A stretch of DNA of 38,468 nt from Actinomycetota bacterium (GTDB lineage Bacteria > Actinomycetota > Actinomycetes > Mycobacteriales > Mycobacteriaceae): the NCBI GenBank assembly GCA_018268465.1, contig JAFDWN010000034.1, positions 1-38,468 of the forward strand. Reading direction: 5' to 3'. Positions 1 to 38,468 of this stretch are shown here, one piece after another; position 1 is the first letter of the stretch, and the number at the start of each line of letters is the position of its first letter. The notes beneath the pieces are model-generated. The model was not told where the DNA came from. It saw only the letters and a program-made list of their open reading frames with translations, and did no database searches. A program made the position numbers and the translations under genes.

Positions 1-18
1 TATTTGTGTGACACACCA

Positions 19-414
19 CTAGTTCCCCGACGCGCAGTCGCCGCAGACGCCGAAGATCTCGACGGTGTGGCTGACGTCGGAGAACCCGTACTCGCGCGCC
101 ACGTCGGCGGCCCACGTCTCGACCAGTCCGGCCTGCACCTCGACGGTGGAGCCGCACGTCCGGCACACCAGGTGGTGATGGTGGTGTTCCGAGCAGCGGC
201 GGTAGACAGATTCGCCGGTGTCGGTGCGTAGCGTGTCGACGAGTCCGGCCTGGGCCATGGCCTGCAGGGTGCGGTACACGGTGGTCAGGCCGATACCTTC
301 GCCGCGACGGCGCAGTTCGTCGTGCAGTTCCTGCGCCGACCGGAAATCGTCCAGGTCGTCGAGCAGTTCGGTGATTGCGGCACGTTGGCGCGTCGCGCGG
401 ACGCCGGTGGTCAC
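19..414 (-). CDS. zur: Zinc uptake regulator Zur (FurB), Fur family
   Basis: Fur-family zinc-responsive repressor of 131 aa that binds DNA as a dimer and shuts off zinc-uptake and alternative ribosomal-protein genes when zinc is plentiful (family knowledge). A winged helix occupies about residues 1-75 with the recognition segment GLTTVYRTLQ at 42-51. A histidine run, H77-H81, follows, and two CxxC pairs, C84/C87 and C124/C127, form the structural zinc site. I chose the GTG at 414 because it overlaps the stop of smtB in a GTGA junction, giving translational coupling, and because the family begins shortly before the TRQRAAI helix. The order smtB-zur opposite glyS is the same as Rv2358-Rv2359 in M. 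tuberculosis. An upstream in-frame extension is only the shadow of smtB. Confidence 0.95.
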   Translation of the reverse strand: MTTGVRATRQRAAITELLDDLDDFRSAQELHDELRRRGEGIGLTTVYRTLQAMAQAGLVDTLRTDTGESVYRRCSEHHHHHLVCRTCGSTVEVQAGLVETWAADVAREYGFSDVSHTVEIFGVCGDCASGN

Positions 415-776
415 TGCCGGTCCTCGGCGGCGTGGGCGACGGCGTCGGTGACGATGTGGGTCAGGTGGTGGTCGACGAGCCGATAGAGCACCTCCCGGCC
501 GGAGCGTTCGCTGGCCACCACACCCGCCTGTTTGAGGATGCGCAGGTGCTGGCTCACCAGTGGCTGGGGCACCTCGAGAGTGTCGACGAGTTCGTGTACG
601 CAGCGCTGTGACTGCTGCAGCTGCAGCACGATCGCGATCCGGACCGGTGCGGCCAGCGCGCGCAGGATCTCGCCCGCGGCGTCGAGGACTTCGCGGGGTG
701 GGAGGTCCGGCGCCGGCGTGGAGTCGTGGTGATGCTCGTCGACCGGGGTGGACGCCGTGTTGGAAATGGTTTTCAT
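411..776 (-). CDS. smtB: ArsR/SmtB-family zinc-sensing repressor
   Basis: ArsR/SmtB repressor of 121 aa, first gene of a two-gene operon with zur; its TGA overlaps the zur GTG. The winged helix spans about residues 30-100, with the recognition helix in VPQPLVSQHLRILK. The C-terminal helix carries D102-x-H104-x10-H115-x2-E118, exactly the alpha-5 zinc-site spacing of cyanobacterial SmtB, so this is a zinc sensor rather than an arsenic or cadmium sensor. The histidine-rich N-terminus (DEHHHD, 13-18) may add ligands. In M. tuberculosis zinc releases SmtB from DNA and lets zur be made (published for Rv2358). The ATG at 776 is preferred over an ATG 36 bases upstream because a TATCCT box ends 8 nt before it and a Zur-like site overlaps it. 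Confidence 0.93.
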   Translation of the reverse strand: MKTISNTASTPVDEHHHDSTPAPDLPPREVLDAAGEILRALAAPVRIAIVLQLQQSQRCVHELVDTLEVPQPLVSQHLRILKQAGVVASERSGREVLYRLVDHHLTHIVTDAVAHAAEDRQ

Positions 777-778
777 TA
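761..778 (-). promoter_or_regulatory. Zur-box-like site over the smtB start codon
   Basis: TGGAAATGGTTTTCATTA contains GAAA-N4-TTTC and covers the smtB ATG. It matches the mycobacterial Zur box as I remember it (TGAAAAT-N2-TTTTCATTA) at nearly all positions. A site here would let zinc-loaded Zur repress its own operon. The match is from memory and was not scored against a matrix. Confidence 0.45.
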
Positions 779-784
779 GTATCG

Positions 785-790
785 AGGATA
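785..790 (-). promoter_or_regulatory. smtB -10 box, probable leaderless start
   Basis: TATCCT (TANNNT) on the minus strand ends 8 nt before the smtB ATG and no Shine-Dalgarno lies between, which fits a transcript that begins at the start codon. Confidence 0.45.
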
Positions 791-809
791 CATGCGCGGG
801 CGCGCATGT
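790..809. promoter_or_regulatory. SmtB-type operator: perfect 9-2-9 palindrome
   Basis: ACATGCGCG-GG-CGCGCATGT has perfect 9-bp arms. It can be read as the 12-2-12 layout typical of ArsR/SmtB operators. It starts at the edge of the smtB -10 box (TATCCT read on the minus strand, 785-790) and covers the -10/-35 spacer, so a bound repressor would block smtB-zur. It lies about 50 bp upstream of the glyS start, so glyS might also be affected. Confidence 0.6.
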
Positions 810-846
810 CAACGGCGGCGGTGGTGGAGGGCGGTGCGCCGGTCGC

Positions 847-852
847 TACGCT
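847..852 (+). promoter_or_regulatory. glyS -10 box, probable leaderless start
   Basis: TACGCT (TANNNT) ends 8 nt before the glyS GTG at 861. There is no purine-rich ribosome site, so transcription probably starts at or next to the GTG. This supports the 861 start over an upstream ATG at 792 that lies inside the divergent promoter region. Confidence 0.45.
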
Positions 853-860
853 GTTGCACC

Positions 861-2258
861 GTGGCGTCCATCATCGACACCGTTGCAAACCTGGCCAAGC
901 GCCGTGGGCTGGTCTTTCAGTCCGGCGAAATCTACGGCGGCACCAAGTCGGCGTGGGATTACGGCCCGTTGGGCGTTGAGCTCAAGGAGAACATCAAACG
1001 GCAGTGGTGGCGGTCGGTGGTCACCGGCCGCGACGACGTCGTCGGCCTGGACAGCGCGATCATCCTGCCGCGCGAAGTGTGGGTGGCCTCCGAGCACGTC
1101 AAGACGTTCCACGACCCGCTCGTCGAGTGCCTGAACTGCCACAAGCGGCATCGGCAGGACCACATGCAGGAGGCGTTTTTCGAAAAGGGCGGGGCGAAGA
1201 AGGGCTTCGCCAGTCCCGATTCGGTGCCCATGAGCGAGGTTTCCTGCCCGGACTGCGGCACCAAGGGCCGCTGGACCGAACCGCGCGATTTCAACATGAT
1301 GCTCAAGACCTATCTCGGCCCCATCGAGACCGAGGAAGGGCTGCACTATCTGCGGCCCGAAACCGCGCAGGGCATCTTCGTCAACTTCGCCAACGTCGTG
1401 ACCACCGCGCGTAAGAAGCCGCCGTTCGGTATCGGCCAGATCGGCAAGAGCTTCCGCAACGAGATCACCCCGGGCAACTTCATTTTCCGGACCCGTGAGT
1501 TCGAGCAGATGGAGATGGAGTTCTTCGTCGAGCCGGACACTGCGCCCGAGTGGCACCAGTACTGGATCGACACCCGGCTGCAGTGGTACGTCGACCTCGG
1601 CATCGACGCGGACAACCTGCGTCTCTACGAGCATCCCAAGGAGAAGCTGTCGCACTACTCCGCCCGCACCGTCGACATCGAGTACAAATTCGGCTTCCAG
1701 GGCAACCCCTGGGGCGAGCTGGAGGGTGTGGCCAACCGCACCAACTTCGACTTGTCCACTCACATAAAGCATTCCGGTGTCGACCTATCGTTCTACGACC
1801 AGGCTTCCGACACCCGGTACGTGCCGTACGTGATCGAGCCGGCAGCGGGTTTGACGCGGTCGTTGATGGCGTTCCTCGTCGACGCGTACTCCGAGGACGA
1901 GGCGCCCAACGCCAAGGGTGGGGTGGACAAGCGCACCGTGTTGCGGCTGGATCCGCGGCTGGCGCCGGTGAAGGCCGCGGTGCTGCCGTTGTCGCGGCAT
2001 GCCGACCTGTCCCCGAAGGCGCGCGATCTGGCCGCCGAACTGCGTAAGGCGTGGAACGTCGAATTCGACGACGCCGGCGCGATCGGCCGGCGCTACCGGC
2101 GCCAGGATGAGATCGGCACCCCGTACTGCATCACGGTCGACTTCGACTCGCTCGACGACCACGCGGTGACGGTGCGGGAACGCGACGCGATGACCCAGGA
2201 CCGGATCGCCATCGACGCGGTGCCGGACTATCTGGCGGTTCGCCTCAAGGGCTGCTGA
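861..2258 (+). CDS. glyS: Glycyl-tRNA synthetase (class II, alpha2 type)
   Basis: Class II aminoacyl-tRNA synthetase of 465 aa that charges tRNA-Gly in the cytoplasm. Recognisable blocks are the N-terminal [18 protein letters not shown], the class II motif 2 region [22 protein letters not shown], the motif 3 region with GLTRS, and the C-terminal anticodon-binding domain with [16 protein letters not shown]. The GTG at 861 gives [16 protein letters not shown], matching the start of mycobacterial GlyRS. An insertion holds two CxxC pairs, C90/C93 and C129/C132, which could form a zinc ribbon; as I recall the M. tuberculosis enzyme lacks these cysteines. The gene faces the zinc regulators smtB-zur, as in M. 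tuberculosis. Confidence 0.97.
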
Positions 2259-2290
2259 CCCCACCCAACCCCTCCTTGTCCCTCCTTGCG

Positions 2291-2348
2291 CGAGCGTGCG
2301 CGTCTGCGGGCGACACGCCGAGATTTTTCGGGAGTTTGCGCACGCTCG
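2291..2348 (+). repeat. 58-bp palindromic element, copy A
   Basis: A 58-bp element with perfect 10-bp terminal inverted repeats, CGAGCGTGCG and CGCACGCTCG. Its reverse complement recurs at 3327-3384 at exactly the same length, with about 45 of 58 positions identical by hand alignment; the divergence is concentrated in the middle. The two copies bracket the DUF559 gene in inverted orientation. The remainder of the gap before that gene (2349-2441) shows nothing I can name. Confidence 0.8.
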
Positions 2349-2441
2349 TCGCGGGGTCGGGCCATCCCCAACCGGCGATTCGTCCCCAAACCCGTGGGCA
2401 GCCGTTGTGCCCGACATGTCGACCGCCCGACGATCGCGCCC

Positions 2442-3329
2442 ATGGACGGCGAACTGCGCGGACTTCTCGACATACACGGCGGTGTCGCCACGACGGGACA
2501 ACTACTGGGATTGCTCAGCCGAAGCCGACTCGACATCATGATCCGCGACGGCGCTCTGGTGAAGGTCTGGCCGGGGGTGTACAGCGCGACCGAGCCCGAC
2601 AACACCCTGCGTCTGAAGGGCCTGGACCTGCGGGCGGGTGAGCCGGTCGCGATCTGTCTGGGCACCGCGGCCACCGTGTTCGGATTCGCCACCGAGGACG
2701 ACGCGGACCTGCACGTGCTCAACCCCGTCGGGCACCAGCTGCGGAATTCCGACGGCCTCGTCGTACACCGCCGCGACGGAGCCCCGTTGACCGACATCGA
2801 CGGCAGGCTCGCCACCACACCGGAGTGGACGGCGGTCGAAGTCGCCCGCTCACTGCGTCGGCCCCGTGCCCTGGCCACCCTCGACGCGGCGTTACGCAGC
2901 GGAACCTGCGACGGCCGTCAGCTCCGTGCGGCGGCCGCCCGGCAGGCGGGGCGGCGGGGCATCGTCGGGGTGCGCGAGTTGATCCCGATGGCGCAGCCGC
3001 TGTCCGAGTCGCCGATGGAGAGCGAGGCCCGGCTGGCGATGATCGACGCGGGGCTGCCGCACCCGGTACTGCAACACGAGATCATCGACCGTGACTGGCG
3101 GACCTGGCGTGTGGACTTCGCCTGGCCGGACAAGCACGTCGCGGTCGAGTACGACGGCTTCGACTGGCACAGTGATGCCGACGCGTTGCGCAGGGATCGG
3201 CAGAAGCGGGCCGCGCTGCAGGAGGTGGGCTGGTCGGTGGTGTCGATCGTCGCCGACGACGTCCGGCGTCGGTCCTGTGACATGGTTCGCCGGATCGAGG
3301 CCGCGTTCGAGCGGGTGCGGGCGGCGTGA
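2442..3329 (+). CDS. AbiEi-like winged-helix plus DUF559 nuclease-fold protein
   Basis: A 295-aa protein with two parts. The N-terminal third (about 1-90; TTGQLLGLLSRSRLDIMI, then WPGVYSAT) resembles the winged helix at the front of AbiEi-type type IV antitoxins. The C-terminal part (about 185-295) looks like DUF559, a PD-(D/E)xK fold related to Vsr: D225 in WRVDFAWP, E236-Y-D238 in VAVEYDGFDWH, then a basic RRDRQKR and GWSVVSI. The key nuclease residues are present, so it may cut DNA; no partner AbiEii toxin is next door. The start is the ATG that yields MDGELRGLL, because the upstream reading runs into a repeat element. Its TGA is part of the second copy of that element. Function unknown; a role acting on the flanking repeats is my inference. 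Confidence 0.85.
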   Translation: MDGELRGLLDIHGGVATTGQLLGLLSRSRLDIMIRDGALVKVWPGVYSATEPDNTLRLKGLDLRAGEPVAICLGTAATVFGFATEDDADLHVLNPVGHQLRNSDGLVVHRRDGAPLTDIDGRLATTPEWTAVEVARSLRRPRALATLDAALRSGTCDGRQLRAAAARQAGRRGIVGVRELIPMAQPLSESPMESEARLAMIDAGLPHPVLQHEIIDRDWRTWRVDFAWPDKHVAVEYDGFDWHSDADALRRDRQKRAALQEVGWSVVSIVADDVRRRSCDMVRRIEAAFERVRAA

Positions 3330-3384
3330 GCGTGCGTGAACTCTTCGGGAAACCCGGCGTGGCGCCCGCAGACACGCACGCTCG
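3327..3384 (-). repeat. 58-bp palindromic element, copy B (inverted)
   Basis: Inverted copy of the element at 2291-2348. Arms are GAGCGTGCG (3328-3336) and CGCACGCTC (3375-3383); the outermost base pair is mismatched. Its first three bases are the TGA stop of the DUF559 gene, and it ends 8 bp before the stop of the convergent TPM gene, so it could also act as a bidirectional terminator-like hairpin. Confidence 0.8.
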
Positions 3385-3392
3385 CCGGAGAG

Positions 3393-5375
3393 TCAGAAGC
3401 GGCCGCCGCCGCTGTAGCTGCGGCCCGACGAACGCGACGACCCGCCGTAGGAGGTCGGCCGGCCCGAACTGCGGCCACCGCCGAACCCTCCACCGAATCC
3501 GCCGCGCAGTACGTTGCCGATGATGATGCCGCCGATCATGGCCCCGACATCCGAACCTCCACCGCCGCCGCCGGGCCCGTAGTAGGACCGCTGCGCGGCC
3601 TGCACGTCATTGTTGGCCAGCGACTGTGCCTGCGCGGCCAGCATTGCCGCACCGTTGGCATGCGCGATGGCCTCGGTCGGATTGCTGGTGCGTTTGGCCT
3701 CGGCGGCTTCCAGATGCCGGCCAGCTTCGGCCAGCCGGGTGCGGGCCTCCGGGCCGATACTGCCGCGGCGGGTGTCGATGAAATCGGAGACCGCCTTGAC
3801 GCGCGACTGGGCGGTGAACATCGCCTGGTCCAGCGCGCGGGTCAACCGTTCGGCGGCCTCGCGTTGCTCGTGCACGCTGGCCAGCAACCGATCCAGGTCC
3901 GCGTCGGCGGTGGTCAGCCGGGTGAAAGTACCCAAGGGGTCCTGGGTTCCGTTGGCCCTGGCCTCCGCCACCGCCGAGACCGCCGCGTCGCGTGCGGAGG
4001 ACAGTTCGGCGGCCTGCGGGGTGTCCGGCGTCTGCAGCAGCGCACCCGCCTGGTCGATGCCGTTCTGAATGTCGGTGATCGCGGCGGGCAGCCCGGCGAC
4101 CGCGCGGTTGATATCCGCGGCGGCGCTGTCGACCGCGTCCAGCAGCGTGCGGGCCTGGCCGAGTCCGGATTCGGCCGCCCGCAGCGCGTCCACCAGGCCG
4201 GTCTGGCTGCCGACAGGGCGCGACACCAGGTTGCGCGCGCCGGTGATGTTGCGGTCGGCGAAGGCCAGCCGCTCCTTGGCGGTGTCCACATTGCCTGCCA
4301 CCGACGACAGCGCCGCCGCCGCGTACTCCCGGTGCAGTGCCTCCAGCGCACGGGTCGACGGTTCCAGCCGGGCGGTCAGGTCCACCATCTGCTGGGTCAT
4401 CGCGTCCAGGCGGGTGGGGGCGTTGATCACCAGGTCGCGCAGTTGCTCGAAAGCCTCACCCTGCGCTTCGAGTTCACGGTCGGCCTTGGCGGCGGCGACC
4501 ACCACCCGGGTCAACAGGTCACGCCGCTGCAGCGGGCTCTCCGGAATCGCGTCATCGAGTATCTGGCGCACGTTGAATGCTTGGGCCAGAGCGGTTTTCG
4601 CGTTCGCCACCGCGCGGGTGAACGGTTCGGTCTGCCGCGGCCCGAATTCCTCGACGGCCAGCGCCAGCTCGCCTTCGCTGGTGCGCACCGCGTTGTCGAC
4701 GTCGACCACGATCGATTTGGACAGTTCGTCGAGCGCCTCGATCGGCACCGAGGCCAGGGCGTTCGGATCGGTCGGGTCGACGCGTTTGGCCGCCACGAAC
4801 TCCGCCTCGCGGCGTTTGCGCCTGCGCCTGCGTGACCACATCCACAATGCGCCGACGAGAAGTACCAGTATCCCGAGCGTGATGAGCATCCCGACCCACG
4901 ACATCCCCGAACTCGGGGCCGCTGCGGAGTTCAGACCGTTGGCCGCGGCCACCGCCGCGCCGGCCCAGTCCTCTTGGCGCAGCGCCGGTTCGATGTCGTT
5001 GCGCTGTATATCGGCCGCCCGGGCCGACGCGTCGCCGCGCACCTCGAATGCGTACTCGCGGTCCTCGGTGGCCACGGCCAGCAGTGCGACGTTGTCGCCG
5101 AGTGCGCTGGCCCGCATGGTCGCCTGCGCCCAGCTGGTCCCGCTCTGTCCGGAGAAGCTGGTGACGTAGACGACCCACAGCTGGATCCTGCGGTCGTCGT
5201 AGAGCCGGTCGACGGCCGCGCGGACGTCGGCAGCGTCGGAACCCGACAGCACTCCGGCGTTGTCGGTGACCTGGCCGGACAGCCGGAACGGGGGCTCGGC
5301 CACGGCCGCCGGCGCCACCAGGACGCCGACGGTCAGGGCCGCGAACAGCAGGCCGAGCAAACGGGTGATGCGCAT
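3393..5375 (-). CDS. TPM-domain secreted/membrane protein (Rv2345-like)
   Basis: A 660-aa protein, the same length as I recall for M. tuberculosis Rv2345. It has a signal peptide ([20 protein letters not shown], cleaved near AVAEPP), a TPM domain (about 35-150, with the conserved [10 protein letters not shown] and LWVVYV), one membrane helix (about 160-185), a basic RRRRRKRR stop-transfer run, a long alpha-helical region likely to coil (about 200-580), and a Gly/Ser-rich tail ending SYSGGGRF. The TPM domain would face outside; these domains occur in proteins linked to envelope or photosystem maintenance, and the mycobacterial role is unknown. The ATG at 5375 is preceded by TAGATT with 7 nt spacing. 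A much longer reading upstream is the shadow of dgt on the other strand. Confidence 0.9.
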
Positions 5376-5382
5376 GCAGGCC

Positions 5383-5388
5383 AATCTA
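5383..5388 (-). promoter_or_regulatory. -10 box of the TPM gene, probable leaderless start
   Basis: TAGATT on the minus strand ends 7 nt before the ATG at 5375. No ribosome-binding site fits between, so the transcript is probably leaderless. Confidence 0.5.
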
Positions 5389-5594
5389 GTGACTCGCGGC
5401 CGGTCCGGTGCCGTCGTGAGCGGATGCCCTTCCCGGTGCGACGGCTGCCGTGCGCGCACCCGAAGTCGGCGGGATGCTGTCCGGCGATCCTCGGGTCGTG
5501 GACTACCGGAAAGCAGCAGTGGTACACGCCGTGCGCGGAAGTGGCGATGCGCCATGATCCGTCCGCCGTCGCGGGCCTGGCAGACTGTGGCTCG

Positions 5595-6860
5595 GTGAGC
5601 GCGATCGGGCAGGACACGTACAGCGACTTCGACCGCCGACGATGGGTGGCCGAAGCGCCGAAGAATGCCGCACTTCCGGGCAGCGGCACCGAATACCGCA
5701 CCGATTTCGCCCGGGACCGTGCGCGGGTGCTGCACAGCGCGGCGCTGCGCAGGCTGGCCGACAAGACCCAGGTGGTGGGCCCGCGCGAGGGGGACACCCC
5801 ACGTACCCGGCTCACGCACTCGCTGGAGGTCGCCCAGATCGGCCGGGGGATGGCCATCGGGCTGGGCTGCGATCCCGACCTGGTCGACATGGCGGGCCTG
5901 GCCCACGACATCGGGCACCCGCCCTACGGACACAACGGGGAGCGGGCGCTCAACGAGTTCGCGGCCGGCTACGGCGGATTCGAGGGCAATGCCCAGAACT
6001 TCCGGATCCTCACCAGGCTCGAACCCAAAGTGCTTGACGGCCAAGACCGCAGCGTCGGCCTGAATCTGACCAGGGCGGCGCTGGACGCCGTCACGAAGTA
6101 TCCGTGGGCGCGCGCCCAGGACGGCGGCAAGTTCGGCTTCTACGACGACGACGATGCCGTCGCGAGCTGGGTCCGCCACGGTGCGCCGCGGGCCCGTCCA
6201 TGTTTGGAGGCCCAGATCATGGATTGGGCCGACGACGTCGCGTACTCGGTGCACGACGTCGAGGACGGTGTCGTCTCGGGGCGCATCGATATCCGCGTGC
6301 TCGCCGACGGCGACGCCGCCGACGAACTCGGCCGCCTCGGGGAGTCGCACGGAATGGGCTCCGGCCTCGCGGCCGACGATCTGATCGCCGCCGCCGGGCG
6401 GCTCTCAGAACTCCCGGTGGTGGCCGCGGTGGGTAAGTACGACGCCACGGTCGCGGCATCCGTCGCGCTCAAACGGCTCACCAGCGAACTGGTGGGACGG
6501 TTCGCCAACGCCGCCATCGCCGCCACCCGCAGGGACGCCGGGCCGGGACCGCTGGTTCGCTACGAGGCCGACCTGCAGGTGCCCGACCTGGTCCGCGCCG
6601 AGGTGGCGGTGCTCAAGATCCTCGCGTTGCAGTTCATCATGTCCGATCCCCGACACCTGGATCTGCAGTTGCGGCAGCGCGAGCGAATCCATCGGGTGGC
6701 GCACTGGCTGCTGGCCGGGGCTCCCGCGACGCTGGATCCCGGCAATGCCGCGGCGTTCAACGCCGCCCCCGACGACGGGGCGCGGCTGCGGGTGGTCGTC
6801 GACCAGATCGCCTCGTTCACCGAGGGCCGGCTGGAGCGTCTGGAACCGGCTCTAGACTGA
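5595..6860 (+). CDS. dgt: Deoxyguanosinetriphosphate triphosphohydrolase-like protein
   Basis: HD-superfamily dNTP triphosphohydrolase of 421 aa, which splits dNTPs to deoxynucleoside and triphosphate and helps set dNTP pools. The metal site is visible: H75 in [15 protein letters not shown]104-D105 in [15 protein letters not shown], and a later Asp in [16 protein letters not shown]. The family segment [16 protein letters not shown] is intact. I chose the GTG at 5595 ([16 protein letters not shown]) because M. tuberculosis Dgt begins about ten residues before DFDR; an in-frame ATG at 5547 would add an unconserved tail. It sits directly before dnaG with 4 bp between, as in M. tuberculosis Rv2344c-Rv2343c, tying nucleotide supply to replication priming. 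Confidence 0.95.
6853..6858 (+). promoter_or_regulatory. dnaG -10 box overlapping the dgt stop codon
   Basis: TAGACT ends 6 nt before the dnaG ATG and shares its last T with the dgt TGA. dnaG may therefore be transcribed both from dgt read-through and from its own leaderless promoter. Confidence 0.45.
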
Positions 6861-6864
6861 GCCG

Positions 6865-8820
6865 ATGGCCGAGGCGACGCGTGGGAGAGGCCGGATCCCC
6901 GACCGTGACATCGCCGCCATCCGCGAACGTATCCGCATCGAGGACGTGGTCGGCGACTACGTGCAGTTGCGCCGCGCGGGGGCGGATTCCCTCAAGGGCC
7001 TCTGTCCGTTCCACGACGAGAAGTCGCCGTCGTTCCACGTCCGGCCCAACCACGGCCATTTCCACTGCTTCGGCTGCGGGGAGGGCGGTGATGTGTACGC
7101 CTTCGTGCAGAAGATCGAGCACGTCTCCTTCGTCGAGGCCGTCGAGGTGCTCGCCGACCGCATCGGCTACACCGTCACCTACACCGGATCGTCGACGGCC
7201 AACGTGCAGCGCGACCGCGGCAGCCGCAGCAGACTGCTCGCCGCGAACACCGCCGCCCAGGAGTTCTACGCCGCGGCGTTGCGCTCCGAGGACGCCGCAG
7301 CGGCCCGCCAGTATCTGCTCGACCGCAACTTCGACGGTGACGCGGCGGCCCACTTCGGCTGCGGGTTCGCCCCGTCGGGGTGGGACTCGCTGACAAAGCA
7401 CTTGCTGCGCAAGGGTTTCGAATTCAAGGAACTCGAGGCCGCCGGCCTGTCCCGGGAGGGCAGGCGCGGACCGATCGACCGTTTCCACCGCAGGCTGCTG
7501 TGGCCGATCCGGGCCAGCAGCGGGGAGACCATCGGGTTCGGTGCGCGGCGCATCTTCGACGACGACCCGATCCAGGCGAAGTACGTCAATACCCCCGAGA
7601 CCGTCCTGTACAAGAAGTCGTCGGTGTTGTTCGGCCTGGACATGGCCAAACGCGACATCGCCAAATCGCACCGGGCCGTCGTCGTGGAGGGGTACACCGA
7701 CGTGATGGCGATGCATCTGTCCAGGGAGACCACCGCCGTCGCCTCGTGCGGAACCGCGTTCGGCGACGGTCATCTGGCGCTGCTGCGCCGTCTGATGATG
7801 GACGACAACTGGTATCGCGGTGAGCTGATCTTCGTGTTCGACGGTGACGAAGCCGGGCAGGCGGCGGCGCTGAAGGCTTTCGACGGTGACCAGCAGGTGG
7901 CCGGAAAGTCCTTCGTGGCAATCGCTTCCGACGGTATGGATCCCTGCGATCTGCGGCTGAAATCGGGCGACGAGGCGCTGCGCGACCTGGTGGCGCGCCG
8001 GATACCGATGTTCGAATTCGCCATCCGCAGTCTGATCCCCGACGGCGACGTGCTGGACAACGACCCGCAGGCGCAGGTGGACGCGCTGCGCCGGTGCGTG
8101 CCGCTGGTGTCGCGGATCCGCGACTACGCGCTGCGTGACGAGTACGCGCGCCGGCTGGCGGGCTGGACCGGCTGGCCCGACGAGAGTCAGGTGCTGGGCC
8201 GGGTCCGCGAAGAGGCGCAGCGCCGCGGCATGCCGGAGCGGGGCAGACGGCGCGGCGCGGCTGCCGAGCCGGAGCAGCCGCGGCAGCGCCGCCCGGACCG
8301 TGACGACGCGGCGGCCCCCGCGCGCCCGGATCCGGCCGACCCGACGCTGTGGCCGCAGCGCGAAGCCCTGAAATCGGCGCTGCAGTATCCGGCGCTGGCC
8401 GGGCCGGTGTTCGATGCCCTGACGGTGGAGAGCTTCACCCACCGCGGCTATGCGGCGGTGCGGGCGGCGATCGAGGCCGCCGGCGGGACGGCGGCGGGGC
8501 TCTCCGGCGCGCAGTGGATCGAGGCCGTGCGCGATCAGACGGGCACGCCCGCGGCGGCGAACCTCGTCAACGAGCTCGGCGTGGAGGCGTTCCGGGTCGA
8601 GGACGACGACAAACTGCCCCGCTACATCGGCGGTGTGCTGGCCCGACTGCAGGAGGTTTGGGTGGGTCGGCAGATCGCCGAGGTGAAATCAAAGCTGCAG
8701 CGGATGTCGCCGGTCGAGCAGGGTGACGAGTATCACGCGTTGTTCGGCGACCTGGTCGCGATGGAGGCGTACCGTCGCAGCCTGCTGGAACAGGCCAGCG
8801 GGGACGACTTGACTGCGTGA
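6865..8820 (+). CDS. dnaG: DNA primase
   Basis: Bacterial primase of 651 aa that makes RNA primers at the replication fork with DnaB helicase. The N-terminal zinc-binding domain has C47-x2-H50 and C68-x2-C71. The TOPRIM core has the catalytic Glu E275 in VVVEGYTDVMAMH and the metal-binding D326-x-D328 in FVFDGDEAG. A basic, low-complexity linker (about 455-490, rich in R, A and P) leads to the C-terminal DnaB-interacting helical domain. Length and domain order are normal for mycobacteria. Four bases separate it from dgt. Confidence 0.98.
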   Translation: MAEATRGRGRIPDRDIAAIRERIRIEDVVGDYVQLRRAGADSLKGLCPFHDEKSPSFHVRPNHGHFHCFGCGEGGDVYAFVQKIEHVSFVEAVEVLADRIGYTVTYTGSSTANVQRDRGSRSRLLAANTAAQEFYAAALRSEDAAAARQYLLDRNFDGDAAAHFGCGFAPSGWDSLTKHLLRKGFEFKELEAAGLSREGRRGPIDRFHRRLLWPIRASSGETIGFGARRIFDDDPIQAKYVNTPETVLYKKSSVLFGLDMAKRDIAKSHRAVVVEGYTDVMAMHLSRETTAVASCGTAFGDGHLALLRRLMMDDNWYRGELIFVFDGDEAGQAAALKAFDGDQQVAGKSFVAIASDGMDPCDLRLKSGDEALRDLVARRIPMFEFAIRSLIPDGDVLDNDPQAQVDALRRCVPLVSRIRDYALRDEYARRLAGWTGWPDESQVLGRVREEAQRRGMPERGRRRGAAAEPEQPRQRRPDRDDAAAPARPDPADPTLWPQREALKSALQYPALAGPVFDALTVESFTHRGYAAVRAAIEAAGGTAAGLSGAQWIEAVRDQTGTPAAANLVNELGVEAFRVEDDDKLPRYIGGVLARLQEVWVGRQIAEVKSKLQRMSPVEQGDEYHALFGDLVAMEAYRRSLLEQASGDDLTA

Positions 8821-8886
8821 AGCACATGCCCGCGATATGGTGTACGGGCTGTCCGAGCGTCGGGGAAAACGCAAGAGAGGCCAACA

Positions 8887-9192
8887 GTGACACTGACCAG
8901 CATGCGGGTACGCCGGCTCATCGGTATCGGAGCGTTCGCCGTCGCCGCGGTCGCGGCCCCCTTCGCCGCCTCGGCGCTTACCGCCTCGGCCGGTCAGGAA
9001 ACTGTGGCCGGACCGGCCTGCCTGGCGTGGTTCGGCAATAAAGAGGACGGCCGGTGCCTGTCCTACTCCAACGGTTCGCCTGTCGTCGGCGGTATGCCGC
9101 CGGTCGCGTGGGGCAGCCCGGGTAGCGGGAACCCCGGTGTCACCACCGGCCCCATCCTGCCGGGCACCACGATCAGCCAGGGCATCGGCTAG
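8887..9192 (+). CDS. Small exported protein, Rv2342-like (DUF7155 type)
   Basis: A 101-aa protein with a signal peptide (about residues 1-36; RVRRLIGIGAFAVAAVAAPF, cleavage near ASA). The mature part contains C47 and C58 flanking LAWFGNKEDGR and is then rich in Gly, Pro and Ser. It resembles M. tuberculosis Rv2342, which also follows dnaG; function unknown. The GTG start has AGAGAGG about 6 nt upstream. The two cysteines may form a disulfide in the envelope (inference). Confidence 0.8.
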   Translation: MTLTSMRVRRLIGIGAFAVAAVAAPFAASALTASAGQETVAGPACLAWFGNKEDGRCLSYSNGSPVVGGMPPVAWGSPGSGNPGVTTGPILPGTTISQGIG

Positions 9193-9203
9193 CGGCGAGC
9201 CGC

Positions 9204-9449
9204 TCAGCGGTCGGGGCTGGCCTGCGGGCTCAGCACCGACGTGTCGGCGTCGATCGGCGTCAACGTCACCATCTCCGGGTCCGGTGAGACCCTTTTGGCG
9301 ATCTTGCGCCGTCCGGCGTCGATGACCGCCTTGGCGGCCGGGCTGGCGGTCACCGCGCGGTAGGTCCCTGCGATCTGCTCATAGCGACGCCTGCCGGCCT
9401 TGGAGCCCAGCACGTAGCCGACCGCCGCTGCGGCGACATACCCGATCAC
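9204..9449 (-). CDS. Small membrane-associated protein (YtxH-like)
   Basis: An 81-aa protein. The N-terminus, VIGYVAAAAVGYVLGSKAGR, is a single membrane helix with a GxxxGSKAGRxRY motif of the YtxH-like kind; the rest is basic and probably helical. I chose the GTG at 9449 because GGAAGGGG sits about 6 nt before it; the longer upstream reading has no comparable site. It converges on the exported-protein gene with 11 bp between stops. Function unknown. Confidence 0.65.
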   Translation of the reverse strand: MIGYVAAAAVGYVLGSKAGRRRYEQIAGTYRAVTASPAAKAVIDAGRRKIAKRVSPDPEMVTLTPIDADTSVLSPQASPDR

Positions 9450-9595
9450 AGAACCCCTTCCGGACGACAACGCTCTCGTTCCATCCTGCCTCACGCGGCG
9501 CCCGGCTGGCCGGGCCGGGAGCCTATTGGCGGGCACGGCGCGACGTGCGCTAGAGTCTCGTTCGGCCCGCGGACAGGATCCGCGAGCCGGGCCAG

Positions 9596-9671
<76 letters not shown>

Positions 9672-9675
9672 GATA

Positions 9676-10005
9676 TCAGGTTCCCGCAGGACGTTTGGCC
9701 TGCTGCTGTTTGGCAGCCTGGGCGATCGCGTTGATCAGCGGATTGGCGGCCATCATCTCGCGCCGCTCCGCCTCAGACATCTCGTAGAACGCCCACGCGC
9801 CCCACGCGGCGGGCCGCACGTAGAGCGTCGTCACCCGGTCGCGCTTGTTCTGGAATACGGCCGGGATGGCCACGACGCGGTCGATGTTCGCGGCGGCGCT
9901 CATGTCCTGGGCGATCTGCTGATGGTCGGCCGATTCGTGCAGTTCGTAGATCAGGGACTGGCCGCCTTTGGTCGGCGGTCCTTGCAGCGCCAGGAACCAC
10001 GCCAT
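9676..10005 (-). CDS. Conserved hypothetical protein, 109 aa
   Basis: Not recognised. A soluble 109-aa protein beginning MAWFLALQGPPTKGGQSLIY and ending in a Gln/Ala/Lys-rich tail (AAKQQQAKRPAGT). The ATG at 10005 has a strong AAGGAGA ribosome site 6-7 nt upstream, which decides the start. Residues around HESADHQQIAQDM and FQNKRDRVTTLYVRP suggest a small alpha/beta fold. It ends 4 bp from tRNA-Asn on the other strand and diverges from the lipoprotein gene. Confidence 0.75.
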   Translation of the reverse strand: MAWFLALQGPPTKGGQSLIYELHESADHQQIAQDMSAAANIDRVVAIPAVFQNKRDRVTTLYVRPAAWGAWAFYEMSEAERREMMAANPLINAIAQAAKQQQAKRPAGT

Positions 10006-10106
10006 CTGTTTTCTCCTTCGTCGCCGGGCAATATCCTCCGACAGCGTAGGAGAGGCTGCGTCGGACCGTGACGGCGCGGGGACGGGGCCGGGACGCTGCG
10101 CATCCG

Positions 10107-10112
10107 TAAGCT
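10107..10112 (+). promoter_or_regulatory. -10 box of the lipoprotein gene, probable leaderless start
   Basis: TAAGCT ends 7 nt before the ATG at 10120, with no ribosome site between. Confidence 0.4.
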
Positions 10113-10119
10113 CGACGCC

Positions 10120-10611
10120 ATGGGGCGGACCGGGTTGACCATAGTGCTGCTGTCGGCCGGTGTGGCGGCGGCGGCCTGCGGGTGGAGCCCGTCGGCGCCG
10201 CCGCCCCCGAAGCCGGACACCTGCCAGCCCTCCGACGGCCCCGCCGAGGGCACCGTGCAGCAGGCGATCGCCGGTGTGCCCGCCGCCGGCGGCGGTGCGT
10301 GGGTCCAGACCGCCGCCGGGCATACCACCGACTGCGGGCTGTCCTGGGTGCAGATCGGCCCGGCGCAGCCCGAGCCGAACAGCCCCGGGCAGGTGTTGTT
10401 CTTCGCCGGCGACACTCCGCTGGGGCCCGCGACGCCCGAGCCGCGGCCCTACATCACGGTGTTGCCGCCGGGGGAGGACACCGTCACCGTGCAGTACCAG
10501 TGGCAGCAGGCAGACGAGGCGCCGTGCTGCCCCACCGGCATCGGCACGGTTCGGTTCCGCCTCGGTCAGGACGGCACCCTGGAATCGCTGGATCCGGTGC
10601 CCGGCCGCTGA
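10120..10611 (+). CDS. LppP/LprE-family lipoprotein
   Basis: A 163-aa predicted lipoprotein. The signal peptide runs to a lipobox VAAAAC, with the lipid-modified cysteine at C20, followed by a Pro-rich linker. The mature domain has the LppP/LprE look: a cysteine in DTCQPSDG, a second in TTDCGLSWVQIG, the repeated aromatic strands PRPYITVLP and VTVQYQW, and a CC pair in EAPCCPTGIGTVRFR. Expected on the outer face of the plasma membrane; molecular role unknown. The gene is followed after 9 bp by the end of the convergent acyl-CoA oxidase-like gene. Confidence 0.75.
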   Translation: MGRTGLTIVLLSAGVAAAACGWSPSAPPPPKPDTCQPSDGPAEGTVQQAIAGVPAAGGGAWVQTAAGHTTDCGLSWVQIGPAQPEPNSPGQVLFFAGDTPLGPATPEPRPYITVLPPGEDTVTVQYQWQQADEAPCCPTGIGTVRFRLGQDGTLESLDPVPGR

Positions 10612-10620
10612 CCGGCGGCC

Positions 10621-12597
10621 CTAATCGTCGCCGTTGATCTTCTCGGGATGCAGCATCTCGGCATAGCGCAACTGTTCGGGGATCCCGAACCCGTCGACCA
10701 GGGTCTCGGCGTGCGGCCGCAGCGTGCGGCATCGCTCGTTGATGCCGCGGGTGACCGCCTTGGCCCGCTCGGTGGACAGGAACCGGTGTTCCATGAACCA
10801 GGCCTTGTCCTCGTCGATCACCGACAGTGCGTAGAGGTCGCACACCATGTTGAGGATGCGTTTGGCCTCGGCGTCCTCGCAGGAGGCGATGCCGGCGACG
10901 AAGGCCTCGAGCACCACCCGGTCGATGTGCGCGCTGGCGACGTGCAGCACATGGTCCTGCACCGCGTTGAACGCGTCGAACGGCGAGGTTTCCTTGGCGC
11001 GGCGCTGCAGCCGGCGGGCGAGCGTGCTCAGCAGGTACTCCTCGCGGTCCTCGAACATGGTGACCTGGGTGCCGCGGTTGAACAGGCTGCCCTCCTCTTC
11101 GTTGTCCTCACGGCTGTCGAGGATGGTCTGCATGATCGTCTCGGCCGCGGTGCGTTTCATGACGCGCTCGCCGACCGCGTTGGCGGCGAACCGCACCCAT
11201 TCCACCGGGCTCATACCGCGGACGTCGTCGGCGTAGGCGGTGAGGAGTTCCTTGGCGACCAACTGGGTCAGTACGTGGTTGTCGCCTTCGAAGGTGGTGA
11301 ACACGTCGGTGTCGGCGCGCAGTGCGATCAGCCGGTTCTCGGCGAGATAACCCGCGCCGCCGCACGCTTCGCGCGCTTCCTGGATGGCGCGACTGGCATG
11401 CCAGGTGTTGGCGGCCTTGAGGCCCGCGGCGCGCGATTCGAGTTCGCGTTGTTCCTCGGGATCGGGATTTTCGGCCGTCTGCAGTTCGTGGCATTTGGCC
11501 ACCAGCTCGTTCTGCGCGAACTGCAGCGCGTAGGAGCGGGCGATCAGCGGCAGGAGCCGGCGCTGGTGGGCGAGGTAGTCCATGATGAGCACTTCGTCGT
11601 CGGCGACGACGGCGTCGGAGCTAGGCGCCGCGGCACTCGTTCGCGGCGGGGGAGCGGCGAACTGCCTGCGCTGCAACGCATATCGGGTTGCAATGTCCAA
11701 TGCGACGCGTGCCGCGGCGGCAGCGCTGCCGCCGACGGTGACCCGGCCGCGCACTAGCGTGCCCAGCATCGTGAAGAACCTGCGGTTCGGGTTGTCGATG
11801 GGTGAGGTGTAGGTGCCGTCCGCGGCGACGTCGGCGTACCTGTTCAGCAGGTTCTCACGCGGGATGCGAACGTGGTCGAACTGGATGCGGCCGTTGTCCA
11901 CGCCGGGCAGTCCGCCCTTGTAGTGGCAATCCGAGGTGGTCACGCCGGGTAGGTCGACGCCGGCGTCGTCGCGGATCGGTACGACGAAGCAATGCACTCC
12001 GTGGTGGACCGGCTCGCCGTCGCGGGTGGTGATCAGTTGTGCGAAAACCGCTGCCACCCTAGCGGTTTGGGCGGCGCCGCCGATGTAGTCCTTACGTGAC
12101 GAGCGGGTGGGGGAGTCGATGACGAACTCTGCGGTGGTGGCATCGTAGGTCGCCGTGGTTTCCAACGACTGTACGTCGCTGCCGTGGCCCGTCTCGGTCA
12201 TCGCGAAACAGCCGAGCAGGTCGAGGTCGATGATCCGCTGTACATAGGCCTTGTGGTGGCGTTCGGTGCCGAGGTTCTCGATCGCGCCGCCGAACAGGCC
12301 CCACTGCACACCGGCTTTGACCATCAGGGACAGGTCCGACATGGCCAGCATTTCGATCTGCGTGACCGCGGCACCCACGTCGCCGTTGCCGCCGTGTTCC
12401 TTCTTGAATCCGTCCTCGGCCGCGCCTGCGGCGGCCATGATCTTCAGTTGCTCGGCCACCTTGGTGCGGGCGATGACCGTGTTGGGGGTGTAGTGGGGGC
12501 GGAACACCTCGTGCGCCAACTTGAGTCGCATATCGTTCTTGGTGTCGCGCCAACGGCCGTCCAGCGTGTTGCGAAGGTGCTCCGCGATGGTGGTCAT
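10621..12597 (-). CDS. Acyl-CoA oxidase-like acyl-CoA dehydrogenase
   Basis: A 658-aa flavoprotein of the acyl-CoA dehydrogenase/oxidase superfamily. Length, the FAD-site segment CFAMTETGHGSDVQSLETTATYD, and the C-terminal TFEGDNHVLTQLVAKELL with the likely catalytic base E437 are typical of acyl-CoA oxidases (about 660 aa) rather than 380-aa FadE proteins. It would introduce the 2,3-double bond into a fatty acyl-CoA, passing electrons to O2 or to an electron-transfer flavoprotein; which one cannot be read from sequence. The ATG at 12597 has TACCGT 6 nt upstream and no ribosome site. A Pro/Ala/Ser patch (about 318-332) looks like an inserted surface loop. Confidence 0.88.
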   Translation of the reverse strand: MTTIAEHLRNTLDGRWRDTKNDMRLKLAHEVFRPHYTPNTVIARTKVAEQLKIMAAAGAAEDGFKKEHGGNGDVGAAVTQIEMLAMSDLSLMVKAGVQWGLFGGAIENLGTERHHKAYVQRIIDLDLLGCFAMTETGHGSDVQSLETTATYDATTAEFVIDSPTRSSRKDYIGGAAQTARVAAVFAQLITTRDGEPVHHGVHCFVVPIRDDAGVDLPGVTTSDCHYKGGLPGVDNGRIQFDHVRIPRENLLNRYADVAADGTYTSPIDNPNRRFFTMLGTLVRGRVTVGGSAAAAARVALDIATRYALQRRQFAAPPPRTSAAAPSSDAVVADDEVLIMDYLAHQRRLLPLIARSYALQFAQNELVAKCHELQTAENPDPEEQRELESRAAGLKAANTWHASRAIQEAREACGGAGYLAENRLIALRADTDVFTTFEGDNHVLTQLVAKELLTAYADDVRGMSPVEWVRFAANAVGERVMKRTAAETIMQTILDSREDNEEEGSLFNRGTQVTMFEDREEYLLSTLARRLQRRAKETSPFDAFNAVQDHVLHVASAHIDRVVLEAFVAGIASCEDAEAKRILNMVCDLYALSVIDEDKAWFMEHRFLSTERAKAVTRGINERCRTLRPHAETLVDGFGIPEQLRYAEMLHPEKINGDD

Positions 12598-12603
12598 AGT
12601 TCG

Positions 12604-12609
12604 ACGGTA
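12604..12609 (-). promoter_or_regulatory. -10 box of the acyl-CoA oxidase-like gene
   Basis: TACCGT (TANNNT) on the minus strand ends 6 nt before the ATG at 12597; a leaderless start is likely. Confidence 0.45.
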
Positions 12610-12698
12610 GCCCGACCGGTGCCGCGGGAAACTGTGAGTTGGCAAACGCGGCGCTACTTCGCTGGGCGGGCGATGCCCCGCTGGGTTTCAATAGCGCC

Positions 12699-13412
12699 AT
12701 GACCGAACCGGACGGTTTGCCGCACGCGATCGACCATACGCATGCGAACGTGACGGGCGGCTGGTTGCGGGCCGCGACGTTCGGGGCGATGGACGGACTG
12801 GTCAGCAACACCGCGCTGATCGCCGGTGTGGCCGCCAGCGCCAGCGCGAGCACCGTGGTGCTCAGCGGTGTGGCCGGGCTGCTGGCAGGCGCGTTCTCGA
12901 TGGCCCTCGGCGAGTACACGTCGGTGACCACCGCCAACGAGCAGATCGATTCCGAGGTCCGTGTCGAGCGGCGTTCGTTCCGTAAGCACCCGCAGGCGGA
13001 ACGGGCCGAATTGGTGCAGACCTTGGTGGCGATGGGGATGACGGAGGACACCGCGCGCACGGCCAGCGAGGAGATCCACCGCGACGAGAGCCGGGCGATC
13101 ACCTTCCATCTCGTGCAGGAGCTCGGTGTGCACCCGGAGGAGAAGCCGTCGCCGTGGGTGGCGGCGGGGTCGTCGTTCGTGATGTTTGCGATCGGGGCGA
13201 TCATCCCGCTGATTCCCTACCTGCTGGGATACGACTCGCTGTGGGCGGGGCTGATCTGCGGCGGTATCGGGCTGTTCGTCGCGGGTGGTGTCGCGGCGCG
13301 GTTCACCCGCAAACCGGTGTGGCAGGCCAGTACGCGCCAGCTGGTCTTCGGGGCGATTGCCATCGCCGCCACCTATTTGGTGGGGTTGCTCATCGGCACC
13401 GCGGTGAGTTAG
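12699..13412 (+). CDS. VIT1/CCC1-family Fe2+/Mn2+ transporter
   Basis: A 237-aa membrane protein of the vacuolar iron transporter family. The family opening is clear: GGWLRAATFGAMDGLVSNTALIAGV, then GLLAGAFSMALGEYTSV in the second helix. A cytoplasmic, acidic metal-binding helical region (about 75-150; EEIHRDESRA) separates helices 1-2 from three C-terminal helices, about five in all. Such proteins export Fe2+ or Mn2+ from the cytosol by proton exchange in known members. The ATG at 12699 gives the conserved start; an upstream reading from 12639 overlaps the divergent gene's promoter. It converges on the MarR gene with 11 bp between. Confidence 0.9.
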   Translation: MTEPDGLPHAIDHTHANVTGGWLRAATFGAMDGLVSNTALIAGVAASASASTVVLSGVAGLLAGAFSMALGEYTSVTTANEQIDSEVRVERRSFRKHPQAERAELVQTLVAMGMTEDTARTASEEIHRDESRAITFHLVQELGVHPEEKPSPWVAAGSSFVMFAIGAIIPLIPYLLGYDSLWAGLICGGIGLFVAGGVAARFTRKPVWQASTRQLVFGAIAIAATYLVGLLIGTAVS

Positions 13413-13423
13413 CGGCCCCCGGA

Positions 13424-13930
13424 TCAGGTGTTCGGGTGGGCGGCGACGTCGGCCAGCAGCCGGCGGATCACGACGACGGCGTCGGCCAGGGTGTCGCGGT
13501 CGGCCGGTTCCAGGCGGTCCAGCCACGGGTTGATCGCGGCGGCGCGGTCGGCGCGGGCGTCGGCGAGAACCTTCCTGCCTTTGTCGGTGATCTGGATCAG
13601 CACGGCCCGGCCGTCGCCGGGGTCGGTGGTCCGCGAGACCAGCTCGGCGTCCTCGAGCCGGCGCACCTGTGTGGTCATCGTCGGCTGGGAGCAGTGATCG
13701 AGCGACGCCAGATCGGAGATGCGGGCTTCGCCGTGGTCGTCGATCGTGGACAGCAGGCGTGCCTGGGCCCACGGCACCGGCAACCGGATACGCTGGCTGG
13801 CCAGACGGTTGAGGCGTGCCACCACGCTGAGCAAATCGGATCCCAGTTCCCGACCCGACGGGGTTGGAGGGGGGCCGGTCGACGGTTCCGCCGTCGGTTG
13901 CGCCGCATCAGCCATACCCCATGATTGCAT
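13424..13930 (-). CDS. MarR-family transcriptional regulator (Rv2327-like)
   Basis: A 168-aa MarR regulator (163 aa if the ATG at 13915 is used). The winged helix is at about residues 55-120: [20 protein letters not shown] is the helix-turn-helix and [13 protein letters not shown] the wing, with the usual DxR pattern. The first 25 residues are a Pro/Thr-rich tail. It is divergent from the ECF transporter, as Rv2327 is from Rv2326c. The ATG at 13930 lies inside a palindrome in an AT-rich patch that may hold a leaderless promoter, so autorepression and control of the transporter are likely (inference). The ligand is unknown. Confidence 0.9.
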
Positions 13931-13941
13931 AGATTATCTAT
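13929..13941. promoter_or_regulatory. MarR operator candidate
   Basis: ATAGAT-T-ATCTAT is a perfect 6-1-6 palindrome inside the AT-rich stretch 13929-13949, which stands out in this GC-rich sequence. It covers the marR start codon and lies 80 bp upstream of the ECF transporter gene. Confidence 0.55.
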
Positions 13942-14021
13942 ATATATCAACCGGACGGTGGTGCAGGGTCCGGTCGAGTCTGCGTCGGGGGTGGCGTCGC
14001 CGCGACTGGCAGAATCGTGAA

Positions 14022-16070
14022 ATGACCGCGACCCGGCCCGCGAGCCAGCCTCGACGAGCGGGATCGATGGAACCCGGCGAACTCGCCCAAGCCGCGGTGA
14101 TGGCGGCGCTGTGCGCGGCAACCGCGATCATCGCGGTCGTCGTCCCGTTCGCCGCAGGCCTCTCCCTGCTCGGCACTGTGCCGATGGGGCTGCTGGCCTA
14201 CCGCTACCGCCCACGTGTTCTCATCGCGGCCACGGTTGCCGGCAGCACGATCGCCTTCCTCATCGCCGGGATGGGCGGATTCATGACCGTCCTCAACTGC
14301 GCCTACATCGGCGGGCTGACCGGCATCGTCAAACGCCGCGGCCGCGGCACGCCCACCGTCTTCGCCGCGGCCATCGTCGCCGGCGCGCTGTTCGGCGGTG
14401 CCGCCGTCCTGGCCCTGATGGTCCTCTCACGGCTTCGCCATCTCATCTTCGACTCGATGACCGCCAACGTGGACGGCGTCGCGGCCGTGCTGTCGCGGGT
14501 GCCCGAGTTCCGCCCGGCTGCCGAGGGCCTCAAATCCTTCTTCGCCACGGCGCTGACGTACTGGCAGTGGCTGATCCTGGTCTACGGGCTGCTGGCGATC
14601 GTCTTCGTCTCCATGATCGGCTGGTGGGCACTGTCACGGGTGTTGACCCGTCTGGCCGGTGTCCCTGATGTGCACAAACTCGAACCGCTCGTGGACTCTG
14701 CGCCGATCGCGCCGGTGCCAGCGCGGTTGCGCGACGTCCGGTTCCGCTACCCCAATGCCGATCACGACGCGCTGGGGCCGGTGTCACTGAACGTGGAACC
14801 CGGCGAACACCTTGCCGTCACCGGCGCCAACGGCTCGGGTAAGACGACGCTGATGCTGGTGCTGGCCGGACGCCCACCGACATCGGGGCAGGTGCAGCGC
14901 CCCGGTGCGGTGGGACTGGGCCGATTGGGCGGCACCGCGGTGGTCATGCAGCACCCCGAGAGTCAGGTGTTGGGCACCCGGGTGGCCGACGACGTCGTGT
15001 GGGGTCTGCCGCCGGGCGCGACCACCGATGTCGACCGATTGCTGGGCGAGGTCGGTCTCGACGGGATGGCCGAACGTGACACCGGCGGCCTGTCGGGTGG
15101 CGAACTGCAGCGCCTGGCGGTGGCGGGCGCGCTGGCGCGCGAACCTTCGCTGCTCATCGCCGACGAGGTCACCAGTATGGTCGACCAAGACGGTCGCGAA
15201 TCGCTCATGGGGGTGCTGTCGGGGCTGACTCAGCGCCACGACATGGCACTGGTGCACATCACCCACTACAACGACGAGGCCGACTCGGCCGACCGGGTGG
15301 TCAACCTCACCGGCAACGGCGGTGCCGCCGACAACACCGACATGGTGGAGAGTGCGCCGGTGCCCGCCGGCACCACACCGGCGAGCCGGCACGGCGGCGA
15401 ACCCGTGCTTGAACTGGTCGACGTCGGCCATGAATACGGCAGCGGCACCCCCTGGGCCAAGACCGCGCTGCAGGACATCAGCTTCACCCTGCACGAGGGC
15501 GACGGGGTGCTGATCCACGGCCTCAACGGGTCGGGGAAGTCGACCCTGGCGTGGATCATGGCCGGCCTGACCGTGCCCACGACCGGCAGTTGCCTGCTCG
15601 GCGGCCAGCCGGTGTCCGACCAGGTCGGTGCGGTCGCGCTGTCCTTCCAGGCGGCCCGGCTGCAGCTGATGCGCGGTCGCGTGGACCTGGAAATCGCGTC
15701 CGCGGCAGGGTTTCCGCTGCACGACCGTGCGCGGGTGGCCCATGCGCTGAGCATGGTGGGTCTGGACGCCACGATGGGGGGACGGCGCATCGACCAGCTC
15801 AGCGGCGGACAGATGCGTCGGGTCGTCCTGGCCGGTCTGCTGGCCCGCTCGCCGCGGGCCCTCATCCTCGACGAGCCGCTGGCCGGACTGGACGCCGCCA
15901 GCCAGCGCGGATTGCTGCGGCTGCTCACCGATCTGCGCCGCCATACCGGGCTGACGGTGGCAGTCATCTCCCATGACTTCCACGGGCTGGAGGAGCTCTG
16001 CCCGCGCACCCTGCATCTGGCCGGCGGCGCGCTGACACCTGCGCCGAGCACCGCCGGGGGGATGTCGTGA
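14022..16070 (+). CDS. ECF transporter fusion: membrane S-like domain plus two ATPase domains
   Basis: A 682-aa fusion like M. tuberculosis Rv2326c. Residues about 20-205 are hydrophobic with five or six helices and resemble an ECF substrate-binding (S) or DUF2232-like unit. The first ATPase has Walker [10 protein letters not shown] from G268, signature LSGGELQ and Walker B LLIADE; the second has Walker [10 protein letters not shown] from G500, signature LSGGQMR and Walker B ALILDEP. In most bacteria S, A and A' are separate proteins. With the T protein encoded next, this makes a complete importer for a vitamin or metal; the cargo is unknown (older annotations say cobalt). The ATG at 14022 gives MTATRPAS; earlier in-frame codons lie in the divergent promoter. 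Confidence 0.9.
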
Positions 16071-16936
16071 CCGCGGGCTCGGGCCGGGCTTCCGCGCGCA
16101 AGCAGCGCAAACCCCGCAAACCCGTCGTGCTGTTGCGCCCGGTTCCAGGACATACCGTCATCCACGATTTGTGGGCGGGCACCAAACTGCTGGCCGTGGC
16201 GGGGATCGGTGTGCTGCTCACCTTCTACCCGGGTTGGGTGCCGATCGGGTTCGTTGCCGCATTGATCCTGGTGGCGGCCCGGATGGCGCGGATCCCGCGG
16301 GGTACGTTGCCGTCGATCCCGGGGTGGCTGTGGGTGCTGCTCGGGCTGGGCGCGGTCACCGCCGCGTTCGCCGGTGGCAGCCCGGTCGTCGATGTGGGTG
16401 CCTACGAGCTCGGCCTGGGCGGACTGCTGAACTTCCTGCGGATCACGGCCCTGTCGTTCGTACTGCTGGGGCTGGGCGCGATGGTGTCGTGGACCACCAA
16501 CGTGGCCGACGTCGCGCCCGCCGTCGCCACACTCGGTCGTCCCCTGCGGGCGATGCGGATTCCCGTCGACGACTGGGCCGTCGCGATCGCGCTGGCGCTG
16601 CGGGCCTTCCCGATGCTGATCGACGAGTTCCGCACCCTGTTCGCGGCGCGGCGGCTGCGCCCCCGCCAGCATCTGACGTCCCGGCGAGCGCGGCGCCGAC
16701 GCTGGCTGCTGGAAGTCGTCGATCTCCTGGCGGCGGCCATCACCGCGGCCCTGCGTCGGGCCGACGAGATGGGAGACGCGATCACCGCGCGCGGCGGCGC
16801 CGGGCAGATCTCGGCGGCACCCTCGCGGCCGAAAGCGGTCGACTGGGCGGCCTTCGCGGTGCTGGTGGCGGTGTGCGGGGCGGCGCTGGCGCTGGAGCTG
16901 ACGGTGTGGGGGACGAGCGCGCGGGCGCGCGGATAG
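16067..16936 (+). CDS. ECF transporter T component (EcfT/CbiQ family)
   Basis: A 289-aa membrane protein matching M. tuberculosis Rv2325c. Its GTG overlaps the TGA of the ATPase fusion by 4 bp (GTGA), so the two are translationally coupled. After a basic N-terminus (RKQRKPRKP) it has about five hydrophobic helices, and cytoplasmic coupling segments rich in Arg around [11 protein letters not shown] and [17 protein letters not shown], which resemble the Ala-Arg-Gly coupling-helix motifs of EcfT. It joins the two ATPase domains to the S-like domain. Its TAG is immediately followed by the stop of uspC on the other strand. Confidence 0.9.
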
Positions 16937-18268
16937 TCAGCGGTCGGCGGCGGTGTTGGCCGCCCATTGCGCTTCGGACAGGGTGCTCGCCACGTCGGCG
17001 CGGCCGAGGAACATCTCGTCGAAATAGGGTTTGTAGGCCTGATATCCGGCCGCGAATCCGGGACCTCCCGGTGCGGCGATCCGTGGTCCGTTGAGTACCT
17101 GGAAGAACGGGCTGACGTCGACACCGCGGTCGGCCCAATAGTCGAAGTAGACGGGCTGCGCGGCCAGGACCGCGGGTATCGCGGCGCCCCGCACACCGAC
17201 GTACTCGTTGCCGGCGGTGCTGCCCATCCACGCCAGCACCCGCTTGACCGCGTCGGGGTGCAGGGTTGCCGAATTGCCGGCCGCGGCAATGCCGTTGGTC
17301 ACGCTGACACGTCCCCGGGGGCCGGTGGGCAGCATCGCCACGCCCCAGCGGAAGCCGGCCTGGTCGGCGATCGCCCCGAGGTTGTAGGTGCCGGACTGGA
17401 ACAGCGCCATCCGGCCCGCCAGGAACTGGTTGCGGGAGAAGTCGCCGTTGTCGTTGGTGTCGGCGGCCGGGGGGGCGAAATGGTCAACGTCGACGAGGGT
17501 GACCAGGTAGTCGAACGCTTCGGCGGCTTGCGGATTGTCGAAGGCGAACCGGTCGCCGACGGTGAACACCCCGCCCGCCGAACCGATGTAGTTCAGGTAG
17601 ATGCCCTGCAGGTCGTTGGCTGCGTTGTAACCCCATTGACGGATCCGCTCGGCATCGAAACCGGGTGTGTCCGCCGTGCGTCCCGCGGCGTCGACGGTGA
17701 GCCGGGCCAGCAGCGGCCGCAGTGTGTCGTCGGCACCCGGTGACCACCGCAGCCCGACGAGGTCGCGCAGCGGTACCCCGGCGGCGTCGAGCAGGTCGGC
17801 GTTGAAGTAGACCGCGATGCCCGCGTCGGTGAGCTGCGGGACCGCCCACAGCGCGCCGCCACGGCTGAACTGGGTGACCACCGACGGCTCCCAGTTGCGG
17901 ACGGCGCCGGGACCCAGCGCGCGGCCGATGTCCATGAGCCTGCCGTTGTCGGCGTATGCCGAGAAGTAGGCGTTGGACAGCCAGAAGATGTCGTCGGCGC
18001 TGCCCCCGGCGACGTCGGTGCGCAACGTGTCGAAGTACGTCGAGTAGGCGACGACGTTGACCCGCACGTCGATGTCGGGGTTGGCGCGTTCGAACGCGTC
18101 GAAGGACTCCCGGTAGGCCGCGGCGACGTGTTCGTCCCACAGCCGCACGGTCACGACGGTGCGGTCGCTGGATTCGGCCGTGCGGCCGAGCAGGGTGGCG
18201 GCGACCAGCAGGACGGCCATCGTCAGCGCCAGCGCGCCGGCGACCAGTGTGGAAAAGCGCGGTCTCAC
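16937..18268 (-). CDS. uspC: Sugar ABC transporter substrate-binding protein UspC
   Basis: A 443-aa family 1 extracellular solute-binding protein. The N-terminus (about 8-30) is a hydrophobic signal or anchor; no lipobox cysteine is evident. The mature protein shows the usual pattern: VTVRLWDEHVAAAYRESFDAFERANPDIDV, then AGGSADDIFWLSN, then GRMALFQSGTYNLG. In M. tuberculosis UspC binds amino sugars or related cell-wall sugars (published for Rv2318). It is the last gene of uspABC. The GTG at 18268 follows a 76-bp gap that holds a strong hairpin, unlike the overlapping uspA-uspB junction. Confidence 0.9.
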   Translation of the reverse strand: MRPRFSTLVAGALALTMAVLLVAATLLGRTAESSDRTVVTVRLWDEHVAAAYRESFDAFERANPDIDVRVNVVAYSTYFDTLRTDVAGGSADDIFWLSNAYFSAYADNGRLMDIGRALGPGAVRNWEPSVVTQFSRGGALWAVPQLTDAGIAVYFNADLLDAAGVPLRDLVGLRWSPGADDTLRPLLARLTVDAAGRTADTPGFDAERIRQWGYNAANDLQGIYLNYIGSAGGVFTVGDRFAFDNPQAAEAFDYLVTLVDVDHFAPPAADTNDNGDFSRNQFLAGRMALFQSGTYNLGAIADQAGFRWGVAMLPTGPRGRVSVTNGIAAAGNSATLHPDAVKRVLAWMGSTAGNEYVGVRGAAIPAVLAAQPVYFDYWADRGVDVSPFFQVLNGPRIAAPGGPGFAAGYQAYKPYFDEMFLGRADVASTLSEAQWAANTAADR

Positions 18269-18289
18269 GACGCCCCCTCGCGCCCAACG

Positions 18290-18334
18290 AGAAGCCTGGG
18301 TCGTGAAGTCGCGCGCTCAGCGACCCAGACTTCT
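18290..18334 (-). terminator. Hairpin between uspB and uspC
   Basis: Arms AGAAG-c-CTGGGTCG and CGACCCAG-a-CTTCT pair over 13 of 14 positions around a 17-nt loop. No T-run follows in the direction of transcription, so full termination is unlikely. An RNA processing or stability element that sets binding-protein levels relative to the permeases is more likely, as with hairpins near malE in other bacteria. Confidence 0.6.
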
Positions 18335-18344
18335 GGTTCGGCGG

Positions 18345-19172
18345 TCATTTGAGGCCGGTGATGACGATCGAGCGGACGATGTGCCTGCTGAACACGATGA
18401 ACAGTGCGATCAGCGGCACGATGGCCACCGTCGTCGCCGCCATCACCGTCGTCCACTGGGCGTCGTAGCGTGACTGCAGGCCCGCGGTCGCCACCGTCAG
18501 CACCCGCCATGTGTCACCGCTGGTGATCACCAGCGGCCACAGGAAGTTGTTCCATTGCGAGACAACGGTGATCAGCCCGAGGGTGACCAGGATGGGCTTG
18601 CTGGCCGGGATCACGACGTGCACCAGGATGTCCAGCGTGTTGGCGCCGTCGACGCGGGCGGAGTTGAGCAGGTCGGCGGGAATGGCGCGAAAATGCTCGC
18701 GCAGCAGGAAAATCGCGTACGGCGAGCCGAACATGAACGGCAGCACCAGCGCCCAGAACGTGTTGCGCAGACCGGCCTCGGCCATCATGAGATACAGCGG
18801 TACCACCGTGACCGTCGCCGGGACCATCAGAGTCGCAAGGTAGATCCAGAACAGTGCGTCGCGACCGGGGAACTCCAGGCGGGCGAAGGCGTACGCGGCG
18901 AGAACCGAAAACGTCAGTTGGCCGAGCAGGATGACCGCCGCCATCAGGGCCGTCACGATGATCGCCCGGCCGAATCCGGCGCCGGCTAGGTTGGCGTAGT
19001 TCTCCAGGGTCGGCGGGCGGGGCAGCGACAGTGGCGTGCCGGTGTTGAACTGTCGCGCCGAGGTCAGCGACGTCAGCAGACCCAGCAGGAACGGTGCCAG
19101 CGTGATCAGCGCACCGACGGCCAGCACTGGGTAGATCACGAGGCCCGAGGCGACGCGGCTAGGTGAGGTCAT
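18345..19172 (-). CDS. uspB: Sugar ABC transporter permease UspB
   Basis: A 275-aa inner-membrane permease with six predicted helices. The cytoplasmic EAA loop, which docks the ATPase, is seen in EHFRAIPADLLNSARVDGAN. The N-terminal part has the MalG-like PFLLGLLTSL followed by a periplasmic loop. It overlaps uspA by 14 bp, so the two permeases are co-translated. No ATPase is encoded in the operon; mycobacterial Usp permeases are thought to share an ATPase encoded elsewhere (inference). Confidence 0.92.
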   Translation of the reverse strand: MTSPSRVASGLVIYPVLAVGALITLAPFLLGLLTSLTSARQFNTGTPLSLPRPPTLENYANLAGAGFGRAIIVTALMAAVILLGQLTFSVLAAYAFARLEFPGRDALFWIYLATLMVPATVTVVPLYLMMAEAGLRNTFWALVLPFMFGSPYAIFLLREHFRAIPADLLNSARVDGANTLDILVHVVIPASKPILVTLGLITVVSQWNNFLWPLVITSGDTWRVLTVATAGLQSRYDAQWTTVMAATTVAIVPLIALFIVFSRHIVRSIVITGLK

Positions 19173-20031
19173 AGCTGATCCGGCGGCGGAAGTAGAGGTG
19201 CTGGACGATCGTGACGCCGACCAGCAGCACGAACAGGACGACGGCCATCACCGCGGCGCGGCCGACTGCGGCGGCGCCGAACGCTTCGGCGTAGATACGG
19301 TGGGCGATCAGGTCGGTGCGGCCCTGGGGTCCTCCCGCCGTGAGCGCGTAGACGGTGTCGAACACCTGCGCGGCGCTGATGATCCCGGTGACCAGGACGA
19401 AGAACGTCGTGGGCCGCAGCATCGGCACCGTGATGTGCCGGAACCGCTGCCAGGTGCCTGCGCCGTCGGTGCGGGCCGCGCGGTGGATGTCCTCGGGGAT
19501 GGCCAGGATGCCGGCCAGGAAGAACAGCGTGACGTAGCCGACGTTGGTCCAGATCACCACCGCCGAGACGACGGGCAGGGCCAGGGTGGGGTCGGTCAGC
19601 CATTCGATGCGGTGTCCCAGCACCGTGCTGACCACGCCGTCGGTGGGGGCGAGGATCCAGCGCCACAGCACGGCGATGGCCAGCGGGGCGCAGATCCAGG
19701 GCAGCACGAACAGGGTGCGGAAGAACCCGGTGCCGGGCAGACCGCGGGCCAGCAGGGCCGCCGCGGCGAGCCCGAGTACGGTCTGGGTGGGCACCACCAG
19801 CGCGATGAACAGCAGCGTCACCAGCAGTGACGTGGCGAACGAGGCGTCGGTGAGCACGGCGTGCCAATTGCGCAGCCCGACAAATTCGATCGGGCCCAGC
19901 AGGTCCCAGCGTTGCAGGCTCAGCCACAGCACCACCAGCATCGGCAACAGCAGAAAGGTGACCACGCCGAACAGGCTCGGCGCGAGCAACGCGTAGCCGA
20001 GCGCGGTGTCACGTCCCCGCCGGCGCGCCAT
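19159..20031 (-). CDS. uspA: Sugar ABC transporter permease UspA
   Basis: A 290-aa MalF-type permease, first gene of uspABC. It begins MARRRGRDTALGYALLAPSL and has six predicted helices and an EAA loop in EDIHRAARTDGAGTWQRFRHIT. It forms a heterodimer with UspB. The ATG at 20031 lies only 29 bp from the start of the divergent PucR gene, so the two promoters must overlap. TTAAAT on the minus strand lies 6 nt before the ATG, a possible leaderless -10. Confidence 0.92.
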   Translation of the reverse strand: MARRRGRDTALGYALLAPSLFGVVTFLLLPMLVVLWLSLQRWDLLGPIEFVGLRNWHAVLTDASFATSLLVTLLFIALVVPTQTVLGLAAAALLARGLPGTGFFRTLFVLPWICAPLAIAVLWRWILAPTDGVVSTVLGHRIEWLTDPTLALPVVSAVVIWTNVGYVTLFFLAGILAIPEDIHRAARTDGAGTWQRFRHITVPMLRPTTFFVLVTGIISAAQVFDTVYALTAGGPQGRTDLIAHRIYAEAFGAAAVGRAAVMAVVLFVLLVGVTIVQHLYFRRRISYDLT

Positions 20032-20060
20032 GGAGACATTTAACCGCTCGTTAGGCTGCG
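20032..20060. promoter_or_regulatory. 29-bp divergent promoter region uspA / pucR
   Basis: The entire space between the two start codons. It contains TAACCGCTCGTTA (20041-20053), whose outer four bases form an inverted repeat, TAAC and GTTA. A regulator bound here would affect both genes; the PucR protein is the obvious candidate (inference). Confidence 0.4.
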
Positions 20061-21584
20061 ATGGTGATCAGCCTGGACCGCCTGGTGAACGTGTTGGGCG
20101 GATACGGGGTGCGCTCGCGGCTGGGTAAAGTGCCCCGTTCGACCGTGCTGCGCAGCGTGGTGGTGCCCGAGGCGACGGGCGATCGCACCGTCGCCGGTGA
20201 CGTCTTGCTGGCGATCGGCGCGGGTTCGGTGGCCGAGGCGTTGCAGTGGGCGACGTCGGCCCGGGCGGTGGCGGTGCTGGTCCGCGCGGGCGACGGCGCC
20301 GACGAGCCGGTGCCCGACGCGATCGCGCTGTTGTCGGTCGACCAGTCCGTGCCGTGGAGCGAGCTGGCCGCCGTCGTCTACGGATTGGTGCTGGAGGCCC
20401 GCGAAACCGCGTCCGGGCGGGGCCCGACCGATCTCTTCGCGCTGGCCGACAGCCTCGCAGCGACGATCGGGGGTGCCGTGGTCATCGAGGACCGGCTCTC
20501 CCAGGTGCTCGCCTACTCGAAGATGCAGACCGACGCCGACCCGGCCCGGGTGGAAACCATCCTCGGCCGGCGGGTGCCGGCGCGGCTGCGGGCGCGCTTC
20601 GAACGTGACGGGGTGTTCGCACACCTCGCGGCGTCCGACGAACCGCTGTTCGTCGCGGCCGATGCCGGGGACGGTTTGTCGGGGCGCATGGTGGTGGCGG
20701 CCCGGGTCGGGCGCGAGGTATTGGGATCGGTCTGGGTGGCGTGCGCCAAACCGCTGCGCGGCGCGCGTCGGACCGCGCTGACCGACGGCGCGCGCACGGT
20801 GACGCTGCACCTGCTGAGGTCGCGGGCGAGCGCCGACCTGGAACGGCAGGTCGAGTCCGATTCGGTGTTGCGGCTGCTTGAGGGTTCGGCCGACGCGGGC
20901 ACGCTGGCCAGCAGGCTGGGGCTGCCGCACGGCCCGTTGCGGGTGATCGCGTTGCGCCCGCAGCTGCGCGCCGACCGCCACACCGCACCGCTGCTGGCGT
21001 TCGAGGCCGCCACCGCCGGGTTCGGGTGGTCCCGGCCCGGCCGAAGTGCGTTGGCGGACAACGCCGTCTACACCGTGATGGCCTGCGCGGAGGCCGAGCC
21101 GGCGCGCCGGTGGGTGGCCGCGCTGCGGCCGTCGCTGCCGGAGGGGACGACGGTGCTGGCGGGTATCAGCGGTGTCGCGGAGGTCGGCGAGCTCACGTCG
21201 GCCCGCAGAGAAGCCGACGAGTGTCTTGCGCTGCACGAGGCCGGCCCGCCCGGCCGGTTTCCGCCGGCGTATGACGAGGCGTGGGACGACATCCTGGTTC
21301 ATCGGTTGCGGACCGCCGCGGAATCGGGCCGTGTCCCTCAGCGGGGCCCGGTGGCCGACCTCATCCGTCACGACCGCGAGCACGGCACCGCCTACGTCGC
21401 GACGTTGCGGGCCTGGCTGGAAGCGCAGGGGGAGCGACTGCGGGCCGGCGAGGCGCTGGGTGTCCACGAGAACACGGTGCGTAACCGGCTGCGCAGGATC
21501 GTCGAGATCACCGGCCTGGATCTGGACGACGCGCACAAGCGGCTGGCGATGATGATCGAGCTAGCAGCTTTGCCCGACGCCTGA
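20061..21584 (+). CDS. PucR/CdaR-type transcriptional regulator
   Basis: A 507-aa regulator. The N-terminal part (about 1-120) resembles a PucR purine-catabolism domain (LRSVVVPEATGDRTVAGDVLLAIG). A GAF-like or GGDEF-related middle (about 130-400) follows, and the C-terminal helix-turn-helix lies at about 450-495, with GVHENTVRNRLRRIVEITGLDL, the hallmark of the PucR C-terminal domain. These proteins usually activate nearby catabolic or transport genes when a metabolite binds. The position back-to-back with uspA suggests control of the amino-sugar importer, which is inference only. Confidence 0.88.
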   Translation: MVISLDRLVNVLGGYGVRSRLGKVPRSTVLRSVVVPEATGDRTVAGDVLLAIGAGSVAEALQWATSARAVAVLVRAGDGADEPVPDAIALLSVDQSVPWSELAAVVYGLVLEARETASGRGPTDLFALADSLAATIGGAVVIEDRLSQVLAYSKMQTDADPARVETILGRRVPARLRARFERDGVFAHLAASDEPLFVAADAGDGLSGRMVVAARVGREVLGSVWVACAKPLRGARRTALTDGARTVTLHLLRSRASADLERQVESDSVLRLLEGSADAGTLASRLGLPHGPLRVIALRPQLRADRHTAPLLAFEAATAGFGWSRPGRSALADNAVYTVMACAEAEPARRWVAALRPSLPEGTTVLAGISGVAEVGELTSARREADECLALHEAGPPGRFPPAYDEAWDDILVHRLRTAAESGRVPQRGPVADLIRHDREHGTAYVATLRAWLEAQGERLRAGEALGVHENTVRNRLRRIVEITGLDLDDAHKRLAMMIELAALPDA

Positions 21585-21594
21585 CTGTGCCAAA

Positions 21595-21623
21595 CCCACA
21601 ATCCAACGACGCGAAATTGTGGG
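21595..21623 (+). terminator. Hairpin after the PucR gene
   Basis: CCCACAAT and ATTGTGGG form a perfect 8-bp stem with a 13-nt loop, starting 10 bp after the stop codon. There is no T-run, as is common for mycobacterial terminators. An operator is an alternative reading. Confidence 0.5.
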
Positions 21624-21641
21624 AAATCCGCAGACATGGGC

Positions 21642-21657
21642 TGTGAAGTGTGACACA
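21642..21657. promoter_or_regulatory. CRP/Rv3676-type binding site candidate
   Basis: TGTGA-AGTGTG-ACACA matches the CRP consensus TGTGA-N6-TCACA at 9 of 10 defined positions. It lies 177 bp before the ATG of the GreA-fold gene and 57 bp after the PucR stop. Confidence 0.45.
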
Positions 21658-21763
21658 TGATGGCCACAGCAGCTGCGGTTGTGAGGTGGGAGTGTTCGGG
21701 GCCGGCGCCGGTAGGCGCGCTCCAGCCTCCGCCCCGCCCGCCGCGCCACAGACATTCCCCCGT

Positions 21764-21801
21764 CGTCAGGGGCGGCGTCCGGTGTAGACCCGCCCCTGAC
21801 G
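21764..21801 (+). other. Strong 12-bp hairpin before the GreA-fold gene
   Basis: CGTCAGGGGCGG and CCGCCCCTGACG are perfect 12-bp arms around a 14-nt loop. The hairpin ends 32 bp before the ATG at 21834 and just upstream of the GCAGGAG ribosome site. It could be a leader structure, a terminator acting before the gene, or an operator. Nothing else is evident in the 250-bp gap apart from the CRP-like site and the hairpin after pucR. Confidence 0.6.
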
Positions 21802-21833
21802 GCAATCCATTTCCGTCAACGCAGGAGTTCGTC

Positions 21834-22304
21834 ATGACGTCCGCACAACCCATCTGGCTCACACCCCACGCGCACAAGCTGCTGCGGCAGGAACTGGCGG
21901 TGCTGCGCCGCTATGCCGGTGCCGCCGCCGGCGGCGACGGGGATGAGGACAGCACCGCCGTCGCGGTGCGCCGCGCCCAGCAGGGACGGATTCAGCAGAT
22001 CCACGACATGCTGGTCAACGCGGTGATCGGGGAGGATCCGCCCAACGACGGGATCGCCGAACCCGGCATGGTGGTGACGGTGCGCTACCAGGACAGCGGG
22101 GAAGTCGAGACCTTTCTGCTGGGCGTGCGCGGCGCCGACTACGGCGACATCGAGGTGTATTCGGTGAACTGTCCGTTGGGGCGGGCGATCTGCGGTGCGG
22201 GCCCGGGTGAGTCCCGCACCTACGAGTTGCCCGACGGATCCACCCAGACTGTCGTGATGCAGCGCGCGGTCCCCTACGGCCTGCACGTGACGAGCCCGGC
22301 GTGA
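21834..22304 (+). CDS. GreA/GreB C-terminal-domain protein
   Basis: A 156-aa protein with the FKBP-like GreA/GreB C-terminal domain (about 75-150; PGMVVTVRYQDSGEVETFLLG and NCPLGRAICGAGPGESRTYEL). The N-terminal part is a helical hairpin (about 10-60) shorter than in GreA, but its turn is acidic (GGDGDED, 33-39), as is the catalytic tip of Gre factors. It could therefore bind the secondary channel of RNA polymerase and modulate transcript cleavage or initiation; it is not the housekeeping GreA by length. The ATG follows GCAGGAG by about 7 nt. It sits between pucR and tldD without obvious functional link. Confidence 0.82.
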   Translation: MTSAQPIWLTPHAHKLLRQELAVLRRYAGAAAGGDGDEDSTAVAVRRAQQGRIQQIHDMLVNAVIGEDPPNDGIAEPGMVVTVRYQDSGEVETFLLGVRGADYGDIEVYSVNCPLGRAICGAGPGESRTYELPDGSTQTVVMQRAVPYGLHVTSPA

Positions 22305-22328
22305 CCGACACCGTCTGAACGCTGCCGT

Positions 22329-22334
22329 TACGGT
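22329..22334 (+). promoter_or_regulatory. tldD -10 box, probable leaderless start
   Basis: TACGGT (TANNNT) ends 7 nt before the GTG at 22342; no ribosome site is present. This separates tldD-tldE transcription from the GreA-fold gene upstream. Confidence 0.45.
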
Positions 22335-22341
22335 ATGAGCC

Positions 22342-23865
22342 GTGACAGCGACAGTTCCCCGCCGGGTCGACGCCGACTTCCTGGCCTTGCCTCGCCACGG
22401 GCTCGCCGACGCCGCGTTGTCGGCGGCCACCGCTGCCGGCGCCGACTACGCTGACCTGAGAATTCAGCGCATCACCACGGAGGTCGTGCAGCTGCGCGAC
22501 GGTGAGCTGGAGACGGCCGTCGTCAATCGGGAGATCGGCCTTGCGGTACGGGTGATCGTCGACGGCACGTGGGGTTTCGCCTCGCACGCCGAGCTCGACC
22601 CGGCGGTGGCGGCCGAGACGGCGCGGCGGGCGGTCGGGGTGGCGTCCACGCTGGCGGCGCTCAACGCCGAACGCATCGAGCTGGCCGCCGAACCCGTGTA
22701 CGCCGACTACAGCTGGGTGTCGGACTACCGGGTCGACCCGTTCACCGTGACCGGCGCCGAGAAGATCGCGGTGCTCGAGGACTACTCGGGACGGCTGCTG
22801 GCCGCCGACGGTGTCGACCACGTCTCGGCGGCCCTGCACGCGGTCAAGGAGCAGACGTTCTACGCCGACACGTTCGGATCGTCGATCACCCAGCAGCGGG
22901 TGCGGGTGATGCCCACGCTGGAGGCGGTGAGCGTGGACGCCGCGGCGGGCACCTTCGAGACGATGCGCACCCTGGCCCCGCCGACGGCGCGGGGCTGGGA
23001 GGCGGTCGCCGGCGACGACGTGTGGGACTGGTCGGGCGAATTGGCGCAGCTGCCGTCGCTGCTCGCGGAGAAGGTCAAGGCGCCGAGCGTGACCGCTGGG
23101 CCCACCGACCTCGTCATCGATCCGACCAACCTGTGGCTGACGATCCACGAATCCATCGGCCATGCCACCGAATACGATCGCGCCATCGGTTACGAGGCCG
23201 CGTACGCGGGCACGTCGTTCGCCACTCCCAACAAGCTGGGCGTGATGCGCTACGGCTCACCGGTGATGAATGTGACCGCCGACCGCACCGTCGAGTTCGG
23301 CCTGGCGACAGTGGGTTTCGACGACGAGGGGGTGCGCGCGCAGAGCTGGGACCTGGTGCGCGACGGGACCTTCGTCGGTTATCAGCTCGACCGGGTGTTC
23401 GCGCCACGACTCGGCGTGGCCCGATCCAACGGTTGTTCGTACGCCGATTCGCCGCATCACGTTCCGATCCAGCGGATGGCCAATGTCTCGCTGGCGCCCG
23501 GCGGCGACGACGTCAGCACCGCGGAGCTCATCTCGCGGGTCGCGGACGGCATCTACATCGTCGGCGACAAGTCGTGGTCGATCGACATGCAGCGCTACAA
23601 CTTTCAGTTCACCGGGCAGCGGTTCTTCCGGATCCGCGACGGCAAGCTGGACGGCCAGGTGCGCGACGTCGCCTACCAGGCCACCACGACCGACTTCTGG
23701 GGTGCATTGGAGGCCGTCGGCGGGCCGTCGACGTGGCGGCTCGGCGGGGCGTTCAACTGCGGCAAGGCGCAGCCGGGTCAGGTCGCCGCGGTCAGCCACG
23801 GCTGTCCGTCGGCGTTGTTCCGGGGGATCAATGTGCTGAACACCCGCACCGAGGGCGGCAGATGA
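22342..23865 (+). CDS. tldD: Metalloprotease TldD
   Basis: A 507-aa TldD-family zinc protease subunit (M. tuberculosis Rv2315c). The metal site is HESIGHATE with H269, E270 and H274, and a later cysteine in FNCGKAQPGQ is the likely further ligand. TldD and TldE form a heterodimer that degrades unfolded or leader peptides, known for microcin B17 maturation and CcdA degradation in E. coli. No peptide substrate gene is apparent nearby. The start is the GTG at 22342 (VTATVPRRVDADFL). tldE follows after 22 bp. Confidence 0.95.
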   Translation: MTATVPRRVDADFLALPRHGLADAALSAATAAGADYADLRIQRITTEVVQLRDGELETAVVNREIGLAVRVIVDGTWGFASHAELDPAVAAETARRAVGVASTLAALNAERIELAAEPVYADYSWVSDYRVDPFTVTGAEKIAVLEDYSGRLLAADGVDHVSAALHAVKEQTFYADTFGSSITQQRVRVMPTLEAVSVDAAAGTFETMRTLAPPTARGWEAVAGDDVWDWSGELAQLPSLLAEKVKAPSVTAGPTDLVIDPTNLWLTIHESIGHATEYDRAIGYEAAYAGTSFATPNKLGVMRYGSPVMNVTADRTVEFGLATVGFDDEGVRAQSWDLVRDGTFVGYQLDRVFAPRLGVARSNGCSYADSPHHVPIQRMANVSLAPGGDDVSTAELISRVADGIYIVGDKSWSIDMQRYNFQFTGQRFFRIRDGKLDGQVRDVAYQATTTDFWGALEAVGGPSTWRLGGAFNCGKAQPGQVAAVSHGCPSALFRGINVLNTRTEGGR

Positions 23866-23887
23866 CGATGACGAGGAATGGGCAGCG

Positions 23888-25258
23888 ATGATCGGCGCGC
23901 AACAGGTCATCGATACCGCTCTGGCGGAGGCGGCGCGCACGGGCCGCGTCGACGAGACGATCGTGCTCGTCACCGACCGGGCGGATACGTCGCTGCGGTG
24001 GGCCGGCAACTCCATGACCACCAACGGGGAGTCTTTCGGCCGCAGCACCACCGTCATCTCCGTGGTGCGCAGAAGCGACCGGGCGCACGTCGGAACGATG
24101 CAGTCCAGCGAGGTGGACTCCGCGCTGATACCCGATCTTGTCGCGGCGTCCCAGACCGCAGCGCTGGCCGCACCCGAAGCCCGCGACAGCTCGCCCGCCC
24201 TGCCCGCGACCGACTATCCGGACGACTGGGATGCGCCGGTCCCGGTCACCCGCGCGCGGGTGTTCTCCAGAATCGCCGACGGTCTGGCCCGCGGGTTCCG
24301 CGGTCCCGACCAGCTGTACGGATACGCCCGCCATGTGGTGGAGACGACCTTCGTCGCGACGTCGGGTGGGGTGCGTCGCCGCTACACCCAGCCGACGGGT
24401 TCGGTGGAGATCAACGGCAAACGCGGCGGCGCGAGCGCGTGGGTGGGTATCAGCACCGCCGACTACGTCGACGTGCCCATCGATTCGATGCTCGACGAGT
24501 TGTCGACGCGGCTGGGCTGGGCGGCCAGGACGGTGGAGCTGCCCGCGGGGCGTTACGAGACGATCATGCCGCCGTCGACCGTCGCGGACATGATGATCTA
24601 CCTGGCCTGGACGATGGACGGCCGCGGCGCGCAGGAGGGCCGGACGGCGCTGGCCGCACCCGGCGGCACTCGGGTCGGGGAGCGCCTCAGCGAGCTGCCT
24701 TTGACGTTGTACTCCGATCCGGCGGTCCGCCCGCTGCAGTGCACACCGTTCGTCGCGGTGCCGAGTTCCTCGGAACGGATGTCGGTGTTCGACAACGGCA
24801 TGGATCTCGGTCGGGTGGATTGGATCAACGACGGGGTGATCAACACGCTGGCGTATCCGCGGGCCGCGGCGGCCGAATTCGGCCAGCCGGTCGCGGTGCC
24901 CGCGGACAACCTGTTGATGACGGGCGGTTCGGGCAGCCTCGCCGACATGATCGCCGCCACCGAGCGGGGACTGCTGCTGACCACGCTGTGGTACATCAGG
25001 GAGGTCGATCCGACCGTGCTGTTGCTGACGGGGCTGACCCGCGACGGCGTGTACCTGGTCGAAGACGGCGAAGTCACCGCCGCCGTCAACAACTTCCGGT
25101 TCAACGAATCCCCGCTGGACCTGTTGCGGCGCGCCACCGAGGCCGGGGTGAGCGAGGTGACGCTGCCGCGCGAATGGGGTGACTGGGCCACGCGGGCGGC
25201 GATGCCATCGCTGCGGATTCCCGACTTTCACATGTCCTCGGTCAGCCAGGCGCAATAA
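23888..25258 (+). CDS. pmbA: Metalloprotease subunit TldE (PmbA)
   Basis: A 456-aa TldE/PmbA partner of TldD (Rv2314c). It has the shared fold but no HExxxH motif, as expected for the non-catalytic subunit that shapes the chamber. Family-like stretches include [53 protein letters not shown] and [20 protein letters not shown]. The start is the ATG at 23888, preceded by ACGAGGAA at 11-18 nt. The following gene starts 7 bp after its TAA, so at least three genes are probably co-transcribed. Confidence 0.95.
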
Positions 25259-25265
25259 TTCGACG

Positions 25266-26099
25266 GTGCAGGACGTCTTTTCGCGGCTGGCGGGACTGGT
25301 CGGATTGTCGTCGGGGGACCGCCGACTCGACACCCTGATCCGGCTGAGTTGCGGTAGGGCGTTGCGGCTGGCGCCGCTGCCGACGGAGGAGGATCTGCCC
25401 GACGGACGTTCGGACACCGATGCGGTGGTCGCGGCGTTCACCGAGCAGTTCTGCGTCGATGTCTCCGCGATCGGCGCCAATCAGCGCGCCCGGCTGCTCT
25501 CGGCGCTGGGGGGTAGGGCGTTTCGCACCGTGGCGGCCGTGTACATCGCCGATTTCGTGCCGCGGGTGTGGGCCGGGTTCGAGGCGCTGGGGCTGGGCAA
25601 GCCGGGTGGGGGAGACGTGGTTTGGGACCATGACACCGATCCGGCGGAGGCGCTGTTGACGGGTTTCGCACCCGCTGTCGCCCGGCTGCACGCACTGGAT
25701 CCGGTGACCTCGGAGATCGTACGGTTGCGCGGCGCGGCGCAACACCACTGCCGGTTGTGCGCATCGCTGCGCGAGGGGCATGCGCTGGATGCGGGCGGCA
25801 CCGAGGACATGTACACCCAGATCGAGACCTACGAGACCGCGTCTGCGCTGTCCGATCGCCACAAGGCGGCGTTGCGCTATGTCGATGCCCTGATCTGGAC
25901 ACCGGCGCGGATCGACGCCGACGTGGCTGCCGCTGTGCGGCGGGCGTTCTCGGAATCCGAGGCGATCGAACTGACGCTGGACGTGATGCGCAACGCGACC
26001 AACAAGATCGCGGTGGCCATGGGCGCCGATGCGCCGCGGGTGGCGGAGGGGACCGAACGCTATCTCGTCGACGACGACGGTCAGGTGGTGTTCAGCTAG
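25266..26099 (+). CDS. AhpD-like / carboxymuconolactone-decarboxylase-fold protein (Rv2313c-like)
   Basis: A 277-aa alpha-helical protein. The AhpD-type redox centre is visible as a Glu upstream ([13 protein letters not shown]) and C162-x2-C165-x6-H172 in [12 protein letters not shown]. AhpD proteins recharge peroxiredoxins through this CxxC; here the partner is unknown. The GTG at 25266 is preferred because it follows tldE by 7 bp and gives [13 protein letters not shown]; an earlier start would overlap tldE. In M. tuberculosis Rv2313c is likewise next to tldE. Rough synteny with M. tuberculosis ends here. Confidence 0.8.
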
Positions 26100-26127
26100 C
26101 GTTCGAATCCTGCCCGCCGTCGCCGAA

Positions 26128-26175
26128 TGTGAACTGGCTGCGAGTATTTCGTGGGTTCGTCGCGGTGGGTTCACA
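26128..26175. repeat. 48-bp palindrome-ended element between convergent genes
   Basis: Ends TGTGAAC and GTTCACA are perfect 7-bp inverted repeats enclosing 34 bp. It lies just after the AhpD-like gene and overlaps the last codon of a minus-strand pseudogene. Its layout recalls the 58-bp elements near 2.3 and 3.3 kb, but the sequence differs. It may be a terminator or another short dispersed element. Confidence 0.45.
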
Positions 26176-26700
26176 CTGCGCGCGCGGGTGGCGACCCGGC
26201 TGTGCCGGTCGGCGGAATCTTGCTCCGGTCCGTCGGGTACCGAAGCTTGTCGCTGTCCAACAGGTCGATCAGATCGATGAGTGCGTGTTGTACGTCGGCC
26301 AGTCGTCTCGAATATCCGCCGGACAGCCCGGGCAGCAGCCCCTGGATTCGCCCGAACCACGACGCGAATGCGCCATCGCTGTGGAATCTCGCGTGAAACT
26401 CCGCGAATCCCATCGTCTCGTAGCGGGGGCCGGCGGTGCCGGAACCATCGGGCGGCACCGGCACCATCAGTTCCCCGATGGCGCGCTGTTGGCCCGGTAC
26501 AGATAGTAGGGGTCGACCATGTCGGTGGTGGAGGAGAGGCGGCGCTGGATCTCGGCGATCCGTGTGTTCAGCTCGCGGGTTTGGTCGACCGCGCCGAGGT
26601 CGAGGAACTGCATGTCGCGCCGGATGATCTCCAGCCAGCCCAGGAAGTCGGCCAACACGAAGAGGGTGTTGGTGACGAAGTAGTCGGGATCGTGCTGGAC
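26171..26700 (-). pseudogene. Truncated, frameshifted hypothetical protein
   Basis: The minus strand reads NTLFVLADFLGWLEIIRRD onward to DPYYLYRAN in one frame, then continues one frame over as RAIGELMVPVPPDGSGTAGP and ETMGFAEFHARF down to a stop at 26171. Restoring one base near 26485-26490 joins the two as one reading. The front end is cut off at about 26700 where the IS remnant begins. The family is not recognised; the residues look like a soluble, mostly helical actinobacterial protein of unknown function. Insertion of the IS and then decay is the likely history. Confidence 0.7.
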
Positions 26701-26702
26701 AC

Positions 26703-27500
26703 GTTAGGTCGGGCATCGGTGGTGGCATAGCGGGCAGGTGTCGATCCAGATGGCTAGTGCGCGTTGGATTTCGCGCAGGATGCCGTAGAGGGTCAGTGCG
26801 GGGTGTCGTTCCCGGTCTCTGCTGCGGAGCGCAGCGACCGGGACGGCCTCGCTGGGGTGGGCACTGGCGGCCTTGACCGCGACGACATAGGGGATGTCAC
26901 GCTCTGTCAGGGCCAGTCGGAAATTGGTGGAATCGCCGTAGCCGGCGTCGGCGATCACCGGGGCCGGGCACGCGCGTCAGGATCATCGATGCCCGCGATG
27001 TCCCAGCTCAGACGCCAATCCAACGGGGCCGATGCCGCGTCGGTGGCAGCATGTACCGACACCGCAACCTGGCAGTTGTCGACCCGGCCCAAGGTCCCCG
27101 AGTACTGGCGGGTCACGCACGGCGAGTACGGGCCGTCCTTGGCGAATCCGGTATCGTCGATCACCCAGCTGTGCGGTGTGATCAGCTTACAGGCCTTGCG
27201 GGACAGAACTTTACGCACCGCCGTGACTTCCCACGGGGATGTCGATACGAACTGCTGCAACTGCTGATGATCCACCTTGAGACGTTCGGCCATGGGCTGC
27301 ATCGACTTTCGACGCCCATCGAGCATCAACCCGCGCGTATACAACCCCGCCTTGGCGCGTTGATCACTCCGCGTCAGCGACGAGAACACCTCAGCGACAA
27401 ACGCATCCAACCGCCGCGACACGCTCGCGAGTTCAACGTCATCCACCCACAAATGTTCTCGAGAGCCTAAGAAGATGTCCAGACGACACGCCGACCTAAC
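26703..27500 (-). mobile_element. Decayed IS701-family insertion sequence
   Basis: About 800 bp bounded by inverted ends GTTAGGTCGG (26703-26712) and CCGACCTAAC (27491-27500). It encodes fragments of one transposase on the minus strand, whose stop codon lies inside the left end as is usual for the family. A full member is about 1.3-1.4 kb, so roughly 0.5 kb has been lost in internal deletions. No clear target duplication is seen. Confidence 0.82.
26704..27452 (-). pseudogene. IS701-family transposase, internally deleted
   Basis: The N-terminal part (27452 down to about 26962) is well preserved and includes the first catalytic aspartate region SWVIDDTGFAKDGPYSPCV and RQYSGTLGRVDNCQVAVSV. It then breaks at DDPDARARP and resumes in another frame with VIADAGYGDSTNF, the second aspartate block, so about 40 residues are missing. 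After AVKAASAHPSEAVPV the sequence jumps to the extreme C-terminus LTLYGILREIQRALAIW, losing 150 or so residues including the third acidic residue. It cannot be active. Confidence 0.82.
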
Positions 27501-27648
27501 AAAGTCCTACCAGGTGTATGCGCGACGACCGTGAGCACAATGCGCAGAACGTGAAGATCGCTGAATAGGTCCAGTAGCGCACACAACCGCGCTCCATCGC
27601 ACTCGGACGACATAGTTTCGGACGGAATTCAGCGACCGAGGAGCGACA

Positions 27649-28965
27649 ATGGCAACGCAACTGGCCGAACCGCAGGGCACTTCGATGCAGCGCGTCGCGT
27701 TGGCGAGCTTCGTCGGGTCCGCGATCGAGTACTACGACTTTTACATCTACGGAACGGCGGCCGCGCTGGTGTTCCCCAAGGTGTTCTTCCCGCACCTGGG
27801 GCCGACGATGGCGGTCCTGGCGTCGATGGCGACCTTCGCCGCGGCGTTCGTATCCCGCCCCGTCGGAGCGGCGTTCTTCGGGCACTTCGGCGACCGCCTC
27901 GGCCGCAAGTCGACCCTGATCGCGACCCTGCTGATCATGGGGCTGTCCACCGTGGCGGTGGGGCTGGTACCCGGTGTGGCGACGATCGGAATCGCCGCAC
28001 CGCTGATCCTCCTGTCTTTGCGCCTGTTGCAGGGGTTCGCGGTCGGTGGTGAATGGGCCGGCTCCGCCCTGCTGGCCGCCGAAAACGCACCGGCCGAAGC
28101 CCGGGGCCGCTACGGAATGTACACCCAGATGGGCGTCGGCAGTGGGCTTGTCATGAGCAGCCTGCTGTTCCTGGCGGTGAACCAGACGATTGGCGAGAAC
28201 AGTCAGGCGTTCCTCGACTGGGGTTGGCGAATCCCGTTCCTCTTCAGCGCGGTGCTGATCGCGATCGCCCTCTACGTGCGGCTCAACGTGACCGAGACTC
28301 CGGTCTTCGCCGCGCAGAAGGCTCGCGCGACGACTTCACATGACACGACGGCGGTGACACCGCTGGCCGCGCTGTTCGCCACCCAGCGGCGGGAAGTGAT
28401 TCTCGCTGCGGGCAGCATGATCGGGTTCTTCACCTTGGGCTACATGGCCAACGCGTACTTCATGAGCTATGCCCATACGCACGTGGGCTTCTCGCCGACG
28501 CTGATCTTGGTGGTCGGGCTGGTGGGCGGCGTCGTCGTGGTGGTGTTCAACATGCTCAGCGCCGTGTTGAGTGACACCTTCGGCCGCCGCCGCGTCATCA
28601 TGGTCGCGTTCGCCGTCGGTGCGCCGTGGTGCTGCGTCGTGCTTCCGTTGATCGACACGGGCAACGCCGCGCTCTTCGCGCTGGCGATGGTGGTCACCTA
28701 CGCGATCGCGGGCACTGCGTATGGCCCGATGGCGGCGTTCATCCCGGAGATCTTCGGCACGCGGTATCGCTACAGCGGCACGGGCCTGTCGCTCAACCTC
28801 GCCGGCCTGGTGGGTGGCGCCGTGCCTACCATCGCCGCCGCACCGCTGTTGGCGGCGTGGGGCGTGCCTGCCATCGGCATCATGATGGCGACGGTCGTCC
28901 TGGTCAGTCTCGTATCGACGACTCTGCTACCGGAGACGAAAGGCGTTGCACTGCAGACTGAGTGA
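27649..28965 (+). CDS. MFS transporter, metabolite:H+ symporter (ProP-like) family
   Basis: A 438-aa, 12-helix transporter of the MHS/ProP type. The family signature ASFVGSAIEYYDFYIYGTAAAL opens helix 1, motif A is GHFGDRLGRKSTL between helices 2 and 3, and a second motif, LSDTFGRRRV, marks the repeat between halves. Members take up dicarboxylates, citrate, betaine or shikimate with protons; the substrate here cannot be inferred. The ATG is preceded by AGGAG about 5-9 nt upstream. The 148 bp between the IS end and the gene hold its promoter; nothing specific is recognised there. It converges on the GH16 gene. Confidence 0.9.
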   Translation: MATQLAEPQGTSMQRVALASFVGSAIEYYDFYIYGTAAALVFPKVFFPHLGPTMAVLASMATFAAAFVSRPVGAAFFGHFGDRLGRKSTLIATLLIMGLSTVAVGLVPGVATIGIAAPLILLSLRLLQGFAVGGEWAGSALLAAENAPAEARGRYGMYTQMGVGSGLVMSSLLFLAVNQTIGENSQAFLDWGWRIPFLFSAVLIAIALYVRLNVTETPVFAAQKARATTSHDTTAVTPLAALFATQRREVILAAGSMIGFFTLGYMANAYFMSYAHTHVGFSPTLILVVGLVGGVVVVVFNMLSAVLSDTFGRRRVIMVAFAVGAPWCCVVLPLIDTGNAALFALAMVVTYAIAGTAYGPMAAFIPEIFGTRYRYSGTGLSLNLAGLVGGAVPTIAAAPLLAAWGVPAIGIMMATVVLVSLVSTTLLPETKGVALQTE

Positions 28966-28986
28966 ACCGCGCCGTCCCACGGTGTG

Positions 28987-29799
28987 CTACCAGACGCGCA
29001 CCCAGTCGACGAGCATGTCGGCGGGGTAACTCCCGCCGGAGGGATCGCCTCCGCCGGAGCCGGCGACCGCGAGGTTGAGCACGACGAACATGGTGTAGCC
29101 GGGCTGGCTGAACGGCCAGTCCGGCAGTTGACTCGCTGAAACCGTGAAGTACGGCTGTGCCCCGTCGGTGTAGTCTCGCCAGAATTGCGCGCCGTCGGCG
29201 TCCCAGTGTGTGCGCCAGGTATGCCACCCGCTGTCGACAGTGAGGCCGTGGGTTTCCCATTCGCCGCCGTTGGACTTGGCGTGCACGGTGGTCCCCGATG
29301 CCCAGTGGCCGTTGCCGTACCACTCGACGATGTCCACCTCGCCCTGCCCGAGGCTTCCCAACCAGAACGCCGGCCAGGCGCCGGGCGTCAGGCAGTTGAA
29401 CTTGACCCGTGCTTCCCAGGTATGGCCTGCGTCGCCTTCCCATACGCTCGCCAGCTTGGCGCCGTAGTAGGTGTCGCCCTCCTTGGTGGCGCGGATGACC
29501 AGGTTCGACTTCCCGTCGACGAAGACGTTCCTGCGGTCGTCGCGGTACTGTCCAATGTTCGCGGGAAGCTCCCAGTACGTCGGGTCCTGAATGGTCTCGC
29601 GTGCCGTCGCCACCGTCCACGTGGAATAGTCGGGCGCCGAGCCGGCCGGCCCGTCGAACTCGTCGTCGAATACGTAGGACCCACCGGGAGGGGCCTGCGG
29701 CGCGAGCGGGCGTGCCGCTGCATTCGGAGGCGTGACGGCGGCCCCCAGCAAGCCCAGCCCCGCCAACGCCATCACGTGTCGTCGATTCAAGTCGGCCAT
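28987..29799 (-). CDS. Secreted glycoside hydrolase family 16 (beta-1,3-glucanase-like)
   Basis: A 270-aa GH16 enzyme resembling M. tuberculosis Rv0315. The N-terminus NRRHVMALAGLGLLGAA looks like a Tat-type or atypical signal peptide, with cleavage near NAAARP. The active site is GEVDIVEWYG, giving nucleophile E154, D156 and acid/base E159. Conserved aromatic and end motifs include FDDEFDGPAG, RATKEGDTYYG, PAFWLGS and MLVDWVRVW. It should cut internal beta-1,3 (or mixed) glucan links outside the cell. TAGCGT stands 6 nt before the ATG. Confidence 0.92.
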   Translation of the reverse strand: MADLNRRHVMALAGLGLLGAAVTPPNAAARPLAPQAPPGGSYVFDDEFDGPAGSAPDYSTWTVATARETIQDPTYWELPANIGQYRDDRRNVFVDGKSNLVIRATKEGDTYYGAKLASVWEGDAGHTWEARVKFNCLTPGAWPAFWLGSLGQGEVDIVEWYGNGHWASGTTVHAKSNGGEWETHGLTVDSGWHTWRTHWDADGAQFWRDYTDGAQPYFTVSASQLPDWPFSQPGYTMFVVLNLAVAGSGGGDPSGGSYPADMLVDWVRVW

Positions 29800-29805
29800 G
29801 CCGAC

Positions 29806-29811
29806 ACGCTA
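29806..29811 (-). promoter_or_regulatory. -10 box of the GH16 gene, probable leaderless start
   Basis: TAGCGT on the minus strand ends 6 nt before the ATG at 29799, with no ribosome site. GH16 is thus probably separate from the upstream maoC-like cluster, which ends 70 bp away. Confidence 0.45.
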
Positions 29812-29880
29812 GCCGCATGGACGCCACCGCCGTGCACGCGGACCACCGCGATCAGGCCCGTGCGCAGCCATGCGTTCCCG

Positions 29881-30315
29881 TCATGTCGCGGCAGAGATGT
29901 CCATCGTGTAGCACACCGCCGTCCCGTCCAGGACGACGGTTCCGTCGTCGCGGGTGACTGTGGTCTTCAGCTCCGTGATCGGCTTGTCGGAGCGCACCGC
30001 GGTGACTTCGACGCGTCCGGTGATCGTGTCACCGAGACGCACCGGTGCCCTGAACGACCAGTTGACGTTCAGGAACACCGACCCCGGCCCCGGTAGTTCC
30101 TCTGCGACGACGGCATTGAGGATGGCGCTGGTCACGCCGCCCTGAACGACGATCTCCCCGAACCGTGAGGCCTTGGCGGCGGCCTCGTCGTAGTGCAGCG
30201 GGTTGCGGTCGCCGCTGATCTCGGTGAACAGCAGGATGTCGCGGTCACTGACGGTGCGGGAGAGTTGGGCCGTCTGACCGACAAAGGGCACTGCGCGGCG
30301 GGTTGGGGTGATCAT
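29881..30315 (-). CDS. MaoC-like hot-dog dehydratase
   Basis: A 144-aa single hot-dog protein of the MaoC / (R)-specific enoyl-CoA hydratase family. The catalytic segment is FTEISGDRNPLHYDEAAA, with the Asp-x4-His dyad, and is followed by GGVTSAILNAV. Such enzymes hydrate trans-2-enoyl thioesters or act on polyketide-like intermediates. It overlaps the upstream MFS gene by 71 bp in another frame and is the last gene of a tight five-gene cluster. The ATG at 30315 is taken; AAAACG upstream is a poor ribosome site, so coupling to the MFS gene is likely. Confidence 0.88.
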   Translation of the reverse strand: MITPTRRAVPFVGQTAQLSRTVSDRDILLFTEISGDRNPLHYDEAAAKASRFGEIVVQGGVTSAILNAVVAEELPGPGSVFLNVNWSFRAPVRLGDTITGRVEVTAVRSDKPITELKTTVTRDDGTVVLDGTAVCYTMDISAAT

Positions 30316-31516
30316 CGTTTTCCTCCTGGTGGTGTTGATGGGCGATCAGGGCAGACATCGCCGCTGCGCCCAACACGGGGCCCGGTGCAAGCAGCAGGAA
30401 TGCGCATCGCCAGCCGATCAGGTCGGCGACGAGCGGCACGGTCTGGATGGTGACGACGGTCAGCAGGAACCCGGTAGCGGTCTGCGCGGTCAGCGCGGTG
30501 CCGACGTAGCGCTGATCCGTCGTCTCGCTGAGCGCGGTGGAGAACACGCCCGAATCGGCGATGACCGCGGCACCCCACACCATGACGAAAACGGCCAGAA
30601 TGACTGTCGGAGCGGTGAAGACCAGCGGTGATGCCAGACAACAGGATCCACTGATCACCAGCGCGGCGCCCGCGATCGGGGGACGCCCGAATCTGTCGGC
30701 GGCCCACCCGCCGACGAGGCATCCAACGGCGCCCGCGATCCCGATCGCCATGAAGGTGAGCAGCTCCGCGGACACGGTGGCTGCCTCGCCACGCTCGCGC
30801 CGTCCGGCGACGATGAACATCGCCAGCCACGTCCACAGGGCGTAGAGCTCCCACATGTGGCCGAGGTAGCCCAGCATCACCAATCTCGGCCCACGTTCGA
30901 CGAATATCGCCAACGCGTGGCGCGGATGCATGCTGACCGCGCGGATATCGAGGTGTGGGCCCGGCCTGACCACGGCCAACGCGATGACGGCGGCGGCCGC
31001 GGCCAGCGTCGCCGCCGTCAACATGACGCCTCTCCACGGCAACGATCCCAGTCCGCCGATGAAATGGGGAAGCGCCGAGCCGATGGTCAACGCCGCGAGC
31101 AGTACACCGAACGTGCGACCGCGATTGCCCGAAGCGGCCCACGACGCGGTCAGCTTCATCCCCACCGGATAAACCCCGGCGAGAAGCATCCCCGTGAGGG
31201 ATCTCATCGCGACGGCGGCACCGAATCCCGTGTCGAACAGAGCCGGAGCCGCCGTGCAGGTCGCGGCGCCCAGCGCACATGCGGCCAGCAGCCGCTGCGG
31301 CACGAAGCGGTCGGCGAGGTTGAGAGCGGCCGAAGCCAGAGCGCCACAGACGAATCCGATCTGCACCGATGCGGTCAGCCACACCGCGCCCGTTGACGAG
31401 ATGTTCCACTCCGAACGCAGGCTGGGCAGCACCGCCGACGCCGAGAACCAGACGCTCAGGCCCAGTACTTCGACCAGCGCGATCAGCATGCGCTGGGCTG
31501 AGGAGGTCTTCAGCAC
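30245..31516 (-). CDS. MFS transporter (probable exporter)
   Basis: A 423-aa, 12-helix major facilitator. It opens with MLIALVEVLGLSVWFSASAVLPSL and has an ADRF motif between helices in both halves (LADRFVPQR, AADRFGRPP). Subfamily is not clear; CynX-like or drug-exporter types are possible. The long hydrophilic C-terminal tail (about 395-423, HQHHQEENDDHPNPPRS) overlaps the MaoC gene and may be an added tail. The GTG at 31516 lies 11 bp after the flavoprotein gene. Context suggests export of the product, or import of the substrate, of the cluster. Confidence 0.85.
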   Translation of the reverse strand: MLKTSSAQRMLIALVEVLGLSVWFSASAVLPSLRSEWNISSTGAVWLTASVQIGFVCGALASAALNLADRFVPQRLLAACALGAATCTAAPALFDTGFGAAVAMRSLTGMLLAGVYPVGMKLTASWAASGNRGRTFGVLLAALTIGSALPHFIGGLGSLPWRGVMLTAATLAAAAAVIALAVVRPGPHLDIRAVSMHPRHALAIFVERGPRLVMLGYLGHMWELYALWTWLAMFIVAGRRERGEAATVSAELLTFMAIGIAGAVGCLVGGWAADRFGRPPIAGAALVISGSCCLASPLVFTAPTVILAVFVMVWGAAVIADSGVFSTALSETTDQRYVGTALTAQTATGFLLTVVTIQTVPLVADLIGWRCAFLLLAPGPVLGAAAMSALIAHQHHQEENDDHPNPPRSALCRSDGPTLPHRQ

Positions 31517-31527
31517 GCGAATTCCCT

Positions 31528-32694
31528 TCAGGCCGCTGGTATTTCATCGATCGCCAGCAATGTGTCGACCTCGGGCCGCATCGCCGCGCTCAGCTCGTGA
31601 AGCCGGCCGTGTAGTTCGTCGAGGTCCCAGCGAAAGCCGGCGATGCGTTCGGTGACGTCGAACAACGGCTCCGACAGCCGGTCCCTGGTTCGTTCGTAGT
31701 CGGCAAGTGCCTCGCGCTGGGCACGTCCGCCGCGTGGCGCCGCCAACACCGCCCGGGCCAGCAGTTCCGCGTCGCGCAAGGCATCGGTGATGCCGTGGGC
31801 GGTGATCGGGTCCTTGAAGTAACCAGCGTCGCCCACCAGAGCCCAGCCCGCTCCCGCACACGCTCGGATCCAGCCGGGCGTGCCCGGAAAGCCGCGCAGC
31901 GCACCGACGGACGGCGCGGAGCCGATGGCGGCGGCCACGTGCGGGGCGGCCTCGGCGAGCAACCCGCCGTAGTCGCTCCTCAGGTCCCGCGACCGCCACC
32001 TGGCGAATCTGCCGCCCGCGGTGCCTGCCCAGACACAGGCCAGCCCGTCGCCCGTCGGCACCACGCCCGCGGCCGAGCCGGGCCGGTATGCCCAGTGGTA
32101 ACGGTCGCTCGGCAGGCCGGCGAAGTAGCCGTAGAGAATCGCGCTGCACTCGGTGCCGCGGCGGCGGAACGGGGCGTCGACCGCCGTGGCGACCGTCGAG
32201 TTCCTGCCATCGGCACCGATGGTCAGCGGGGCGGTCGCGCGGAAACCCGCCCCGGTTCCGCGCTCGATCCCCTCGACGCCGAAAACCCCTCTGCCGTCGC
32301 TGAGTACCCGCGTCACCCGGACCGGCATCCGAACCTCGGCACCGGCATCGCGGGCCGCAGCGAGCAGCACCGGATCGAGGATGGTTCTGCGTGGGGCGTA
32401 CAGCGCGGAGATGCCGTCACCCGGCCGGATGTCCACCGTCGTGACGTCATCGCCGTAGGCGAACTCGGTTGCCCGAATGGCCGGCGTGCCCGCGTCGATG
32501 ACGGCGTCGAGCAGACCCCAGCGGTGCAACTGGAGTGCACCGCCACGCATCAACGCGTGGGTCGACAACGTGTCGGTCCCGGGCCGCGACGCTTCCAGGA
32601 CCAGCACCCGCATCCCACCGCGGGCCAGCAGCATCGCCGTCGCCGCACCGGCGCACCGGCCGCCGACGACGATGGCGTCATAGTGGTCGTCCAT
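31528..32694 (-). CDS. FAD-dependent oxidoreductase (aromatic hydroxylase / geranylgeranyl-reductase-like)
   Basis: A 388-aa flavoprotein. The Rossmann start is YDAIVVGGRCAGAATAMLLARGG, followed by LVLEASRPGTDTLSTHALMRGG, then TIGADGRNSTVATAV and the second FAD motif WALVGDAGYFKDPITAHGI. This is the layout of group A flavin monooxygenases and geranylgeranyl reductase-like enzymes. It would hydroxylate an aromatic or reduce a prenyl chain; the sequence does not settle this. The ATG at 32694 is preceded by GAGGAC at about 10 nt. It lies 11 bp from the genes on each side, marking one operon. Confidence 0.88.
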   Translation of the reverse strand: MDDHYDAIVVGGRCAGAATAMLLARGGMRVLVLEASRPGTDTLSTHALMRGGALQLHRWGLLDAVIDAGTPAIRATEFAYGDDVTTVDIRPGDGISALYAPRRTILDPVLLAAARDAGAEVRMPVRVTRVLSDGRGVFGVEGIERGTGAGFRATAPLTIGADGRNSTVATAVDAPFRRRGTECSAILYGYFAGLPSDRYHWAYRPGSAAGVVPTGDGLACVWAGTAGGRFARWRSRDLRSDYGGLLAEAAPHVAAAIGSAPSVGALRGFPGTPGWIRACAGAGWALVGDAGYFKDPITAHGITDALRDAELLARAVLAAPRGGRAQREALADYERTRDRLSEPLFDVTERIAGFRWDLDELHGRLHELSAAMRPEVDTLLAIDEIPAA

Positions 32695-32705
32695 TGGAGG
32701 TGTCC

Positions 32706-33938
32706 TCACGTGAGATCGAGGTGGCGCGCAAGGTGTGCGCTGAGATCTGCGGCGTCGGCGGCCGCGCCGTCGATCAGTGTCGACTTGCGCCGACGCAGGA
32801 ACGGCATTCCCATCAGGTACAGGCCGGGGCTGGTGGTGACACCGCCGTCGTGGCGGACGCGGCCCGACCGGTCGAACACGTCGACGTCGACCCACGACAG
32901 ATCCGGGCCGACGCCGGTGGCCCAGACGATGGCGCGGATCGCTCCGCGGCGAAGGTCCAGCGACAGCGACGGAGTGCCGGCGATCGTGGTCGGCGCGAAC
33001 CGTTCTGGCCGATCAATGCCGTCCAATCCCGTTGCCGCAACCCATGAGTCGATGCCCTCCAGCAGCCGGCCGAGCTTGAGGTCGGCCAGTGCCAGCATGT
33101 TCGGCAGCGAGCCGGAGAACTGCGCGATGCCATCCTGGACACCGGCCAACCGACCGACCAGCTCGACTCCGAGTGCGCGGAGTGCGTTCAAGTCGACGGT
33201 GCGTCGCTCCGATGATCCCACGAGTTGCATCGACGGCAGGTGGCGCGCGCGCATCAGGTCGGGAACCTGGTCGTAGCGCTCGTCGAGCATTCCGACGGCG
33301 TCCATCCACCACAGGATGTCCTTGCCCCGGTAGTTGCGTGGCATCCGCACGTGCTCTCCGACCGCCAGGGTGACCTGGCGACCGGAATGCTGCAGTTCGC
33401 TGGCGATCTGGATGCCGCTTGCCGAGGCTCCGACGACGAGCACTCCGCCGTCGGGCAGCTGGTCGGGGTTGCGGTAGTCCAGTGGCGTGATCTCGGTGAT
33501 CCCGGCGGGCAGACCCTGTTGCACCGCAGGAACTTTGGCGATGGTGGCGGCGCCAGGCGCGAGTACGACCGAGCGGGCGTGCCACACGTCCTGATCGGTG
33601 TGCACCACATATCCGCCGTCGCACCGGCGCACCGAGGTCACGGTGGTGTTGGCACGCACGGGAGCGTCGGAATCCTTGGCGTATCCGGCGATCAGTTCGA
33701 CGACTTCGGCGGCGGTCAGATATCCGTCGGGATCGTCACCGCGGTAGATGTGACCCGGCAGCCGGGTCATCCAGTTCGGGGTGAGCAGCCGCAACGAATC
33801 CCACCTCTGGGTGCGCCACGAGTGCGCCACCTCACCGCGTTCCACGACGACGTGGTCGATCGACCGATCGGTGAGGCAGCGACTCATGGCGAGCCCGCTG
33901 TGCCCGGCACCCACCACAAGGGTGGTTGTCTTGAGCAT
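32706..33938 (-). CDS. Flavin-containing monooxygenase-like oxidoreductase (CzcO type)
   Basis: A 410-aa two-dinucleotide-domain flavoprotein. The FAD motif is VVGAGHSGLAMS near the N-terminus and the NAD(P)H motif is VLVVGASASGIQIASEL in the middle (about 160). The segment VRMPRNYRGKDILWWMD and the C-terminal ATGVGPDLSWV are common in bacterial FMO/CzcO-like proteins. Such enzymes oxygenate N, S or carbonyl groups (Baeyer-Villiger). It lies 26 bp after the OsmC-like gene and 11 bp before the second flavoprotein. The ATG at 33938 starts directly at MLKTTTLVVGAG. Confidence 0.88.
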   Translation of the reverse strand: MLKTTTLVVGAGHSGLAMSRCLTDRSIDHVVVERGEVAHSWRTQRWDSLRLLTPNWMTRLPGHIYRGDDPDGYLTAAEVVELIAGYAKDSDAPVRANTTVTSVRRCDGGYVVHTDQDVWHARSVVLAPGAATIAKVPAVQQGLPAGITEITPLDYRNPDQLPDGGVLVVGASASGIQIASELQHSGRQVTLAVGEHVRMPRNYRGKDILWWMDAVGMLDERYDQVPDLMRARHLPSMQLVGSSERRTVDLNALRALGVELVGRLAGVQDGIAQFSGSLPNMLALADLKLGRLLEGIDSWVAATGLDGIDRPERFAPTTIAGTPSLSLDLRRGAIRAIVWATGVGPDLSWVDVDVFDRSGRVRHDGGVTTSPGLYLMGMPFLRRRKSTLIDGAAADAADLSAHLARHLDLT

Positions 33939-33964
33939 GACGGCTCCCTGTCACACGCTGCGGG

Positions 33965-34525
33965 TCAGGACACCTCGACGGCGACGTGGGTCGGATTGGC
34001 GAGCATGTCGTAGACAGCCGAACGCTTCTGCGACTGTGCGACCACGGCCCTGATCTGCTCGGGAGTCGCGTCTGCGTCGATCCGGTAGGTCACCTTGACG
34101 CCGCTGAACCCGTTGCGGATCTGCGGGTCGGCACCCAGAATCCCGTGCAGGTCGTGCTCGGCTGCGATGTCGGCCTGCACCGAGTGCAACTGGATCTGCC
34201 GCTGCTGCGCGATCGAGGCGATACCAGCGGTGAGGCAGCCGCCCAGGGCGACCAGAACGTATTCGACCGGCGTCACGCCGTTGTCCTGAGCGGCGAACGC
34301 GAGGGGGTGGTCGGCGTCGTAAGTGAACGTGCGCTTGTGCTGCTGTTCCTCGCCGAATCCGTAGAAGGTGTCCACCGTCGAGCGGCTGTGGGTGCCACCG
34401 ACCCAGGAAACCTTTGCGCGCCATTGAAACTCGGCGATCTGCGGCGAATCGGACATGGCCTCGCGGGCGCCGAGAAGGGCCTCGACGTTGACGCCGTTGT
34501 CGACCGCACTGTGCATCGTGGTCAT
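33965..34525 (-). CDS. OsmC-family protein (single-cysteine, YhfA-like)
   Basis: A 186-aa OsmC-fold protein, first gene of the cluster. The conserved stretch NGVTPVEYVLVALGGCLTAG contains C97, and it is the only cysteine; classical OsmC/Ohr peroxidases need two, so this is of the YhfA kind and is probably not an organic hydroperoxide reductase. The first 30 residues are variable. The ATG at 34525 has GGAG about 8-9 nt upstream. A perfect GGGGCA-TT-TGCCCC palindrome lies 109 bp before it. It may protect the flavoproteins or handle a reactive intermediate (inference). Confidence 0.88.
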   Translation of the reverse strand: MTTMHSAVDNGVNVEALLGAREAMSDSPQIAEFQWRAKVSWVGGTHSRSTVDTFYGFGEEQQHKRTFTYDADHPLAFAAQDNGVTPVEYVLVALGGCLTAGIASIAQQRQIQLHSVQADIAAEHDLHGILGADPQIRNGFSGVKVTYRIDADATPEQIRAVVAQSQKRSAVYDMLANPTHVAVEVS

Positions 34526-34633
34526 TGAAAATTCTCCATCTGTCGTGATCGGCGCTGCGGACCGTTCGGGTTTTTCTGGGGCGCTGATGTCGCCCTTGCC
34601 GCAATGCTCGGCCACCACCGCTGGGTAGCGCAT

Positions 34634-34647
34634 GGGGCATTTGCCCC
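34634..34647. promoter_or_regulatory. Operator-like palindrome before the osmC cluster
   Basis: GGGGCA-TT-TGCCCC is a perfect 6-2-6 palindrome next to an unusual A/T patch (CTATTTTGG, 34647-34655), 109 bp before the OsmC-like ATG. It is a candidate repressor or activator site for the five-gene cluster. No regulator gene lies beside it. Confidence 0.4.
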
Positions 34648-34696
34648 TATTTTGGGTCCGCACCACCCGCCCATCTCGTGGTGCCCAGGCGTGGGA

Positions 34697-34938
34697 TCAG
34701 AGCATCCACTCGACGTTGTCGACACTCGGGATGGGGATTGGCTTGTCGTTCCAATGCACTTCGAGGTCAGCCAGAAATCCGTCCGCCAGCCAGAGCACGA
34801 CACCGCGGACGACGTCTCCGTGATCGTCGAGCACGTGGCCCGAAGCTGGGACCCCCGCGCCTGCGCCCGCAGTTCCTCCACCCCCGGGAAGTCATGCCGC
34901 AGGATCGCCTGAAGCAGCGCCGACTCTTTCTCGGTCAA
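34697..34938 (-). pseudogene. Broken small hypothetical protein
   Basis: The minus strand begins LTEKESALLQAILRHDFPGV and EELRAQA in one frame, then after about 30 codons sense continues in another frame as VLDDHGDVVRGVVLWLADGF and LADLEVHWNDKPIPIPSVDN to a TGA at 34697. Recalled actinobacterial relatives are about 115 aa with both halves in one frame, so a middle piece (some 35-40 residues) has been lost with a frameshift. It abuts the stop of the four-helix membrane protein. Function unknown even in intact relatives. Confidence 0.65.
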
Positions 34939-34946
34939 CGGCCTAG

Positions 34947-35327
34947 CTAGGAGCTGGTGGCTTTCTTCTTCAGCAGAACCATGGGCAGAAGCACCGTCGC
35001 CAGCGCGGTGACGAGCCACACCACGACGGTGGCGGCCACCCACGATCCGATGCCCTGGATGCTCAGTCCGCGAGTGAAGATCGAGGACAGGATGAGTGCG
35101 GCCAGCGTGGACAACAGCCCGACGCCGCCGAGGAACGCCGACGCGTAGCGGCTGGCCATCTTCAGGAAGAAGGGCGACAGGATTGCCTGCGCGACGGTGA
35201 AGATGACGACGGCGGTGATGAATCCCGCCGGCCTGACGGTGAAGCCCGGGACGAGCCACGCTGCGACGAGCAGCCCGATCGCCGACGAGCCCAGGAAGAT
35301 CGCGGTGCGCAACAGAAAGCGGATCAC
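34947..35327 (-). CDS. Phage-holin superfamily IV-like membrane protein
   Basis: A 126-aa protein with four hydrophobic helices (about 8-28, 34-52, 64-82, 92-115) and a short Lys-rich tail LLKKKATSS. This matches the mycobacterial 'phage holin family' membrane proteins (superfamily IV), which are chromosomal and of unknown role, not a working phage holin. The GTG at 35327 lies 18 bp after the nitroreductase stop on the same strand. Confidence 0.78.
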   Translation of the reverse strand: MIRFLLRTAIFLGSSAIGLLVAAWLVPGFTVRPAGFITAVVIFTVAQAILSPFFLKMASRYASAFLGGVGLLSTLAALILSSIFTRGLSIQGIGSWVAATVVVWLVTALATVLLPMVLLKKKATSS

Positions 35328-35345
35328 GGGCGTCAGCGTAACCGG

Positions 35346-35999
35346 CTATTCGTCGACGAACACGACGTTCTCGTCGACGGCATTGCGCCCGATGCGCAGG
35401 TGGTTGGCGGGGAAGTCGGGGTCGGGGTAGCCGATGGCCAGCCCGCACAGGATGGTGAATTCTTCTGGAATGTCCAGCTGTTCGCGCAGGATCTCGGGGT
35501 AACCGGCGATCGCGACCTGCACACAGGTGCCCACACCGCGTGCAGTGAGTGCCAGCAGCAGGGTCTGCAGGAACATGCCGACGCCGAGGCTGTCGACATG
35601 ATGGAGATCACGGTGCATGGACACCACCCCGGCCAGCGGCGCGCGGAAGAACTCCCAGTTGCGCAGGACGGCGGCGCGCCGCCCGTCGGTGTCGTCACGG
35701 TCGATCCCCATCGATCCGTAGACCTGGGCGCCCAGGTCACGGCGCAGGTGGGCGAAGGAGTCGGGCAGGGGAGGGACGCGCGGTGGCTTGGTCTGGGCTT
35801 CCGCCAGCAGGGCCGTGACGAGGCGGTCGCGGGCCGCGTCGGAGGCCAGCACAAGGCGCCACGGCTGGATATTGGAGTTCGACGGGGCCCGGATCGCCAG
35901 GTCGAGCGCCTCGTCGACGATCTCGCGGGGCACAGGCTTGTCGCGCAGGAACATGCGAATGGAGCGGCGTGTACGGACGGCCTGGTCGAGATCTGACAT
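35346..35999 (-). CDS. Nitroreductase-family FMN oxidoreductase
   Basis: A 217-aa nitroreductase. The FMN-phosphate motif RTRRSIRMF is at about 9-17, and the flavin-binding APSNSNIQPWRLV at about 38-50. Conserved late features are GVGMFLQTLLLALTARGVGTC and AIGYPDPDFPAN. These FMN dimers reduce nitroaromatics or quinones with NAD(P)H; it recalls the NfnB type of fast-growing mycobacteria. The ATG follows GGGAGG by 5 nt. It starts 68 bp from tRNA-Met on the opposite strand. Confidence 0.92.
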   Translation of the reverse strand: MSDLDQAVRTRRSIRMFLRDKPVPREIVDEALDLAIRAPSNSNIQPWRLVLASDAARDRLVTALLAEAQTKPPRVPPLPDSFAHLRRDLGAQVYGSMGIDRDDTDGRRAAVLRNWEFFRAPLAGVVSMHRDLHHVDSLGVGMFLQTLLLALTARGVGTCVQVAIAGYPEILREQLDIPEEFTILCGLAIGYPDPDFPANHLRIGRNAVDENVVFVDE

Positions 36000-36067
36000 G
36001 CTGCCCTCCCGCCGATCGATCGACGAGATGAGCGTATGCGACCATGGTTGGCGCGTTCGTCACGCCG

Positions 36068-36144
36068 GGGGCGGTAGCTCAGTCGGTCAGAGCTGGGGAC
36101 TCATAATCCCTAGGTCGCGGGTTCGAGCCCCGCCCGCCCCACCA
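36068..36144 (+). tRNA. tRNA-Met (CAT), elongator type
   Basis: 77 nt with encoded CCA. The acceptor GGGGCGG pairs with CCGCCCC, the anticodon stem GGGGA/TCCCT encloses CTCATAA with anticodon CAT, and the T arm is GCGGG-TTCGAGC-CCCGC. CAT could also mean a lysidine-modified tRNA-Ile; elongator Met is preferred by likeness to mycobacterial metT. It is the left edge of the decayed island. Confidence 0.9.
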
Positions 36145-36238
36145 CCAGCCTGTATGACGTCGGGTGATGCTTGACGTTTTGGTTGCGGCTGTTGGTTGAC
36201 GGTGTTTCGGTTGATCCTTGACACTCCCGGAATGAGGG

Positions 36239-36436
36239 GCCCACGGCCAGTTCCTCGCTGGTGTTGGTGAGGCCTGCTCGCGTGCGTTCGCGCTGTGTTT
36301 GGATGTCGCGGGGCTTGGCCCTGATCTTCGCCTGGGGGAGAGCGTCGTCAGCGGCGAGGTCGATCAGCCTGGACTCTCGTTCGTCGAGTTCTTTCAGTCT
36401 GCGGCTTCGCGAAGCGTGGAGTTCACGCCAGCTCAG
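36239..36436 (-). pseudogene. Serine recombinase remnant
   Basis: A 66-codon minus-strand stretch without start or proper end, reading RRLKELDERESRLIDLAADD, then ALPQAKIRAKPRDIQTQRER and TRAGLTNTSEELAVG. This is the coiled-coil region near the C-terminus of large serine recombinases of actinobacterial elements. It is cut at a TAG (36437-36439) on one side and loses likeness after LAVG on the other. It shows that an integrative element once stood here. The rest of the 36145-36735 gap (36145-36238 and 36440-36735) shows no gene I can support. Confidence 0.7.
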
Positions 36437-36735
36437 CTATCCATGTCATGGATGGCGATCGTTCGCGTCGACCTCGCGAGGCGGAAAGTCGTGAAATAAG
36501 TACGCAATCCCCTAGTGGGCGATCGACGGCCACCTGGTGCTGGAGGGGAAATTGGCGATCAAGTCATGACCAAGTTGCTTGATCCTCAAAAGTGATGGCG
36601 ATCCATTCTGCTGACCACGGGGCGACTCCGTGATGAACAGTCGAGGAATATGCGTGTACAGCATTGAGCCTGGTCCTCCCGAGATACGATTCGTCGCGGA
36701 GTTTGAGTGTCGGCAATATCGGGGGGAGCGGACCA

Positions 36736-37806
36736 TTGGCTGGCAATAGCCTGAAAGAAAGCTGGCAGAGATTGCGGCAACTGCGTCTCTCGCGCAGCCA
36801 GATCGCGGCAATCGTGGTCACCTCGGCCTTTGCGATAGTTGCAGCATTCGCCAAGATTGTTATCGGGCTGGCAAATGGCGAAGGATGGGACTGGGTAGGC
36901 TTCTTTCAGGATGTCATTCAGTTCGCATTTATCGCGGCAGTCGTTGCAGGCGTCAGCGCCATGATTCTCGCGTGGGATGCAGAACGCCATCATAAGGCCC
37001 TCGTCACTAGAACTTTGCGGATGATGCTCATCGCGCTACACGGATCTATTGCTGAGGGCTTTGAGATTTCCAATACCTTCAAGGGTGTCGATGCAGCTCG
37101 GATGATTCAGGATAAAGCGGCATCTTTGACCACGGTTAGTTCAAATTTCTTGGATTTCAGCAACAAGCTCAAGGAGTTTGCTGAAAATAGCCAGAAACAC
37201 ACACCGTCGCCCGATGACAGCCCCTACACCGCGCAGTTTAAAAAGGGTATGGGTGTGACAGATGATGCCCTCGCAGGTTGGTTAGGTCTTATGTGGACTA
37301 CGCTTCGAGAGTCGATCCCGATGTCGTACGATCCCGACGGTCTTCGTCGCCAACGTAGCATCATACTTTCCCATATTGTTGCCGATCTGGCGCAGATTTC
37401 TTCTACGAGCGGCGCAACATTGGCTTATGAGGCAATCGTTGCGAGGGATCGCGCGGTGCAATACCTTGCGTCTGTGGTAGGAACGGACGCGGCTATCGAA
37501 TCCTGGCTGGTGCACGGCAATCTCGGGCTTTCGTCGGGCGCCAAGGTTGAGGACGACTTGTCGGCAATGCTGTCGGCGTATCCGGTCGATCTGTCGAGGA
37601 TGGCTTGCACGTCCGACCGTGTCGGCTTTCTGATTTCATACTTCGACCAGATTCTCGGGGCCAGCCCCAAGGCCAAAGAAATCGTTGCGATTGTGCCAGT
37701 CAGCCCATTACTAACGTACGTGAGCGTCGAGGTGATTAGCGCAGCGCAGTTAGCGGCAGCATTCAGTGACCTCGCTACGAAGGCGATTGGCAGCACAACA
37801 GGCTAG
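36736..37806 (+). CDS. Two-helix membrane protein of unknown function
   Basis: A 356-aa protein I do not recognise. A basic N-terminus (WQRLRQLRLSRSQ) leads to a helix at about 23-46, a short outside loop (NGEGWDW), a second helix at about 58-80, and then about 270 soluble, mostly helical residues that should face the cytoplasm, e.g. RMIQDKAASLTTVSSNFLDF. I chose the TTG at 36736 because GGGGGAG lies 7-8 nt before it; a TTG at 36664 is in frame but lacks such a site. GC is visibly lower than around it (exactly 50% in 37081-37140), so it is probably transferred. The two-helix plus cytoplasmic layout recalls SLATT-type effectors, but no such match is claimed. Confidence 0.75.
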   Translation: MAGNSLKESWQRLRQLRLSRSQIAAIVVTSAFAIVAAFAKIVIGLANGEGWDWVGFFQDVIQFAFIAAVVAGVSAMILAWDAERHHKALVTRTLRMMLIALHGSIAEGFEISNTFKGVDAARMIQDKAASLTTVSSNFLDFSNKLKEFAENSQKHTPSPDDSPYTAQFKKGMGVTDDALAGWLGLMWTTLRESIPMSYDPDGLRRQRSIILSHIVADLAQISSTSGATLAYEAIVARDRAVQYLASVVGTDAAIESWLVHGNLGLSSGAKVEDDLSAMLSAYPVDLSRMACTSDRVGFLISYFDQILGASPKAKEIVAIVPVSPLLTYVSVEVISAAQLAAAFSDLATKAIGSTTG

Positions 37807-38040
37807 TCCGCGGTAGTGCCGCCGATTGTCGACAGAAGGCTCGTCGACATGCCTAGTGAATTCGGGACGCTGTTCACCGATTAGCGCGCCCGTCGCTACG
37901 GCTGCTGCGTTTCACAGCTGCACCAACTGGATCGTGATCGGGATTCTGATTACCCTCGTCGCCACCACCTAACCGAGGCGGTAGCGGCCGGGCGGCTGGA
38001 TCTGGCCGTGCACGGGTAGTCGATGTGATCGGATCGTGTT
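37807..38040 (+). other. Degenerate stretch with a 44-codon open fragment
   Basis: Between stops at 37882-37884 and 38017-38019 the plus strand stays open for 44 codons with protein-like composition (VSQLHQLDRDRDSDYPRRHH, then LTEAVAAGRLDLAVHG). No start or family is recognised. It may be debris of the same element that left the recombinase remnant. Confidence 0.3.
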
Positions 38041-38199
38041 GTGGGCCTTCATGATCCGCTCAATCACCGCCAGGTCGAAGTACTGCGCTGGATTCAGGAG
38101 GGGTGCCCCGAGAGTCGCTGGTCGGACTCCACCTACAAGACGACCGCGGTCGCGCTGCAGACCCGCCGACTGGTGGAGGTGGCGAGTCCCCGATTCTGA
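38041..38199 (+). pseudogene. Truncated helix-turn-helix-like protein fragment
   Basis: A 52-codon reading from GTG that contains HRQVEVLRWIQEGCPESRW and SDSTYKTTAVALQTRRLVEV before ending at SPRF. This resembles the N-terminal winged helix of actinobacterial element-borne proteins that read on into a longer C-terminal part, so it looks truncated right after the helix-turn-helix. There is no ribosome site at the GTG. Confidence 0.45.
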
Positions 38200-38210
38200 G
38201 CCCGCCTGAC

Positions 38211-38468
38211 TCATTCAGCGGGAACACGCCACATCCGTACCCCATTGCTATGTACGAGGTTGATGACGCTGCCTTGACCAAGGTCATACCGTTGTCGCAG
38301 CTGTGTTGTACTCACCCCGTCCCCGGTAAGCCTGCACCACTTCGGCGATCACCGCGGCAGATGGTCGACGGTCCACTCGTGACATCTGAGGCAACACAGA
38401 TGTCTCTCTGACCGGCACGGTTGCCGATTCCGCCGTTATCTCGACTAGTACTGCAGCCGTAGATCGTG
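38211..38468 (-). pseudogene. Helix-turn-helix gene broken by one inserted base; runs off the window
   Basis: The minus strand reads MSRVDRRPSAAVIAEVVQAY then R, and one frame over continues as STTQLRQRYDLGQGSVINL and VHSNGVRM to a TGA at 38211. Deleting one C from the run 38321-38324 gives AYRDGVSTTQL, the usual spacing of two helices in resolvase-type helix-turn-helix proteins found beside serine recombinases. The reading is open upstream of the ATG at 38385 to the window edge, so the true start may lie outside. Confidence 0.6.

Follow-up and report, generated by a model that had tools for sequence, protein, structure and literature searches.

A predicted Vsr-fold nuclease gene and its palindromic elements in Mycobacterium and related families: a candidate counterpart of REP/RAYT systems

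In REP/RAYT systems (REPtrons; TnpA-REP), a low-copy nuclease gene lies between inverted palindromes, cognate palindromes are scattered over the genome, gene and palindromes co-diversify, and palindrome copy number is linked to the gene (PMC2817692). In the TIRYTs, or TIRtrons, a nuclease gene is enclosed by inverted repeats of greater length, which make up small families (PMC3733652). Here we analyse a gene of comparable arrangement from an actinomycetote assigned to the Mycobacteriaceae (GCA_018268465.1), located in a window of 38,468 nucleotides, i.e. the whole stretch of DNA that was analysed (contig JAFDWN010000034.1, positions 1 to 38,468). It shares with REP/RAYT the inverted flanking palindromes, their scattered cognates, the co-diversification and the gene-linked copy number, and with TIRYTs a nuclease gene between inverted repeats forming small families. 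In contrast to both, whose enzymes are HUH tyrosine transposases (Y1, PF01797, in REP/RAYT), the protein encoded here is a predicted Vsr-fold enzyme. Its elements, mostly 55-57 bp in the genus, also lack the GT(A/G)G head of REP sequences, those of the window's genome having the ends GAGCGTGCG...CGCACGCTC. Since three features of REP/RAYT are found and two are missing (HUH enzyme, GTAG-type head), we regard the system as working like REP/RAYT and not as a member of it.

Two further comparisons concern the protein. Its predicted catalytic fold is like that of the Vsr repair nuclease and of Vsr-fold homing endonucleases such as I-Bth0305I, from which it differs by the addition of an AbiEi-like region and by its link to dispersed palindromes. 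Unlike the homing endonucleases, it is intergenic at the window locus, with no host intron or intein there, and it occupies no fixed site, 70 cassettes falling into 26 flank signatures (some with one flank in common). AbiEi antitoxin proteins resemble the weakly AbiEi-like N-terminal region; in contrast to them, the protein carries a nuclease domain, and the neighbours of its gene in the window are glyS and a TPM-like gene. No link between DUF559 or MTES_1575 proteins and dispersed repeats was found in open-access titles and abstract openings, several DUF559-mentioning papers lying outside that scope. Because the enzyme is not a RAYT, the elements carry no REP head, and the titles and abstract openings searched show no such link, we consider the system new in kind; a reader giving architecture more weight than homology could place it within REP/RAYT as a further form.

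The window locus

The features of the locus are collected in Table 1. The Pfam matches of the 295-residue protein, MTES_1575 (REase) at E 3e-8 and DUF559 at E 1e-3, fall slightly short of the curated cut-offs. PADLOC returned an AbiEi match over residues 25-171 (E 7e-8), and Pfam matched AbiEi_4 in 7/22 homologs. The four invariant residues, putatively catalytic, were conserved in all 22 aligned homologs, and the earlier note's observation of a nuclease-fold gene with intact acidic residues is confirmed. The best fold match is a homing endonuclease; Foldseek gave no match at E <= 0.001. No Pfam match to Y1_Tnp was obtained for the window protein or its homologs, which matched MTES_1575/DUF559 and, in some cases, AbiEi instead.

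Table 1. Positions of features at the nuclease locus, numbered from the first nucleotide of the window
Feature	Position	Strand	Remarks
Presumed glycyl-tRNA synthetase gene (glyS)	792..2258	+	identity judged from sequence; outside the unit
Pyrimidine-rich outer flank of upstream element	2259..2291	+	
Upstream element, type 1 (GAGCGTGCG...CGCACGCTC)	2292..2347	+	56 bp; TCTGC/GACACGCCG arm left
Nuclease gene	2442..3329	+	295 aa; start codon placed by comparison with homologs
N-terminal region, weakly AbiEi-like	2442..2996	+	residues about 1-185; residues 68-110 poorly predicted
C-terminal nuclease domain, predicted Vsr-fold, PD-(D/E)xK-type	3009..3323	+	residues 190-294; E193, D225, E236, H243 invariant
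Downstream element, inverted	3328..3383	-	56 bp; overlaps TGA stop codon
Convergent gene, presumably a TPM-domain-like secreted protein	3393..5375	-	start approximate; outside the unit

The pair of inverted 58-bp elements reported around the gene corresponds to the longest inverted repeat of the window (2290-2347 / 3328-3385; 58 nt, 79% complementary, 980 nt apart). Its core unit is a 56-bp imperfect palindrome in which the left arm, TCTGC...GACACGCCG, is conserved and the middle is variable, and the second copy, as had been noted, extends over the stop codon of the gene, contributing the GA of its TGA. Folded as single-stranded DNA hairpins, the upstream and downstream elements reached z values of -3.0 and -3.7, respectively. 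Rfam gave no match within 2200-3450.

The genome (6.88 Mb, 72 contigs), of Mycobacterium type to judge by its named relatives, yielded 30 copies in a strict search against none for the reversed pattern, so that the element occurs there beyond chance; 29 measure exactly 56 bp, and the 9-nt ends are fixed among these copies because the search pattern sets them. Apart from the gene-bracketing pair, no two strict copies were closer than 10 kb. Two near-identical elements (L025:1850-1905 and 12820-12875) share a contig at a distance of 11 kb, and their right flanks are similar. In the 28 copies outside the window locus, the flank left of the element is pyrimidine at a fraction of 0.80. The dispersed copies of this genome were the closest to its own cassette (rank 1 of 47), if very narrowly.

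Bracketing, element types and copy number

Homologs at E <= 1e-40 were present in 103 of the 148 genus genomes sampled, with 1-4 per positive genome; searches at E 1e-15 and 1e-8 found none on plasmids or phages. Most family members outside the window are bracketed, contrary to what would have refuted the earlier note: in 67 of the first 70 loci the upstream/downstream inverted repeat outscored all 11 null pairs, and 105 of 145 genus loci (some genes fetched twice) passed a strict test defined by elements of 54-58 bp with shared 9-nt ends, against 0/600 random placements. Closer (77/109) and more distant (28/36) homologs both passed, 21 of the 40 misses scored just outside (5-7), and a permissive test recognised at least one element beside 111/115 genus rows. 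Clean-ended bracketing elements (n=159) measured 56 bp in 119 cases, 57 in 26 and 55 in 12. The paralogs of the window's own genome (L017-L022), considered as further bracketed members, gave 0/6 by the strict test; L017 had scored 14.4, just over the top value of the 11 null pairs.

Bracketing copies taken from one locus resemble each other more than do those taken from different loci (0.74 vs 0.48 for type 1; 0.66 vs 0.47 for type 4), the downstream element being the best partner of its own upstream element in only 6/22 (type 1) and 6/19 (type 4) cases. At one locus, L166, both elements carry an identical extra insert. This likeness and the shared insert suggest homogenisation of the two copies.

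Elements of the genus fall by their ends into five types: GAGCGTGCG, GAGCGCGCG, GAGCGCTCA, GAGCGACCG and GAGCAGACG. On a tree of 134 proteins, these five types and the group from outside the genus require 11 changes against 70 when shuffled, a clustering inflated by near-copies; the GAGCAGACG and GAGCGCTCA types each make up one side of a branch.

Copy number tracks the gene subfamily, a test proposed in the earlier note, and copies are far rarer in genomes lacking the cognate gene, contrary to the equal abundance that would have refuted that note. Strict type-1 copies averaged 13.4 in the 47 genomes with a type-1 gene and 1.7 in the 101 without (p 5e-17), and type-4 copies 12.6 in 79 genomes with a type-4 gene and 1.9 in 69 without (p 9e-16), phylogeny being uncorrected in both contrasts. 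The cross-comparisons were weaker (type 1 by type-4 gene, 6.9 vs 3.8; type 4 by type-1 gene, 11.8 vs 5.7). Part of the link is built in, because a gene takes its type from the element next to it, and two copies were therefore subtracted per gene. The type-1 contrast then still stood at 11.3 vs 1.7 (p 2e-12, phylogeny uncorrected), and that for type 4, counting fetched genes only, was weaker, at 10.7 in 29 genomes vs 6.4 in 119 (p 0.004), many of the 119 holding unfetched type-4 genes. Type-2 elements were present in 15/148 genomes, namely in 7/7 with a type-2 gene and 8/141 others, and after subtraction in 6/7 with the gene (p 2e-6). Orphan populations also exist: 13 genomes with at least five type-1 copies and nine with at least five type-4 copies have no recognised cognate gene. 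Five of these 13 type-1 genomes lack a homolog at E <= 1e-40; in others, the homologs are unfetched, unclassified or of the GAGCGCGCG type.

Beyond the genus, a survey of 150 genomes of the order gave copy numbers of up to 77, 71 and 54 for GATCATG-ended patterns and 0 for the reversed controls, some of the matches resembling coding sequence. A profile search found homologs in all 18 genomes to which it was applied, most of them rich in this pattern. As predicted, the one homolog of G055 (77 copies) lies between two GATCATG elements and one of those of G191 (54 copies) is bracketed likewise; one homolog each in G046 and G263 has the same position. In G233, G269 and G239 (71, 48 and 41 copies), none of the homologs listed was GATCATG-bracketed (0/6, 0/5 and 0/5), and one in each (L276, L303 and L263, respectively) lies between GATCAAG-type elements; the cognate gene of the GATCATG elements in these genomes may have been lost or may have escaped recognition. 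An element pair of G055, 862 bp apart (L242:1086-1142 and 2002-2058) and expected around the homolog, was rejected, as it encloses an unrelated gene, whose product by eye resembles a metallo-beta-lactamase-fold protein. At L245, L249, L246, L247 and L257, homologs of another family are accompanied by GGAGTTGTGG- or GCAGTT-type palindromes, either on one side or on both, the types differing between the two sides at L257.

Overall, 20/47 homologs from outside the genus were bracketed, against 86/2464 cross-family pairings, and 27/47 failed; the strict test used within the genus was passed by 5/19 loci outside it. The nuclease/palindrome pairing is thus found both in Mycobacterium and in other families of its order. 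The earlier note's reading is supported, though the system is not only mycobacterial.

Variation at a shared site and the proposed mechanism

Comparison of the glyS-TPM site in the window with that of 29 relatives revealed occupied, solo, doublet and empty states; a comparison of empty sites had been proposed in the earlier note. The cassette is held by 12/30 loci, six per orientation. One type-4 element follows glyS in 7/30 (the TPM gene being absent from the locus in two), two loci (L167 and L187) have two inverted type-1 elements without the gene, as REPIN-like doublets, and L163 retains a remnant. Element-free intervals, from overlap to 29 nt, occur in 5/30, and L168, L176 and L189 have other neighbours or inserts. 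Among 28 copies of the window's genome, no convincing target-site duplication or clear insertion signature was found: 16/28 share two abutting bases, an effect of GC in the extended palindrome, and four share three or four. At L006, L007, L011 and L036 the left flank (the pyrimidine tract and sometimes the element's first bases) seems to be duplicated in tandem, which may be a vestige of how the element inserts.

The bracketing, the lineage-matched types, the copy number that follows the gene, the presence and absence at a shared site and the conserved putative catalytic residues form the observed basis on which a cognate partnership between the nuclease gene and the 56-bp palindromes is very likely. 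That the two constitute a cognate unit of REPtron-like organisation, whose Vsr-fold, homing-endonuclease-like enzyme spreads the elements, is in our judgement the probable explanation. The AbiEi-like N-terminus and the nuclease domain would recognise the lineage-specific palindrome, as duplex or extruded hairpin, and the nuclease would nick or cut at or near it; host repair would then copy or deposit the element elsewhere, often between genes, and would also keep the two bracketing copies alike. Solo elements would spread in this way, the gene remaining at one or a few copies. We infer the binding, cutting and copying by the nuclease, and with them the earlier note's proposal that it moves the elements itself, a reading weakened by the orphan genomes, the lack of GATCATG bracketing among the listed homologs of G233, G269 and G239, and the G055 pair around an unrelated gene.

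Alternatively, the palindromes might be binding sites of the AbiEi-like domain, serving autoregulation or a regulon, with the nuclease kept for e.g. phage defence and the sites dispersing in some other way. The AbiEi-like N-terminus (PADLOC; AbiEi_4) and the usual presence of an element upstream of the gene are in keeping with such a role, which we nevertheless consider unlikely: the downstream element begins within the stop codon in 58/95 cases, where no promoter is expected, many copies of the window's genome lie between genes, often convergent ones (rough ORF scan), and both presence and orientation of the cassette vary at one site. Doubtful to a similar degree is a selfish homing-type nuclease that cuts element-free or partner sites, the whole cassette being copied by repair and the solo elements representing remnants after gene loss. 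The best fold match, the filled, doublet and empty alleles at one site, and the likeness of the L167 and L187 doublets to gene-deleted cassettes would all fit; however, strict copies per genome reach 49 (type 1) or 83 (type 4) against 1-4 genes at E <= 1e-40, which is many for cassette remnants.

We give little credence to another transposase, of RAYT or IS200-IS605 type, spreading the elements with the nuclease gene as a passenger between two of them. A Y1_Tnp gene was indeed detected in 7/18 element-rich genomes, that of the window included, and orphan element populations exist, but none was detected in 11/18, including genomes with 49, 49, 77 and 71 copies, which disfavours RAYT as the mover, and a mere passenger should show no such match with the type and copy number of the elements. 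Around the IS200/IS605-type Y1 transposase gene of the window's genome (L286; G000:C4:80703), the 3.3-kb locus contains only a single 9-mer of the element ends. It is highly improbable that the cassette is an ordinary insertion sequence whose ends are 56-bp terminal inverted repeats and whose MITEs are the solo copies, although a gene between inverted repeats at many sites suggests it, since each end is itself palindromic and found alone, genes number 1-4 per genome at E <= 1e-40, and target duplication was not seen among the copies of the window's genome.

A nuclease-based counterpart of REP/RAYT

The preferred reading of a cognate, nuclease-spread unit can be extended to a REPtron-like class across a bacterial order, of RAYT-independent origin, in which a Vsr-fold homing-type nuclease with an AbiEi-like region would cut its own roughly 56-bp palindrome and disperse it through repair, with one type per protein lineage; we hold the chances for and against this broader claim to be about even. 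At the level of sequence, a gene and a repeat that occur and change together across related species suggest a nuclease-based counterpart of REP/RAYT. To our knowledge, the dedicated enzymes of REP-type palindromes known so far are HUH tyrosine transposases. A second, unrelated enzyme class in a REP-like architecture would, if confirmed, mean that populations of REP-type repeats arose on more than one occasion, and would suggest what one branch of the DUF559/MTES_1575 proteins does. The lineage-matched pairs of enzyme and substrate would make the dissemination of REP elements directly testable.
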